Counted from the stretch's first letter, positions 1-64,000 are shown. The stretch: 64,000 bases of DNA from Schizochytrium sp. TIO01 (GCA_004764695.1 SMSO01000025.1:295102-359101); one strand, 5' to 3'. A program made the numbers and translations. The notes: generated by a model not told the origin, from the letters alone.

Positions 1-3000
1 GTCGCCGAGCCGAGGCCGTTTATGCAGCAAATGTTCGGTATAATCTAAAAATGGCTCACCTATTTGAAGCCACCTTTACTTTTGAAAAGGCGTTAAAGCA
101 TCACGAGGTCGCATACTTGGCATGCATTGAGCTCGCCACAAGAAAAATTGCGACCCATGTTGGCGCTGCAGAAGAGGAGTTTCTCTTTTACGAAACAGGT
201 ACCTATCCTGCAATGGAAATAAAGTCTCTCGCTGAATGGATTCATTTACGACTGTGTTACCTGAGACTTTTTTCGAGTCAGAGCACTAAAGCAATCCTTG
301 CTCAGTTCGATCGCCACATGGCCTCGTTTAGAAACCTAACCGGACCCAGTAGTCTTATCTTCCAGCATTGGATGTGGATGTCTCGCCAGCATACTCGTTT
401 TGCACAACTTATTCAAGAACTACGCACGGCCGTGTCAATGTCTGGATTGTCACCACTCGATAGAGCCAGACTTCAGGTTGCTTACCACCTCCGTCTCGCT
501 GCGCGATTTGCCGTCCAGCGCAGGGAGGCTGCTCAGATGCTTGGTATCTCTGGGCCCCATGCAGAAAGGACTGAGCAGCTAAAAGCCCAGGAACAACGTA
601 TGAGTGAGCAGCATCATGCCCGCATTGAACCAAGTTTGTACATCGGTGCCTATCCGGAAATAGTTGTAGAAGGTGCCGCTCCATTAGATTCCTCTGCGGC
701 ACATTCGCTCATTCAGTGCGCTATATATCTAGAGGAAGCAAAATGTGACCAAGGCGAAATTGCGTTGGACCTCTTACAACAGGTATTAGAGAAGTCTACG
801 GAGACGAACAAGGATGCACGAAGCGTGCGTCAGATCGCTGGAATTCGAGCTCGCATTGGCTGCGAGCTTGTTCAGCGTGGAGAGACCGAGCTCGCGATGA
901 AAGATCTGCTGCACGCTGCGCATGTTTTTAATCGTGAGCACTGGTTTACCCTTGCCGAACCTGTATTATGTGATATCATCAACTCGGCTGAAAAATTGAC
1001 ACCTGGTAATGCCACATTCGATATTGATGCAGTCTCAGAGCGTCGCAAAGTTATGCATAGTGCTCTTCGCCTTCTCTCGATGCGCAGGGTTCCCGCATCA
1101 CAGAAAGAAGATGTAACAAAGAAACTACTCAAGTGGCTAGGGAAACCGGTACGGCGTGCAGAAGACCCAAGCACACCAGATGGCGCGCGCCTGAAATTAG
1201 CTTTCTCGCTTGATGATCTTGAGGAACCCCCTATCCAATGGTTTGCCTGGTTCGATCAACGCGAAGCTGCCGTGGGGGACACGGTACAGCTTCATGTACG
1301 TATCCGATCCACATTCCATGTCGATACTCATTATCAAACACTTTGTGTCATCTTCAACCAATCCCGTTACGAGGTCACGCTCGGTGACAACATCCACTTT
1401 GCTTCCAACGAGGAGAAGATATTTCAAGTATCTGTGCAGCTTCATGACCTAGAGGATGCAAACAAAGATCATCAAAACCAGCAACAACATGCACAATTGG
1501 GGCAGAATCAGACAGGAATTGAGCCACAGCAAGGCGAAACTGCAATGGCAGCTTCCCCAACGGTTCCTAAAGCTGGAGTCCCACTCACGCCGCTGCGCTT
1601 GCAGCTTAAGCTCGTATCTGATAAAGCTGAAGGGTTAGGCTCCCAGGTCGAACCTCCACCCGGATATACGATGTTATCTGCTGTGTCTTTGTGGGCTTCG
1701 GCGTGCGAGACAGCATCCGCACCGTTGCATTCTAGCGGCACCGTACTAAATCTCATTAATAACACAGGCCCACAGCCAATCGAAGCAGCTTCACCAAGGC
1801 GAAACAAAGCTTCTATTTTAGATGCCCCCAATGAAGTACAAAACAAGTCAAAGCAACATGAAAGTGGGATTACCAAATCAACTCCCAAAGGTCGCTTACC
1901 TCGGACTTTGATCATTTATCCATTTGAAAGTGACGTGCAAATTTCGTTACAGCACGAAGGTTTTGCCTTAGTTGGTGAGATGTTTAGTCTTGAAGTTCAT
2001 TTGACAGCAGGGAAAAACGTTATTTCAGGTGGTCAATTGTTCGTGGCATGCGATCCTCCTCTACAATCGAAATCCACTCCCTTCTTTTTCAATGAGCAAG
2101 GCGAGCCGCTGACCCTTTCTAGTGAGAGTCTTCAGCCTGTTGAACCTTTGAAACACGATGTTCAGATGAATGCAGGAGGTCAGAGTATTGTCAGGCTTGC
2201 GTGCAGGTTTAGCTCATTGCCCTTTTCAGCTTCAGCTGCAGATGGCCGACGCCAAGCGCGTACCTGTATCGTTTCATTGGATTATGCACTTCCTCAAAGT
2301 GGAATCCAGGTACGTGCTTGCAAGTCTTTTGAAATTCCATGTTGCTTACCTTTTCAGACTCGGGTAAACTTAATTCCCCGCAACCCTCAACTGCCTAGCG
2401 CTCTGAGCGTCAATGCTCCTTGTACCGTAGATCTTGATCTCATGTGCCCCCGCGAACCTCAAATCGTCGAACGTATTCAGGTTGTTGATATTCGTGTTGA
2501 ACCTTCAGAATCTTGTGTTATCTCTAAAGAGACACGGTCCCCTTTACTCGCACCTCGTAAGGATGAAGGCACAGACAAGAGTCAAGCAACAACTTCGACA
2601 TCCATTCTCCCGGCACCTGTGACAATGCACGGGGGCGACAGGCTTTCTCTTGGTTTCGAGATTAGCACAAGTGCAGCTGGGGATAATACCACATTGGGTT
2701 ACGTTGCCGTAACATGGCGCCGACGAGAAGAAAAGCCAGATGCAACCATGTATGTTCCTTTGCCCAAGCTACGTGTCGAGCATACACAATTCTATTTTTC
2801 GTTGTCAACAAATCCGGAGAAAACAAGGCGTGTTGGTGAGGCTATGGTCGCTACCATAAATATCCAAAATGCCAGTGAGATTGCTCAGGAGCTTGACGTG
2901 CTCGTGGAAAAGAGCCCATACTTTTTCATGGCTGGCACCTACTTTACTACGCTCATTCTTGCACCAATGCAGTCTACACAGTTTAAGCTCAACCTTGTAC

Positions 3001-3113
3001 CGCTCCTGAGTGGTAATTTACAGCTTCCAAATGTCACAGTAGAGTCCAAACGTCTCAAGGCAAAGTACACTGTACCCTCGCCCACTGAGTCTATGATTTT
3101 TGTTGCCCCTTAA
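1..3113 (+). CDS. TRAPPC11: TRAPP complex subunit 11 (foie gras domain), 5' partial
   Basis: Homologue of TRAPPC11, a subunit of the TRAPPIII tethering complex acting in ER-to-Golgi traffic and autophagy. The N-terminal part carries the foie gras pattern: a helical stretch with MEIKSLAEWIHLRLCYLRLF, then a block with FRNLTGPSSLIFQHWMWMSRQH, which match the family's 'EIKTVAEFINYKIC ... AFEHHAWLSKQ' signature from memory. Helical repeats follow to about residue 330. The C-terminal half is beta-rich, as in the Gryzun-like part of the family. The reading frame is open from base 3 to the ATG at 51, and those 16 codons (ending VRYNLKMAHLFE) also look like family sequence. The ATG at 51 is therefore probably internal and the true start lies upstream of the window. 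About 1036 residues are visible; the human protein is about 1130. No intron is seen. The stop is TAA at 3111. Confidence 0.85.
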   Translation, partial: RRAEAVYAANVRYNLKMAHLFEATFTFEKALKHHEVAYLACIELATRKIATHVGAAEEEFLFYETGTYPAMEIKSLAEWIHLRLCYLRLFSSQSTKAILAQFDRHMASFRNLTGPSSLIFQHWMWMSRQHTRFAQLIQELRTAVSMSGLSPLDRARLQVAYHLRLAARFAVQRREAAQMLGISGPHAERTEQLKAQEQRMSEQHHARIEPSLYIGAYPEIVVEGAAPLDSSAAHSLIQCAIYLEEAKCDQGEIALDLLQQVLEKSTETNKDARSVRQIAGIRARIGCELVQRGETELAMKDLLHAAHVFNREHWFTLAEPVLCDIINSAEKLTPGNATFDIDAVSERRKVMHSALRLLSMRRVPASQKEDVTKKLLKWLGKPVRRAEDPSTPDGARLKLAFSLDDLEEPPIQWFAWFDQREAAVGDTVQLHVRIRSTFHVDTHYQTLCVIFNQSRYEVTLGDNIHFASNEEKIFQVSVQLHDLEDANKDHQNQQQHAQLGQNQTGIEPQQGETAMAASPTVPKAGVPLTPLRLQLKLVSDKAEGLGSQVEPPPGYTMLSAVSLWASACETASAPLHSSGTVLNLINNTGPQPIEAASPRRNKASILDAPNEVQNKSKQHESGITKSTPKGRLPRTLIIYPFESDVQISLQHEGFALVGEMFSLEVHLTAGKNVISGGQLFVACDPPLQSKSTPFFFNEQGEPLTLSSESLQPVEPLKHDVQMNAGGQSIVRLACRFSSLPFSASAADGRRQARTCIVSLDYALPQSGIQVRACKSFEIPCCLPFQTRVNLIPRNPQLPSALSVNAPCTVDLDLMCPREPQIVERIQVVDIRVEPSESCVISKETRSPLLAPRKDEGTDKSQATTSTSILPAPVTMHGGDRLSLGFEISTSAAGDNTTLGYVAVTWRRREEKPDATMYVPLPKLRVEHTQFYFSLSTNPEKTRRVGEAMVATINIQNASEIAQELDVLVEKSPYFFMAGTYFTTLILAPMQSTQFKLNLVPLLSGNLQLPNVTVESKRLKAKYTVPSPTESMIFVAP

Positions 3114-3358
3114 TATTGAGTCAAACAATGAGCATCACTATATGCATATTCTTGATCCCCCCTCGTCATTGCACTTGTGTTGATTTGACATGCAGATTAA
3201 TTTTTTGTTGTCCAGCCTAAAATATAGCTTTAGAGCCTGACATAGGAGAGCAAAACCACTTAGAGTCTGTAAGAAATAGAAGTAGGAACGACACATCATA
3301 CATAACATGTAGTTAAGAGTTATTTGAATATTTGGTCATTAAAAAGAGCTACGTTGGT

Positions 3359-5898
3359 TTACAAGTAATTCGACCTGTTTTTGCCTAATTTGGCATTTGC
3401 GTAAGTTGAAAGCAGGGCTACAAGTGGTTCTATTTCCTGACGTAGCTCAGTTGTGTGAAGAATGCCCTCACAGAGATCATCCACTTGGCGGCTCCAGTTC
3501 ATATAAGAATAGTCATTTGCCCGCTGTAATCTTAGAATATTCTTATAAACAGCAACAAGTTGCTCATAAGTGTGTCTCTGAAGTAAATCGTTGTCACGAA
3601 CCTTTTGTGCAGTAGCACGACGGCCAAGAACAATATCGTTCAGAATGCGACGGCAGTGCTGATCCAATTGGGCTCGAACCTCCTCCTCAATTTCATACAA
3701 GATTGTCTGAGGTAGGTCACGTGCAGAGCTCATAAGTGAAGAAAGATATGCTTCTTTGGCTCGCTCAAGCTTCATGTGGATCTCTCTCATAATGTTTTGC
3801 GCATCTGATGTGGAGTCTTGTCGAGAAAGGTGGCGCTGCGGCGCAGAATCATATGCAACACCCCAACCTGCTGGCTCAGACATAAAGGAAGGAGGAGGGC
3901 TCAACACAGATGGTGGAGGCTGGGACAATGGTGAACCGATTCGAAGCTGCTGTTGACCACTACCGCTGTCACTGCCCTTACTTTTACCTACGCCATTTGC
4001 TTCAGGCGAAACTGGGGGGGGCGCGACGGAGGGCGGTTGTCGGGTGGCAATTCGGTGACTGTGAGGAAACCTGGAATTGATCGCGGTGACGTACTAGAGA
4101 GAGAAACTTGACTTAGTTTGTTTTCGATTTCGCGGGAGTCAGAGTTTGAGAATTTAGACATTGAATATGTAGCGCTTGCGTGATCATAGAATTCGGGTTC
4201 AATCTCAGAATACTCTGACTTCATTCCCACTGCGTCAACAAAATCCTCCTCATTCTCAACAGCATCATCAAAAGACGAGGCGCTTCGTGACGGAGGCTGT
4301 GGGCGGGGTGATCTGGGTGGAGATGGACTTCTAAGCGGTGGGGATGATGCTTTGGGACTCATAGATTTACCCGAGCGTCGCGTGTATGTAGAATTGGTGT
4401 CGGGCATCGGTCCTGAAAGAGAGTCCCACTTGCCTCGAAGGGTTTTGCTCAAGATCTCTGCAGATGCGTCAGACTTGGAACCGCTCAACCTGGAGGACAC
4501 TACTGCCTGCACACTCTCAACCTCACGCGCCATTAGCCCAACAGCCCATTCACGAATCGTAGTTTCGCTTACATCAGGAAGTGAGTCACGCGTTGATTCA
4601 TTTTCCATGAGAGCACGTTTAATTGCATGGCACATCTCATCTAGACGGCGCTGTTGATGCAAATCTTTTCCAAGCTGATCGTGAGCAGCGGTAGCAGCAA
4701 AACCAAGTTCACGTAGTTTCTTGTGATAGGCAGACCGTGCCTTTTCAAACACTCCATGCATAGCCCGGTCACGTTTCTGTGTTTCCTCAAAAGTTTGAAA
4801 TGCTGATATACTTTGTGCACGGATATCATGGTTTTGAGCAACAGCTAAATGAAGAAGCTGCGAGACCTCGACGAGCGTTGAGCCAACTTCTGTCTCAGCA
4901 TCAGCAGTCAGCGGGACTGAGTTCTCATCAACCAAAGAGAGAAAACTTTCCTGCCGCCCAGAGAGTGCAGATGAATTGAACACATGTTTGGCCACCGACT
5001 CGACCTCATGCCATTTAAGGTATACTTGGGCGTCAGAACGAATAGAAGTAGCCGAGGACCGCTGGCTGGCGTTTTCCTTGGCCCACGAGGTGCGGATGGA
5101 ACGTTGCACAATGCTCTCCACAACAGACCTCACGCGAATAAAAAACTTCAGATCTTCTGTATCATAGTATTCCTCTAAAAAGCGAGCGAATACCTCAACG
5201 TCAATACGGTGGCGTCGGTGTGTATGCACACTGAGTACCATATCCCAAGCAACTTGGTCAACGATCTGCCGCAAGCCATAACGTTTAGTGAGATGGTCCA
5301 TGACAAAAACAGGGAATACGCGAAGCTCCTCACGATCATATTTGCTATTCATGCTAAGACGGTCATCATAAACGTCGTTCACGAGACCCATGAGCCATTT
5401 AAGTGACCGTGGCTTGGGCTCAAGTCTATCGCGCATTTCAATCAAAGAGCAAAATTTAGAGTACGTTGAAAAATCCTCCACCTCTCCTGAAGACCTGAAG
5501 GCTTTCAGCATGCGTCTAGTTTCTTGAGACGGTCTTGAACCTGCCAAAATAGTTTCAGGGCCACTTCTGCGGCTTCGAGGCGACACCATCTGAGCTCTTG
5601 CGTCGACACTTGCTGCCGCAAAGCTGGACTCTGAGAAAGAAGGCATTCTGTGTCCTCCGTTAGGTCCAATTTTCGCAGCTGCAGCGGCTTTAGATTTAAG
5701 GTCATTCGAGAAGTACTCGCGCTCAGCATCGTCCTCGTCGTCGACGCCACCGCTGCTCCCACGTAGGAACGCGATATCCGCTAGATAAGACGCGCCGTCA
5801 TCCGAGCGCACGAATGTGATTTCATTTTCAGCTAGAAAAGAGAGATAATCTTCGCGCTCTGCGGCGTCTTCCACGCCGCCCAGTTCCACTACGACCAT
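3359..5898 (-). CDS. Conserved coiled-coil/disordered protein, broken by a frameshift at a G8 run
   Basis: Two ORFs, 5898-3988 (636 codons) and a downstream frame to 3359, are best read as one gene of about 846 residues. The first frame ends in a proline-rich stretch just after a run of eight G (4014-4021, plus strand). If one extra C were present there on the coding strand, the frame would continue as PPPVSPEANGVGKSKG into the second ORF with no stop. The second ORF has no ATG of its own at its start. The best-conserved-looking part is residues 130-260, with DRLSMNSKYDREELRVFPVF, a KRYGLRQIVDQVAWDM block and RFLEEYYDTEDLKFFIRVRS. I recall similar blocks in stramenopile and other flagellate proteins, some annotated as TSNAXIP1-like, but cannot verify this. 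The rest is coiled coil and serine/proline-rich linker. The start ATG at 5898 is the only one near the 5' end. Function is unknown. Confidence 0.65.
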
Positions 5899-8432
5899 CC
5901 TTGTGAACTCGACCCACCTAAATTTGGCCAGGAACGTAGCTTTGGTTGATTATTGATTGGACATCGATTAATATGTGTTGATTGAGAAGTTGTTTGAAAG
6001 CGATTATATTAGTTGGGATTTGTGCATTTTTATTACCCTTTGCTCCAGTTCTACATATAGATTAAAAGCAACTCGATACAGGCCACCTTGAGCTTTAAAC
6101 ATAGAGAACCTAAGTGAACGCAAGGCATTTCGAGTTTCATTTTTTAGCTGCTTATACTCAGGTAAGTCCTAGAAGAAAAGAATATGCTCAAAACGAGCAA
6201 TGACACACGTTTTTGTGCGGATTTGCAAATCATTTTGACAGAACTGCACAATTTTATTTATATTTATCTTTTTTCCTTTTCCCCCCTTCTTTAAAAAAAA
6301 AAGTCGTTTATCTTTCTTGGTTTTGGTGCAAAGCAAGGAAACGATTTTCCTTCCTTTCCCTTTAAACAACGCGCGAGTTAACTTGAGGTATTGAAGTTGG
6401 CATTTGGTTGGTAAAGATTCTTGTCTTTATTAAATGGTTTGAACGCACCATTCGCAAACACTATTCTTATACGATAAATGCGCCAGGTGCAGGAGTAGGT
6501 GTGTACCTGTTTTATTGTGTAGGACCGTTATTTTGCAAATAGACTAGGTAAATAAAGAGGGGGCTTCTTTATTGAAAATGAAGCACGAACAACTTTAGAT
6601 CATCCATGATTGAAAAGAAACTTGTATTGGGTGTTATATAAGAACATACAATTTTAGAGATGAAAACCTACCTGCTGATATATTATGCATGGCTTCCCTG
6701 ACTTCTCAAATCTCTATTTGAGGAAAAGTGTATCATAAGGTTGGACAAGTAAAAAAAATTGTGGTTAAAAGTCGCTCTTTGTAAAGCATTTTATCTAAGC
6801 ACACGGCGCGCATAAATTCTAACCTTATTAGTTTAGGTGGAGTGTTATAAGCTCTTGAAACATATTGCTTGTTTGTTTGACTTTGCAAATACAGAGATTT
6901 AGGTAATCAATCTTCTACCGAATCATATTAAGTATACGAATTGATAGATTCAATTGGGAAGTTAGTTACATCTCTGAACTAGTTTTGTAGAAATTATCCG
7001 AAGGGACAGCTTAGTTGGTATACCTAAAACATTGATCAAGACATTACTTGCAAACCTCCTGAACATTACCAGCTCCGCTTCTTTATTAATAAAGGCTGAT
7101 TTGATGACCATGCAGTCTCTTGATTATTCGATAAAGAAAGATCAAATATGTTCCTACGTCGCTCCAGATTTTCAATACATGCTGTGTGAAAAAAAAACAA
7201 AAAAATATAAAACCTCCCCGGAAGAAATGTAAAATAGAATCACAGTCCATGCAGCTTTACTTTGGAGAGAGACTTTTTTTAAAACGATAAATCATAACTA
7301 CTATGTACCTAGCCTTAGCTTAGCTCAATGTATGAATAGGCGTCAATGACAACTCAAACAATGTGCGCAATGCTTAATTTCACAACAATCATTTGTGGTG
7401 GTTTCTATCATCTTAGTTGGTCCTTATATAAGAATTGTCAATTTTAACTATTGATCGTGCCCTTATGAAAGGTTCGTCCATAGTTCATACAGATTGTCAA
7501 CTGATGACAGCAACAACAAATTGTCAGATTAAATTTCACCCACATTATTTTGTTAGCACAAAGAAGTCTTCACTTGGCTAAAACGTATTGCTTGCATTGC
7601 GAATGCTAAGTATCTTTCCAGTTTAAGTATGAGTTGCTCTTAGTTTCCCCAAACAACTCTAGCCAGCGCCAAAGTTCATTTTCACTCCAACCTTAATTTT
7701 CGTTTGTCTTACAGCAGAGTAGAGATTGTCTTGTTGGCTTTAAATTTAGCGCTCTTTATGTAAGTGTCCCATGCGCGTATCAAATGTATCAAATTATCCA
7801 TTCGTCCCATACAATGTTCTCGCCCCTCCAAAATTCCTATCAGAAATATCACCCTCCGTCCCGGGTCTCCCCAGTGGATTCTTGATACCCTTTTCCCCCT
7901 TCCCAGTACCTATCACCTCTTTGATACACTATTCACAGCGCTCTTCATGGTGTTTGCATGTCTTGACCTTGTCAGGTCTTACGTGACCACCAGTTACTTT
8001 CCCCTTGTCCTTCCATTTCCAAGGCGACGGCGCTTATGCATTAAAATAAAGAACCACATGAAAGAACAGTCAGGTAGCGGGCTACGAGATTGATATGGAC
8101 GAGCAAGGCAATGGTCAGCTTAGAGAGTCAGCATGTCGTGCGTCAGACATCGGCGAGAACCGCAATCTTAGCAAGAACGATTGCTTAGACGATCTGTAGA
8201 AAATAGTAGTCTAAGAAATTACATAGTAGCTTCAAGTATAAGGGTATCTACTTACTATTGATGAAGACAAGTTCACCAAATAAGCACTCTTTGGGCTTCA
8301 CAAACCCACATCGTGCTCGGCGGCTACCGAGTTGCTGCCGCTTGAGACAGGAATCTGTCACTGCGTGGATCTGCTCGTGTGCCTGCCTCTCTACCTCTGT
8401 CTTCCTCTGCGTAGACTGGAACCTGGCTGAAG
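5899..8432. other. Gene-free A/T-rich interval
   Basis: No convincing coding region. It lies between two divergently transcribed genes, so it must hold both promoters. It is A/T-rich with homopolymer runs, for example A9 near 6293. The part from about 7790 to 8050 is more C- and T-rich. ORFs there at 7764 and 7771 overlap in different frames and show no protein-like composition. A stretch near 7011-7024 looks like a tRNA A box but has no matching B box or cloverleaf. Confidence 0.6.
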
Positions 8433-10670
8433 ATGGCAGCGCTGGTGGCCCCGGACGCTGCTTTAGCGGCACCCGAGGTCTCTGAAACCTCCAACGCGGT
8501 CTCCGCAATCGTTGAGAAAGCCTCTAAGCCTTCCAAGACTATTTTAAGCGTGAAGTCCCATTCCCTCGTGTGGCACCAGAACGCTTCCAGCAAGGAAGAC
8601 GGTATTGCCTGCACTTTCTGCGGTGCTTCTGGTCTAGAATCGCTCGCGAAACAGCTCTCTCGCGTCGCAGACTTCAAAGGACTTGAGTCCACCGCCAAGG
8701 TCTTTGATGAGACTGCTTCCAGACACTCTGAAGATCTTCAAGGTCTTCTCAGCTCAAACGTGGTGACTTGTAGCCTCGGGTGTGGTGGACTTTACTGTTC
8801 TCCAGAATGTTGTGAAAGAGACTTCGAGGAGGGGGGACACCGTTTTCTTTGCCTTGGCCATGCCCATAGCGAGGACCACGAACTCTATCAAGCACGTCTT
8901 CTCGCATATGCAAGTGGTTACTGTGATGAATTTGGCCTTGCTCAAAGACTTCTTGGTCGTCTCATCGCAGAGCTCGAAAATCAATGTACCGACCTGCTTG
9001 ACCTTATCACCCAACGGGGTGAACCGTGGGAATGTTTCGAAGAGAGCGCAGAGGACGTGCAAAGTACCGTAGAAGAGATGTGGGAGTTGTACTGCGGTGC
9101 CATTCCTGTAATTGCAGAGCTAGATAAGCTAGACGCGGAAGTGTGGAGCAAACTCGTTGGTTTTGCGGTGCAGAATCGTCTTGAAGTGGAGCAGCTGGAA
9201 ACTCCTCTTTTGAGATTTGCCGAGTACTTAAAAAACATGGTGCCTGCTGCGCAAGAAAGACTTGGAAGGATTTTTGTGAATGCACTCCAAGCGAGGAACA
9301 TGCACATCGATGACCAGAACGACCTCTCGGAGGAAGAGGAAGGCGAGGAAGATGGAGAAGAAGATCTCGGAGAGTACTCTGCGGGCGGTGACGATGATGA
9401 GAATGAGGAAAGTGAGGGTGGAGCAGATGCCGGTAAACTACCCTTGACGCTTGCACGTTTTATTGCAGAACCAAAGATCTACTTGCCATCACTTTCAGGT
9501 ATGGTGATTCCCTTGTTTAACAGCTCTGACAAGTATCGCCACAGTTGCGCACCGACGATGGAGATCCGCTGGAGATCTTCAGGAATCGAAGGGGTGCAAG
9601 CTCACATGGAAAAGCACTGGATTGTTGGTGGCGAGGAGAGCTACTGCTTCATCGACCGCTCCTTGTCTCTGGAGGACCGCCAAGAGGAGCTGGCAGAGCG
9701 TAACATTTTTTGCCAATGTGCTCGCTGTGTTCTTGAGTCTTCTGATGGTGTAAACAACGAAAGCATTAGCACACTGACGCTCAAGTTGATTCTCGAGCAA
9801 CTTCAGGCAGATGACCTTTTCACTGAGGCCCTGCAGGTAGCGGATATTATTCTTGAGCGCGACTCTCTTGATGTTGAGGTTCTCTACACAAAATCTCGTC
9901 TGTTGAGTTGGACTGACCGCTGGACTGCGGCTCACCATTTGCGCATGGAAACCTTGGCACTCGTAGAGTCGAGCAATCGTGTTTGGACAGACAAAGAACA
10001 AGACATCATTCACAAAATTAGACGTACTGCCCGTGTCCATGAGGGCTTTGCTTGCTCTGGTCTTGCTCCTCTTCCAGAAAGTAGCATTGATGACCAATTC
10101 GAAAGTGTTGATACGCTTGATTTTGCAGGTGCCACAGAGTCCACGGGTCACATTTGGTACTCTAAGCCTGATCATCCAGTGATGGATCGTGAAACTTGCA
10201 AGCGAATTATTGATGAAGCTGAAAAGTATGCTCAGGAAATGGGCGGGTGGTCCAGCACTCGTCACTATGCAGTGCCAACCACAGATATTGAGGTGAGTGA
10301 GCTCCCTTTCGTTAAAGAGGCATTTGCAAATGCGCTCCGTGAGCGCATTTACCCCGCCTTGGCCACTCAATTTAATGTTGACCCCAATAAAATTCGCCCG
10401 GTCGATGCCTTCTTGGTAAAGTATGATGCTAGCAAGCAGAACCACCTCCCTGTTCACTCTGATGAAAGCCAGTTCAGCTTTACACTTGCACTCAATGATC
10501 CTAGCGAGTATATTGGTGGTGGCACGTGGTTCCCTGGCCTTGGGGAGTCCCTAAATGCACATGCTGGAGGTATGGTCAGTTTCCCTGGCCCGGTGGCCCA
10601 TGGCGGAAATGCAATTACAAGCGGGAAGCGCTATATTATTGCAGCATTCCTTTATGCCTTGGAAGAGTAA
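8433..10670 (+). CDS. SET-MYND (SMYD-like) protein fused to a prolyl-4-hydroxylase-type 2OG-Fe(II) oxygenase
   Basis: 745 residues with two enzyme modules. The N-terminal part is SMYD5-like. It has a MYND zinc finger (C60, C63, C113, C117, C122, C126, H136, C140, with an unusually long loop after the first pair) and an acidic insert (about 299-330). A degenerate SET core motif RHSC at 369-372 replaces the usual NHSC, and a post-SET cluster is at C427, C429 and C432. The C-terminal part (about 575-745) is a double-stranded beta-helix dioxygenase like the catalytic domain of prolyl 4-hydroxylases: iron ligands H675, D677 and H723, with R733 in GKRYI expected to bind 2-oxoglutarate, and a GGGTWFPG turn. 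The oxygenase looks catalytically complete. The SET part may have weakened S-adenosylmethionine binding because of the Asn-to-Arg change. The ATG is the first in frame, and AATAAA occurs at 10738, 68 bases after the stop. The substrate is unknown; a lysine- or prolyl-modifying role on ribosomal or nuclear proteins is only inference. Confidence 0.8.
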   Translation: MAALVAPDAALAAPEVSETSNAVSAIVEKASKPSKTILSVKSHSLVWHQNASSKEDGIACTFCGASGLESLAKQLSRVADFKGLESTAKVFDETASRHSEDLQGLLSSNVVTCSLGCGGLYCSPECCERDFEEGGHRFLCLGHAHSEDHELYQARLLAYASGYCDEFGLAQRLLGRLIAELENQCTDLLDLITQRGEPWECFEESAEDVQSTVEEMWELYCGAIPVIAELDKLDAEVWSKLVGFAVQNRLEVEQLETPLLRFAEYLKNMVPAAQERLGRIFVNALQARNMHIDDQNDLSEEEEGEEDGEEDLGEYSAGGDDDENEESEGGADAGKLPLTLARFIAEPKIYLPSLSGMVIPLFNSSDKYRHSCAPTMEIRWRSSGIEGVQAHMEKHWIVGGEESYCFIDRSLSLEDRQEELAERNIFCQCARCVLESSDGVNNESISTLTLKLILEQLQADDLFTEALQVADIILERDSLDVEVLYTKSRLLSWTDRWTAAHHLRMETLALVESSNRVWTDKEQDIIHKIRRTARVHEGFACSGLAPLPESSIDDQFESVDTLDFAGATESTGHIWYSKPDHPVMDRETCKRIIDEAEKYAQEMGGWSSTRHYAVPTTDIEVSELPFVKEAFANALRERIYPALATQFNVDPNKIRPVDAFLVKYDASKQNHLPVHSDESQFSFTLALNDPSEYIGGGTWFPGLGESLNAHAGGMVSFPGPVAHGGNAITSGKRYIIAAFLYALEE

Positions 10671-11155
10671 ATGTGTGCTTTTTCGCGGCAACTACAATAT
10701 AGGAAAATGTAGTCAAACTATTAAAATCAATCATTAGAATAAATCGTACCTTGACGTTTTTAGCAAACACAGGCCCGTATGGTGTATTTTGTTCTCACCA
10801 ACCACCGCAATGAAATACGTTTTGGATTTTTTGGATGTTAGCTTTTGTTTCCACAAAACTTGTTGTCTTTTTCTACTGCAGTTTGCGGAGCGGGGTGCGA
10901 TGAAGCGAACACTAATACCAGTAGACTGAAACAAATTATCCGGAAATTAAATTTGGAGAAAGTTTTTAATTGGTATTTGTTTTGATCATTTGATCATTTC
11001 TTCTGTGGGCATGATTGCTAATTCAAAAGATTAAACAGATCGAGCATATTCAAAGCTTTTCATATTATTATGTCAATTAAATCTTACGACGAAAAGCGAC
11101 AGGGGGGAATAAAGTCCGCAAACCAGTAGACGGAGATACGTTTGTACAAGTAAAT
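10671..11155. other. Convergent intergenic region
   Basis: Lies between the 3' ends of two convergent genes. It contains a polyadenylation-like AATAAA at 10738-10743 and A/T-rich sequence. Nothing else is recognised. Confidence 0.6.
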
Positions 11156-12181
11156 CTATTTGTGTGCTGAATACTCCTCGTCCCCATGCCCAAATTTGTG
11201 TATTTGGCAAAGAGAAACAACATCTTTAATTGCATCTCCCTGAACTGATTTAAGAAGTTGCGTTCCTCGGAAAGTCGCATCAGTTGCGTGATAACCTGCA
11301 CGTTTCTTGATGACTGGGCGCACACGTCCTCCATGCACAGCGCAAAACTGCTCTGGCTTCTGTCCAACAGTCATATGACGATTCGACATGTCTTTGTAAT
11401 GAAGTTTCATGCGCGTGTGCGTCATCTCTACACGTTGATTGTGATTACGATCATGACGAAGGCGCAAATCGTGCAACTTCTCATTTAATTTTGTAAGCTC
11501 AAACTCTTGACGCTCGGAAAGCTTGCGCCTGAGCACATTGCACTTGTGTTGGATTTGATGTTCATGGTGATCAACTTCTCGTGGTCGCTGTTGCGAAATA
11601 ATACGGCCTACAGCCTTGGCATCCTCGAAGCGATCAAGCTTTGAGAGATGTTTTTCGCTGTGCATCAAGTCAAGCAGTCCCTTGGTGTACCGTACACGCG
11701 GACGGTGCATGTTTCTGATATAGTTTTCAAGGTTTGCACGCTGCACCTCGTGAGCATGTTGAAGGTGGCCCAGTCTCGTTTGATTCACTTTTTCCAGATC
11801 ATCGGTCGAAGTTCGATATTGTTGCTGAAGTCCATGGTGAATTTTGCGCTTTGCATCGTCAAACTTTCTTCGTTCATCTGATTGATCCGAGTTTTGTTGC
11901 TCTAATTGAATAGTCAAAAACTCTTGTTGAATATTGTGCAGACGATCACGAACTTTGGCAGCGGCATCATAGTCTCTCACGGCCTCACATTCTTGTTTGG
12001 CGCCCTTCAGTTCCTCCTCGATTGTCGCAGTCAGAATAACAAGATCTCGCGTATCGATGCGATCTCCTTCCTCGACCCCAAAGAGTCCAAAGGCTTCTTT
12101 TAAGCTGTGAACATTGATAAGCTTTTTCCTATCAAGCTTCTTCTCGTTCGGATTGATGGCTAACTCATGCATAGTTGCCAT
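11156..12181 (-). CDS. Coiled-coil protein with UVR-like segment, function unknown
   Basis: 341 residues from the ATG at 12181. The frame stays open to about 12244, but only a TTG lies further upstream. A short N-terminal region (RIDTRDLVILTATIEEELKG) leads into a paired-helix segment at about 60-90 containing AVRDYDAAAKVRDRLHNIQQ, which resembles the UVR motif (acidic and 'A-A-x-x-R-D' pattern). Long charged coiled coil follows to about residue 280, with a central block PRVRYTKGLLDLMHSEKHLS. The C-terminal tail is basic and glycine-containing (HGGRVRPVIKKRAGYHATDA). No catalytic or membrane feature is visible. The architecture fits a structural or cytoskeletal protein of flagellates, but that is inference. 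An upstream exon cannot be excluded because the ATG has no clear strong context. Confidence 0.65.
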   Translation of the reverse strand: MATMHELAINPNEKKLDRKKLINVHSLKEAFGLFGVEEGDRIDTRDLVILTATIEEELKGAKQECEAVRDYDAAAKVRDRLHNIQQEFLTIQLEQQNSDQSDERRKFDDAKRKIHHGLQQQYRTSTDDLEKVNQTRLGHLQHAHEVQRANLENYIRNMHRPRVRYTKGLLDLMHSEKHLSKLDRFEDAKAVGRIISQQRPREVDHHEHQIQHKCNVLRRKLSERQEFELTKLNEKLHDLRLRHDRNHNQRVEMTHTRMKLHYKDMSNRHMTVGQKPEQFCAVHGGRVRPVIKKRAGYHATDATFRGTQLLKSVQGDAIKDVVSLCQIHKFGHGDEEYSAHK

Positions 12182-14159
12182 CCTGGGGTCAATGAGAATG
12201 GTGAGAATTGTCTTGTAATCGCAACGCCAAAGCGCACCGACCAAGTGATGAAATGAAATACCTCAATACCTTGAACACAGGTATTCAAAGCAAAAGCTGA
12301 GCAATTTACTTCGACAATGCTAGGCCCCTGCCCCAGCTTTGGTGAAGATATCGTAGCAGCGACCCTGCTTTCCTTCTGCTTGCGAAGTTGTCACAAAACT
12401 GAATGAACTTGTGTCAACAATGACAAACCTCACAAGGCTAATTCCCAAGAGTGCAATCTATCGAGTCATATCTACGAATGTATTTATTGTCGCACACAGC
12501 ACGTGCGCTTGCCATGGCGCGTTCACATTCAAGCGTCGGGAATTGCCAAAAGGAAGTACTCGTTCTCATCTATGGTGTGCATAAATACTTCTCAAATCGT
12601 ACCTTCAAATAAAATAGAAAAGTGGTGTTTTCTATATAAGATCTGAACTCCACAATTATGTTAGCGTCCTCCCAAGTGTCCTTGATTTGATTTGACTCCA
12701 TTAATATTTGGCCAAACTCTACGACACCATACAAATGTTCTATGACTTTTCGTGCCATGCACTGAACATTATTGTAATTCCAAAGGCTTTGATTGACCTC
12801 CAGAGACAGCAATAGGAAGACCATACAAAAAACAAAAACGCAATGCAAAGCTCATGTGCGATCCGTTGAGTGTCCGTTTCCTCCCTGATCGGGGGGCACT
12901 TTGTGAACATGTTAAAATAAATACTTTAAAGTTATAGTATTATTAACATAATTTAGTTAGACGGTACCTTTCCAAGATTTACTTTCTACCCCTCAGATAT
13001 ATCCGGTGAAGAAATACGTGCCAAGCCATCTCTCATAAGTTTTTATTGTCCTTGAGGCGCCCCCGGATACTATTTCCATTTGTGGCCGGCGGTGAGCGAG
13101 TGTGAAAGTCTTCGTCTCTGCCCCTGAGTCTGCTGTTAGCTCACATCATCTTGCATTATTGACGCTAGCTTCCCCGACTCGATACGCTCTGCAAGTTCCT
13201 TTTCCGCAGCTTTAACCCTCCTTTAATAGCCCTTTAAACTCCGTTTTACATAGGGTATATTGACTGTGCCTTCCAGCTCAGTTCAGGCATTTTCCAAGGG
13301 ACTTCCAAGGTGCTTTGAATGCTCTTTAGCAGGTCTTTTGTAGTGCTACTTTACCGGCCTTTGGGAGGTCCTGTCTGAGTTCGTCTTGGCTTCGCTTCTT
13401 CGTTCTGCGTGTGCATGAACGTACGCAGCAAGCAGTCAAACAGTTTAGCAAAGGACGCGCAGTCAGGCATTCCGACTGTGCACGGCCCATCGCGGCATGC
13501 TCTGGACCTTGAGGTATTTTCCTCTGGAAGACCCGCGCTGTTGACTTTACCAAAGCCAACCAGCTAGTGAGATTGCTCGGCAATTTCAAACTAGCTGCCG
13601 TAAGAATTGATCTGCAGATCAAGGACTCCGAAGCTTTCTGCTGGTTTGACTCTCGGGCACTAGATCCGAGGTGGCTGACTAAAACCAAAACACGCCACAT
13701 CAAGGCGGAGCTAGCCAGGGCCTTTGAGCAAACGTTTTCTGATCGTGAAGAGGGGTCTCAGGTTCGCCCGCCTTCACCTTTCGCGGAGGGGGCGGGCCCT
13801 GAGCTGCCACAGGTTGTTATATTAAGAGCCTTTCTTGACAAGCAAATCCTATTATTTTTTTAGGTATTGCGTGGAGAGAAAATCGTCGAGTCTAGAACCC
13901 TTGAATAATTTGTCTAGACGTAAGATACCTTCAGGGTCTGGTTCAAGCCCGTGGCTGAAGTACTTTGGATCATAGAGTATTTTTGGTCAGTGTGCTGCAT
14001 ATCTGCTTCGCAGTAGAAACTATCAAAGGAAAACTGGAGGGAAAGTTTTCTGAAAATCAAGAATTTACAAAATAATTCTAGGTTGCTGCGGAATAAACCG
14101 CTCCAAATCCTGGTGGCTTCATTTTCAGATTAGCCTTGTCTAACAACATAGGTAGCACC
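12182..14159. other. Promoter interval between divergent genes, with a possible gene relic
   Basis: Divergent promoters must lie here. Most is A/T-rich. The part from about 13100 to 13860 is more G/C-balanced. It contains an open frame without an ATG (13513-13863, plus strand) that looks protein-like, for example KANQLVRLLGNFKLAAVRID and CWFDSRALDPRWLTKTKTRH. Upstream of it another protein-like stretch lies in a different frame, so this may be a decayed gene or element fragment. I do not recognise the family. Confidence 0.4.
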
Positions 14160-17096
14160 ATGGGTACAGCAAAGAGCAAGCCAAAGACTGTCACGCCTTC
14201 ACAACCGGAAGAAGCTAAACCTGTAATTGATGAAATCAATAAGGAAAATGCAAATCTTAAGTCCGCGAGGGAGCAGCTTGAAAGGGCAAATTCGGAGCTC
14301 AGACACATTTTAGACCAAGCTAAGGAGGAGAACAGTCGCAAAATGCAAGAAATAGAATCGCATAAGACTAAAATTGCCAGTCTAACCGTAGAAATCAATC
14401 AGCTCAAGTCCGGCGAGGATGACTCATGGGAAGTCACGGGTGCACCGTATCTTAGACCAATGCGTTCGGTTAGGCCAACTGAAAAACGTGTCTCTGGCCC
14501 TACTGAAGATAATTTTCGCATGAACAAGCACAATATCAGCAAACGACTATCTCAAGCTTTGTCGAGCAGTCTTGCAAGTAGTAGTGCAAGCGCAGCAAGC
14601 AGTTTTGGAGGTACAAAGTCCCCTAATGATACTTATAATCGAGGTCCATCCAGAATTGCAAAACAGCTAAATCTTCACCTGCGTGGCAAAAAGAACAAGG
14701 AGATTATTGCGGGCCGTAGCATTGATTTGAATACAGATGCTGACATCAGTGGGGCAAATGGACCTAGTGCAGTCCACCACTTGCCCCGAGGTGGTGTCTA
14801 CGTTTATACTAAAGCAGGCCCTGTACAATTCGGTATTCCTCCTGAGACAGTGAAGGACAGTATGAATCTTGGTCTGGAAGTACCAACACTTTTCGTAGTC
14901 CCTCGTGAGCGTTTCAATATGCAAGCTGGCATCAACGTAAGCGAAATCGAATTCCCTGCCTTTTTTAACTTCTTCGTGCGGAGACGCCAGATGACGCTGA
15001 TCACATATCAAGACTGCTCAGACGATCTCTATACGATCATGAAGGAGGCTCTAGATGGTCCGAATGAGGACCAACTATATATCAATGAGGAGTATTCACG
15101 ATTTGCCCCTGAAGAAATTATGCAGGCGCGGCCAGACCACATGAAGGAAATGGCATATTTCTGTGAACCACGTCCTGGAACTCCAGCCATCAAGATCCCA
15201 AATTTAATTAAATTTGCGTTTTTCAATGCGTTAGGAGAGTGCAGGTTAGACAATGGAGTGGTCATCAAAGATGAAGCATTTGGATTTACCGTATTACAAG
15301 ATGACATGATCATTGCGGCAATTTCTGATGATGAAGCGAGTAGTTGCTATTTCCCAGGCACAGACCCAACAACTGCTGTTGCTCGAACGCCCCCCAACTT
15401 TGGTTGTATAGATGAGCAAGAAATGGGCACTCAAGAACCTGTTCGGCAGCCCTCGTCCGAATCGTTCACGATTCCCCGCTTCGGTATGACAATATTAGGC
15501 AATTCTCATGGTTTTGATGCACTTGGGTCGACATCGGGATTTGTCATTTGGATTAACGGGCAGGGTATTATGGTGGATCCTCCTCCTCATAGCGGTGAAT
15601 TTCTGAAGATGAATGGTATCCAGCCGAAGCTCATTACGGCAACTATTCTCACGCATTGCCACGCGGACCATGATGCTGGAACTATCCAGAAGGTTATTAC
15701 GGAGGATAAGGTAACGCTTATGACAACCAAGACAATCTTTCAGTCGTTGTTGCGAAAGTATGCTGGTGTAGCTGGGCTTGGTACCGACTTTCTACGCCAG
15801 CTAGTCAACTTTCGTCCTGTGTTTGTGGAAGAGCCCACGTATTGGGGTGGTGCCTCTTTTCGCTTTTTTTATTCCTTGCATGCCATCCCATGTGTAGGGT
15901 TTGAGGTGAACTTTGAGGGAAAGAGTTTAGTCTACTCTGCAGATACATTTTTTGACCCGGAAGGACTAGAGAAAATGCATGAACGAGGCATCTTAAGTCG
16001 AGCAAGATGTGATGCGCTGCTGAACTTTCCTTTTCATTGCAATCTAGTATTACATGAGGCTGGTGTACCGCCAATTCATACTCCTCTGACAGCTTTCGCT
16101 AAGTTGCCAGACGATCATCGCAAAAATATTCAACTCATCCACATTGGCAACAAGGATCAACCAAATGCGCTTGCTGCTGGCCTCAGCGTCTCTCAGCCTG
16201 GTCTTGAGAATACCGCTATATTGATTCCAAATTCAGATGCACAGGACACATTGCGTTTTATGCAGCTGATTGCAGGTGTAGATATTTTCAAGGGCTTTCC
16301 GATCCCTCAAGCCCTTGAGCTCTTGCTCATGTCAGCCAATGTTGATTATGAGCCCGGTCAAATCATTGCTGCTAAAGGTACACCTGGTGATAAGTTTATG
16401 GTGATCATGAGCGGCGAGGCCTCGGTGTCTTTTGGAAATACCAAGAAGTTTTTCAAAGTTGGAGATTATTTGGGTGAAATCTCGGTCATTACTGGAGAGG
16501 ACCGCACTGCTACGATTGTAGCCGAGACTCAGTGTACCATTGTGGAAGTGGACAAATATGCATTTCATTATTTCCTAATGAAGGACAAAAAGTTATACAC
16601 CAAGATGGAGTGCTTGGTGCGTAGTCGAATGGATGGTAGTTGGCACGCCATTGCACGTAACTCGTTACTACGAAGACTTTCTGCAGCACAGAAGACAAGC
16701 CTGCAGGCCTTTTTACATAGACGGCAGTTTAACCGGGGTGACGACGTTTGGAAGAAGGGTAGTACTGGTCATGGAGCAGTGCTAATTCTTTCTGGAGATT
16801 TTGTGTTCGAAGAAGTACACAACGCAGACCCTTATGAACTTCTTACAGCAACTCGTCATCCTCACCAAAAGCGCTTTGACCAAGATATGGATTCGTTCGC
16901 CTTTGAGCCTCTCTCTACAGGTGCCTTTATTTGTGATTTGTATGCAATGACTACTAATGCTGAGCTGACAGTTACGCTCAAGTGTGACTCTGATGAGGGT
17001 GTATTGTTTTACATTACGCAAGAGAATGTACTCGGGTTTCTGGACGCTAATCCAATGACCCTTCTCACTTTACTGAAAACCATCGTCATTTTATAA
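14160..17096 (+). CDS. Metallo-beta-lactamase-fold cyclic-nucleotide phosphodiesterase with two cNMP-binding domains (GbpA/GbpB type)
   Basis: 978 residues from the ATG at 14160, in an ideal CACCATGG context; the in-frame TTG further upstream is not preferred. Layout: N-terminal coiled coil (about 25-85), serine-rich linker, a metallo-beta-lactamase fold (about 440-700), then two cyclic-nucleotide-binding domains (about 715-810 and 835-975). The metal site HCHADHD is at 499-505, followed by H574 and D595. The first cNMP domain has an intact phosphate cassette (LGEISVITGEDRTATI at 771-786, with E773 and R782). The second lacks the Glu/Arg pair and may not bind ligand in the usual way. The same order of domains is known from the Dictyostelium cGMP-stimulated cGMP phosphodiesterases GbpA/PdeD and GbpB. 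The N-terminus MGTAKSKPK fits an N-myristoylation signal (Gly2, Ser6, basic tail), suggesting membrane attachment. Whether cAMP or cGMP is hydrolysed cannot be told from the sequence. Confidence 0.8.
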   Translation: MGTAKSKPKTVTPSQPEEAKPVIDEINKENANLKSAREQLERANSELRHILDQAKEENSRKMQEIESHKTKIASLTVEINQLKSGEDDSWEVTGAPYLRPMRSVRPTEKRVSGPTEDNFRMNKHNISKRLSQALSSSLASSSASAASSFGGTKSPNDTYNRGPSRIAKQLNLHLRGKKNKEIIAGRSIDLNTDADISGANGPSAVHHLPRGGVYVYTKAGPVQFGIPPETVKDSMNLGLEVPTLFVVPRERFNMQAGINVSEIEFPAFFNFFVRRRQMTLITYQDCSDDLYTIMKEALDGPNEDQLYINEEYSRFAPEEIMQARPDHMKEMAYFCEPRPGTPAIKIPNLIKFAFFNALGECRLDNGVVIKDEAFGFTVLQDDMIIAAISDDEASSCYFPGTDPTTAVARTPPNFGCIDEQEMGTQEPVRQPSSESFTIPRFGMTILGNSHGFDALGSTSGFVIWINGQGIMVDPPPHSGEFLKMNGIQPKLITATILTHCHADHDAGTIQKVITEDKVTLMTTKTIFQSLLRKYAGVAGLGTDFLRQLVNFRPVFVEEPTYWGGASFRFFYSLHAIPCVGFEVNFEGKSLVYSADTFFDPEGLEKMHERGILSRARCDALLNFPFHCNLVLHEAGVPPIHTPLTAFAKLPDDHRKNIQLIHIGNKDQPNALAAGLSVSQPGLENTAILIPNSDAQDTLRFMQLIAGVDIFKGFPIPQALELLLMSANVDYEPGQIIAAKGTPGDKFMVIMSGEASVSFGNTKKFFKVGDYLGEISVITGEDRTATIVAETQCTIVEVDKYAFHYFLMKDKKLYTKMECLVRSRMDGSWHAIARNSLLRRLSAAQKTSLQAFLHRRQFNRGDDVWKKGSTGHGAVLILSGDFVFEEVHNADPYELLTATRHPHQKRFDQDMDSFAFEPLSTGAFICDLYAMTTNAELTVTLKCDSDEGVLFYITQENVLGFLDANPMTLLTLLKTIVIL

Positions 17097-18743
17097 GACA
17101 AGAGAGTCTATCTCTCCGAGTTCCTAAGAAAGCAGCAACATTGCACAATCGTACAATCCGTATTTCGAGAGACCGATTGACATTCTCCCCACAAGAAAAT
17201 TATAAACAAAACGTTTGTTGACTTCAAACAAATACAAGCGAGAGGGGCTCGACTTTTGTGTGCTTTGTCCTTGGAAACTTACTTTTGTTTTGTAGTTATG
17301 CAATCTGCTCATAGTCTACTGCAATTTGCATCATCTTGAAATCGATAGTCTTGACAAGCAACATATCAAGCATTGACGAGACATATATCCTGCTGTTATT
17401 TCGTTTTATCTGTGAGCGCGCCATGCACAACAGATTAGCTTCTCGCTCTCATTTATAGATCAACCTTATGTGTAGAATTCTTATCTTTCATTTGTTTCAA
17501 GCCTCCCGCTAATATTGTTTGCAACCTGTTCTCTGTAGGTCTAGTCAGCACCATGTTATGTCAGTCTGAGCATAGCACTTGAATGATTATAGCCAACTCT
17601 GTACCTGTGAAGAGAGCAAACATTAAGGTTAATATCAGTTATAATGCTTAGCATCCATTAATCATCTGGTTGAAAAAATAAACGCAAGAAGCATGATTGA
17701 ATTTGCTTGCCTGTCTACTTTCGCAACAACTTCCCTTGAAGAAACGACTGATGAGAAATTAAAAAAGATTTGGAAATACATATATATTCTTTTAATACAT
17801 TCAGACACTGTTAATTAGAAAGGAAATTAGATAATAGGTTACCTCTCTCACATAGAAAACTTCACATTCGCTTTATTATGTTCTAAAACTATTCTGCTTG
17901 TAAGAATATGCTAACGAAGCAGATAACACATGTAGAAGTCATCTCGTGAACAAGGGACAGTGCCAGATTGATTCAAGTCTAACGCCGTTTTAAAATTTGA
18001 GAAAGGAAAATGCAAGTGTTTCATTGGCAATTTTATTGCCTCATAAAGCATTCCAAAATGACCTTATTCCAAGATGACTTTGTGGCTAGTTCTTGATAGC
18101 AGAATTGCCAGGGAGATGAAGGGTAGTGCAAGTGATTCGAGTTCCCCCCTGGTATGTAAAATCAGATAATCGGAAAACTTTCATACTTGCTTGCTGATTT
18201 CAACCAAATTGTCAACTTTCTTTTCTTAGGTCACGAGAGTGGATGGCAGAATAAAAGTGCTGCCTAACTCACACGAAAAGGGGGTTTCCGATGCTTACAA
18301 GGAATCAAAACAAAGCTAACTAGCTCTTGCTAGCGACCTTGGAAAAAATTTACAATCTGAAAGAAAGCCAGCAGGATAATATACATGATTGTGAGTTTAG
18401 ATCTGCTCCATGTAGCCCATCGTTTAGGCTAGTATTTTTCAAGTCTAAAATTGATACTGAGATTGCGCCCGTTGTTGAATGCGTTGAGCTTATTGCTCCC
18501 GATAGCCAGCACAACAACGATTGCTGGTGTCGCGGAGCCCGATGAATATTGATTGACACATTTCAACCTACACAGTGGATATTTGAAAGACGCCACTGCT
18601 CTTCGCTCAAAGACACGCTGCTTCACAAAGTAGTTCTGGTTCTTAATTCCTTTCTATGATAAAAGTGCCAAATCCAAAGAGAAAACTTTCTGCAAAGCTA
18701 CATTAGATTAGCGTGAGTGGCAGAAAGATCATGATAATTCCTT
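17097..18743. other. Gene-free convergent interval
   Basis: A/T-rich sequence between two convergent genes. The open frame at 18327-18545 starts with TTG and has no recognisable domain. No repeat, RNA gene or clear promoter was recognised. Confidence 0.55.
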
Positions 18744-20165
18744 TCAGGGCTTCCTCTCGCCAGCTGACGAAGATCGGCTACCCCGCGGAAGTCTCGGCGT
18801 AGAGTTCGCGCTCGCGAAGAGCATACCTGCGCTCTCATCGTCTTCCTCATCCATCTCGGTGTCAATATCTCCTTCCGATATACGTGAAAGTCGATCAGAG
18901 GACGTGGCTCCTACGCCTGCATTCCTCATGCGATAGTATGATGGCGGGTCAAGGCGATAGTCTTCATGTCCCGCAAGCAGTGCTTCCACATTGCAAACCG
19001 TCGCGAGTACGAGCGTAATAGCCCCAAACGCTACCAGCAGTACATGAAGCGCTGCCGGCTCTGGTGCAACTTGGCATGCACTTCGTCTCATGGCTTCTGA
19101 GCCACCTAGACCCCATGCCAGACTCGTCAGAGCCATAATTACGACCGCCGCTAGCGCAGCTCTCCTCCGGGCCCAACCACACCTCACGACTGCCGTTGCC
19201 ACCAGTGCATAGACCACAAATAGCCCTGATGCCACGCACATATATACCCTCCTTTCCCGAAGGCACTCAGATTCACTAAGCGGTCCCAAGATTTCACCAG
19301 CCATTGAGGCCCCGGACTGGGAAGATTTTGACCCGGCTGCCAAGTATTCGTCAGTATCGTCTCCCCATTCGGCTGCCGTAAGCGCGATTGCGGCAAATGC
19401 TGTGAGATAGATTGGGCCGAGAGCAAGCACGGCTCTGCGGTTTCGGGGCGTCCAGCAAAGGCAGCGGAGGTAGTAGAGCAGGACGGAGTCCATGGGAGCG
19501 TCGGGCGGCTTCCCAAGTTCAAGATCCACGGCGAAGGCTACCACAAGGATACCTCCGCTCAAAACCGATGCAAGGACTCCAAGCCAAGCAAGGGCCACGA
19601 GAACACCGGCCCAAGCAGCAGTACCACGTCGAGCGACGCCGACAATGCCGAGGATAATACCGAGAGCGGAGCCTAGTAAGCCGAGGCCCATTGATGAGGC
19701 AGGAACGGGCTTGTGACGACGAGATGCAAGAAGAGGCTCAGCAGCTCGACATGAAGCAACACGAGATACAACAAGTGCTTGGAGGGCGAGAGCCAAAGCT
19801 TGCGCTGCGGCAGCGCCGGCACCACCACCATCGTGGAGGTCGTGGAGGTCCTGACGAGATCGGGCAGAACTGGCAGGTTTTTGCACAGACCCAGAATCCT
19901 TGGGACTTGACGACGGAGAAGCCAAGGATGGCGTAGGCAGTGACGTGGACGGAGACAATGAAGACGGATGATTAGTAGAGACAAGTTCCAGAGCAGTCGG
20001 GGTCGGCGTTGGTAAGGTTGGCGATGGCGTTGGAGCAGGTGCCGGAGGGTCGTGGGCAGCTAAAAGCGCCATTAACGAGGCTGCCAGCTCGCAGGCCGCC
20101 AGGAGCGAGCAGATGATAACGCAGGCAGCCAACAAGGGGCGCCTGGAGAGGGCACGCATCGACAT
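18744..20165 (-). CDS. Multi-pass membrane protein, family not recognised
   Basis: 473 residues from the ATG at 20165; the upstream in-frame codon is only GTG. There is an N-terminal signal anchor (about 9-36, LLAACVIICSLLAACELAAS). A long Pro/Ser/Thr-rich extracytosolic-type loop (about 40-110) and an Ala/Gly-rich stretch follow. Then come about six further hydrophobic segments, including MGLGLLGSALGIILGIVGVA, AWAGVLVALAWLGVLASVLS, LALGPIYLTAFAAIALTAAE, a VYMCVASGLFVVYALVATAV segment and LHVLLVAFGAITLVLATVCN. The tail is acidic and serine-rich (DTEMDEEDDESAG) and probably cytosolic. About seven membrane spans are seen, but there is no receptor or transporter motif. Base composition is visibly richer in G and C than the flanks, as expected for an Ala/Leu/Gly-rich protein. 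Function is unknown. Confidence 0.65.
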   Translation of the reverse strand: MSMRALSRRPLLAACVIICSLLAACELAASLMALLAAHDPPAPAPTPSPTLPTPTPTALELVSTNHPSSLSPSTSLPTPSLASPSSSPKDSGSVQKPASSARSRQDLHDLHDGGGAGAAAAQALALALQALVVSRVASCRAAEPLLASRRHKPVPASSMGLGLLGSALGIILGIVGVARRGTAAWAGVLVALAWLGVLASVLSGGILVVAFAVDLELGKPPDAPMDSVLLYYLRCLCWTPRNRRAVLALGPIYLTAFAAIALTAAEWGDDTDEYLAAGSKSSQSGASMAGEILGPLSESECLRERRVYMCVASGLFVVYALVATAVVRCGWARRRAALAAVVIMALTSLAWGLGGSEAMRRSACQVAPEPAALHVLLVAFGAITLVLATVCNVEALLAGHEDYRLDPPSYYRMRNAGVGATSSDRLSRISEGDIDTEMDEEDDESAGMLFASANSTPRLPRGSRSSSAGERKP

Positions 20166-22663
20166 AGTGCACACGGGGACTACGCCCGCTGTGCTGCACA
20201 GCCGTGAGCTTGTCTCCTCCTCCTCCTCTTTGATGTAGTGGTACTATTTTCTTGTTTTCTTTGCTTCTTTTTTTGGTTGAAGCTTTTCTATTATTATTAC
20301 TTTAGTTTTAGTTTATTTTCAATATTTTGTTCTAAAAACGATTTTCTTCGCAGCACTTTGAAGGAATCAAACTGGGAAACTAAATTCTTGGAGAAACATC
20401 GAGCGCCTCCTTAAATGTTGAAACAGCAAGGCTGCATTTGGAACTACGCTTATTTAGTCCTTTATTCATGAGTCTATGAGGAAAACAACCCTTTGCTTTC
20501 TCACATGTGAGGTCTTGCTGTTTAATGAGATAGAACCAAACCGAATAGAGACCCTCACAATCCAATTTGGGATTACTATCGCACTACTCAGATCCCAAAT
20601 TATCTAAATCGAAATTTCAACGAACTAGTATATATATATGCTAAACAAACGATAATTTTGATTTCTTGTTTTTAAAATTGAAAGTTACATTTTAATGTAA
20701 GATAATAATAATGATAAAAAGTCTGTCTCACTCTATTCTGAAGTCTGTTTGCCTTTTTCCCCACAACACGATACTCAAGTCTTATATTGAATTCCAAATG
20801 AAAGTTGTATAATAGATATTATGCGGGTTTGGCGTAATAGACTTGGGTGATCAACGAACGTTCTCCCATTTGACAATGCGGACTCCAAGCCGCTTCCTGC
20901 TGCAAACTGTAGCACCGCACATAATACCAACAATATGAGCCGTATAAAGAGATTAACAGATAAGCAATAACCTTTTATTAAAAAATAAATGTCGTCGACA
21001 AGAAGTTTTCAGGATCTGAGGAGTAATCAATCATATTGCAAGATTGACAAGCTCATTCTTGAATTATGATTTAACCTAGAAGACGATACAGAAACACTAG
21101 TTGAAGGCAATTTTTTAGACTAAAGTAACTTATTTTGCCTTTGTGATATCTCCTTCTGAGCAGTTTCAACCGAAGAGTGCTAACCTCCTAATACCAAATC
21201 ATGTTTCATGAATACAGCAAGATCACGGTCGGATGCCTTAAACTGATTCGCCTTAAGATTCCTTTTCAACGATCGATTATACATCAAACAACTCGGAGAC
21301 AATTAGTGCTAGCTAACAGGGTTGGCGCCTTGCAGAAACGGGATGATTAGCGTGGTTGTTACTCCATACTAGAAGTTAGCATTTACCAAACTAAAAGCTT
21401 CCCCCAGAAGAATGAGAGTTAGAGTTTTCGAGTGCATTGCAGAGAGTCCTATGACGAGTAGAATGGCTGATGCTATGTGTAAGCAATCTACTGACCCTAA
21501 AATTCAATACCAGAATCTACATCATGATCTTAAGCGTGCCATACGAATATTCCAAAGGCTAGGTGCCTGTGTAGGTTCTCGATCAAAATTTTGGTTCTGG
21601 TTAGCTGTATACACAAGTACTATGTGTATGTAAGTGTATGTGTCCAGCACAGGTTCGTGAATGCATTCTTTTAAAGTTTCTCTTAGTTTATTAGAGTATT
21701 ATCAAGGACTTTTGCAGGAGCATATTCAATTGATCGTCTCAGACTGCCTCTAGGTTCATGGTCAAAGAGGTAAGAGGCACTCTAATTGCTTGCTCTAGTC
21801 GAGAGATTCTACTAAGGTAGGTATATAAAGCATCTACAGTCTATCATATTGTTTCTCCTTGACTGTTTTATAGTACGGGCTCCAGTCATTAAAATTATTG
21901 CTGTTTTTCGTCAAAAACTGGGATATCGATTTATCTTAATCGCCTCAGCGTCAGGCATGTTAAAAAGCATACATGAGCTCTCTTGTATTCATCACGATTA
22001 TTTGTGGAGCTCGAAAATGCCTTCAAAAAGGTAAGACACTTTCTACAATTTTTGCCCGAAACTCAATGAATAAGATTTGTGCATCAGCAAACAACCAAAG
22101 AACCATAAATCCTTAAATATGGGACACTTATACATAATAAAACGAACTTGTGCGCATTGTTTCAGGAATTGAAACCCGAAAATCTGTTGATCTCCAGTTT
22201 CAATGCAAGTAAAGGGGCTAGTTATCCAAAAGAATTTCAACTGTTCGTATATAGCCAAAAGTTTAATTATATGTTCTCTCTCGGGTGAGTTCCGCGCTCT
22301 GCAGTTCAAAGCATCGCCTTGAATCAACCTCCTTTAGTGCCACACTGTCATCAAATCATTTAGTCTAAACATTAACAGTGCAACCCTCAAAACCTCACAA
22401 GAGAAAGAATCGAAAAGAATAAAACATTTTTTGTGATTACGATTTGGAAAGAAATACTTTGGTCATTGGAAAACTTGGATTTGAAGTTGTCGAGGAAAAC
22501 TAAACAGAGACGACGCTCTATATCGCATTAATTAGCTCCCCACGCAAGCCGCGGGGCTTGATGGAACTAAATCGTGCGGGGTCTACTTTGTTTTGGAGAC
22601 ATCTTTGAAATCTATTGAAAACAAAGCCCTTCGGGAAAGCCCTCATCCTTGACGTCTCAACTG
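20166..22663. other. Gene-free A/T-rich divergent interval
   Basis: Divergent promoter region of about 2.5 kb. T- and A-rich tracts lie near 20220-20330 and 20620-20720. No ORF with protein-like composition over 75 codons was seen, and no repeat or RNA gene was recognised. Confidence 0.55.
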
Positions 22664-24229
22664 ATGGCGGACGTTCATTTTGAGGAGGACATCGAGGGCG
22701 GTGACTACATTCGGCTGGAGGCCCGTAGCAACTGTATATTTGACGACCATGCTGCGCAATACCCGGACCAGGAGTTTGTACACGGAGAAACACATCGAAG
22801 TCACGACCATGTGGCAGGAAATGAAGCGGAATCTTCATGGCCTCGAAGACTTTCAACACCGAGACTTGCATCTTCACGAATTTCAACGTCAGCTTTTGCA
22901 AGTGCTACTTCTCTTGCGAGTTCTCCACCACGTCAGTCTTTCCTCAGTAGGTACCGAAAATCTTCCAAGCATCTTGGTCTTTCGGCAACCCCAGGTTTGG
23001 CAAAACCAGGGCGTCTTGAACCCGTTAGATCTTGCCTTTCATGGATTTGGTTACCTCCAGTTGTGGTCTTGGCAGCGTCTGCCGTGCTTGCATTGCTTGG
23101 ATCACTCTGCATCTCGGCAAGACTCGTCATCTTTGACTCATGTGGGACAACATTGCTGCCAATTGGTCTGTTGCTGCCTTGTCTTGCACTGCTGGTTTTC
23201 GTGTGCGCTGCACAGCCAACGAAGACATCACAACAATACGACAATTTTTATTCAGATGCGCTCCTTGAAGAAGTTCTCGCCGGTGAAAATATTCTTGATG
23301 TGTACACCGTCACAACAAGAGGGTCCCCGCCCCGTGAGGGGAACGTTGTAGTTTTCCTTAGCGGTATTGGTGGGGTTCCAGAAACCTGGCGCATGCAGGT
23401 TGAGGCCGTCGTAGATGCTGGGTTTGCAGCCATTCAAATTCAACTCCCTGGATCTGGTTGTCTCAGTGCAATTGAATTTAGCCTTGAAAGGGCTGCCCAA
23501 ACTGTCATTCGGGTACTTGAGCAGGAGGTCTTGGACGATCCTATCATGTGTGACTCGTCGGTCGGATATCTTGCCAATACGCCGACTGGCCTTTTTGCCT
23601 CTGCAGAGCTTGTGGGGCCCCATCTTGGTGCAGGGTCGCCTGCTTTGCAAGCCCCGGCTAGCCCCGATGAAGAGCAAAACCCTCGTCGTATTGTTTTAGT
23701 AGCCTGGGGTCTCAGCGCGCATGTAGCCATGTATTTAGCATCTTCTAAACGCCTCGGTGATACTCATCTTGCAGGAATTGTGCTCGCAGGCTCGCCACAA
23801 CTGCCCTCCTGGCCTCTCTCTTGGACTACCCGCCTTGCGCATCGCGCGTTTCGTGTGTCATGGATTGCACAACTTGCGCGCTTATCCGAATACGCAGGCA
23901 TGGGTCCACAAAACCGTCGCGCTATTCCATTGCAATCTTTGCACCCTGAGGCACGTTCTGACTGGGGTGTATGTTTTGAACATCATCGTGAGGCCCTTCG
24001 AGTTGCTTGCTCTGAGTTTCTTGGGCCCGTCTTGTGTCTTTCCTCTCAACCCTGGTATCTGGCAGAAATTAGAGAGCTCTTTGGTGGACGTTTGCGTCAG
24101 TCGGGCAGTAATGTAGATGCAATTCTTGCTCCAGGCCACCGCATGGCCAATTATCAATCATTCCCGCCTCCTGAAGATGAGGAACTTGCAGCACACATAA
24201 TCAACTTCGCATCAGCTCATTTTATTTAG
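22664..24229 (+). CDS. Membrane-anchored alpha/beta-hydrolase fold protein
   Basis: 521 residues from the ATG at 22664; the longer frame would begin with TTG. A polar, serine-rich N-terminal region (1-125) is followed by two hydrophobic segments (about 127-155 and 161-190), then an alpha/beta-hydrolase domain (about 205-521). Visible landmarks are the oxyanion-region strand VVVFLSGIGGVPETW (about 228-242), the segment IQIQLPGSG, the nucleophile elbow AWGLSAH with Ser351, and the late histidine PGHRMANYQSF with H492. The elbow is G-L-S-A-H, so the last glycine of the usual G-x-S-x-G is a histidine. An acidic residue between strands 6 and 7 could not be placed with certainty. It is probably a lipase, esterase or acyltransferase-like enzyme at a membrane; the substrate is unknown. 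Confidence 0.7.
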   Translation: MADVHFEEDIEGGDYIRLEARSNCIFDDHAAQYPDQEFVHGETHRSHDHVAGNEAESSWPRRLSTPRLASSRISTSAFASATSLASSPPRQSFLSRYRKSSKHLGLSATPGLAKPGRLEPVRSCLSWIWLPPVVVLAASAVLALLGSLCISARLVIFDSCGTTLLPIGLLLPCLALLVFVCAAQPTKTSQQYDNFYSDALLEEVLAGENILDVYTVTTRGSPPREGNVVVFLSGIGGVPETWRMQVEAVVDAGFAAIQIQLPGSGCLSAIEFSLERAAQTVIRVLEQEVLDDPIMCDSSVGYLANTPTGLFASAELVGPHLGAGSPALQAPASPDEEQNPRRIVLVAWGLSAHVAMYLASSKRLGDTHLAGIVLAGSPQLPSWPLSWTTRLAHRAFRVSWIAQLARLSEYAGMGPQNRRAIPLQSLHPEARSDWGVCFEHHREALRVACSEFLGPVLCLSSQPWYLAEIRELFGGRLRQSGSNVDAILAPGHRMANYQSFPPPEDEELAAHIINFASAHFI

Positions 24230-25299
24230 AGACAGAGGTCAGGAACGCCAGCTCAAACTACTGTGCGCGTCAATTTACAACTTCCTCTTCACGTTTCGGA
24301 ATAAGAGAAACAAGTACTTTATGATGACACGCGATTCCATGATTTTGACTCATATATTGTACATACATACAAGATTCTTTAAGGCAGACCAAAGTAGATC
24401 ATCTTGCTTTAAACGAGGCTGGGCAGTATGCTTGAACCTCCTTTTCAAAATATGCCAATTAAAAAATTGCGATTGTAACTATCTCTGTGTGTAAAATAAA
24501 CTAAAAGGCTAATTAATATACGACTCAGTTTGTCTGCGAAACCTCTTGTTTAGCTTCTTTGGTTAGTTCGAGTATATTTAAATCAGGATATCTTTTTACA
24601 AACGCTAAAATCTGCGTGGGCAGGAATAAATACCATAATATCCTAGTAATGAATCATTTATTAACTCAATCCATATGCTCTTTTATGGTTACCTTGATTA
24701 TTCTTGTAGATACTCATAAAGCAGCATACATACGATTGTTGAAATTGCTTACTTGAAGATAGCTTCCTCGGCATGAGCTCTGTGGCAGAATATAGAAAAT
24801 AATCTTCCTCGAAAGGTTCATCCCTCTTCCAAGTTGCATTTACGATCATTTCTGTCTTACCCCACTTAGGAATAATGTGGGCAATCTAACACTAGAAAAA
24901 CAAAACAAAACAAAAACTATCCGTTGAGAACGTCCATCTGAAAGAATGTAAAATAAATAGCAAGTGTTCTTGTATTAATGCATTCAACCGCGAGAAGCCA
25001 ACGTCCTGATGGCTTGCGAGGACCGACTGCAGCTGGTCTCGTGCGTTTTAAAATCCCTGTGCCTGGTTTGTACTGTGTAGCAGAAGCAAGCCTCTGCACA
25101 GCTTGTGCTCCTTCCGGGACTCATTGGCAGCTGTTCAAGCAACTGAAGGCCACAGCTGCAGACACAGCTTGCATAGAACTCTTGGTATATTCATCCACAA
25201 ATCATCAGATTGATCACGAGGTATAGGGAGACAACGAACGACAGGCAGGAACAGATAGACAATTCTCCCTTGGCGAGGAAGAGAGAAGAAGACACAATC
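24230..25299. other. Intergenic region with an 82-codon upstream ORF
   Basis: A/T-rich 3' flank of the hydrolase gene, then the 5' flank of the next gene. An ATG-initiated 82-codon ORF (24978-25226) lies just upstream of the next start and could be an upstream ORF in its leader. It has no recognisable domain. Confidence 0.45.
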
Positions 25300-27198
25300 A
25301 TGTCTTCAGGCGGTAGGTCCCGGCTTGTTGTTAATGGAAAGCAGTCGAGGCCCGCAGCACCACTTTCTATGGAGCACAAAAAGGTGCGAGAACATGACAA
25401 AATCCTCATGAAGCGTATGATTGATCATCTTCTCGCACTTACGAGCAGCGAGCACATTGGCAGGACCGATTTCCAAATCCTTGACCGTGAGCTGTCTGCA
25501 GCAATGCTTGACAATGACGAAACTATTGCCCAAATCATCGACCACAGAGACCAGGAGGCTAAAGAACGGAAAATGGATGCTCGAGCAGAGCGGGGAACTG
25601 GGCCCTTGAAAGCAAAGCACCAGTCGCAGGCACATCCACGCCTACCCCATATTGCAAACAAACCTGCTACAGACAAGGAAACTCCAGAAAAACCAGCGGC
25701 ACGTCGAGTTATAGGTGCTTCTTCTCGGCTATACTCACAACCTAACGTTCCGCGTCACAAACCTAAGGAGTTAGCATCAACAGCTTCATTGCAGCAACGT
25801 CGAGCACGCCCGAGCAAAGGTTCTGCACCCCGCGGTCGACCCTCTTCTGTAGTTGATGCGCGGCGTTTGGCAGAACATAAAACCTCCCAGCGTGTGCATG
25901 CTGTAACATCACCAACACCAAGTAAAGCGTCTACAATTACTGTAGGCAGTACTGCGACACGAAAGTTGAGTTCACGACATTCGGCTTCTTCTGAAGACTA
26001 CAACTATGAACAAAAAATGGCCGAGGAAAAGGCAAAAGAGCAGAAACTCATGATTGACAAATTGCGCAAGGAAAAGGAACGAAAAATCCTAGCCTCTCGT
26101 GAGCGGGAAGCTCGTAAGAGCACAAACGGCAGTGACGGGAAGAAAAAGAAAAAAATAGAGGAAGAGGAATTGGCCCATTCTAATCTAGGCCATAATGATG
26201 TTGAAGGAAATCAAAATGCTGAAGAACATACTCATGATGATCAAATAGTTAGCGACATAAACTCGGGCAGAGGCGGGGTGAGAGAATTCAAGGAAGAAGA
26301 TATTGTTAAACAAGAATCTACCGACAAACTAAGACCTAGTTCAACAGTTGGCACGCCAAGATCTAAACACTCAACTTCGCCAAACACGTCCTCCCCGAGG
26401 TCACCCAATTTAAAACAAACCAAGGAGAACGGAGACGAAAGTAAAAATGAAGAGTTCGGTAAAACTTCGGCCCGCAGTGAAGTCAAATCCCTGGCGGTAT
26501 CATCTCCAGGGGCTTCATATGAATCCTATGACGAAGATGACTTTGATGAGACTCAGTCCCCCAACCCACCAGAAGCAAAGCTAGGTAGTGAAAAACAACA
26601 AAATGAAAAAGATGAAGATGAAGAAGAACGTCCTCCAGTGAAGCTACCTCAAGTCGATGCTACACATAAAGCTGGCAGTTATAGAGGCAAGCTCGACCAG
26701 GATAGCAAATCAAGGAAAACGCCAGATGATTCTGTATTGGCCAAAAATGAGGAATCCCGGATCAAATCAAGCAAGGGTGCTAAACAGAGAAAGTCAAATC
26801 GAAACGGGGATATTTCTCCGGTTAAAGGCTCTACTGGGGATACTACATTCGACAAGGCAATACCAGACGATTATTCAACACTTTCTAGTGCAAGAACTAA
26901 TTATACCGAGCTCGAAGTTGATACTAATGTGAAAACTGCGCGAAGCAGTGCCGGCAATTCAGCCGAGCAAGTACTTTCTCCTACGGAGAAAAGTCCTGCT
27001 CTCCCTTCTATTGTATCTAAACCAGCAAAGAGCCCTCGAGGGGGAGGTGATTCTTCTTCAAAGCAGAGATCGACCAAATCTCAAAGCAAGAAGAATAAGA
27101 AAACAAAAAATGATTGGATGGATACCGCGATATCGCCTGATGATGACGATGAAGGCCTCTCTGATTTTGATAACTTGGACTTTGGTGGGAAACCGTAA
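25300..27198 (+). CDS. Large intrinsically disordered, charged protein, family not recognised
   Basis: 632 residues from the ATG at 25300 (context ACAATCATGTC); the frame stays open upstream to 25210 but only from a TTG. A short folded-looking helical segment lies near the N-terminus (about 25-90: LMKRMIDHLLALTSSEHIGR, ILDRELSAAMLDNDE). A basic Ser/Pro/Arg region follows (100-250), then a Lys/Glu coiled coil (about 255-300, KEQKLMIDKLRKEKERK). The rest is a long acidic and Ser/Thr/Pro-rich tail with SP/TP sites and the motif SYESYDEDDFDE (about 434-445). It ends in an acidic patch (SPDDDDEGLSDFDNLDF). The SP/TP density suggests phosphorylation. The acidic SYESYDEDDF motif resembles tails of some ciliary or cytoskeletal proteins, but no function is claimed. 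Confidence 0.65.
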   Translation: MSSGGRSRLVVNGKQSRPAAPLSMEHKKVREHDKILMKRMIDHLLALTSSEHIGRTDFQILDRELSAAMLDNDETIAQIIDHRDQEAKERKMDARAERGTGPLKAKHQSQAHPRLPHIANKPATDKETPEKPAARRVIGASSRLYSQPNVPRHKPKELASTASLQQRRARPSKGSAPRGRPSSVVDARRLAEHKTSQRVHAVTSPTPSKASTITVGSTATRKLSSRHSASSEDYNYEQKMAEEKAKEQKLMIDKLRKEKERKILASREREARKSTNGSDGKKKKKIEEEELAHSNLGHNDVEGNQNAEEHTHDDQIVSDINSGRGGVREFKEEDIVKQESTDKLRPSSTVGTPRSKHSTSPNTSSPRSPNLKQTKENGDESKNEEFGKTSARSEVKSLAVSSPGASYESYDEDDFDETQSPNPPEAKLGSEKQQNEKDEDEEERPPVKLPQVDATHKAGSYRGKLDQDSKSRKTPDDSVLAKNEESRIKSSKGAKQRKSNRNGDISPVKGSTGDTTFDKAIPDDYSTLSSARTNYTELEVDTNVKTARSSAGNSAEQVLSPTEKSPALPSIVSKPAKSPRGGGDSSSKQRSTKSQSKKNKKTKNDWMDTAISPDDDDEGLSDFDNLDFGGKP

Positions 27199-27652
27199 AG
27201 CTAGAAGAAACATAACTTATTATTCAACCGCCAGTGGGTTTAATTTCCCTGTATTCTTATTATTCAAGACATGTTGGTTTTCCCAATGCACGCAGTCCAA
27301 CCAAAGCCTTTTGATAAACATACGGCATCTTTTACCTCGTCTGTAGCTGCGTACAACTGCATCCAACTATTACAACACACTTGTTAAGTAGGAAATTAAA
27401 GACTGCAAGGCTTGCCAGTGTGAAGAACATGAGTGAAGGAAGGTGTACATGATCTTGAAACGGCATTTTGCATTTTCCCCCCCTTGCCCATTGGAAAAAG
27501 CTTACAATGGTACAGCCTTCTTTTTTTCTCTTTTATCCTTTCTTTTTCTTATTTATTTTTTTCCTGAAACCATTGTAATTGCGTTGTCAAATATTGCCTG
27601 CTGCTTCACTTGCCCTCAACTGTGTGCTACTGTGTCACTTTCCTGAGAATCC
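27199..27652. other. Intergenic, pyrimidine-rich 3' flank
   Basis: 3' flank of the disordered-protein gene. It contains a T-rich tract (about 27518-27565). No gene was recognised. Confidence 0.5.
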
Positions 27653-28217
27653 ATGGCCACTCCTAGCTCTTTGATGAGACCCCGCCAGGGTGCACATGAT
27701 AAGCCCCGCTCCATCCATCTACCCTATGATACATTCATCTAGCCCATTTCATTCGACCTCGACTGTTTTCAGTTTGACCCCGTTAATCTCAATCTCGCCA
27801 ATATTCCGCCAAAACCTGTGCCGTCACTTGTGACTCCTGGAGTTAGTTCTTTTGACGATTCACCTGCTTGGAGCGCATTTTCCTCAAGCCAGATCACATT
27901 GCCCACGCCTTCAGCATTCGCAGATACAGCGCAACAAAGGTGATCTGACTGGACGTGAAGAGCTTTTGCCAAGGTCTCTTTGCGTGTCCGTCCAATCGCA
28001 GTGGCGTCTGCGTGTCTCTTTCCGAACGGAGAGCATTCATTGTGTCATCAGAATTAGACTCAAGCTGAGACAAGGTAACTTCGGCGCCTCGAGTGTCCGT
28101 GCAAAGGGTCCTGGTTGGTTCCTGGCGGCCCACAAAGAGCCAAGAAGCCGCTGCGCAGCATGGTGCATTGGGGCGCCTGATGTGCTGGAGCCTTGGAGGT
28201 TATGGAGTCGTGCATTA
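27653..28217 (+). pseudogene. Probable decayed gene: in-frame TAG and a later frame change
   Basis: From an ATG at 27653 in a good context (AATCCATGGCC) the frame reads MATPSSLMRPRQGAHDKPRS and onward for 29 codons to a TAG at 27740-27742. The same frame then continues with strongly protein-like sequence (SFDLDCFQFDPVNLNLANIP, TPGVSSFDDSPAWSAFSS, LPTPSAFADTAQQR) to a TGA near 27943. After that, coding-like text appears in the other two plus frames to about 28217. This pattern fits a recently inactivated gene or duplicated gene fragment carrying one nonsense change and at least one frameshift. Alternatives are a spliced gene whose second exon begins after the acceptor-like TTCATCTAG, or a readthrough gene. 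The protein is Pro/Ser-rich and not recognised. Confidence 0.4.
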
Positions 28218-28426
28218 ATTTGACGGCTTTGAAGTGTGTAGAGCAGACCATTGACTCTTTTCTTTTCGTTTGTCTCTAAACCTGCAGTTTATAACTATTT
28301 TTAATCATACAGAAATACTCTTCTTGTGCCGTACCTAATTAATACCCATTAGTGTAAATGAATGTGCTCATTTTTATTCTTTGTACTTCCAGCTTTGCCT
28401 ATCATTCTCTCATAGCTCAAAATTAG

Positions 28427-28482
28427 AAACTAAACTAAACTAAACTAAACTAGTCTTTTCTTTTTCTTTTTCTTTTTCTTTT
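28427..28482. repeat. Adjacent microsatellites (AAACT)5 and (CTTTTT)n
   Basis: Two perfect or near-perfect simple repeats lie next to each other: five copies of AAACT, then four to five copies of CTTTTT. Confidence 0.85.
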
Positions 28483-30194
28483 AGAGTTAACAGATAAATG
28501 AAATGAAGACAATCGAGAGTCATTTCTGTTAACTCGACTTAATTTTAAAGTAAAGTTTTGTTTAAAAGCTACAAACAATAAAACAACAACGCAACAACGC
28601 AACAACGCAATAAAGCTATTAAATACATATAAACTATTTTCATGAATTGCTCTAGAGACTAAACCAAGTGATTGAGTAATTACATATTTATAGCGGGGAA
28701 AGGTGAAGAAGAAAGAAAGAAAGAAAGAGAGAAAGATTTGTTCTTTTCTCTTTGCGAGAGGAAAGAACATCACAGTTTCTGGGAGATTTCTGTCAAGTTT
28801 CCAAAACTAGTACGTAGCCCGTTTCGATCTCGATGGAAGATTTCGAGGGCGTGATGCCTCGCGCCGACTCCACCTCACCTGGTCCTTTCTGCTCTTGCTC
28901 TTGCTCTTGCTCTTGCCCCTAACCAACCAGCTTGACCGAAATGCCGTACCCGCCCCAAATTCCGCCTCCACTTTCACAAGTCGTTGATAAATGAATAGCA
29001 CAACCTCAAAGCGGACCCCGAAGACTGCACGAACGAGTGAATGAATCTCACTCAGCATCATCGAGAACCTTGGCGACCTTGTCGAGTTTCCACAGCAAAC
29101 AAGCTGGCTGCGAGGAACTGTTGTGTAAAAATCTCGAGCTGTCAGCGGACTCACATCATCAGCGCCACCACACCTCCGTTACTGCTTCTGCACGTGCAAT
29201 TGCAATTGCACATGCAATTGCAATTTCCTCCGGACCACACATCTGAATCAAAGCAGATACTTCGCCAATTAGGAGAGAAGGCATCCATCGCGTGCACGAT
29301 GTCAAAGTAAGTGACCTGTGAAGCAAACAATCTCTGTGGGGGCCTCGCGAGCTAATGCTATGCTGGCACTTGCCGCGATCGATGGGTTTTCAAGTTGCGA
29401 GAGTATCTACTACACCTATGTATACCTTCGCCTCGATTTATGATGAGCGCGCCGTTGAGGTCTCCGAAGAAGGAGACGAGGATCTGCTGCCTAGCGAAGG
29501 GAAGGAATTAGATCAACCAAGTACAGCTAAGTATTATTGAAGTGAAAGTGTATTCTTGATTTATGCTATTAGGAAGACTGGTGCGATGCGCTTGAAGAGA
29601 CTCGGTACGGTACACAAGACCGTTGAGTGTATGAGAGGGACTTACCTCTCCCGAATTGGCTAGCCGTCGCCGAGACGGTCGATTGCTATTTAAAACTATA
29701 ACGATGGGATAATAAGAGCACTATCGTACTGTCGCCATTCAATCGCAGATGGCAGATTGGTTTCCAAAGACCCTCCATATAAAAAAAAAAAAAAAAGAAC
29801 AAAAAAACAGTACTTCTGATCTAGTTGAACTGTGTGCATATAACTCTATGGAAGCAACTACGGCTGTGTTCAGCTTTGTATGAAATTTAACAACACCAAC
29901 ACACCCACGTCTAACTGTCTAAATATTGAAGACCAAGCAGAAGAAGTAGGTGTGAGAAATCTTGAGTAGCATATGTAAGATACAAGACAGGAAGAAGGGC
30001 AGGGAGAGGGGCACTCAAGACTTGGTGTAGTTGGGTTTGCATCAAGATTCAAACTTCCAGGGTAAAGATTGTGCAAATAGGGCTCATCAAGTTATATTTC
30101 GGCTTGGTTGACTTGAAATACATCGTTTGTAGTTGTGGATCATCTAGAAAGGTCCAGTAGCTTGTGGACATTCACACAGTACCTAATATATATG

Positions 30195-30224
30195 TATGTA
30201 AGTCTGTATGTAAGTCTGTATGTA
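30195..30224. repeat. 12-bp tandem repeat TATGTAAGTCTG, 2.5 copies
   Basis: Two full identical copies and a half copy are read directly from the sequence. Confidence 0.85.
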
Positions 30225-30927
30225 GTAGCAATCTCAAGCCGCGGCTACAAACCGTCGGTCCGGCACACAATATACAAAATATCGATGTCGGAATAAAAGA
30301 ACGAGGAAATGGAGGGAAAGATCATGAAGACGAGAAAGGACTGCAATTGCAATGTTGGTGGTTGAGTTGGTTGTCATTGCGGTATTTGCAGGAATTAGGT
30401 AGGATCAAATGATATCGCACTATGGTGATCTTCCTATATACCAGGGGAGTCTATGCTCAGAAGAGGCCAGCAATGATTCACTGGGTCTGACTTACAAAGA
30501 GTCAGGCAGTTGAACTGGTGTCTTCGTTTCATAGGTAGCATAGCACCGAACCAGAAACTCCATGCTCTGTGATTGTCGCCAGATTCATGAATGTCTCCAT
30601 CCTCGTTAATGACCCCCGCGTAATTGCGCATACAAGCCACCAAACTCACTTCTTTCGTTCGTGTTGATCGGTGCCTTATCCCAGGCTAAGAAGGGTATGG
30701 CTGAGCTATGCGCGCGAGCATAGCGAAGGAGGGCAAATGAAGAAATGTTGTAATCACGCAGAAAAGTAGAAGAGGTATAATAGAGAAAGGTCTCCTAAGA
30801 TGTGAGATATCCCACAGAAGCAAGCTTCATCGCAGGAGCTATGACAAGAAAAGACAAGATACGGTACGCGATGCAAGGCGCTCCTGGCAGTGCAACCATG
30901 AAACACGCTCGCTGTCATGCGTCGCCA

Positions 30928-31488
30928 TTACTCATCTTCTTCTGCCTCTGCCTTGGCCTTAAGTGTTACCGTGGCGTTTTGCACGCGGCGGGACTCGTAA
31001 GCAAGCTTGTTGAGCATATCGGCCATGTGCTTCCTGTCGGGAGTCTCGCCCTCCTTATCGACTTTCTTGAAATAAAGCTCCACCTCCATGGCGATGTTAC
31101 CGAGAGCATTGAGGCTGCACTGCAAAGAAGAGCCCTTGATGGAGTGCGCTTGGCGCCAGACACCCTCCCAGTCATCCTTGGGGAAGGATTCGAATGCCTT
31201 GGTCAGCTTCTCGTCGAGGCCGTTGGCGAGGAGCTCAATAATCATAAGCATAAACTCCTCCTCGCCACCGATCGACTCGCAGTCCCGCACTGTGTTGAGC
31301 TCCTCCTCCGTGAGCTCTTCGTCGTGGGTCGCAAGCGCCACGCTCTCGTCTCCCCCGGCGCTCTCCGCAGCGGCGTCTTCCTTGGCTGCCTCGCCGTCCT
31401 CCTTGGCGACTTTGGCATCCTGGGCATCGGAAGTCACCTCAGGGGCGGCCTCAGCCTCCGTGTTCTTTACAGCTTCGACCTCAGACAT
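30928..31488 (-). CDS. Histidine-containing phosphotransfer (HPt) protein
   Basis: 186 residues, ATG at 31488. An acidic Ala/Glu-rich N-terminal extension (1-60) precedes an HPt four-helix bundle (about 65-175). The hallmark is WRQAHSIKGSSLQCSLNALG, in which His115 is the predicted phosphorylated residue and the following K-G-S-S is the family pattern. Helices before (EEFMLMIIELLANGLDEKLT) and after (NIAMEVELYFKKVDKEG) fit the bundle. HPt proteins carry phosphate from a hybrid histidine kinase's receiver domain to a response regulator in multistep phosphorelays. No kinase or receiver gene is in the window. The protein ends in an acidic tail. It would act in the cytosol and nucleus by analogy with yeast Ypd1 and plant AHPs. 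Confidence 0.85.
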   Translation of the reverse strand: MSEVEAVKNTEAEAAPEVTSDAQDAKVAKEDGEAAKEDAAAESAGGDESVALATHDEELTEEELNTVRDCESIGGEEEFMLMIIELLANGLDEKLTKAFESFPKDDWEGVWRQAHSIKGSSLQCSLNALGNIAMEVELYFKKVDKEGETPDRKHMADMLNKLAYESRRVQNATVTLKAKAEAEEDE

Positions 31489-31653
31489 CTTCTTTAGCCT
31501 TCCACGAGCCGCTGCTTCTACTGCTGATGCCTCTGTTTCTGATCGCGCGCAAAGGATGAGATACCTGGTTTCCGGTTTGCTCTTCGCAGCTATTCACTCA
31601 TTTCTTTCTATCCACTGCATCGATGAGGATTCATTCGTCTTCATTTTCTTCCC

Positions 31654-31710
31654 TCACTAATCACTAATCAGTCAATCACTAATCAGTCAATCACTCAATC
31701 GATCGATCAA
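31654..31710. repeat. Short tandem repeats of CACTAATCAGTCAAT type
   Basis: The unit recurs about three times with small variations and ends in CGATCGATC. Confidence 0.75.
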
Positions 31711-32324
31711 TTTTTAAATAGGAAAAATAAAAATTAAACCAAACTAAACTAAACCCAAAAAGCAGAAAGGAAAACCACAGCCAAATAATGAAAACTCAGC
31801 ATCATCAAATGGCGATCGTTCGGAGCGGTGCTGATTATGTCCTGATCAGAGCAGCATTCTTCTCTTCGCATTCCTCCTAAGTAGCTAGATGGCAGGTACT
31901 TAGAGAAAGAAGGAGATCACCGATCGAGTGTTCTTCCTTTCGGTTTCCTTTTGGTTTCCTTTTCGAGCGGAACTTTTATTTGTTTCGGAAACTTCAAACA
32001 CCGATCCATCAAAAACAGAAAAACACCTTTTAACCTTTTTTTCCCGCTTTTTTTTAAAACTACGAATAAAAAACAAAATTAAAAACCATGTGGATTACTA
32101 TTAACACTACCAGTACCTCCAATTATTTATACCTCAAGTTGTGAATTTTTCTTGAACAAAATCATTTGATTCATTTCAAAATAAAACTCCTTTCTACAGG
32201 AAGTTACTGTTCACTTAAAGTATACCATAGGACTCCTCCATTTATATCGATGTTTCTATAACCAAACCGACGAGTATCTAAGGTAATAGCTATCAAAAGG
32301 TCTACTAAGGCCTTTGTTTACATG

Positions 32325-32332
32325 TGATTCAC
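32325..32332. repeat. Left target-site duplication TGATTCAC
   Basis: Eight bases identical to 38569-38576 flank the terminal inverted repeats directly on both sides. Confidence 0.9.
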
Positions 32333-32352
32333 GGCTCGTCTGCCATGCTGAC
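32333..32352 (+). repeat. Left terminal inverted repeat
   Basis: 20 bp, matching the reverse complement of the right end at 19 of 20 positions; the one difference is G versus A at position 6. Confidence 0.9.
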
Positions 32353-32423
32353 AAAAGTCTCTCTTCCAAAAGAGCAAAAAACTCGCGCTTAGAACGCCTA
32401 TGAATTAATATGGGAGACTCATT

Positions 32424-32469
32424 GGTGTTCTAGAACAGTGTTCTCAAGGGTGTTCTGGAACGGTGTTCT
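32424..32469. repeat. Subterminal direct repeats inside the left transposon end
   Basis: Two 21-bp copies (32424-32444 and 32449-32469) differ at two positions. Each has the inverted core GTTCTRGAAC flanked by GTGTTCT. Repeats of this kind next to a TIR are typical transposase binding sites; that role is inferred. Confidence 0.75.
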
Positions 32470-32497
32470 GTTCTTAGTTCTTATATATTATATGAGT

Positions 32498-35400
32498 CTA
32501 GCTAACAGTAACGGCGACTTGACTTGAAAACTCAGTCGCTGAAATCTGAGGCGCTTGAGCTTGACTTTGACTTGACATTGCTTGGTTGGGATTTTTGATC
32601 GCAGCTAAGATTAAATTTAAATGCGTAGACCCCCTTGCGTCAGATCTGGCTGCCCAATAGACCTGTAAATATGAAATATTGTAAACCCTCCAGATTCCAC
32701 GAACAATGTCCATCGCAAATGCCCTACGATAAACTTCATTCATATGTTCATCTTGAATTTCCTGGTGAGCAACTTCTTCAGCTACATCTCCACGCCATAA
32801 AGTATACATTAGAGTAGATACGTGATATCCGCAATCCACACCGTTTTTTTGGTTGCCTCGCCTAATCTCGATCTCCCAGTCTTCAGCTCCAAAAAGACGG
32901 ATGGCATCGCCAAATACTTTCATCACGTGGCTCGGTTCATGCAAGGTACTTAATGGGTCGTAAAAGACAACACGCGCTTGCCTTTGGTTAAAATAAAGAA
33001 GCTGCCAATGACTTCCTGTACAAAACGGTAGCATAACATATTCAATGACATCTGGAATATAGATTGACCTCGTTGAGGAGCTGTCCTTTTGAAAATGGCC
33101 TCTTGGTGTGGCATTTGCAATCGCATTGCATACAGACGATATAAACAAATCGTGTCGGTCATCTACCGAACTTGTGAGGAATTGAAGTGCGGTGCTAGGT
33201 ACAAATGCGGTTCCGTGACACTTCTTTCTTTCTGCAGGCTTCATAACGCGATTTTCTTCGCAGCAGGTAGCACACCATGCATCCATTGCATCCCCTTGCA
33301 TCCATGATAAAGGTTCCCCGAAAGATTCGGGGTTAGTTGATTCGGAGCATGGCAAGTTCCCATGAGAGTCTAAGAACAGCCTTTGACACATGCCAAACTC
33401 TAGAAACGTATGATTCATAGTGATGTTGTTTGAATGAACAAAGTGTTTTCCACTTGTAAAAACAGAGTGCTTGGGAGAAATGGAGCTCTTCAGAAGACTG
33501 AACACCTTTGCTGAAGCTTTCCAGAACGCTGTGCATTTTGAGTTAAACGTTCGCACAGGTCCTCCTTGTCTTGGTTGCATTTTGACACCGCGTACATTTC
33601 CAACCTTGGGGACATCTACAGTATGTTCTTTAGGGGCTATCGCTTGAGCCCTTCTTTTTTCAGACCCGAAAAAGTCTGTGGGTGGTAAACTGTCCAGGGC
33701 AGAAATTGTTGCTTCGCAGGTCTGAAGTTTGCACTCAGCGCCAAATGGCGTGGGGTGCCCTTCTCTTGGTGCATAGCAAGACTGACAGTACTTGCACTTG
33801 CTCAGATTTTCAGGAGCTCGCCAGATGCTCTTTCGTTTACTTTTCAAATGCTTGAATTGGAAAAAGGTTTGTTGAGGTGCAAGGGGGAAGTTCTTCGTCA
33901 TAATTGACCTCAACTCTGCTGTGTCAAATCGTTCCAGAGAGGGATGCCGAGAGAGGAGTTCTTCGTTTATGATGTTCGCTTCCAGATTGCAACGTGTTGA
34001 ATAGTCCAGCTCTCTGATACTTTCCAATAGATGCAAGGGATGCACCAAAGCACCATCTGCAGTAACAGGTACGTCGACCAATGGCTCAGTCATGTGCTCT
34101 AACTTGGACGCTAGCATTAGTTTTCGATTTTTGGCAGAAATGCTATCTCTCTGATTCAGAAAATCTGCATATTGCCTGAGTAGGAACGCCGTCTTTGGTT
34201 TCAGATATTCCCTCAAGTCGCCCGGATGAGAGATCTGCACGGAATCAAGCTTCGGAAGGAAAAGACCGTCAAGATCCCCTGCAGGACAAGCGTATCGATT
34301 CCACAACTGTGCAAAGCTTTCGAAGCTGTTAGACAGAATGGGCGCAGCTTTTCGATTGAAGTTTTTGGTTTTAAGAAGATATAAATAAAAGTCTTGCTCC
34401 ACTTTGTCCTGCTGTTCGGGCTTACCTTTCATTTTGAATGGGCAAGGCGTGCTAGCTCCTATGAGGTCCTTGGGGCGAGGTCTGGCCCAACCAGAGCCTT
34501 TTATGCCGCAAGTTGTATAAGATGCCGACAGTACTTGCTGCTGCTTCTTCCTACATTCCACCGTTTGCTCGGCATCATCCCCACTATTTTCGCTGAGAAC
34601 TCTCTCCCACGAGACGTCATCAGTCAGAGAGGTTCCAGATCGATTTGGCAAAGGATCTTCACAGAATGCAATCCAACGGGTACGGTCAGGCCTTGCCTCT
34701 TCGGCAGGGAACAAGCCTTTTTTTACCCTTGGCGCAGAAGCAAGCTGCGCTTTTGGAAGATTTGTAATATTTTTTCGAACAGAACATCCAATGTGCAGAT
34801 GAATATCAGCGTTTGAGCTACCAACCACTAATTCTGATATTGGGTCATCCTCGTGTTCAGGCGGTTCTAACTGTACGCACGATATTTTGATCCTTTCTTT
34901 AAATTCCTCAGAATCAGAGTCTGTACTTATACAATCTTCAAGAATTTCTACACAAGTTGAAAGGACTCTCTGAACACCAATATCACCTTGAGGTTCAGGC
35001 TTGTCACCGTTCTCTCCTTTAGTGAAAAGGCTGCCGTTTACTAGTATATTCATTGCTATCAGGCGCAAGCTGATGTGGTCTTTCAATTTTTTATCGATGC
35101 CAGCCTCGTCGAGGACTGATCGATCTGTTTCGGTGGGTACCCCTCCTCCCGTTAGTTTTCGAAGAACTTTCTGGAGGTAACTTATGGCTTTTCTTTTATG
35201 TTCTGGTCGTGCGAGAGCTTTTGCAAAGGCAAATATCACAGCAATGGCTTGCTCTACGGCATGCGCCAGTGTTGAGTTCTCCGTGCTGTCGAAGAAAATC
35301 GGCACCACAGTGGCTCGCGTCCTCATTATATGATTAGACTCCAAAACAGAACCAACACTTGGCATCATGCTGAATCCCATATGTAAGTCATGAGAAACGC

Positions 35401-38032
35401 ACAAAGGCAGTCGTGCATCTGGATAAGGGAGCTCATTATGCTCGATTTTACCATTGAACGCATCATTGACGAGGGAGTTTATCGTGAGGTGGTGGCTGAA
35501 TGGTTGGTGAATTAAATACGAAGGTAAACCTTTTATCTCAATCATTCTGGAACGATTGTATTTAGCAACCACTTTGGTGAGTAGCGCGTCAGCACGAACA
35601 ATACCAATGGTAGCACTTGCAACAGCCTGGTTCAACATACGATGGAACACCTCATTTGCATTAGTACCTCTATTTCCCACAAGATGATTTTTGCCATTGA
35701 TTTTAGTCTGTAGAACGAGACCTGGAGGGTCGCTCAAGCAGCCCTTATGAACATGTTCAAAAAGGCCTGCAATATACTTGTCTAGGCCAACCCCTGTGGC
35801 GGTCTTAGATAAAAATAATCCATGCCGAAACCCATTTGGATAGGGTCCGAAATGTTCTACACAAGCGTTACCAGATCTTGGTTTGCAACGCTCTCGTACG
35901 CGATGAAGCAGGTCAGCACTGAGATCCATCTTCGAGTTCATAATATAGTGAGTCTTAAAAACTTCCATGATGCGCTTATATAGAACCTCTGGTTGTGGGA
36001 TTCGGGTTTCAACAGCTTGATTGATAAGCCGATCTTTTGTGAAGTTGCTCTTACTCTTATGTTCCTGTTGAACCTGCTTCACTCGCTTGTGGTCGCGCTG
36101 AAGAACAGCGTTTGCTAATGCAGTCATGAATGCAGTACGAGGTGCTCGGCTTTCGTTGCTGCTTTTCACCATTATTTGCTCCCAACGCTTGAGCCAGTGA
36201 AACAAATCGAGCTTGATGGGGACTCCCTTGAAAATTTGTGATAGGCATTTATTTAATTTTCCACAACATGTATCTGTCCAAATACATTCAGGCCGGTAAT
36301 CCCGACCATGCATTTCCTGGCGTAGCTTGACGAATCGTCCTAAAGCTTCTCTTATTTCCCTCTCGTTCTCACTGTTCGCCAACCCACAATAGAATATAAT
36401 CTGGTTGTGTTCGTTACTGATTGTGAGTAGGGCTTGATATGGCTGGTATATCCTAAAGGATTTGTCTTGGTCTTGGAATCGAAGTTTACAGCGCTCGGGA
36501 AACCGGAACGTGCAATCGATAGCGATATACCTGGCGCTGTATGACGCAATTTCGCGAAGCAAAGGTCTTGCCTCTCCTTTAAACTGGTCAATACATAATT
36601 CGTCGAGAAATTTGGAGCTTAATCGATATCCGTTGTACTCCATGTCGAAGTTGCCAAAATTTTCAGGAGCCGTGATTGATTTCTCTTGCGTTTCTTCTTC
36701 ATTTGAGCACGATGCTGATTGATTTGTCTGGTCGACCTGTTTGCTCGCTTGCTCAGCTGCTTGCTCGGCAGATTCTTTATTGATCTTGTCTCGGGCAAGT
36801 CGCTCGTTGCGCTGCTGGATAACCATTCGAGCATACTCCACGCTCAGTAAGTCCTTTTCTCGGAGTATCTGGTTGATTGTAGTCTCCAAAAGTTCTTTCC
36901 AACCCTCTATAACCCTCGTTCGGTCCCTCTCACGTCGAGCAGTGCTGAGTTGCTTGATTTTCTCGCCGTTTTTTGTATCTAGGATGTTCTTAAGCTCATG
37001 GAAGACATCAACAACTGTAGAGATATTGAGAGCAGACTTTAGGATTTTAATCTTTTTTTCTCCCAAACTCTTGATTTGCTTTAAATCAAATTCCAGTAAT
37101 TCACGAGCAGCCGTCTCCTTTCTCAAAACCTCAGCAGAACATTTTTCGGGCTGGAATTGAATCTTAGATTTGAGCGTATTTGTCGAGTTCACTGCTTGCT
37201 TTTGAAAAAAACTTGGGATTGTATTGGGGCCAGCTTCATCGAAGCGCCGAGTGTGTTCTCCTAAGCTTGATGCATAGTAAAAGTACTCTAGACGATTATG
37301 GTTCCGTACCTGAGCCTCATTGAAAGCATCTGCAGCCCACGCGGGACTTTTCAACCACAATTGGCTGAGACGTTGGCTAACCTCTGTTTCAATCCCGTGG
37401 CGTGGGGTTAAGGTCAGGCCAAAGCGTATCCGTACGTCAGCAGGGCACAAACGAAGAACATCCTCACTTGTATTGCGAAACTCTTTATTGCACTTTTTAC
37501 ATTTATACTTTCGAGCCACGAGAAACCAATTTGCAGTCGCACCAGCAATCTCTCGGTAATTTGGTGCCCAGAAGCCATCGTCACCAGAGACGCTGACAAG
37601 AGGTTCACCCAAATGCGCTTTTTGGTTGCAGTATGGACATGGCATGCGATTGTTCATCGACGCATACATTTTTGCTGGATGCCATAACCCAACGCTGCGC
37701 TGGTGAAAGTACTCTGGTGCAATTTGTTGACCTCTTTTTACTTTCGGCAGTTTGGGTTTCTGGAGCCAAGTGATTGTCCCATCAGGAACAATGTCGTACA
37801 GGGACTGGCATGTTTTGATATCCATTTTATCAAGTGTGTCTTTGCAGCTGTCGATAAATTTTTGTTGGATTAAGGTGATCGTAGTCTCGCGCTTCTCCTC
37901 ATCTACATTAGCGCTTTCATTTAAGCCTTCCAGATCCTTTCTGATATCCTCATGACTCAAGGATTCCTGATCATTGTCCCCGGGAGTGGCTGTCGCCTGG
38001 CGAAGCTTGCAACGTGATGAAAATTGCATCAT
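32498..38032 (-). CDS. DDE-type transposase with zinc ribbon and C-terminal Ulp1-like cysteine protease
   Basis: 1844 residues, ATG at 38032 (a second at 38029). The N-terminal zinc ribbon has C132-x2-C135 and C178-x2-C181. A coiled-coil segment runs about 285-455. The presumed RNase-H-like catalytic core has D506 in RYIAIDCTFRF, D587 in CIWTDTCCG followed by IKLDLFHWLKRW (609-617), and E794 in GNRGTNANEVFHRMLNQ. A long middle region of unknown role follows. The C-terminus is a C48 (Ulp1/SENP-type) protease with H1675 in GSHWQLLYF, D1692 in YDPL, Q1728 and C1734 in NGVDCGYHV. All four protease positions and the three acidic residues are intact. It would cut and paste the element carrying it; the protease may process the transposase or remove SUMO-like modifiers. 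Fusions of Ulp1 domains to transposases are known from several plant and protist DNA transposons. The zinc-ribbon/core pairing resembles DUF6729 proteins from memory only. Confidence 0.85.
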   Translation of the reverse strand: MMQFSSRCKLRQATATPGDNDQESLSHEDIRKDLEGLNESANVDEEKRETTITLIQQKFIDSCKDTLDKMDIKTCQSLYDIVPDGTITWLQKPKLPKVKRGQQIAPEYFHQRSVGLWHPAKMYASMNNRMPCPYCNQKAHLGEPLVSVSGDDGFWAPNYREIAGATANWFLVARKYKCKKCNKEFRNTSEDVLRLCPADVRIRFGLTLTPRHGIETEVSQRLSQLWLKSPAWAADAFNEAQVRNHNRLEYFYYASSLGEHTRRFDEAGPNTIPSFFQKQAVNSTNTLKSKIQFQPEKCSAEVLRKETAARELLEFDLKQIKSLGEKKIKILKSALNISTVVDVFHELKNILDTKNGEKIKQLSTARRERDRTRVIEGWKELLETTINQILREKDLLSVEYARMVIQQRNERLARDKINKESAEQAAEQASKQVDQTNQSASCSNEEETQEKSITAPENFGNFDMEYNGYRLSSKFLDELCIDQFKGEARPLLREIASYSARYIAIDCTFRFPERCKLRFQDQDKSFRIYQPYQALLTISNEHNQIIFYCGLANSENEREIREALGRFVKLRQEMHGRDYRPECIWTDTCCGKLNKCLSQIFKGVPIKLDLFHWLKRWEQIMVKSSNESRAPRTAFMTALANAVLQRDHKRVKQVQQEHKSKSNFTKDRLINQAVETRIPQPEVLYKRIMEVFKTHYIMNSKMDLSADLLHRVRERCKPRSGNACVEHFGPYPNGFRHGLFLSKTATGVGLDKYIAGLFEHVHKGCLSDPPGLVLQTKINGKNHLVGNRGTNANEVFHRMLNQAVASATIGIVRADALLTKVVAKYNRSRMIEIKGLPSYLIHQPFSHHLTINSLVNDAFNGKIEHNELPYPDARLPLCVSHDLHMGFSMMPSVGSVLESNHIMRTRATVVPIFFDSTENSTLAHAVEQAIAVIFAFAKALARPEHKRKAISYLQKVLRKLTGGGVPTETDRSVLDEAGIDKKLKDHISLRLIAMNILVNGSLFTKGENGDKPEPQGDIGVQRVLSTCVEILEDCISTDSDSEEFKERIKISCVQLEPPEHEDDPISELVVGSSNADIHLHIGCSVRKNITNLPKAQLASAPRVKKGLFPAEEARPDRTRWIAFCEDPLPNRSGTSLTDDVSWERVLSENSGDDAEQTVECRKKQQQVLSASYTTCGIKGSGWARPRPKDLIGASTPCPFKMKGKPEQQDKVEQDFYLYLLKTKNFNRKAAPILSNSFESFAQLWNRYACPAGDLDGLFLPKLDSVQISHPGDLREYLKPKTAFLLRQYADFLNQRDSISAKNRKLMLASKLEHMTEPLVDVPVTADGALVHPLHLLESIRELDYSTRCNLEANIINEELLSRHPSLERFDTAELRSIMTKNFPLAPQQTFFQFKHLKSKRKSIWRAPENLSKCKYCQSCYAPREGHPTPFGAECKLQTCEATISALDSLPPTDFFGSEKRRAQAIAPKEHTVDVPKVGNVRGVKMQPRQGGPVRTFNSKCTAFWKASAKVFSLLKSSISPKHSVFTSGKHFVHSNNITMNHTFLEFGMCQRLFLDSHGNLPCSESTNPESFGEPLSWMQGDAMDAWCATCCEENRVMKPAERKKCHGTAFVPSTALQFLTSSVDDRHDLFISSVCNAIANATPRGHFQKDSSSTRSIYIPDVIEYVMLPFCTGSHWQLLYFNQRQARVVFYDPLSTLHEPSHVMKVFGDAIRLFGAEDWEIEIRRGNQKNGVDCGYHVSTLMYTLWRGDVAEEVAHQEIQDEHMNEVYRRAFAMDIVRGIWRVYNISYLQVYWAARSDARGSTHLNLILAAIKNPNQAMSSQSQAQAPQISATEFSSQVAVTVS

Positions 38033-38548
38033 TTTCGTGTTTGATGTTTACCTCGTTGTTGAGTTTCGCTACCTCAAAGTATCATTTAATATGCCCTGAT
38101 CATCCAGTGAATATTTCCAAGTCTCTTTGCACATGTATTCGAGCCCAAGGAATACGAGCTTAACCACCATCAAAGTCCAGTATTAAATTGCATCAGTGAA
38201 ACGTCGGCGTAGTATTCGTTGAGGTGGATGTGCCAGTTTACCAGAAATATGTAACATCCTTGTGAGGAGACCCAGTGGTGATACACTTAATTATTTTCAG
38301 TGGAATTAGAGGAAGATTATCACTGAGTGTTCTTGCTAAAACCAGTAACAAAATTCATAAAGAGTTTTAAATTAAAAGCTAAATGTCATGCCGCGTCCCA
38401 CAGTTAAAGCCATATATCTTATAAAATGCATATCAAAAAACTCGCCAACACAATGATTTTGTGAGGAAAAGTAGAATTTCCCCCCAGATTTTCGCCTGTT
38501 CTCTCCTATGTTCTCTCCCCCCCCCGCGAGTTTTTTTTTTGAGCTCAC

Positions 38549-38568
38549 GTCAGCATGGCAGATGAGCC
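38549..38568 (-). repeat. Right terminal inverted repeat
   Basis: Reverse complement of the left TIR with a single mismatch. It is followed inward by a T10 run and CGCGAGT, mirroring the left end. Confidence 0.9.
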
Positions 38569-38576
38569 TGATTCAC
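38569..38576. repeat. Right target-site duplication TGATTCAC
   Basis: Identical to 32325-32332 and directly adjacent to the right TIR. Confidence 0.9.
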
Positions 38577-39821
38577 TATTACTATTAGCAACACTACTAC
38601 TACTACTATGACGACGTATAGGCATGCCTATCTATCATCTATCTATTCAGCGTATATACATGGATCCAGATCTACTTAGTGCCGAGCTAGCATAAACGCT
38701 AATCAAGGCACCGACCCATTGCAGATCTTGGATGGAACATACGAAAGAGAACGGAACGCCCGTTCAGGGCACCCTACCAATGGTATTAAATAACTCTACA
38801 CTAGCATTGACCCAGCCGTTCTGTTCTCTCTGAAATACCTTGCACCCTGTTCTTGTTCTGTTCTTTCTTTGTTGGGATAGTTAATAATGTATACCTGACT
38901 GGCCTCTATATGGTCGACGTCCATCAGTTAGTTAGAACTGATTAGTTAGTTAGTCAGCTAGTGACTACCTAGGTACATAGGTACGTGATACTTAGCTACC
39001 TCCATGATCTTCTTCTTCTTTTTCTTCTTCTTCTTCGGCGAGTGCGTAGAAAGTGGGAGAAAGCTGGAGCAAAGATGCGAAGGAGACTGAAATACTGCAG
39101 ACGAAGGCAGTTTGATGCATGATATTCGTTTATTAGTTTGTTGATGATGAATAGCAACTAACTTGACGTAACCGCGTTTTCTTCTATGCTAGTTTTTCTT
39201 TGAATAAATTAATGTAAAAGAATGTTTACTTTATAGATTGTAATAGCAATAATAAACCCAGTAGATACTATCTTTTTAAAAGAAAAGAAAAAGAAGTTTA
39301 CCACTACTTCATTACTCATTTTATAATTTTAATTAAATTAAGATATCTTTTAAGCTCTAAACATTTTTACTTGTTTTATTATTATTTTTATTATTTTTTA
39401 AGTACTATGTCAACGCTAAGTACATACTAGCAGGTAATCTAGACATCAATATTTAGTATGGAAAATATGCGCACAAAGTACTGCCATTCGAATAAATGGA
39501 CAGATGTCATCAAGTTTCCCCCTCTCCTGCATTTCCCCATACATTAGTCACCTGCTTCCAGAGGTCTTGGAGAACTTGTATCTAGAGCTGAAGCGCAAGA
39601 AAGCTATTGTGGAGCTGTAGCAAAGGATAGAAGCAGAGATCTCGCGATGATCCCAGATAGGCGTCTGCTTGCCTGCTGCTTGGACCTCCTGGCCGCCTGA
39701 CTGCCTTCAGGGATGCCTGCCTGTGTGGCCAGCTGGCTGTTGTTTTGGCTGCGTGGCGTGGCATTTCTCCGCGCAGACGGAAGAGACGGATGCGATGGTG
39801 TTTTTCCCGTGGTCTCTTTCA

Positions 39822-39895
39822 TCTTTGTTTCTTTGTTTCTTTGTTTCTTTGTTTCTTTGTTTCTTTGTTTCTTTATTTCTTGTTTCTTTGTTTCT
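39822..39895. repeat. (CTTTGTTT)n microsatellite
   Basis: Alternating TTTC and TTTG blocks run for about 70 bases with two small irregularities near 39872 and 39880. Confidence 0.85.
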
Positions 39896-40253
39896 AGCGG
39901 TTTGCTAAGTACACACGTAATGAGCTGGTAGAGCAATTATCATTGTATTCTATGGGTGTTCTTTTCTTGTCATTGTTCTTGTTAGAGTGAACTTTAAAGT
40001 ATTATAATTATCAATAGAACGTTTGTTTTGGAGTTCCTGCGTATGTACGTACTAGATTTCGCGTAATTTCGTGAGGTCTCCGTTTCAGGTTGCGGTTTGA
40101 TTGACTGGCGCAAAAACAGCATTGCAAATACGGCTTTATCCAAAACCGTGACGAGGTGCATGCAGGCTTGAGGGCGAATGTTGCTCACTAATTTCACACG
40201 ATTGGATCCCGTGTTTTCTGGTTCCCAGCAGTAATTTCCAACGAAGGACTACT

Positions 40254-40281
40254 ACATTTAACATTTAACATTTAACATTTA
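40254..40281. repeat. (ACATTTA)4 tandem repeat
   Basis: Four consecutive copies of a 7-bp unit, followed by a partial ACATTA and A/T-rich sequence. Confidence 0.85.
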
Positions 40282-42850
40282 ACATTAAAATTAAATTTAA
40301 AAGAAAACATAGAAAAGAAGAAAGGAAAGAAGAAAGAAATGAACGAATTCGAAACACCAACAAGATTTGACATTCTGCTGAGACGCTCGATGAATATGAT
40401 AGGCACTCTGTTGATTTCTTTGGTCTTAGCGTATCGATTAAACGAGGCCTCTATGACGGTTTTAATTCTATGCCTTGATTTTGATATGCTTTTTGGTTTG
40501 CTCTGAGTGTTCAGATTGATTCATTTCAATTTCACTCATCACAATCCTCCTGAACACTGACCAGGACAAAATGAAAGAAAAGTCACTCATGAAGTGCAGA
40601 CCATTAAATAAATAAAAGTTGTGGTGACAGATGATAATATCTTCTCGTACTCTGTTGGTCGAGTGGTAAAGAAGGTACATACTTTTGAAGGCGCAAATTC
40701 TCAGACAAACATTCACCTGTTTCTAGCAGGGTTGTCCAGAAAAGTGCAGGAGACATCATCGATAATTCACAAGAGGAACAATATTTATCTCTTTTTTCCA
40801 TAAGTAGAGCAGAACAAATGTCTTTTTAGTGCGTTTTTGCGATTTCTATATAGTCTGTTGTTCTAAAAACAAACTCAGATCAAAGCAAGTCCCTCGTGCA
40901 AATCAAATTGACTAACGTGCTGTACACCTTTGTTTCATAATTGTCAAGGGTTCAACAATCACCTTTCATCGGTGTCTTATGTAGTTCCATTCTCATTTTT
41001 GTGCTATGGTATGCCATGCCATGATTTTTTAAAAATTTGTTTTTAAAGCATACCTTAGGGTACACCAATGCCAAGAACCCTACGGCTATGAATTACGATC
41101 CGTTCACACCTATTATAGAGGCAAATATAAGAAAGGAACCTGGTGATAGCGCAGGGGGTCAACGTGGATCAACTGCGTATGTTGGGCGGTGTCCGGATGG
41201 GTTCTCACTTTATCATATTGATAAATAAGAGTCTTGGTCAATGACTGCAAAATAAAATCCTCAAGATAAGAATTATTCCTCAGGTTTCTGCAGAGTCTTC
41301 ATAGGTAGAATCAATCATGGTCTCTACCATAAGTTGATGCATGGTCAGCTTGCGAATCCAAAACTAGAGAGATAAAATAGCAAAGTATCTGTAAACAACC
41401 TCGGAGACGCCATGAAAGAACGATGGAGTACCTACCAAGCTTTCACGCGGTATTTCAGTATTAGTTTTAATCAAGGTGCCAGGCGGACTAAAAATGTAAT
41501 ATAGTCCAATGCTCATGCTTATATAGTATTCTGAAGAAAAGGAAAAGTAACTTTGAAAGGAAAGAAAATCAACAAAGAACGGACACCGCCAGGACATCGT
41601 ATTATTCGTAAGTGTGACGATGTTTAGAAATGTGCATCGCGAGACTAATTCATCTAGATATACAAACTAGGATGTGTGAGGACAAATCACACACACAAAT
41701 ATTATTCAATTTTAGGAGTCAAGAGGCCTGCGCAATGGCTTTTTAAGACTCTGAGCAGCCATCGCACATTTATTGAGAAGCTCAAAACTTGAGTCCTCTC
41801 GCACAGAAAATTGATAAAACATTTACAGACCATTTTGCTTCGTTGTGGAGAGTACAGCGGGGATGAGGGGGCCAGTCTCATTTGCTTTGTGCTGCGGTAC
41901 CTTAGACTCTATGAATGTAAAAAAAGATTATGCAATTTAAGCAAGTGCTGCAACGTTGGCTCTCGTGAGCCTGCCCGCACCGCCGCAGTCATTTTAGGCA
42001 CCACAACTGTAAAATTCTGTGTACTGGAGTGCGCAGGACAGTTTCCGTATTCGGCAATATAAGCAAGAGTCGGGAGATGTACCGAAAGACAAGCAACAGA
42101 AATGGATGGAAGTAATTGCGTTGCCATGCTTGGTATGTGTCTTGGACAACCTTCTCGTCTATATTTACATGACATTAGCCGTATGTGGTTTGTCCGAGTG
42201 GGCGGTTTTAAAACGAGAAGGACTATGTAGGAATCTTTTCTGTTTTTTTGGAGCTCTTTAATCGGGATTCATTCCGCAAGTACTGAAAGTGACTTAAGTC
42301 AAATCAGCGTGAAGTTTATGATGCGTCTGTTGAGGAGAACAAACGCCATATGATAATGCAGATATTCTTTTTCATAATGTAAACCTCAGTGGACACACAT
42401 GATAGGATGGTAGGTATAAATAAAGGAGTCGTGTTAAAATAAACATCAAGAAACATGGAATCTTTATAATATTGTGTTACATGGTTTGATTATTTTGCCA
42501 TTCCACACCATCGCCATCGTCATAAAGAATGGGATAGTAAGTATACTATTTAGAACTCCATAAATCAAATGACATGGATTTACAATATGATCTAAATTGA
42601 ACATCAGAAAAGGGCTGGCTCACATTCAAGGCGGTCAGCATGGAGTATAAAGTAGAACTTTCACGGGATCCCGGTGTGTAAATTGCAAGCTAGCAGCAGA
42701 AGCTACGTAGCAAACTTGCGAATCAAGCAGCTGTTTTGAACCAGAAGAAAAATGAGCATAGAAATCAGAATAACGTTCATTCCCATGTGCACCTGCTCTT
42801 CCGTATGATTCAAGGTTGCTTGCACTTCGCCCAACGCATTTAATCGCAAC

Positions 42851-43327
42851 TCAAGGATTATTATTAGTGCTTAGCATTGTACAAGGCTCCTCGCCTGTCG
42901 CACTTATCCGGTTCATGTACGACTTACGAACACGAGTTCTGCATGTCCTGAAAAGGTTCAAAGATGTTGCTTCGAACTTTTTGCAAGCAAGATACCGCAT
43001 AGCTTCGTCTTCGTTAAGACAGTCTTGTGAAAACAGAGCATTCTCCTTCTTGTCCATGTTTGAGAACTCGAACAGATCAAGTTCGCTCTCCAGAAACTCA
43101 TACTTTGGTTCGCGAACAATATTCTCTGCACTCCAGCGACGCTGTTCTTCCGTGCCGTGAAGATCATCGTCTTCGAAGCTCAATGGTGCTCGAAGTGATC
43201 GGCCTGAAATAAGATCAGACACGGTTTGTACCGGTCCTAGCATTACTTCTGAAGCTTCTCCACATACCAGAAGGGTATGCCCTACAATGAAGGCGACTAC
43301 AATTGTGAATCTCTCGACACCTCCCAT
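42851..43327 (-). CDS. Putative small secreted or type I membrane protein
   Basis: 158 residues from the ATG at 43327, which sits in a strong context (GCCATGGG). The longer frame begins only with TTG. An N-terminal hydrophobic stretch, MGGVERFTIVVAFIVGHTLL followed by VCGEA, fits a signal peptide with cleavage near residue 24. The mature part is acidic in the middle (EFLESELDLFEFSNMDKKE) and then basic, with four cysteines in short charged contexts (QDCLN, LACKK, RTCRT, EPCTM). There is no second membrane span. No family is recognised. Protein-like composition, the start context and the signal peptide support a real gene; lack of homology is the weakness. Confidence 0.5.
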   Translation of the reverse strand: MGGVERFTIVVAFIVGHTLLVCGEASEVMLGPVQTVSDLISGRSLRAPLSFEDDDLHGTEEQRRWSAENIVREPKYEFLESELDLFEFSNMDKKENALFSQDCLNEDEAMRYLACKKFEATSLNLFRTCRTRVRKSYMNRISATGEEPCTMLSTNNNP

Positions 43328-46300
43328 GGCAAAGTTCCCTTTCACTGTTCTGCTTGTGTCCGAGGCGTCCAACGCTGTGCGGTCTCACTTTTTGCTCAAA
43401 CAATTTAGTCGTCCTGCGACTGCTATGAGCTGATTCCCTCTAACCGCTCGTCCTGGTTCGAATTAGGTTTTGGATGGAGCTAATATTTTTCACTGGGCAA
43501 ATTCCAGGTTAGTACCACTCAGCTACGCAATACTCTAGTCTACTGGTGTCTTATTCTTAAGCAGGTTTTCCATCATAAAAGGCAAGCTTCAGCCTTTTCC
43601 TTCGATAACCATTCTATGACAACATTGGATGCAAAGAATGTGCAGCTCGTGTTCTTCAATGCGAGACATCGTTCATTGCAACTCATAATCTTGGAGTCTT
43701 TCATTGCTTCAGAGGTGACACAAGTTTTCACCAGCCAAAATATTACAGAACCCGCTATCGCTTCATGAGAGATAACTTACTCAGCCGGACAAGCGAGAGT
43801 GAGGACCTCGAATTAATTGTACAACACAGGGACGAAGAGGCATTTTGCACCCCCGTGAGTTGAAGAGTGTAGAACATCAGCTTTGTCTTGGAGATAGTGA
43901 AAATAGTAAGCGTATGTACCTGTACCTACTTTGGCGTTAGTATTCATATATTGAATTACCTTGCCTTGGCAAAAACGAAGAACTACTTACTCGGCCGCTT
44001 GCAGGCGAGGAGAAACGAAGACTCAGCTTGGATACTTCTTGTGCAGCAAACAAACTATTCACCTTGCATGGACAGGGTGTCCGCAAGTACCAGAACAAGT
44101 TGGCATGCAACGATAATTCTCTAAATTGTGCTTTTCTTCTCTATTTCCTCTTTCTGCTTTTAGTCTTTACTCTTTAGTCTTTCTTTCTTTCTATCTTGTA
44201 TTTAGTTAGTTATTTAGTCATTTTTCTGAAGAAGGAAAAAAACGATCAAATTTAATTTTTTTGTTCTTTTTTTTTTATGATCAATCAAGAAAATATTGAT
44301 GAAGCCAAACCAGGAATGAATCTCATTGAGGGAATGGCTCGCCGCAACATAAGGTTCTGTGAAATGCACTTAACGCAGACGGGGCTTCGAAACTACTGAT
44401 CCACGTGTATTTGAATGGAATCCGGCCTTCGATCCAAGAACGATAGCATCATAATTGACCAACTCTTCCAGTAGAACTAGGCCTTCTAAACTTCTAGGCA
44501 ACTATTAGATGCTACAGAAAATAATGAAACCAAAAAATGACAATCGTGTACAATGATTGATCACTTATGTAGGTAGCTATTTCAAAACTCGCTTTCACTT
44601 TCTTGCCGTTGCTTATGCTTTTCTTTCTTGGTTTCATGCAGCTGCTGTAGTACGTCGTTCACAAGACTAAATCACAGCGGAAGATGCATGAAGATGTCCG
44701 TCACTGATGTCGGCTTACCATGGGTGGCACAGCTGACGTCAAAGAACACTACCACAAGCACACTTTAAGGAGACGCAGTTTTGAAAGAGGTCATAGATCG
44801 ATAAGTTCACTTTTCAGGGTCCGAGGTCATTAGCAAATACATCAACACATCCCAAGGTCAAACTCTGATTGCGGATCCATTGGTCTAGGTTTTCAAGAAC
44901 GGATATCAGTAGATGCAGCAATTCCGACAAAGCTCGCAAGCATGTAAGCAATGTACAAATAAAACAACAAAACCAAACTAGTCTTACTGTCCTTCGAACA
45001 AGAGCCGAGCAGAGTCCAGGATTATGAAAACGCCTCAGGTTTTTGAGAAGCTGTATTTTTTGTCCCCAAAGCTCGGACAGGAAAAATAAAAACAAAGCAT
45101 CAAAGAAAAATCTAAGGATTCGGGTGTGGTGAAAATTGCCGTAGTTGATTGCTACAGCTCAAACCTGTCATATACCCTTACCGACTCAGTGTGAACCGCA
45201 AAGTTGCGAGCTCTCAACCCGAATATGAAGATAATATATATTTATAACCTTTGAAAACCTGAAACTAGACCATTTCAGAACTCATAACTTGGTTGAACTC
45301 TGTTCTGTATCTTCACCTAGACCCACATTTGTCAAATAGAAATATCACATGTATTGCTGCATATAGTCTCAAGCTGAGCACGATTGAATGCTCGATGGTG
45401 GACAGAATTTGCAAAAGGACTTTTTTTATTTTTTTAAAAATTGTTTTTAAAAATAAATATTTAAAAGACATATATTATAAATAATAATAGTAACAATGAA
45501 AACGAAATGGCAATGTAGATTATATCAAATGGTGAAATGAATCAGCTGGAGTAACCTATTGCCTCCACGAAGCCGTTTATGGAAATTGAAGAGGTCTAGT
45601 AGATTGACGCTGATGCCCAATGTGACCAAACAAGAAAGCAAGTGTTAGTGCTAGTGCTAATCTAACGTTTGATCTCCTCCTCCTCCAAAGATCAAACGTT
45701 GTTATGATTGGCTTCGTTTATTTCATTTATTAGATACCTAGCCTTATTCAGTATCTTTGTCGCCGCCTTAAAATATCGCATAATGCTATCTTGGAGTAGG
45801 ACAGCCCCAAGTTATTAATTCACCACTCTTCAGGCCCATTTCCCCTAGTTTGACCTCGAGGGAATATTGTTCTGTCCAGGCAGGTTTTAGGGATCAAATC
45901 TCCAAGAAGTGAACATCATCGACAGCGATCATATAAACACAGCCGAGCTCATTGTAGCGTTATCTAATATAATCCATTAGAATTTAATTCGATACCTGAT
46001 ATGTGGGGGTTCAAACTCATGAGGAAAAACGTCTTCGCTTGAGGAATTGGAGCTAGCTACTCATAGAAAGTATGCGCACGCCTGACAAAGTAGCCTGACA
46101 AAGTAGAATCAATGTGCGAATCGTGAATAATTTAAACTTAGAAGGCCCCAGGTAGTCTACATCTCACGGCTATCGATATCTTCAGGTTGAAAATATTTAT
46201 TTATTTTCCCATCAATCCTAGCCTGAGGCCTAAGCATACTACTACAGACGACATGATGCACAAAAGGTTGGGATTTTACTTCTAGATGATGAGCACGGAA

Positions 46301-47907
46301 TCGCGCTCAAGGTAAACCCTCGAGATGAGGTAACATTTATACTGCGAGGAAGTAGCAAACACTCATCCTGGCCTGAACCTCTCTTTGGAGGTGCAAATAT
46401 TGGGCTCTACTTGTCGCTGGCCTATAAGATCATCCCCAAGACTCTATAACGGTAATACAAAGTGGGGTTTTATATGCTTTAGATGTAAATGAGGATGCTG
46501 GGAGGTGCACTTTTCACCTGGAATGCCTAAACCTAGCGCGCGGGAGGGGGGGGGGGGGCATCCAGAAATGTGGTAGTTTTGTGCAAAGCTCTGAATAAAC
46601 TATATAAGGCTGCATTTCACTTTCTTCTTCCGAGTAGACAATCTAAAATGGGCTAATGTTGCTATTAGTGCGTGCAAGGGTCTAGAGTGCCTAAACTATG
46701 GGGCAAGCTCGTGCACACATTTTTTGATCAGTGAATTTTACCGGCCAAGTTATTTTAAAGTTTATCTTCAACCTTTCGAGACATCGAATTTCCTCAGTTT
46801 AACGTGTAACGTTTCTGGTCGTTGAAAACTAAGATGCTTGTTATGGCCAATCGACTATAAGTGAAGACCATGTAATTACAGAAAATCGCAATTAGGTTTA
46901 CAATTCAATCAGCATTTCTGGGCTTGCATTTTATTTGTGCAACCGTGATTCGTCTAATACCAATATGTTTAGCCAGAGTCGCGCAGAAACTTAGGCTAAT
47001 TCCCTTTTAAAATGCGTTTAAAGATAACTTTACGTTTTGCATTTACTTTTCGGCCCTTCCAGTTCTGAGCATGGGCTTTCAATCCTCCACAGCACTGTAT
47101 AAACTTGTGCACCCATTCACTGAAACTCAGGTTTCCTTGTCAAACTCGGCGCCTCAAACAAAGTAAAGCAAAAAGCATTCTCATCAAGCTATTCGTAGAC
47201 TTGGTATCTCCCAGCGTGCTTTATGATCTCAAAATGTGGGATTATCTTGGCTGCATATATGTATGCTCTTCCTCCCCTAGACATTTGAAGAGCCAGGATG
47301 TAGCCAAGCTACCAATCCTCATTTCAACACCCTTTATTCGCATTCATTTATCATAGCAAGCAGACAATCAATGAAGCAAGCAAACAAGCCTTGATCAACA
47401 ACCCGATAGCTAGACGGTTAGCCTCCCGAATAAAGTCCCGACAAATCTAGCGAGACTATCACCAAAACGCAACTCACGATCTCAAAGTCAAGTCAATATC
47501 TCGGCTAAAGCGCTGCGTTCCAACCCGCCCCTCCTCAAAAGAACACCGCGCCTTGCCACTCCTATACCTTTATAACCAATCCCTACTACCACCTGTTCTC
47601 TTCTTGAAGTTGCCATCAGTCTTAAAGAGTCTTATAGTTTCGATATATAAGCCACCTCATAATGACGCTTTATGTGATTTGGCGGCGCTGACCACGTTTA
47701 GCCTACTTGTTATGATGCCTTCAACTGAGTTATAGGATCTTTAAAGTGACTTATCAGGAAATAACCAATAGTAGAGTGAAGTCACAAGTAGGATATAGCG
47801 CGGTGGTCACTGTGCGGGCTTTGAGGAGCGAGCTGCTGCTGACTCAGCAGATTGCCAAAGTAGTCCGCGCTCGCGAGCAGCGGAAGCAAGCACCTCTCCG
47901 CGCCGCG
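43328..47907. other. Gene-poor A/T-rich interval of 4.6 kb
   Basis: No gene could be established. Protein-like frames without ATG overlap at 43480-43860; one contains CKECAARVLQCETSFIATHN and the other DAKNVQLVFFNARHRSLQLI, so at most one can be real. Other contents are T-rich tracts near 44260, a perfect 12-bp hairpin at 45664-45700, a G13 run at 46546-46558, and the leader of NAA35 at the right end. The NAA35 frame is open upstream to a GTG at 47746. Confidence 0.5.
45664..45700. repeat. Perfect 12-bp inverted repeat (hairpin)
   Basis: AACGTTTGATCT and its exact reverse complement AGATCAAACGTT are separated by 13 pyrimidine-rich bases. It could be a small hairpin in RNA or a footprint of a mobile element; no function can be assigned. 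Confidence 0.8.
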
Positions 47908-50319
47908 ATGACTTCCACCGCATCGGAGGTAGAGGGCAAGACCGCATCGGCCTTTAGCGGTTTGAGCCTTGCTGGAGGTGCTTCTGGACAGCCTGATGGC
48001 GATCATGGGCAAGGGCAAGCTGGCCCTGCGACCTTCAGAGATGCCACAAAAGAAATTGCTGCCGCCTGCGAAGGCCTCGGACTTGGAGGCATGGTAATGA
48101 ATGAAGGTTTTACACTTCAGGAATCTATGAATGCTCTGGAGCTCATGTCACCCAAGATGGACACTGGTATGAATGCAGACTCGTACGAAGATCTTGAGGC
48201 TCGGATGAGCAAAGGCGAAATTCGCGTGCCTGTGGCAAGTCTTCAAGAGCTAGATTGGGTTGCCAAACAACTCCTTATTCGCGAACTTGCATGGTACGAG
48301 GGTCATCTTCTGGCGGCCTCGGTATACGCCTGTGCCCATATTTGTCCAAAGGCCCTCGAAAAGCTCAAGCCGCTTGCGGAAAATATCTTCTCGAGGTGGA
48401 ATGCATCCAAGCCCATCACCAAATCTGAGAGTGACAAGGGTGCTAAGAATACCACAAACAAAGCCAAAAGTGAAAACGGTGCGGGCTCGAAGGAGAATTT
48501 TGTTGTGGAAATCTCGGAAGGAGATTCAGACGAGTCGCTGATTGCAGCAATCTCGTACGCTTTGTACAGCAGCGTTGTCAAATCGTGCGGACTCGTGCGT
48601 CAGTGCATTCGCCGAGGAGATATCTATGAAGAAGAGGACTGGTCTGCTCAGACTTTTGCTCTTCCCATGGGTGATATGGGAGATGCGTCCATGACGCTCG
48701 AAATGATTGAATTTGGACAGAGCGTGCTCCGCGCAGCCCAAGCGTCGGGACGTGAGGCTTTTGCACCGGAGATTTGCCAGCGCATTGCCAAACAGTTTGA
48801 ATTTCGCAGCCTTTACATGCGTGCTCTAGATGAGATGCTTCAGCCAAACATTGTGGGCTGGCCCGCCGCAGAAAAGCTTTGGGAACAGATTGCAGGCCTG
48901 GTCCCCGAGGTCGGCCCTGGCACCATCGGTGAGGGCGAGGATACTTGGAAGGCTGCCTTCAACGCAGATATTCACCGTAAGCTTCTAGCCTCGGCACCGC
49001 CTCGTGCGGGACCGACCTGCGATCCCGAGGAGGCTCAACACAACTTTGCTCGTCTTGTTGCGGATATGCGTACTGCGTGCACTTTGGTCAATGTGGAGAC
49101 CCTGTTTGGCATGTACGAGGCGCTCAGGGAATTCTCACGCCACGAACCTTCGATTGTAGTACGTTCTGTAGTCATGTTGATGGTATATTCTGACAATGAA
49201 CTAGCCCTGGGCCGCTACTCTTACGAGACATGGATCCAGGACGACATGCATGCGTATGGACTCCCAACCTACCTCCGGGAAACCGAGGAATGCAAGCTGT
49301 ACAGCAAATTTGCTGTCAAACATATTTATGATGTTCTTCGCCTCATGCTCGCCAACCGCGCGCGCCAGCGCCGCAACATTGCCAACCTCCTTCCGGATTG
49401 GGCCACTATGCAGCAAGAAGCCGAGCTATACGACCACCTCGCTTTTGTAAAAGCAAACCCGCACCTTCCGCGCCTCGATGCGATGACACCAGAGCAAATC
49501 CGTGAGAACATGTACTTTTACATGGGCAGCTGGGCCGCCGAGTGGACCAAGCGGATCATGTTACACCATCTTCTCCTGGGTTTTGAACTTGATCTCTACA
49601 ACATCAATGAATACTCCGCGATCTTCTTTTATGCGCAGGATCTCATGTCTCGGTTTTTGTCAGACCGTGAGGAGACCACCAAGTTCAACGTGTCAACGCT
49701 CACCCGCCTAGCCCGGATGGCAGAAGATAACTCAGTTCCTAAAAAGACTCAACGTATTCTCAACGCGCGCTCGGTTGGCTTGCAGAAACTCATTCGGGAA
49801 CAAAAAACTGACATGCTTCATGTCAAGGAACGCCTTCGCATCGAAATTGAGCGCCTTTGCATGGATGGATTGCTCCGCTATGCGATTGGTCTCCGTAAAT
49901 CTGGACGCTTCCCCGACCCTGAGTTAGAGTTCGGTTCTGCCAAGGTTCGTTACAACCATCGTCTCATGCCTTACAGTTATGTTGCTATGCCTCGTTTTAT
50001 TCCCTATGAAAACTTTGAGGCTGTCACGAACATGGAACACTACCAGACAAAGCAACTCCTTGAAAATGCCTCCATGTTTCTCACCAAAGCCAAGGAACTT
50101 CTCGGCCAGGCTCTCAAGACACCAAATGTCACTGACGCCGAGAAGGGCTACTTCAAGGGCCTTCTCAAGGTTGTGGTTTCCAACTCTGTTAACCTGATGC
50201 GCGCCACCGCTAGTGCCGACACCCCATTGCCCGAAGGGGCGAAACCCAAGGTGGAGGCAGACTTTCCTGCTGCCAATGCAAGCTGTTATTTCCCAGTTGT
50301 CACCTCTAAAGATCACTGA
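47908..50319 (+). CDS. NAA35: N-alpha-acetyltransferase 35, NatC auxiliary subunit (Mak10)
   Basis: 803 residues from the ATG at 47908; the frame is open upstream to a GTG at 47746, but those codons look like leader. NAA35/Mak10 is the large scaffold subunit of NatC, which acetylates N-termini such as Met-Leu and Met-Ile on ribosomes. The diagnostic N-terminal block is at about 60-85: FTLQESMNALELMSPKMDTG, matching the family's 'EAMSAIEMMDPKMDAGM'. The following ELDWVAKQLLIRELAWYEGH also fits. The rest is a helical scaffold with MTPEQIRENMYFYMGSWAAE and a conserved-looking C-terminal region (MPYSYVAMPRFIPYENFEAV). A low-complexity insert lies at about 160-205. Length is close to that of animal and plant homologues. 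Its stop codon overlaps the end of the convergent BRCT gene by 7 bp. Confidence 0.88.
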   Translation: MTSTASEVEGKTASAFSGLSLAGGASGQPDGDHGQGQAGPATFRDATKEIAAACEGLGLGGMVMNEGFTLQESMNALELMSPKMDTGMNADSYEDLEARMSKGEIRVPVASLQELDWVAKQLLIRELAWYEGHLLAASVYACAHICPKALEKLKPLAENIFSRWNASKPITKSESDKGAKNTTNKAKSENGAGSKENFVVEISEGDSDESLIAAISYALYSSVVKSCGLVRQCIRRGDIYEEEDWSAQTFALPMGDMGDASMTLEMIEFGQSVLRAAQASGREAFAPEICQRIAKQFEFRSLYMRALDEMLQPNIVGWPAAEKLWEQIAGLVPEVGPGTIGEGEDTWKAAFNADIHRKLLASAPPRAGPTCDPEEAQHNFARLVADMRTACTLVNVETLFGMYEALREFSRHEPSIVVRSVVMLMVYSDNELALGRYSYETWIQDDMHAYGLPTYLRETEECKLYSKFAVKHIYDVLRLMLANRARQRRNIANLLPDWATMQQEAELYDHLAFVKANPHLPRLDAMTPEQIRENMYFYMGSWAAEWTKRIMLHHLLLGFELDLYNINEYSAIFFYAQDLMSRFLSDREETTKFNVSTLTRLARMAEDNSVPKKTQRILNARSVGLQKLIREQKTDMLHVKERLRIEIERLCMDGLLRYAIGLRKSGRFPDPELEFGSAKVRYNHRLMPYSYVAMPRFIPYENFEAVTNMEHYQTKQLLENASMFLTKAKELLGQALKTPNVTDAEKGYFKGLLKVVVSNSVNLMRATASADTPLPEGAKPKVEADFPAANASCYFPVVTSKDH

Positions 50320-53300
50320 AATTCATAATTTACCAAACCACGAGAAAAGTATGTCATGTCATGCACCGGAATCTTTATGCCTTTGAGCACTCCGGATTTT
50401 GTGGCCTGTTTAGGATCTTCCTTGATGCCTACCAATGCGAAATCTGCGTTGCTTGGGTTTTTCTTGATTACCTCCAGCCCAATATTCTTGAACATTGCGG
50501 TCATTTCTTTCAAGTCCTTCACGGCACTTGGTGTCATATACATTATCCTTCCTGTGAGTAAAGGTACCGTACATGCATCGCGTTTTAAAAGTGTTTGCTC
50601 AAGGTCAATTTGCATGTCCAGCTTTTTATTGAAACCACGAGGAGCATACTCTTCAGTGTTTTTAGCTGGGAACTTGTTTTGTGAGCTGTCCTGTAGCCAA
50701 CGATAGTTCACAATTCGCGGACTGCTACGACCACACAGGGCAAGGCACTCCAGGAGCTTCCGTGACGTAGGAAATTGCGATTCTGGATCGCCAGTACCTA
50801 CAATAAGATGCGTTAGTCGCACAGCTGGGTCCTTTTCTGCAAACTTCCCTCCAACCGCCCTGATCCACTTCATCGCTTGTTTTCGCTCTGAATTTTCTGA
50901 CATATCGATACCAGTGATTTGTACGCGGATTTCAGAAGTTAATGACGGTGCAGCACTTCGGGTGTTAGTACTGCCACTCGCAGTGCGTTTCGCAGAGGGG
51001 AGGTCTTGTTGGCTGCCCGAAGTCATGGATGAGACACTACGTTTAGCGCCACGACGTGTTGGAGTCGGAGTAGCCTCCACTACCTTGCTCCCGCTCATTT
51101 GTTTACTTGTAGAACTTGAGGACGCTCGACTAGATTTGATATTCTTAGGTGTAGCCTTCTTTCGTGGTGTTGCAGCCGACTCTGACGCTTGACTATTTGT
51201 GTCACCTGCTTTTCGTTTATTGTTCTGGCGACTTGCTCGTGCCTTCGAAGTGCCCATTGAGGTGGACTGTCTGCTGCTTTTCATGGAAGGTGTTGAATTC
51301 AATTCAGATGGATCAGAAACCCGGGTTTTTTGAGTTTCTTGACGCTCTAGAGACGTTGACCTTGCTGACTGCCTTGTTTTCGCTTTCACGTTTTTGCCCT
51401 CGCTAGGAAAGAGTTTAGTGTGCTCGTCTTCATGATCAGAAATGTTTGAATCTTCTCTGCCAACTTTGACGTCTTCATAATGTTTTCGAACTTGAGTATA
51501 GTTCTCCTTAGAATACTCACTGAAGGTTTCGAGCAAAGTTTTGTGGGTACGGCGTCGGTTCACAAGCTTGGCTGGCACACCATATTCCTCGATTATTGAC
51601 GACTTTAGCTCCTGTATAGACCCCAAACCCATCAATCGTGAAATATGCGTCTGAACCCAGAAGTGAAGGCGAACTCGTGCACGACGCTCTGGTAAAGATG
51701 CATTTCCACCACAAGCAAACTCGGTTTCGATGCTTGAAATGCCTGATTGATCAAGAACCTTCTGTAGTGCCTCATGGTCAAGAGATGCTACGTCCTGAGT
51801 GCTCGGGCCCCAATCATCTTGCTCACTATCACGTCCTTCATCGACATCGCTTGGGACGTCACTAGCATTGTCATCGTCTTCTGCATCGCCATCTTTTGCG
51901 CCAGTTCCATCTTTTGGAAGAGTTTGCTTTCTTGGTACTGGACTTCACTTCCATGCGAGATGATTTAGCTCGAAGCAAAGGAGACGAATTGGACTTTTGG
52001 GGTGTGGAAGCAGCGTCGCTATCCAATTGCGTCATAAAAAGTTCACGTGCGCGTTTTCGGGGTGTTTCTCCACCCTCGGAACTTTTTTCGTCTTCACTAT
52101 CACCATCCTCGTCTGGAACTTGAGTCTCCGCAGTAGCTACGATATCATCACCACCAAACTCGCCACTTTCATGAGACCGTGTCTCAACGCTATCTTCTTC
52201 AGAGATGAAATTAGCAGGATTTGACACATTATTACCTGTTGGAGAGGATAATACCTTCTCTTCACTTAAACCTTGATCATCTTGCTTGTCTACGTTTGCT
52301 TCTGTGCTGTTTTTATCAGAAACGTTGGTCCAATTATTGTTTTCTTCTTGTTTAGATTTGTCAGATGCAGTTGATGTATGCCCATCCCTATTCTCATTTT
52401 CGTTCTCGGTGGAGGGTTTCAATGTTGCCCCGGCTTTTATTTCTGCGTTAGCATCAGTATTATTTGTTTCTATCTCACTGCCTCCCAGTTTGACTTGGTG
52501 TGAAATTGGCTCGCGCCTTTCTAACTCTTTTCCTTCAAATTTACTGATTGCAGAGGTGTCAATTTTCTCGGATGATTTGTTTATCTCGGCTGTAGTCAAT
52601 AAGGGATCTTCTTTTGAAGCCGAGTTGATTTTCAACGCACCCTTTTTGCCTTCTTGGTCTGATTGATCAAAAGCAGAAAGTTCAAGTGTTGTAGCATCAA
52701 TGGTATCACCTGTAGGAGCCAACGGTTGGAATTCGCTCGGCAATTCAGCACTTGGCCTCTTCGATTTCTCAACCTCTGAGGACGGATCAGAAGTAGTTGA
52801 CTCCTTTTCAGGAGATATAGAACCTTTTGCATCTACCTGCCCTCCCAGCCCGGTCGAATTCAGAGAAGGATTTTTTTCACTCGCGAGGTCTTTTTCTTCA
52901 GTGACACTGTAGCCCTGACCAAATTTCGATTCTATGGAACCCTTGGGGCGAGTTGATGATTCTGCTTCACTTTCATCGATATTGTTAGCTTCGCTTCCGG
53001 TCTCATCATCTTCTTCGTCGTCGTCTGGTTCTAAGCACTGTGTTTTTAAAACGGAAACGTCTACCAGTTTTGCTTCGTTAGAAGTGACTGGATTAATCTC
53101 TCCTTCGGCACTACTTTCATCCCGCTGCGCAGCATCTTCAAGGTTTTGGACACGATTGTCGCCAATAGAACCAACACCCTCGCTATTATTATCTAAATCA
53201 TCTCCCTCGTCATCGAGTTGTTGCGTTTTAAGCTCAGTATTACCGATATTAAGTTCAGACTCAACTCTTGATTCTGAAGTTTCACCTTTGAAAGAACTGG

Positions 53301-54561
53301 CAACAGTAGGAACGGCACGTGCACCATTAGTTTGTGCAACATCTTGGGTGGGCACTTCGTTGACCGTTCTCTCCTCCCCAACCTCTGAGTCCTGAGTGAC
53401 TAGACCGTGGCCGAAAACCTCTTGTGTTGGTAACACTGCCGGATGCGCCTGGCGAGATTTGAAGTCACTCTCTGAGGCAGTCGACACTGCATCGTCTGCA
53501 GCACCGGCGTCTAGCATCTCCTCGTCTTCCTCAAGCTTGTTTCTATTTTTAAACGTCAGATTAGCAGGCGTCTCCATAACCAATGCGCTTCGGTGGTCAT
53601 TGAATTTACCGTTGTAGCCATCATCATCGGCGCTGCTATTATCGTCATCGTCCATTGGCACTCCCATAAAGTCCTGCGACTCTTCGTCCCATTGATCACC
53701 AGGATCATCGCCCAAAGTGCTTGGTAGAGTGCCTGGAAGTAGAGAATCACGGCCTTGTCGCGAAGAAGCTGCTGCGGATTTCTTTTCGGTGTCGAGTACA
53801 AGTCTTTCGGTTTGCGGTGGGTATTTGTGTTTACCACCCACTCTGTCCTCTCGAGGCGTGGAAACGATGTGGAAAGGTGGGGGCGTCGGCTTCACTTGAC
53901 GTGCAGTTGGCGGAATGCCTCTTCCCGAGGTATCTCCAAACTGACGTTGTGTTGGTGTGAACATTGGCGTCGATACGACCCCGGTGCTTGCTGTGCCCGG
54001 GTCCTCAAATTGCACCTGCGTAGCTGGTAGCTGAGGTGATTGAAAACTGACTGAGGCCTGCGAGGGCTGGTCACTCTCTCTTTTAGAGTGGTTGTCGACT
54101 TCTTGGCTACTCTTTTCTGGCTCGTTGGCCTGCGTGCTCAGTAGCCTTGGTGTTGCTGGCTGCTGCTCTTTACTTGGGAGAGCATTTACAACCTTGCCTT
54201 GCGCCAACAAGCTCTGAGTGATTTCTTCTCGCCCGCCCAAGGTGCAAAGGATTTTGTTACCGACCCGAAACGATTCTTTGGAATTTAACGTGTTGTCTTT
54301 TAGTGGTTCATCTTGCTTGGCCTCTCTAAGCTCCGCACTGCCAGCCTTTTGCATCACCAGGTAGCTGCCATCCGCAATACAAAAGATCTGGAGAACTAGG
54401 TCTTCTAATCCGTGTTTCGAAAACATTACAGTCTTAACTGCATTTTCTGAGGTGCTCTCTGAGCTTGCGAGCTCTGTTCTTGCCTTGAGCAGTACAATCT
54501 CCAAATCTGAGCCCTCGATAGACGCAATCTTCAGAAAACCCGTCGCCTCGCTGACCTCCAT
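50313..54561 (-). CDS. Tandem-BRCT DNA-damage mediator, MDC1-like, with an internal one-base frameshift
   Basis: Two ORFs, 54561-51871 (896 codons) and a frame running from about 51950 to 50313, form one gene of about 1415 residues if a single base between about 51895 and 51960 is skipped. The downstream frame is open through that stretch (PRKQTLPKDGTGAKDGDAED) with no ATG of its own. The C-terminus carries two BRCT repeats: IRVQITGIDMSENSERKQAM ... LTHLIVG, then TGRIMYMTPSAVKDLKEMTA ... ADFALVG. The long acidic middle is rich in SQ/TQ sites. Three T-Q-x-x-F motifs occur at T181, T204 and T379 and recall MDC1's TQxF motifs that recruit RNF8. A basic Ser/Thr/Lys region precedes the BRCT pair. 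No N-terminal FHA domain is evident. The protein probably binds a phosphorylated partner such as a histone tail at DNA breaks; this is inferred from architecture. Confidence 0.7.
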
Positions 54562-56382
54562 TCTTCAGTATCTCCCGTAGAGTATTCGGCAGGTCAACTC
54601 GAATACTGTAAGAGTTTCCCTGGAAACCAATGACCCCCCTTTGGCCCTAAACAGTGTCAAGCTCGGTTGCTTGCCTCAAGTTTATTCCCAGAGGCACGCG
54701 CCTTTGAAGCGTGGTTGCGAAGTCTCCAAGTTTATCTCAGACCTCGATGCAGATCCTCTTTTCTGATTAAAGGCACCTGGCAGCCCTTCGCAGCTAATTT
54801 TCGCTGCAGAGTTAGCTTCGAGATCGCTAGCCGCTTGTCCAAGTCCAGCGGCGTGGACCTGCGATGTGAACTGCAGCAGAAGAGCGCAGAGACAGCGCCG
54901 CCGAGGTGCGGATTTTTTGCTCTGCTCGAGTGAGTGAACGAATGAGTTCATCAATCAATCATCAATGAAAACTATGAATGAAAATTTTATATTTCATTCA
55001 AACAAAACTATGGGAGCTACCAAATCATTTTGGTGCTTCTGTTTCGCAGTGATTTGCTTTGCCTTGAAATTTTACACAAGCGAGCTACCCTCGCGCCAGC
55101 GAGAGCGCCTCTCCGGTCCTTCGGTTTTTGATAAATCGAGCTTACTTGCGTTGGATGTTATTTTACTTCATGTGGCTGTTTTATCAATGAAGGGCTGTGA
55201 GAGGAGAGAGATCCACAGCAGGATTACGGAGATCATGTCATTCGCTCTCAGGCTCAAGTGTATGAAGGGAGGAATCTGTGCAAGCTACGATAGCGATACT
55301 CGAGTCCAGGGACATCATCTTCATGAAATGCAGGTGATAGCCTAGTTACAGAGAGCGAAAAAGAACGAGTCTGAAATAGTACCTTTGACCATAATGATAT
55401 TCCATGCGCCAGGCGATTCGCAGAATCAACGAACGAAGGAAAAGAATTGTTTTTGCAAAATGATGAAGAGAAACATACCACATCGGCAGCTGTAGGTGAT
55501 GAGGTAGATCATCGAGCCGAAAGGTGTTTGCAGAATGAACTCAGCAAAGAATTACAGGGTTCCTGGTCAAAGCTAATCGTGAAGTGTCAGGAGTAAAGAA
55601 ACCTAGAACTCTGATTCGAGACACCAACAAGAATCAGGCCTATGAGAAGTCATATAGAAAGTCAGACGATTGCTTCTCTTCTAAAAACTATGAATTCGTC
55701 AATCCTCAACAGCGAGCTTGTGGCAGGTATTTATTTATTTTTTTTGACTGGTAATTCCTGCGTACATATACCCGTACTATTCGTTCTCTAAAATGAGTTT
55801 TTCTCTTATTCTTGATTTGCAGTGCCTCCAAACCTTCTGTATCTCAGCTTGCTCGTCTGAGTTCTCCCGAGAGCGACAAGTGCAACCAACATCCAAAACT
55901 TAAAGTTGATAACCGACTATTGTTTAGCAAATGAAGATTAGGTGCTATACAAGTACACTATCCCAGAAGAACAAGTTCATACTAACATTATAACTCACTT
56001 TGAATATCCTCTCTACTATCAACTATAGATCCCAAGAAAACTCGCAAAAGAACGCCGTTGAAAAAAGAACTATAAAGGGTAGTATGGCCAGATGGGGTCC
56101 CATAAAAATCATAGGGAAAGAGGCAGAAAAAGTAGGACTCGCAAAACCACAAGTCGCGCCAGGAACCACCTCCGCGCGGACCCGGCCACCCCCGTGGCTC
56201 TCGGGCCTGTGCGAAGCCTCTCCCGCGGGCTAACCCAGATCTCCTCGCGGGCCTCCCGACGCATCTCGGCCCTCCGTAACGCGTGCCGCTTGACATCGGC
56301 CGCCCACTAACCTCGGCCACAATCGCGCCTCTGCCTACTGTGAAAATCTTCGTTTAGTTGGAATTAGTCTTCGACGAGCACC
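54562..56382. other. Divergent promoter interval with a G/C-rich island
   Basis: Lies between the divergent BRCT gene and BDP1. The part at about 56145-56330 is strikingly G/C-rich next to A/T-rich sequence and probably belongs to the BDP1 promoter or leader. An ATG frame at 54965-55345 (126 codons) has a hydrophobic segment (SFWCFCFAVICFALKFY) but no other support. Confidence 0.5.
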
Positions 56383-58107
56383 ATGATGGGCAGAGGCCTC
56401 CCACCGACACTGCCTACGGCTCGAAGGAATGGCCGTCCTCGGGCCGGTAGAGGTAACGCAGTCAAGAGACCGCGCCCTCGACCTCGCTCGGCAGCACCAC
56501 CTGCTGCAAAATCTGCAAGGACTGCCACATCCACTTCAGCCACAGGTAGTTCTGAGGATCACGCTGTGGGAAATGACCGTGAGGATATCAACGTTGACGA
56601 TGATGCAACCTATGATGAATCTAGAAATGATGGAAGTTCTGGCGAACATAATGAAGGTGGAAACGACGTAGGAAATGGGTCTAGAGAGCAAGGCGAAAAT
56701 GGTAACCAAGGTGACTCAAATGCAGGCCTTCCGGCGCCGCCAGCCCTGAGGGAGCCGAATGGCATCTCATCGATGCCAGCAGCAATCTCGGTGACCGTGG
56801 GCACAAGTTTTGGTGAGCTTAATGGTTCAAGAGGCGAGAGCAATGGAGTGCAAAATGAGGCTTCGAATCAGACGTCAACATCGATGGTACCAGCATCGAA
56901 TTTGGTTCCGGAATCTTCGTCAAGATTGCAGAGAAGATTGAGCAACAGCAGTGCACGCAGTAGCTCAGGATCTGGACCATCCTCAGGCGTGCACCAACAT
57001 GGTCACCCGCACCCACATCCAAATCCACACCCGCACCCGCACCCACACCCCCCACATATGCAAACTCAAGCTCATGCAGCGAGAACATCGAGCCTCGGGC
57101 TATCATCAAACCTTGCTCCCGCGAGTACTATGGGCACTGCCGTAGCAGGAGGATCGGATCAGGCAGGAATAACTACAAGCGTGGCAAACTCTGGCATCGG
57201 ATCACTCGTGGTGGAACGTAACGGTGTCTCTGCGGACCCCGACGACCTGAGTAAACTGCCCATGAAGGCGTTTCTTCGTAATCGTCCTCGGGGTAAACCT
57301 GCACCGAGTGGTATCCGACGTCGCGAGAATATGCGCAAAAGGCGCGAAGAACTCAAGCGTCTACGAGATCTTGGAATCGACCCGGAGGAAGCTGAGAAAA
57401 AGTTGAGGGAAGAAGCCGAACGTCAAAAGGCCGAGGCTGAGCGCGAGGCCGCTAAACCACGCGCGCCCAAGGCCACAATCAAAAATGGCAAGCTTGTTCT
57501 AGACGAAGAGAGTATTGTTTGGCGTCCCAAGGTGCAGGAGGTTAGCGAGGTTTCTGTCCAAGATGATGAGGGTCATAGGGTCACTTCTCAATCATACTCT
57601 AAGCGTCAAGGTGGTCCTCGCTGGACTGAGGAGGAAACTCGCATCTTTTACATGGCGCTGCGCCAGTGCGGCCAGGATTTTTCCATGATTGCCGAGTTTT
57701 TCCCCAAAAGGACCCGCAAACAAATTAGCAAGAAATATAAACGTGAGGAACGCGATCGTCCAGACCTTGTTGAGCGTGCGTTGAACCCTAACGCTTCACT
57801 CCCACTAGAAATGACTTCTCTGGAACCTGCTTTCTTACGCGAGATCAGGCGACTGGAGGAGCACTTTGAAAAGCACGGCAAAGAACCAGCATCCACATTA
57901 GAAGAAGCTATCGAGACTGCTGGCGTTGTTGAAGTGGAAGATGATGAGGAGAAAGAGCAGGATGATGGAGAGACTACAACTGGTGACCTTCAAGACAACG
58001 ACAGTAATCAAAACAATGGTGACGACGAGGAAGATGAGGAGGATGAGGAGGATGACGAAGATGAGGATGATGATGTGGATCACGATATAGATGACTATGA
58101 CGAATAA
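56383..58107 (+). CDS. BDP1: Transcription factor TFIIIB component B'' (BDP1), SANT domain
   Basis: 574 residues; ATG at 56383 in a CACCATGATG context. BDP1 joins TBP and BRF1 on RNA polymerase III promoters (tRNA, 5S, U6). The diagnostic part is the extended SANT/Myb domain at about 408-460: GPRWTEEETRIFYMALRQCG, QDFSMIAEFFPKRTRKQISK and KYKREERDRPDLVERALN. A Lys/Arg/Glu-rich helix precedes it (about 305-370, with RGKPAPSGIRRRENMRKRRE). The N-terminal third is low-complexity, with acidic and Asn/Gly/Ser-rich stretches and a run of alternating His-Pro (about 206-225). The C-terminus is an extremely acidic tail of Asp/Glu (about 515-574). The gene is intronless here. Confidence 0.85.
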   Translation: MMGRGLPPTLPTARRNGRPRAGRGNAVKRPRPRPRSAAPPAAKSARTATSTSATGSSEDHAVGNDREDINVDDDATYDESRNDGSSGEHNEGGNDVGNGSREQGENGNQGDSNAGLPAPPALREPNGISSMPAAISVTVGTSFGELNGSRGESNGVQNEASNQTSTSMVPASNLVPESSSRLQRRLSNSSARSSSGSGPSSGVHQHGHPHPHPNPHPHPHPHPPHMQTQAHAARTSSLGLSSNLAPASTMGTAVAGGSDQAGITTSVANSGIGSLVVERNGVSADPDDLSKLPMKAFLRNRPRGKPAPSGIRRRENMRKRREELKRLRDLGIDPEEAEKKLREEAERQKAEAEREAAKPRAPKATIKNGKLVLDEESIVWRPKVQEVSEVSVQDDEGHRVTSQSYSKRQGGPRWTEEETRIFYMALRQCGQDFSMIAEFFPKRTRKQISKKYKREERDRPDLVERALNPNASLPLEMTSLEPAFLREIRRLEEHFEKHGKEPASTLEEAIETAGVVEVEDDEEKEQDDGETTTGDLQDNDSNQNNGDDEEDEEDEEDDEDEDDDVDHDIDDYDE

Positions 58108-59658
58108 TTGTTTACTCGTGCTTTTTCCAAGCAGTCCGTGCTCATGCTCTCAAACTTCCCCTTATTAAATTCCGAATTCTGCTTCCGAAGCAGACGGGTC
58201 CATACCACTCAATGGACACAGTAGGTAGGTGGGTTCTGCGGTTGCTTGTTTTGCCGCAAGTATGTCACGCATAGAATCTCACTGTTCTGTCTCCTTTTTG
58301 CTTTTTATGCGAAGAAAAACAAAGCAAGTAATAATAATCATAATAACACCTCACACTGAATGGGCTCAAGTGTAACAGCGCTTCTTCGTCCTGTGGCAAC
58401 AAAGCTTTAAATTTAATGCCAAAACCAAAACAAGAAAAAAAAGGTCGTTGTCCAGTGTCTCATGGTGGGATTCCAAGAATCTCACTTTACACATGCCATT
58501 TCACTCATATAAATCATTACGTAGTATGATCTATCTACAATATTTCGATGTTCTATTTTTGTTAAACACATTAGCTATGGATGGTTATATCTTCAATTTA
58601 CAAGTTTTTTGTTTGTTTGTGTTTTTTTGTCACAAAAATATTCTACTTATGTTTCACATGACTTGGAAACAATCTCAAAGACGCAGCTCGCCGAAAGTGC
58701 ATTGCCTCCTATGAGGAAATGCTGAGCAGCGTTTTAATACACCATTATACCAAACTCTTGCCGAAATATTATAATTTAGAAAATATCGCCGCAAGGGTGG
58801 TAAACTACAATGAGCAATATTCTAGTTTTATCGATACTCTGTCATTTCGCCTCGGGCAGAGCATCTATCGAACTCCCAGCAAAGACCTTTTCAAGATATG
58901 TAGTAGCTTGCTGCATGAGGTTCACTACGACCCCATGCATTGACTTTAAAGGAAGTCAGCAAAGCGCAAACTAAAAAGTCATCATCATCCTCCAAAATAT
59001 ATATTAGACCTTTGAACTCAGCGAATTCTTCATACTCTGGGAACCACAAAATATGATTTTGGGTTCGTAATGGAGTCTTAAGCCTATGAAAACACCTTTT
59101 CTCAATGCCTACCTTTGATTTTACATCGCGATCAGAAGGGACTTGATACCTAAAAGAACAATGCTCACTGTGCCGTTTAATAATGACAATCATAATGAGA
59201 GTTGCCATTAGCCAAGGGGTGGCCTTCTGAAGGGTAATGTCGGCAGTGAACTCAAGATGAAATTCTTTCATTGAAAGCACACCAAATTATATTAATTTGC
59301 TCATTCTTAGAGTCAGAGAGAACAAATGGACCAGCCGCACTCGTTGGCAGTGTTGTCCTATCCAGCTTTGAGTGAACTACTCCACAAGACTATAAACTGC
59401 TATGTGTTGAGATTCACGTGGGTTCTCACGCAACTTGGAATAAGGATTGCGAGGAGTATCTATAGCCAGTGAGGATGTGCTCCTCCTATCCAGGTCTGCG
59501 TAGGGAGGTACTGCTACAGAAGAGCTCGCTGTAGGAGGGTTTAGGCTACTTGTAAGAATACGAGGAAAGTAAAAAAATCAAAAAATGGCCTGCAAAACTT
59601 CAATTCCCGAGCTGCGCAGCGTGTTCAAGGTCGCTTCACCATAAAACGCAAGAGCTGT
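58108..59658. other. Intergenic region, no gene established
   Basis: A/T-rich. Open frames at 58448, 58719 (+) and 58891 (-) overlap or begin without ATG and have random-looking composition. Nothing else is recognised. Confidence 0.5.
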
Positions 59659-59970
59659 TCAGACTCGTTGGGCACGGAGTCGCCGCCAGGCTTCCAGGCG
59701 AAGCTGGGCAGGCTCGAGGGGTCTTTCCCGTACACGGGAGCGAGCGAATTCCTGCAGGTCATTAACTCGTTTCATTCCTTGAAGAAAAAAGCACTTCACT
59801 TCTTGTACGATGTCAGAGCGCAATAAAGGTGAGTAGAGGAGCAAGACTAGCAACCATGTACAGAGTTCCAGAGCGAGGATGCTCCACTGCTTGTCTACAC
59901 CCTCAACTTGGATGAGAACGAGGCGAAAGAAAATATATGCACGTGTAAGACGTTGATGTACTTTGTATCG
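59659..59970 (-). CDS. Probable 3' exon of a membrane protein gene, partial
   Basis: An open frame of 104 codons ending at TGA 59661-59659, with no ATG at its 5' end, so it can only be a terminal exon or a fragment. It reads with protein-like composition: FFRLVLIQVEGVDKQWSILA, then a hydrophobic span LELCTWLLVLLLYSPLL, then an amphipathic charged tail (KRVNDLQEFARSRVRERP and AQLRLEAWRRLRAQRV). The membrane span followed by a basic cytosolic tail resembles the end of a multi-pass membrane protein. A pyrimidine-rich stretch ending TCATCCAAG within the frame is a possible splice acceptor. No matching upstream exon could be fixed. The family is not recognised. Confidence 0.35.
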   Translation of the reverse strand, partial: RYKVHQRLTRAYIFFRLVLIQVEGVDKQWSILALELCTWLLVLLLYSPLLRSDIVQEVKCFFLQGMKRVNDLQEFARSRVRERPLEPAQLRLEAWRRLRAQRV

Positions 59971-60280
59971 TCAAGTTTCATTTTGTTGCAAGAGCAATTA
60001 TGAGGTTTAGTTATTTTTGGTGCCGGTGGGAAGATGTAAACTGGAGTCATCCTTTTGCATATAAGTTGCAGACAAGTCAAGCAGGATTAATAGTGCACTA
60101 GACAGCGCTTTGCAGGCCAAGGCAATAATCTATCGTCTTCTAATCTTTTTACAGATCTCTAATGCAATTAAGTGAGGAAACGCATCATCAAGAACACTAA
60201 CACATCAGGAGTTTGGATTAATTTTTTTTGGAAACAACCGATGTCGGAAAGCCGCAACGCAAGGGCTCATTGCCGATACA

Positions 60281-60601
60281 ATGCGGCATATCGAGAGCAA
60301 TCATGGTGGAGACCGCCAACAGCAGCATTCACAAATGCACGAGCTTTCATTTTATTACATGAGCTTTCTAAGAGACCGCGCGGCCCGCCAAGGCCCACAA
60401 CGCAACGCAAACGCATCGCCAGCCGAAGCACAGAGACAGTTCGCGATGGCTCAGCATGCTGAACTGACTCAACGCGTACAACAACTGCGCACACAACTTC
60501 CTTTTATGACACCGCCGGACCGCATCCTGGCGGAGCAGCAGCTACAATATATGATGCAACAAGAGCAAGAGCTTCGTTTCCAAATTAGTCAGTGTCCTTA
60601 A
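60281..60601 (+). CDS. Small glutamine-rich helical protein
   Basis: 106 residues, ATG at 60281. Composition is Gln/Arg/Ala-rich and helical throughout, with AEAQRQFAMAQHAELTQRVQ and LAEQQLQYMMQQEQELRFQI forming amphipathic helices separated by LPFMTPPDR. It could be a small coiled-coil subunit; no family is recognised. A different plus-strand frame covers part of the same bases (ATG at 60241) but reads less like protein. The stop codon (TAA, 60599-60601) overlaps that of the convergent RRM gene by two bases, which supports this frame only weakly. Confidence 0.45.
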   Translation: MRHIESNHGGDRQQQHSQMHELSFYYMSFLRDRAARQGPQRNANASPAEAQRQFAMAQHAELTQRVQQLRTQLPFMTPPDRILAEQQLQYMMQQEQELRFQISQCP

Positions 60602-63600
60602 GTGCTGTACATTCCTGTAATTGTATCGAGCGGGTCGCGATTCCGTGGCGTGCGTGTAAATCTGCGTTTCTTTCTTGCCTTGGCATCCTCACGGAGACTC
60701 CATCCTACGACAAGCGGTGTGCCGAGAACGATACGACCGTTGAGCGCTTCGTAAGCCGCCAACGTCTCCGCAAAAGTTGAAAATTCCAGGATGCAGCTGC
60801 CGTTTGATAATAGCTTCTTGTCTGGACCGCAGTTCAGTTGAATTTCCGGAAATGCTTGCTGCAAGTACTCTTGAATAATATAGGAAACCTCAACTGCTGT
60901 AAGGCCCTCGTGAAGCCCACGCACAATAAGGTTGAGCTTGTTTGTAGCAAGAGAGACCCTGCAGTTAGAGTTCCTAAAGTCTGATTTTTCTTGAACCTCG
61001 ACAAGGTTTTCTGCTGCGCGTCTAGTGGTAGGGGCCATCAAAGTCATACCAAAAGTACGCACAGCCAAGCTGTTTGCACGGTTGAACGATTCCTCATCCT
61101 TGAATGTCACAAAGGCATATGCACCGGTACGCGGGCGCATTTCCATGACAACCTTCTTCATGGTGTCCTTGGGCTTATTTCCCTTCGCGCGGCCTGACTT
61201 GGTGATGCGCTGAATGGCCGAAGCACGATCGAGACGATCCTGGAGGTTCATATCACGAGAATCATTGAACTGACTCTTGAACAATTCAAGAATGCGCAAG
61301 TCCTCATCTGTCAAATTTGGAACACCACCGCGGGGAGAACTAGATACGCTCTCATCGTCACCGATGCTAGAACCATCATAGTCATCGTCATCCTCCATTG
61401 TTGCATCAGTGCCCTCGTCATGCTCATCATCACTGACCCAAGAGGAGGAAGCGCGGCGCATCGGAACCGCATGACTGTCAGCCTCGACAAAAGTAGCCAG
61501 TTCGTTATCATCACTCTCGTTCACAAGCTTGAGCTCGCCCCGAGGGACAAAGTCTTCCTCTTTGGGTGCGAACTTTGGCGAGTTAACCACATCATCATCG
61601 TAGAATGAAACCTTTCCTTCAAAGGACTCTGCCGCAGCAAGGACCTCATCAGCCTTGAGCTGTGTATCCATGGAGTCGAGTGCAGCAGCGACAACACGGT
61701 TCCTACGCTGTGACTCTTTGACAAACTCAAGCAAATCATTGAGTTTCTCACCAAAAACGCGCTGCTGCTCAGGTACAATCCTCATGATTGTGTTGAGCCA
61801 CATAACTGTGGAGCGGAATTCTTCGAATTTATCTTGTGCGCGAACAATACCCTTGGTGTCAAGTCTGGAAGTATCGGAATGCACAGAGACACCACTCTCA
61901 AAGAGCTCCTCAACAGTTTCAGGCCATAGAGCATACAGATCAGCCTCGCTAATATCATCCGCATTCAAAGTTTTAACGTAGGCCTTCCAGGCCTTTTGCA
62001 CACGCTTTAGAGCATCTGCAAGACGATCTTGGAGATCATGTGCCACAGTAAGCTCAGACTCGCACTCTTCAGTAAGGTGCAACAAGTTAGCATTCAAGTC
62101 AGAAGAGCGCATGCTTCCAAGCTTGAAGCGGGGCATGTTTGCAATTTCTGGTGATTTGGCCTCGAGTGCTTTCAAAGCGTCAGCCTTTGAAGCATTGCCC
62201 AACGAAGCCTCCATTACAAGGTCGGCCTTGTTCCAGTGACCATCCAGCCAGTAGCTCTGATCACGGGCTAGACGCGTGTACATTGCTGACATGCGTTCAA
62301 GGTTTTTCAGGCGCTTCTTGATACGGCTTACCGAGTCACCCATCTGCATCGCAGTCGGGAAGTTATCTTCCATAAAGCTTGCAAAGAGACCCTCAGAGCC
62401 CTGGGCAGAGTTCTTGGACAAAGAGGAGCGAGAACCGTGAGCAGACCTCTTTTGAGCAGCAAGCTGAGCCTCTGCGGTATCGGACAGGCCCAATTTGCTT
62501 GAGTTTTCCGAGGCAGCGAGTGTTTGCTCGCGGTGTACAGCAATCCGCTCGATTGGACCGTAGCCATGCTCAAGAATAGCTTTGAGGGATGCCTCATCAA
62601 GCTCCAGGGGAATGTTGCGCACAAAAAGGGTGCGGTTTGCCCACTCTTCGTTTGGTGTCAATCCAGATTTTAAGAGGGGGATACCTGTAGCCTTTCCAAT
62701 TTGATCAATCTTCTCGACGTCAAAGAAGTATCGCATACGACGATCACGCAGTATGATCGGACGACGCATACCTTCACGACTGGCCAGACGTTCTGAGACT
62801 GCCTGGATAGAAGACTGCGAGTTACCTCCATTCTTATCAGCAGATTCTTCGTTATAAGTGAGGTCCTCATTCGGGTTCATGAGGTAGTTGACTGCAGAAA
62901 TACGCTCTGGTGTAACCGCGAGCAGATTTTGAATTGCAACAGGGTATATAGAACGCATAAGATCCTCACCGAAAGCCAATCGGAAACCTTTCACGGTGCG
63001 GCTGAGTGCCTTGGATCGACCAAGCGTAGTAAGCCAACCTGCGGGGTTCAGGATAAGGCGTGATTCAAACCAAAGCTTGGAGAGGTTCTTGTCCAGATTC
63101 TTACGCTCAGTCAGAGTGGTGACAGAGTTAGTAATTCGCAGCAACGCATTCTCAAGATTTATAGCCGACTCCGGTCTAACAGAACGGTGAAGGCTCAACA
63201 TCTTGACAGAGTCCAGGCTGAGTTCATTAAATTTGCGAAGAGAAAGAAGCAAATCAGCTTCACTTTCTACACTACCAATATCACCAACAATGTCGGGAGT
63301 ATACCACGTACGAATGGCATTATCCACTTCGTCATACCAGACACCATCGCATCCGAGCCAGGCAAACGAGTCTTCTGAGTTCCGAGGGCGAATGCTGGGA
63401 ACGTTATAAGAATAACTCATAAGTTGTGCATCGCGTCCCGAAGTAAGAGTCTTGGCCTCAGGGAATCCATCGAGATGATCTGACATTGTGTTAATCCCCG
63501 CAGAGGTCTCATCAACAGCCAAACCATTACGTACAGGACGCGTCACGGATTCAATGAACGGAAACTCTGGCGAAACTTTAGTGTAAGTTGCCTTGGATGA

Positions 63601-63957
63601 GTCATAGATCATCGGTGAAATATGCACTGACCGGGCATCACTACGGCCGACAACAGTTTCGGGTGCGAGGAATGCTTGGAGAGCCTCGAGTTTGCTATTT
63701 ATCTGGCCAATTGTCAAGAGGTACCAGAACGACTCTGAGTTATGAAATTCGTTCAAAATCGGCAGAATCAAGTCAGCTTGTGGACCAGATGCGTTTACGA
63801 TCGCCTCGGTGAAATACATGAGGCGAGGTGTCAGCATGCCCTTAGATTTGCTCAAGTTCTTGTAAATATCGGCCAAATCGGCACGGGCACGGATCGGTAA
63901 GTGCGCAAGACTCTCTTCCATAAATTTATCGAGACTAGCCTTGGAAGTGTCTTTCAT
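60598..63957 (-). CDS. Large RNA-binding protein with RRM domains, one split by a ~470-residue insert; 5' end uncertain
   Basis: 1119 residues from the ATG at 63957. The frame stays open to the window edge (14 more codons reading NSRLFKDTVILNN), so the true start may lie outside. The N-terminal 400 residues are helical and not recognised. At 442-476 the first half of an RRM appears (RNP2 LFVRNI at 444-449, then LDEASLKAILEHGYGPIERI). The second half, with RNP1-like GAYAFVTF and the following helix, comes only at 945-975. Between them lies about 470 residues of coiled coil and acidic linker (SSIGDDESVSSSPRG). A second RRM follows at about 1008-1085 (LNLIVRGLHEGLTAVEVSYI ... SCILEFSTFAETLAAYEALN). 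The C-terminus is basic (KARKKRRFTRTPRNRD). It probably binds RNA; the pathway is unknown. Confidence 0.65.
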   Translation of the reverse strand: MKDTSKASLDKFMEESLAHLPIRARADLADIYKNLSKSKGMLTPRLMYFTEAIVNASGPQADLILPILNEFHNSESFWYLLTIGQINSKLEALQAFLAPETVVGRSDARSVHISPMIYDSSKATYTKVSPEFPFIESVTRPVRNGLAVDETSAGINTMSDHLDGFPEAKTLTSGRDAQLMSYSYNVPSIRPRNSEDSFAWLGCDGVWYDEVDNAIRTWYTPDIVGDIGSVESEADLLLSLRKFNELSLDSVKMLSLHRSVRPESAINLENALLRITNSVTTLTERKNLDKNLSKLWFESRLILNPAGWLTTLGRSKALSRTVKGFRLAFGEDLMRSIYPVAIQNLLAVTPERISAVNYLMNPNEDLTYNEESADKNGGNSQSSIQAVSERLASREGMRRPIILRDRRMRYFFDVEKIDQIGKATGIPLLKSGLTPNEEWANRTLFVRNIPLELDEASLKAILEHGYGPIERIAVHREQTLAASENSSKLGLSDTAEAQLAAQKRSAHGSRSSLSKNSAQGSEGLFASFMEDNFPTAMQMGDSVSRIKKRLKNLERMSAMYTRLARDQSYWLDGHWNKADLVMEASLGNASKADALKALEAKSPEIANMPRFKLGSMRSSDLNANLLHLTEECESELTVAHDLQDRLADALKRVQKAWKAYVKTLNADDISEADLYALWPETVEELFESGVSVHSDTSRLDTKGIVRAQDKFEEFRSTVMWLNTIMRIVPEQQRVFGEKLNDLLEFVKESQRRNRVVAAALDSMDTQLKADEVLAAAESFEGKVSFYDDDVVNSPKFAPKEEDFVPRGELKLVNESDDNELATFVEADSHAVPMRRASSSWVSDDEHDEGTDATMEDDDDYDGSSIGDDESVSSSPRGGVPNLTDEDLRILELFKSQFNDSRDMNLQDRLDRASAIQRITKSGRAKGNKPKDTMKKVVMEMRPRTGAYAFVTFKDEESFNRANSLAVRTFGMTLMAPTTRRAAENLVEVQEKSDFRNSNCRVSLATNKLNLIVRGLHEGLTAVEVSYIIQEYLQQAFPEIQLNCGPDKKLLSNGSCILEFSTFAETLAAYEALNGRIVLGTPLVVGWSLREDAKARKKRRFTRTPRNRDPLDTITGMYST

Positions 63958-64000
63958 GTTGTTGAGGATTACTGTATCCTTGAAAAGACGCGAGTTGGGA

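Follow-up and report, generated by a model that had tools for sequence, protein, structure and literature searches.

The element described here is very probably a TIR DNA transposon that is autonomous, has moved very recently and encodes an 1844-aa DDE transposase of the MULE/IS256-like RNase-H branch. It spans positions 32333-38568 (6236 bp) of the window, a stretch of 64,000 nucleotides from Schizochytrium sp. TIO01 that corresponds to C24:295102-359101 in the 64.06-Mb assembly of 37 contigs searched in this study. The GC content of the window is about 45%, and its ORFs are long and intron-poor. The element sits in a gene-poor stretch of ~16 kb (31500-47900) flanked by an Hpt-domain gene and a NatC-subunit gene. 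After the element, this stretch contains only one other ORF of at least 100 aa (42851-43327), together with several short tandem repeats, including an array of the 8-bp unit TCTTTGTT at 39822-39895.

Both ends of the element are defined to the nucleotide. The target duplication (TSD) TGATTCAC at 32325-32332 is repeated exactly at 38569-38576. The left TIR, GGCTCGTCTGCCATGCTGAC (32333-32352, plus strand), lies on the 3′ side of the gene, and the right TIR (38549-38568, minus strand), the complement of GGCTCGTCTGCCATGCTGAC with one mismatch, lies on the 5′ side, with 19 of the 20 positions of each repeat matching. The preliminary description had given the same exact ends, 8-bp TSD and 20-bp TIRs with a single mismatch, all of which are confirmed. 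Just inside both TIRs, a 12-bp motif, AAAAAACTCGCG, is present in inverted orientation (32376-32387 on the plus strand, with its exact inverted copy at 38525-38536 on the minus strand). A second copy of the subterminal motif, CAAAAAACTCGC, is located at 38434-38445 (plus strand), and a short 12/13-bp subterminal tandem repeat of GGTGTTCTGAAC-like units, whose role is presumptive, is found at 32424-32470 (plus strand). Motifs related to AAAAAACTCGCG also adjoin the TIR in several old derivatives of the element, and AAAAAACTCGCG may represent a putative transposase-binding or end-recognition site. In a random 64-kb window, chance would produce such a TIR pair flanked by identical 8-mers about 2e-6 times, and a chance origin of the ends is excluded because the same ends recur with five other 8-bp duplications at five other loci. 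As in class II TIR elements, six copies thus share the same ends and carry six different perfect 8-bp TSDs, among which no obvious sequence preference of the insertion sites is apparent.

A translated search of the genome revealed five full-length matches with 100% protein identity, distributed over four contigs (C4, C13, C33, and C24 twice). Trimmed at the TIRs, each copy is 6236 bp in length with 0 differences among all five, and their TSDs are all perfect, 8 bp long and different from one another (ACCAAGTG, TATGTGTG, TGATTCAC, CTTTGCTC, and ATAAGTCT). All ten flanks are unique, with each joined-flank query finding its own locus only, which indicates that the five copies were inserted separately and did not arise by segmental duplication. 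The 0 changes in 31,180 copy-bases limit the divergence accumulated after the copies separated to ~1e-4 substitutions per site (95% upper limit), an identity-based age that carries the caveat of homogenisation by assembly polishing or gene conversion. Zero differences over 5 x 6236 bp are extreme, and might mean that the copies are not young and were made identical by gene conversion or by the consensus of an assembler or polisher. We consider this very unlikely, since older copies in the same genome retain 0.3-10% divergence and deletions of their own; polishing in particular is disfavoured because these older copies, expected to be touched too, stay divergent. That the five copies are recent independent insertions, and that the element moved very recently, is strongly supported, and the earlier suggestion of an active or recently active element is upheld in its second part. 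Joined flanks of the six copies, used as queries, found no empty site within the genome. Neither an empty site nor an excision footprint was found, which we count against the reading of an autonomous and recently mobile element.

The sixth copy with a perfect 8-bp TSD (CTTCAATA) is internally deleted. It is 2073 bp in length (C34:3980596-3982668) and lacks element positions 814-4962, while its surviving parts are 95.7-97.6% identical to the element. Its left flank is inside another repeat that the right flank does not continue. Having lost most of the gene, this copy would most simply have moved in trans. Truncation or rearrangement marks the older copies (C6:575792-581749, C6:2579803, C25:37583, and C13:6212910), and right-end fragments, of which there are tens, show 67-93% identity. 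TIR sites with three or fewer mismatches were identified 45 times in the genome versus 2 times for a reversed control pattern. These many right-end fragments and TIR sites indicate that the family is long established in this genome. The TSDs of three older TIR-paired derivatives were sought and not recovered. A TIR variant, GGCACATCTGCCATGCTGAC, is common to several short derivatives (C4:1477477, C24:2537788, C30:8638206, and C30:9261592), which possibly constitute a separate MITE-like subfamily. The mobility proposed in the preliminary description would leave other copies in the genome, and in addition to the window copy we found four further identical full copies, a non-autonomous copy that has its own perfect TSD, and numerous older fragments.

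The transposase is encoded by a single ORF on the minus strand (32498-38032, ATG to stop), which is identical in the five copies and is the intact frame of 1844 codons reported before; no other ORF of at least 80 aa was found inside the element. Two domains of the window protein pass the Pfam cutoffs: an N-terminal DUF6729 zinc ribbon (residues 88-221; 37370-37771, minus strand; PF20499, E 9e-9) and a C-terminal Peptidase_C48/Ulp1 domain (residues 1663-1773; 32714-33046, minus strand; PF02902, E 8e-9). A search of the protein against NCBIfam gave no match. Cysteines C132, C135, C178, and C181 of the ribbon are invariant in the window protein and in two families that are 31% and 25% identical to it. 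The C48 domain aligns weakly to Ulp1/SENP chains, and its tetrad of H1675, D1692, Q1728, and C1734 is intact and invariant across three families. A putative CCHC zinc knuckle (C1416-C1419-H1426-C1434; 33731-33787, minus strand), unmatched in the Pfam search, is invariant in the three long aligned proteins. Compared with diverged copies carrying tens of changes, the dN/dS values are 0.48, 0.28, and 0.41, which fits a functional transposase lineage under selection compared with decaying copies; the values for two nearly identical truncated copies are based on too few changes to be informative.

The proposed catalytic core, with D506, D587, and E795, covers residues 506 to 827 (35552-36517, minus strand). 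Because AlphaFold modelled the entire core (residues 436-980) too poorly for use (mean pLDDT 39.5), the assignment of the fold is based on a model of residues 466-640, built from five sequences (mean pLDDT 68, pTM 0.62). This predicted structure has the strand order of RNase H; D506 lies on the first strand, and D587 comes directly after the strand that follows a long helix. Compared by VIA-align, it matches the transposase of ISCth4, which we take to be a member of the IS256 family, across 124 residues (rmsd 4.9) with a Z of 8.7 that is barely at the level where Z exceeds a mere common arrangement, and it matches the retroviral core of SIV integrase across 81 residues (Z 8.7, rmsd 2.5). Among prokaryotes, IS256 corresponds to MULE (PMC5718144). 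Since retroviral integrases tie with ISCth4, these matches are firm support for the fold but only moderate support for an affinity with MULE/IS256. Residues 466-640 are thus predicted to adopt an RNase-H fold in which each of the two aspartates is at the strand expected for it. The zinc ribbon, DDE-like core and Ulp1 protease recognized in the preliminary description are, taken together, corroborated by Pfam, by the fold match and by conserved residues. A BFVD search with the core fragment yielded nothing at or below an E of 0.001; the third-best viral match, O92526 of Bracoviriform inaniti (544 aa), with a TM of 0.46 and a non-significant E of 0.011, may be a related transposase that a wasp virus has acquired.

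E795 is the least certain member of the proposed D506-D587-E795 triad and was placed by motif conservation only. It sits in RGTNANEVFHRMLN, and the E of the equivalent motif is kept in the related loci L062 and L065. A far more divergent DUF6729 protein, C6:1108300-1113700, also keeps it, within RGTNQLENFWRHLR; in the core of this protein LDKCC and LDNAHLISR pair with WTDTCC and LDLFHWLKR of the window protein, and hhalign aligned the two cores, as a single pair, with E 1e-4 and a probability of 57%. The third acid is not fixed, the position being occupied by K in L061/L063 and by L in L064. In a low-confidence model, the stretch from the LDLFH motif to E795 is long and mostly helical, as would suit the insertion domain of an aberrant hAT-like element with an all-helical insertion before E, and 8 bp is the usual hAT TSD length (PMC12730594). 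Such an origin is nevertheless very improbable, given that no hAT dimerisation profile was matched at E up to 10, that no BED finger was found, and that the MULE profile is a better fit for the LDLFHW motif and for the spacing of the two D residues. A core of the MULE/IS256-like branch is the reading that we prefer.

The DUF6729-core-C48 layout, with the protease tetrad, recurs in this genome in at least two much-diverged families, whose protein identity is 25-31%. Both L061 and L062 carry DUF6729, the core and C48, with the DUF6729 match of L061 falling under the curated cutoff. Compared with the element, the L061/L063 and L062/L065 families have few copies, and L061/L063 differs in the K that replaces E795. 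L061 contains an intact frame of 1912 codons (L061:2272-8007, C24:917271-923006; 31% identity) with K at the equivalent of E795, and L063 is a degraded relative with 95% DNA identity to L061 and likewise K; L061 is possibly a catalytically altered or domesticated copy. One end of the L061 family was identified at about L061:8206, and its partner terminus was sought and not found. L067 (L067:142-4929, C6:1108441-1113228) has a stop-to-stop frame of 1596 codons with DUF6729, a very divergent core and no match to C48 in the frame, and is assigned to a different DUF6729 transposase-like family. A further DUF6729 match over cutoff, in a frame of 541 codons (C24:5370472-5370990), was missed by the search with the window protein. 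A canonical match to the MULE profile was found only once in the genome, at C4:672008-672262, in an open frame of 901 codons. Scans of IMG/VR with the full alignment and with the core alignment revealed no relatives.

Cut-and-paste is the default mode of movement for this kind of element, and the element described here probably moves in the same way. The transposase would probably recognize the 20-bp ends and the subterminal AAAACTCGCG motifs, perhaps by means of the DUF6729 zinc ribbon. The D506-D587-E795 site, as proposed from sequence and model, would then cut the element out, and the element would be inserted, with a stagger of 8 bp, at sites that show no obvious sequence preference. The Ulp1 domain appears to serve the element because its tetrad is intact across divergent families. 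Our preferred guess is that this cysteine protease strips SUMO, or a modifier like it, either from the transposase or from proteins of host repair or silencing at the site, and self-processing of the long protein is our second. If active, the element might be a candidate tool for insertional mutagenesis in this protist lineage.

The superfamily placement of the element leans towards MULE without a full match. Its likeness to MULE includes the TIRs, the order of the D, D, and H motifs, and the ISCth4 fold match across 124 residues. Its TSD of 8 bp (six copies) and TIR of 20 bp fall within the ranges of 8-11 bp and 14-500 bp, respectively, given for MULE (PMC6446971). The element differs from MULE in the size of its transposase (1844 aa). 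The MULE profile touches the element core with E 0.011 and 16.5 bits, compared with a Pfam cutoff of 27.6, and this is one of four cores, as the three related cores gave no match. Of the Pfam profiles proposed for checking in the preliminary description, DUF6729 and C48 were recovered over cutoff, whereas the MULE match was weak and sub-cutoff and KDZ was unmatched.

The KDZ (Kyakuja-Dileera-Zisupton) superfamily resembles the element in its very large zinc-bearing transposases, which can be longer than 1300 aa and occur in the stramenopile Ectocarpus (PMC12477816), and in the 8-bp TSDs of Zisupton and a Dileera element (PMC12730594). Membership in KDZ is nonetheless unlikely: PF18758 was unmatched in the protein and in the whole genome at thresholds at which no control genome matched either, so that this negative carries limited weight, no CxC cysteine-cluster profile was found at E up to 10 and DUF6729 is present instead, and among transposase-core profiles MULE alone touches this core. 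The passages covered of a survey of 50 MULE lineages do not mention DUF6729, and Ulp1 is absent from its main text. Within the portions of the literature searched, no paper naming DUF6729 and no combination of DUF6729, such a core and Ulp1 was found, and an undescribed family fits when judged against that literature. A separate undescribed lineage at the superfamily level, uniting DUF6729, a MULE-like core and Ulp1 with 8-bp TSDs and GGC...GCC ends, is a tentative possibility that we regard as somewhat improbable; the element would then be a member with exactly defined ends that has moved very recently, and C6:1108300-1113700 an outlying branch. Because its core leans towards MULE/IS256 but its Pfam match is sub-threshold, we describe the element as MULE-related without classing it among the MULEs.

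For a group of large transposases that is only tentatively placed with respect to MULE and KDZ, the element supplies precisely defined ends, an intact gene and a non-autonomous partner of natural origin. Ulp1 domains are known in some Mutators of plants, hydra and lancelet (PMC2836005). The element is also similar to Ginger1, in which a single protein likewise combines a DDE transposase with an Ulp1 domain at its C-terminus (PMC2836005); Ginger1 differs in its Gypsy-type integrase, H2C2 finger and GPY/F motif, whereas Pfam finds no integrase profile here. Fusions to Ulp1 or OTU recur in Mutator, CACTA and Ginger1 elements (PMC2836005, PMC2528002), and the element described here offers a test case for the role of these recurrent protease fusions in transposition.
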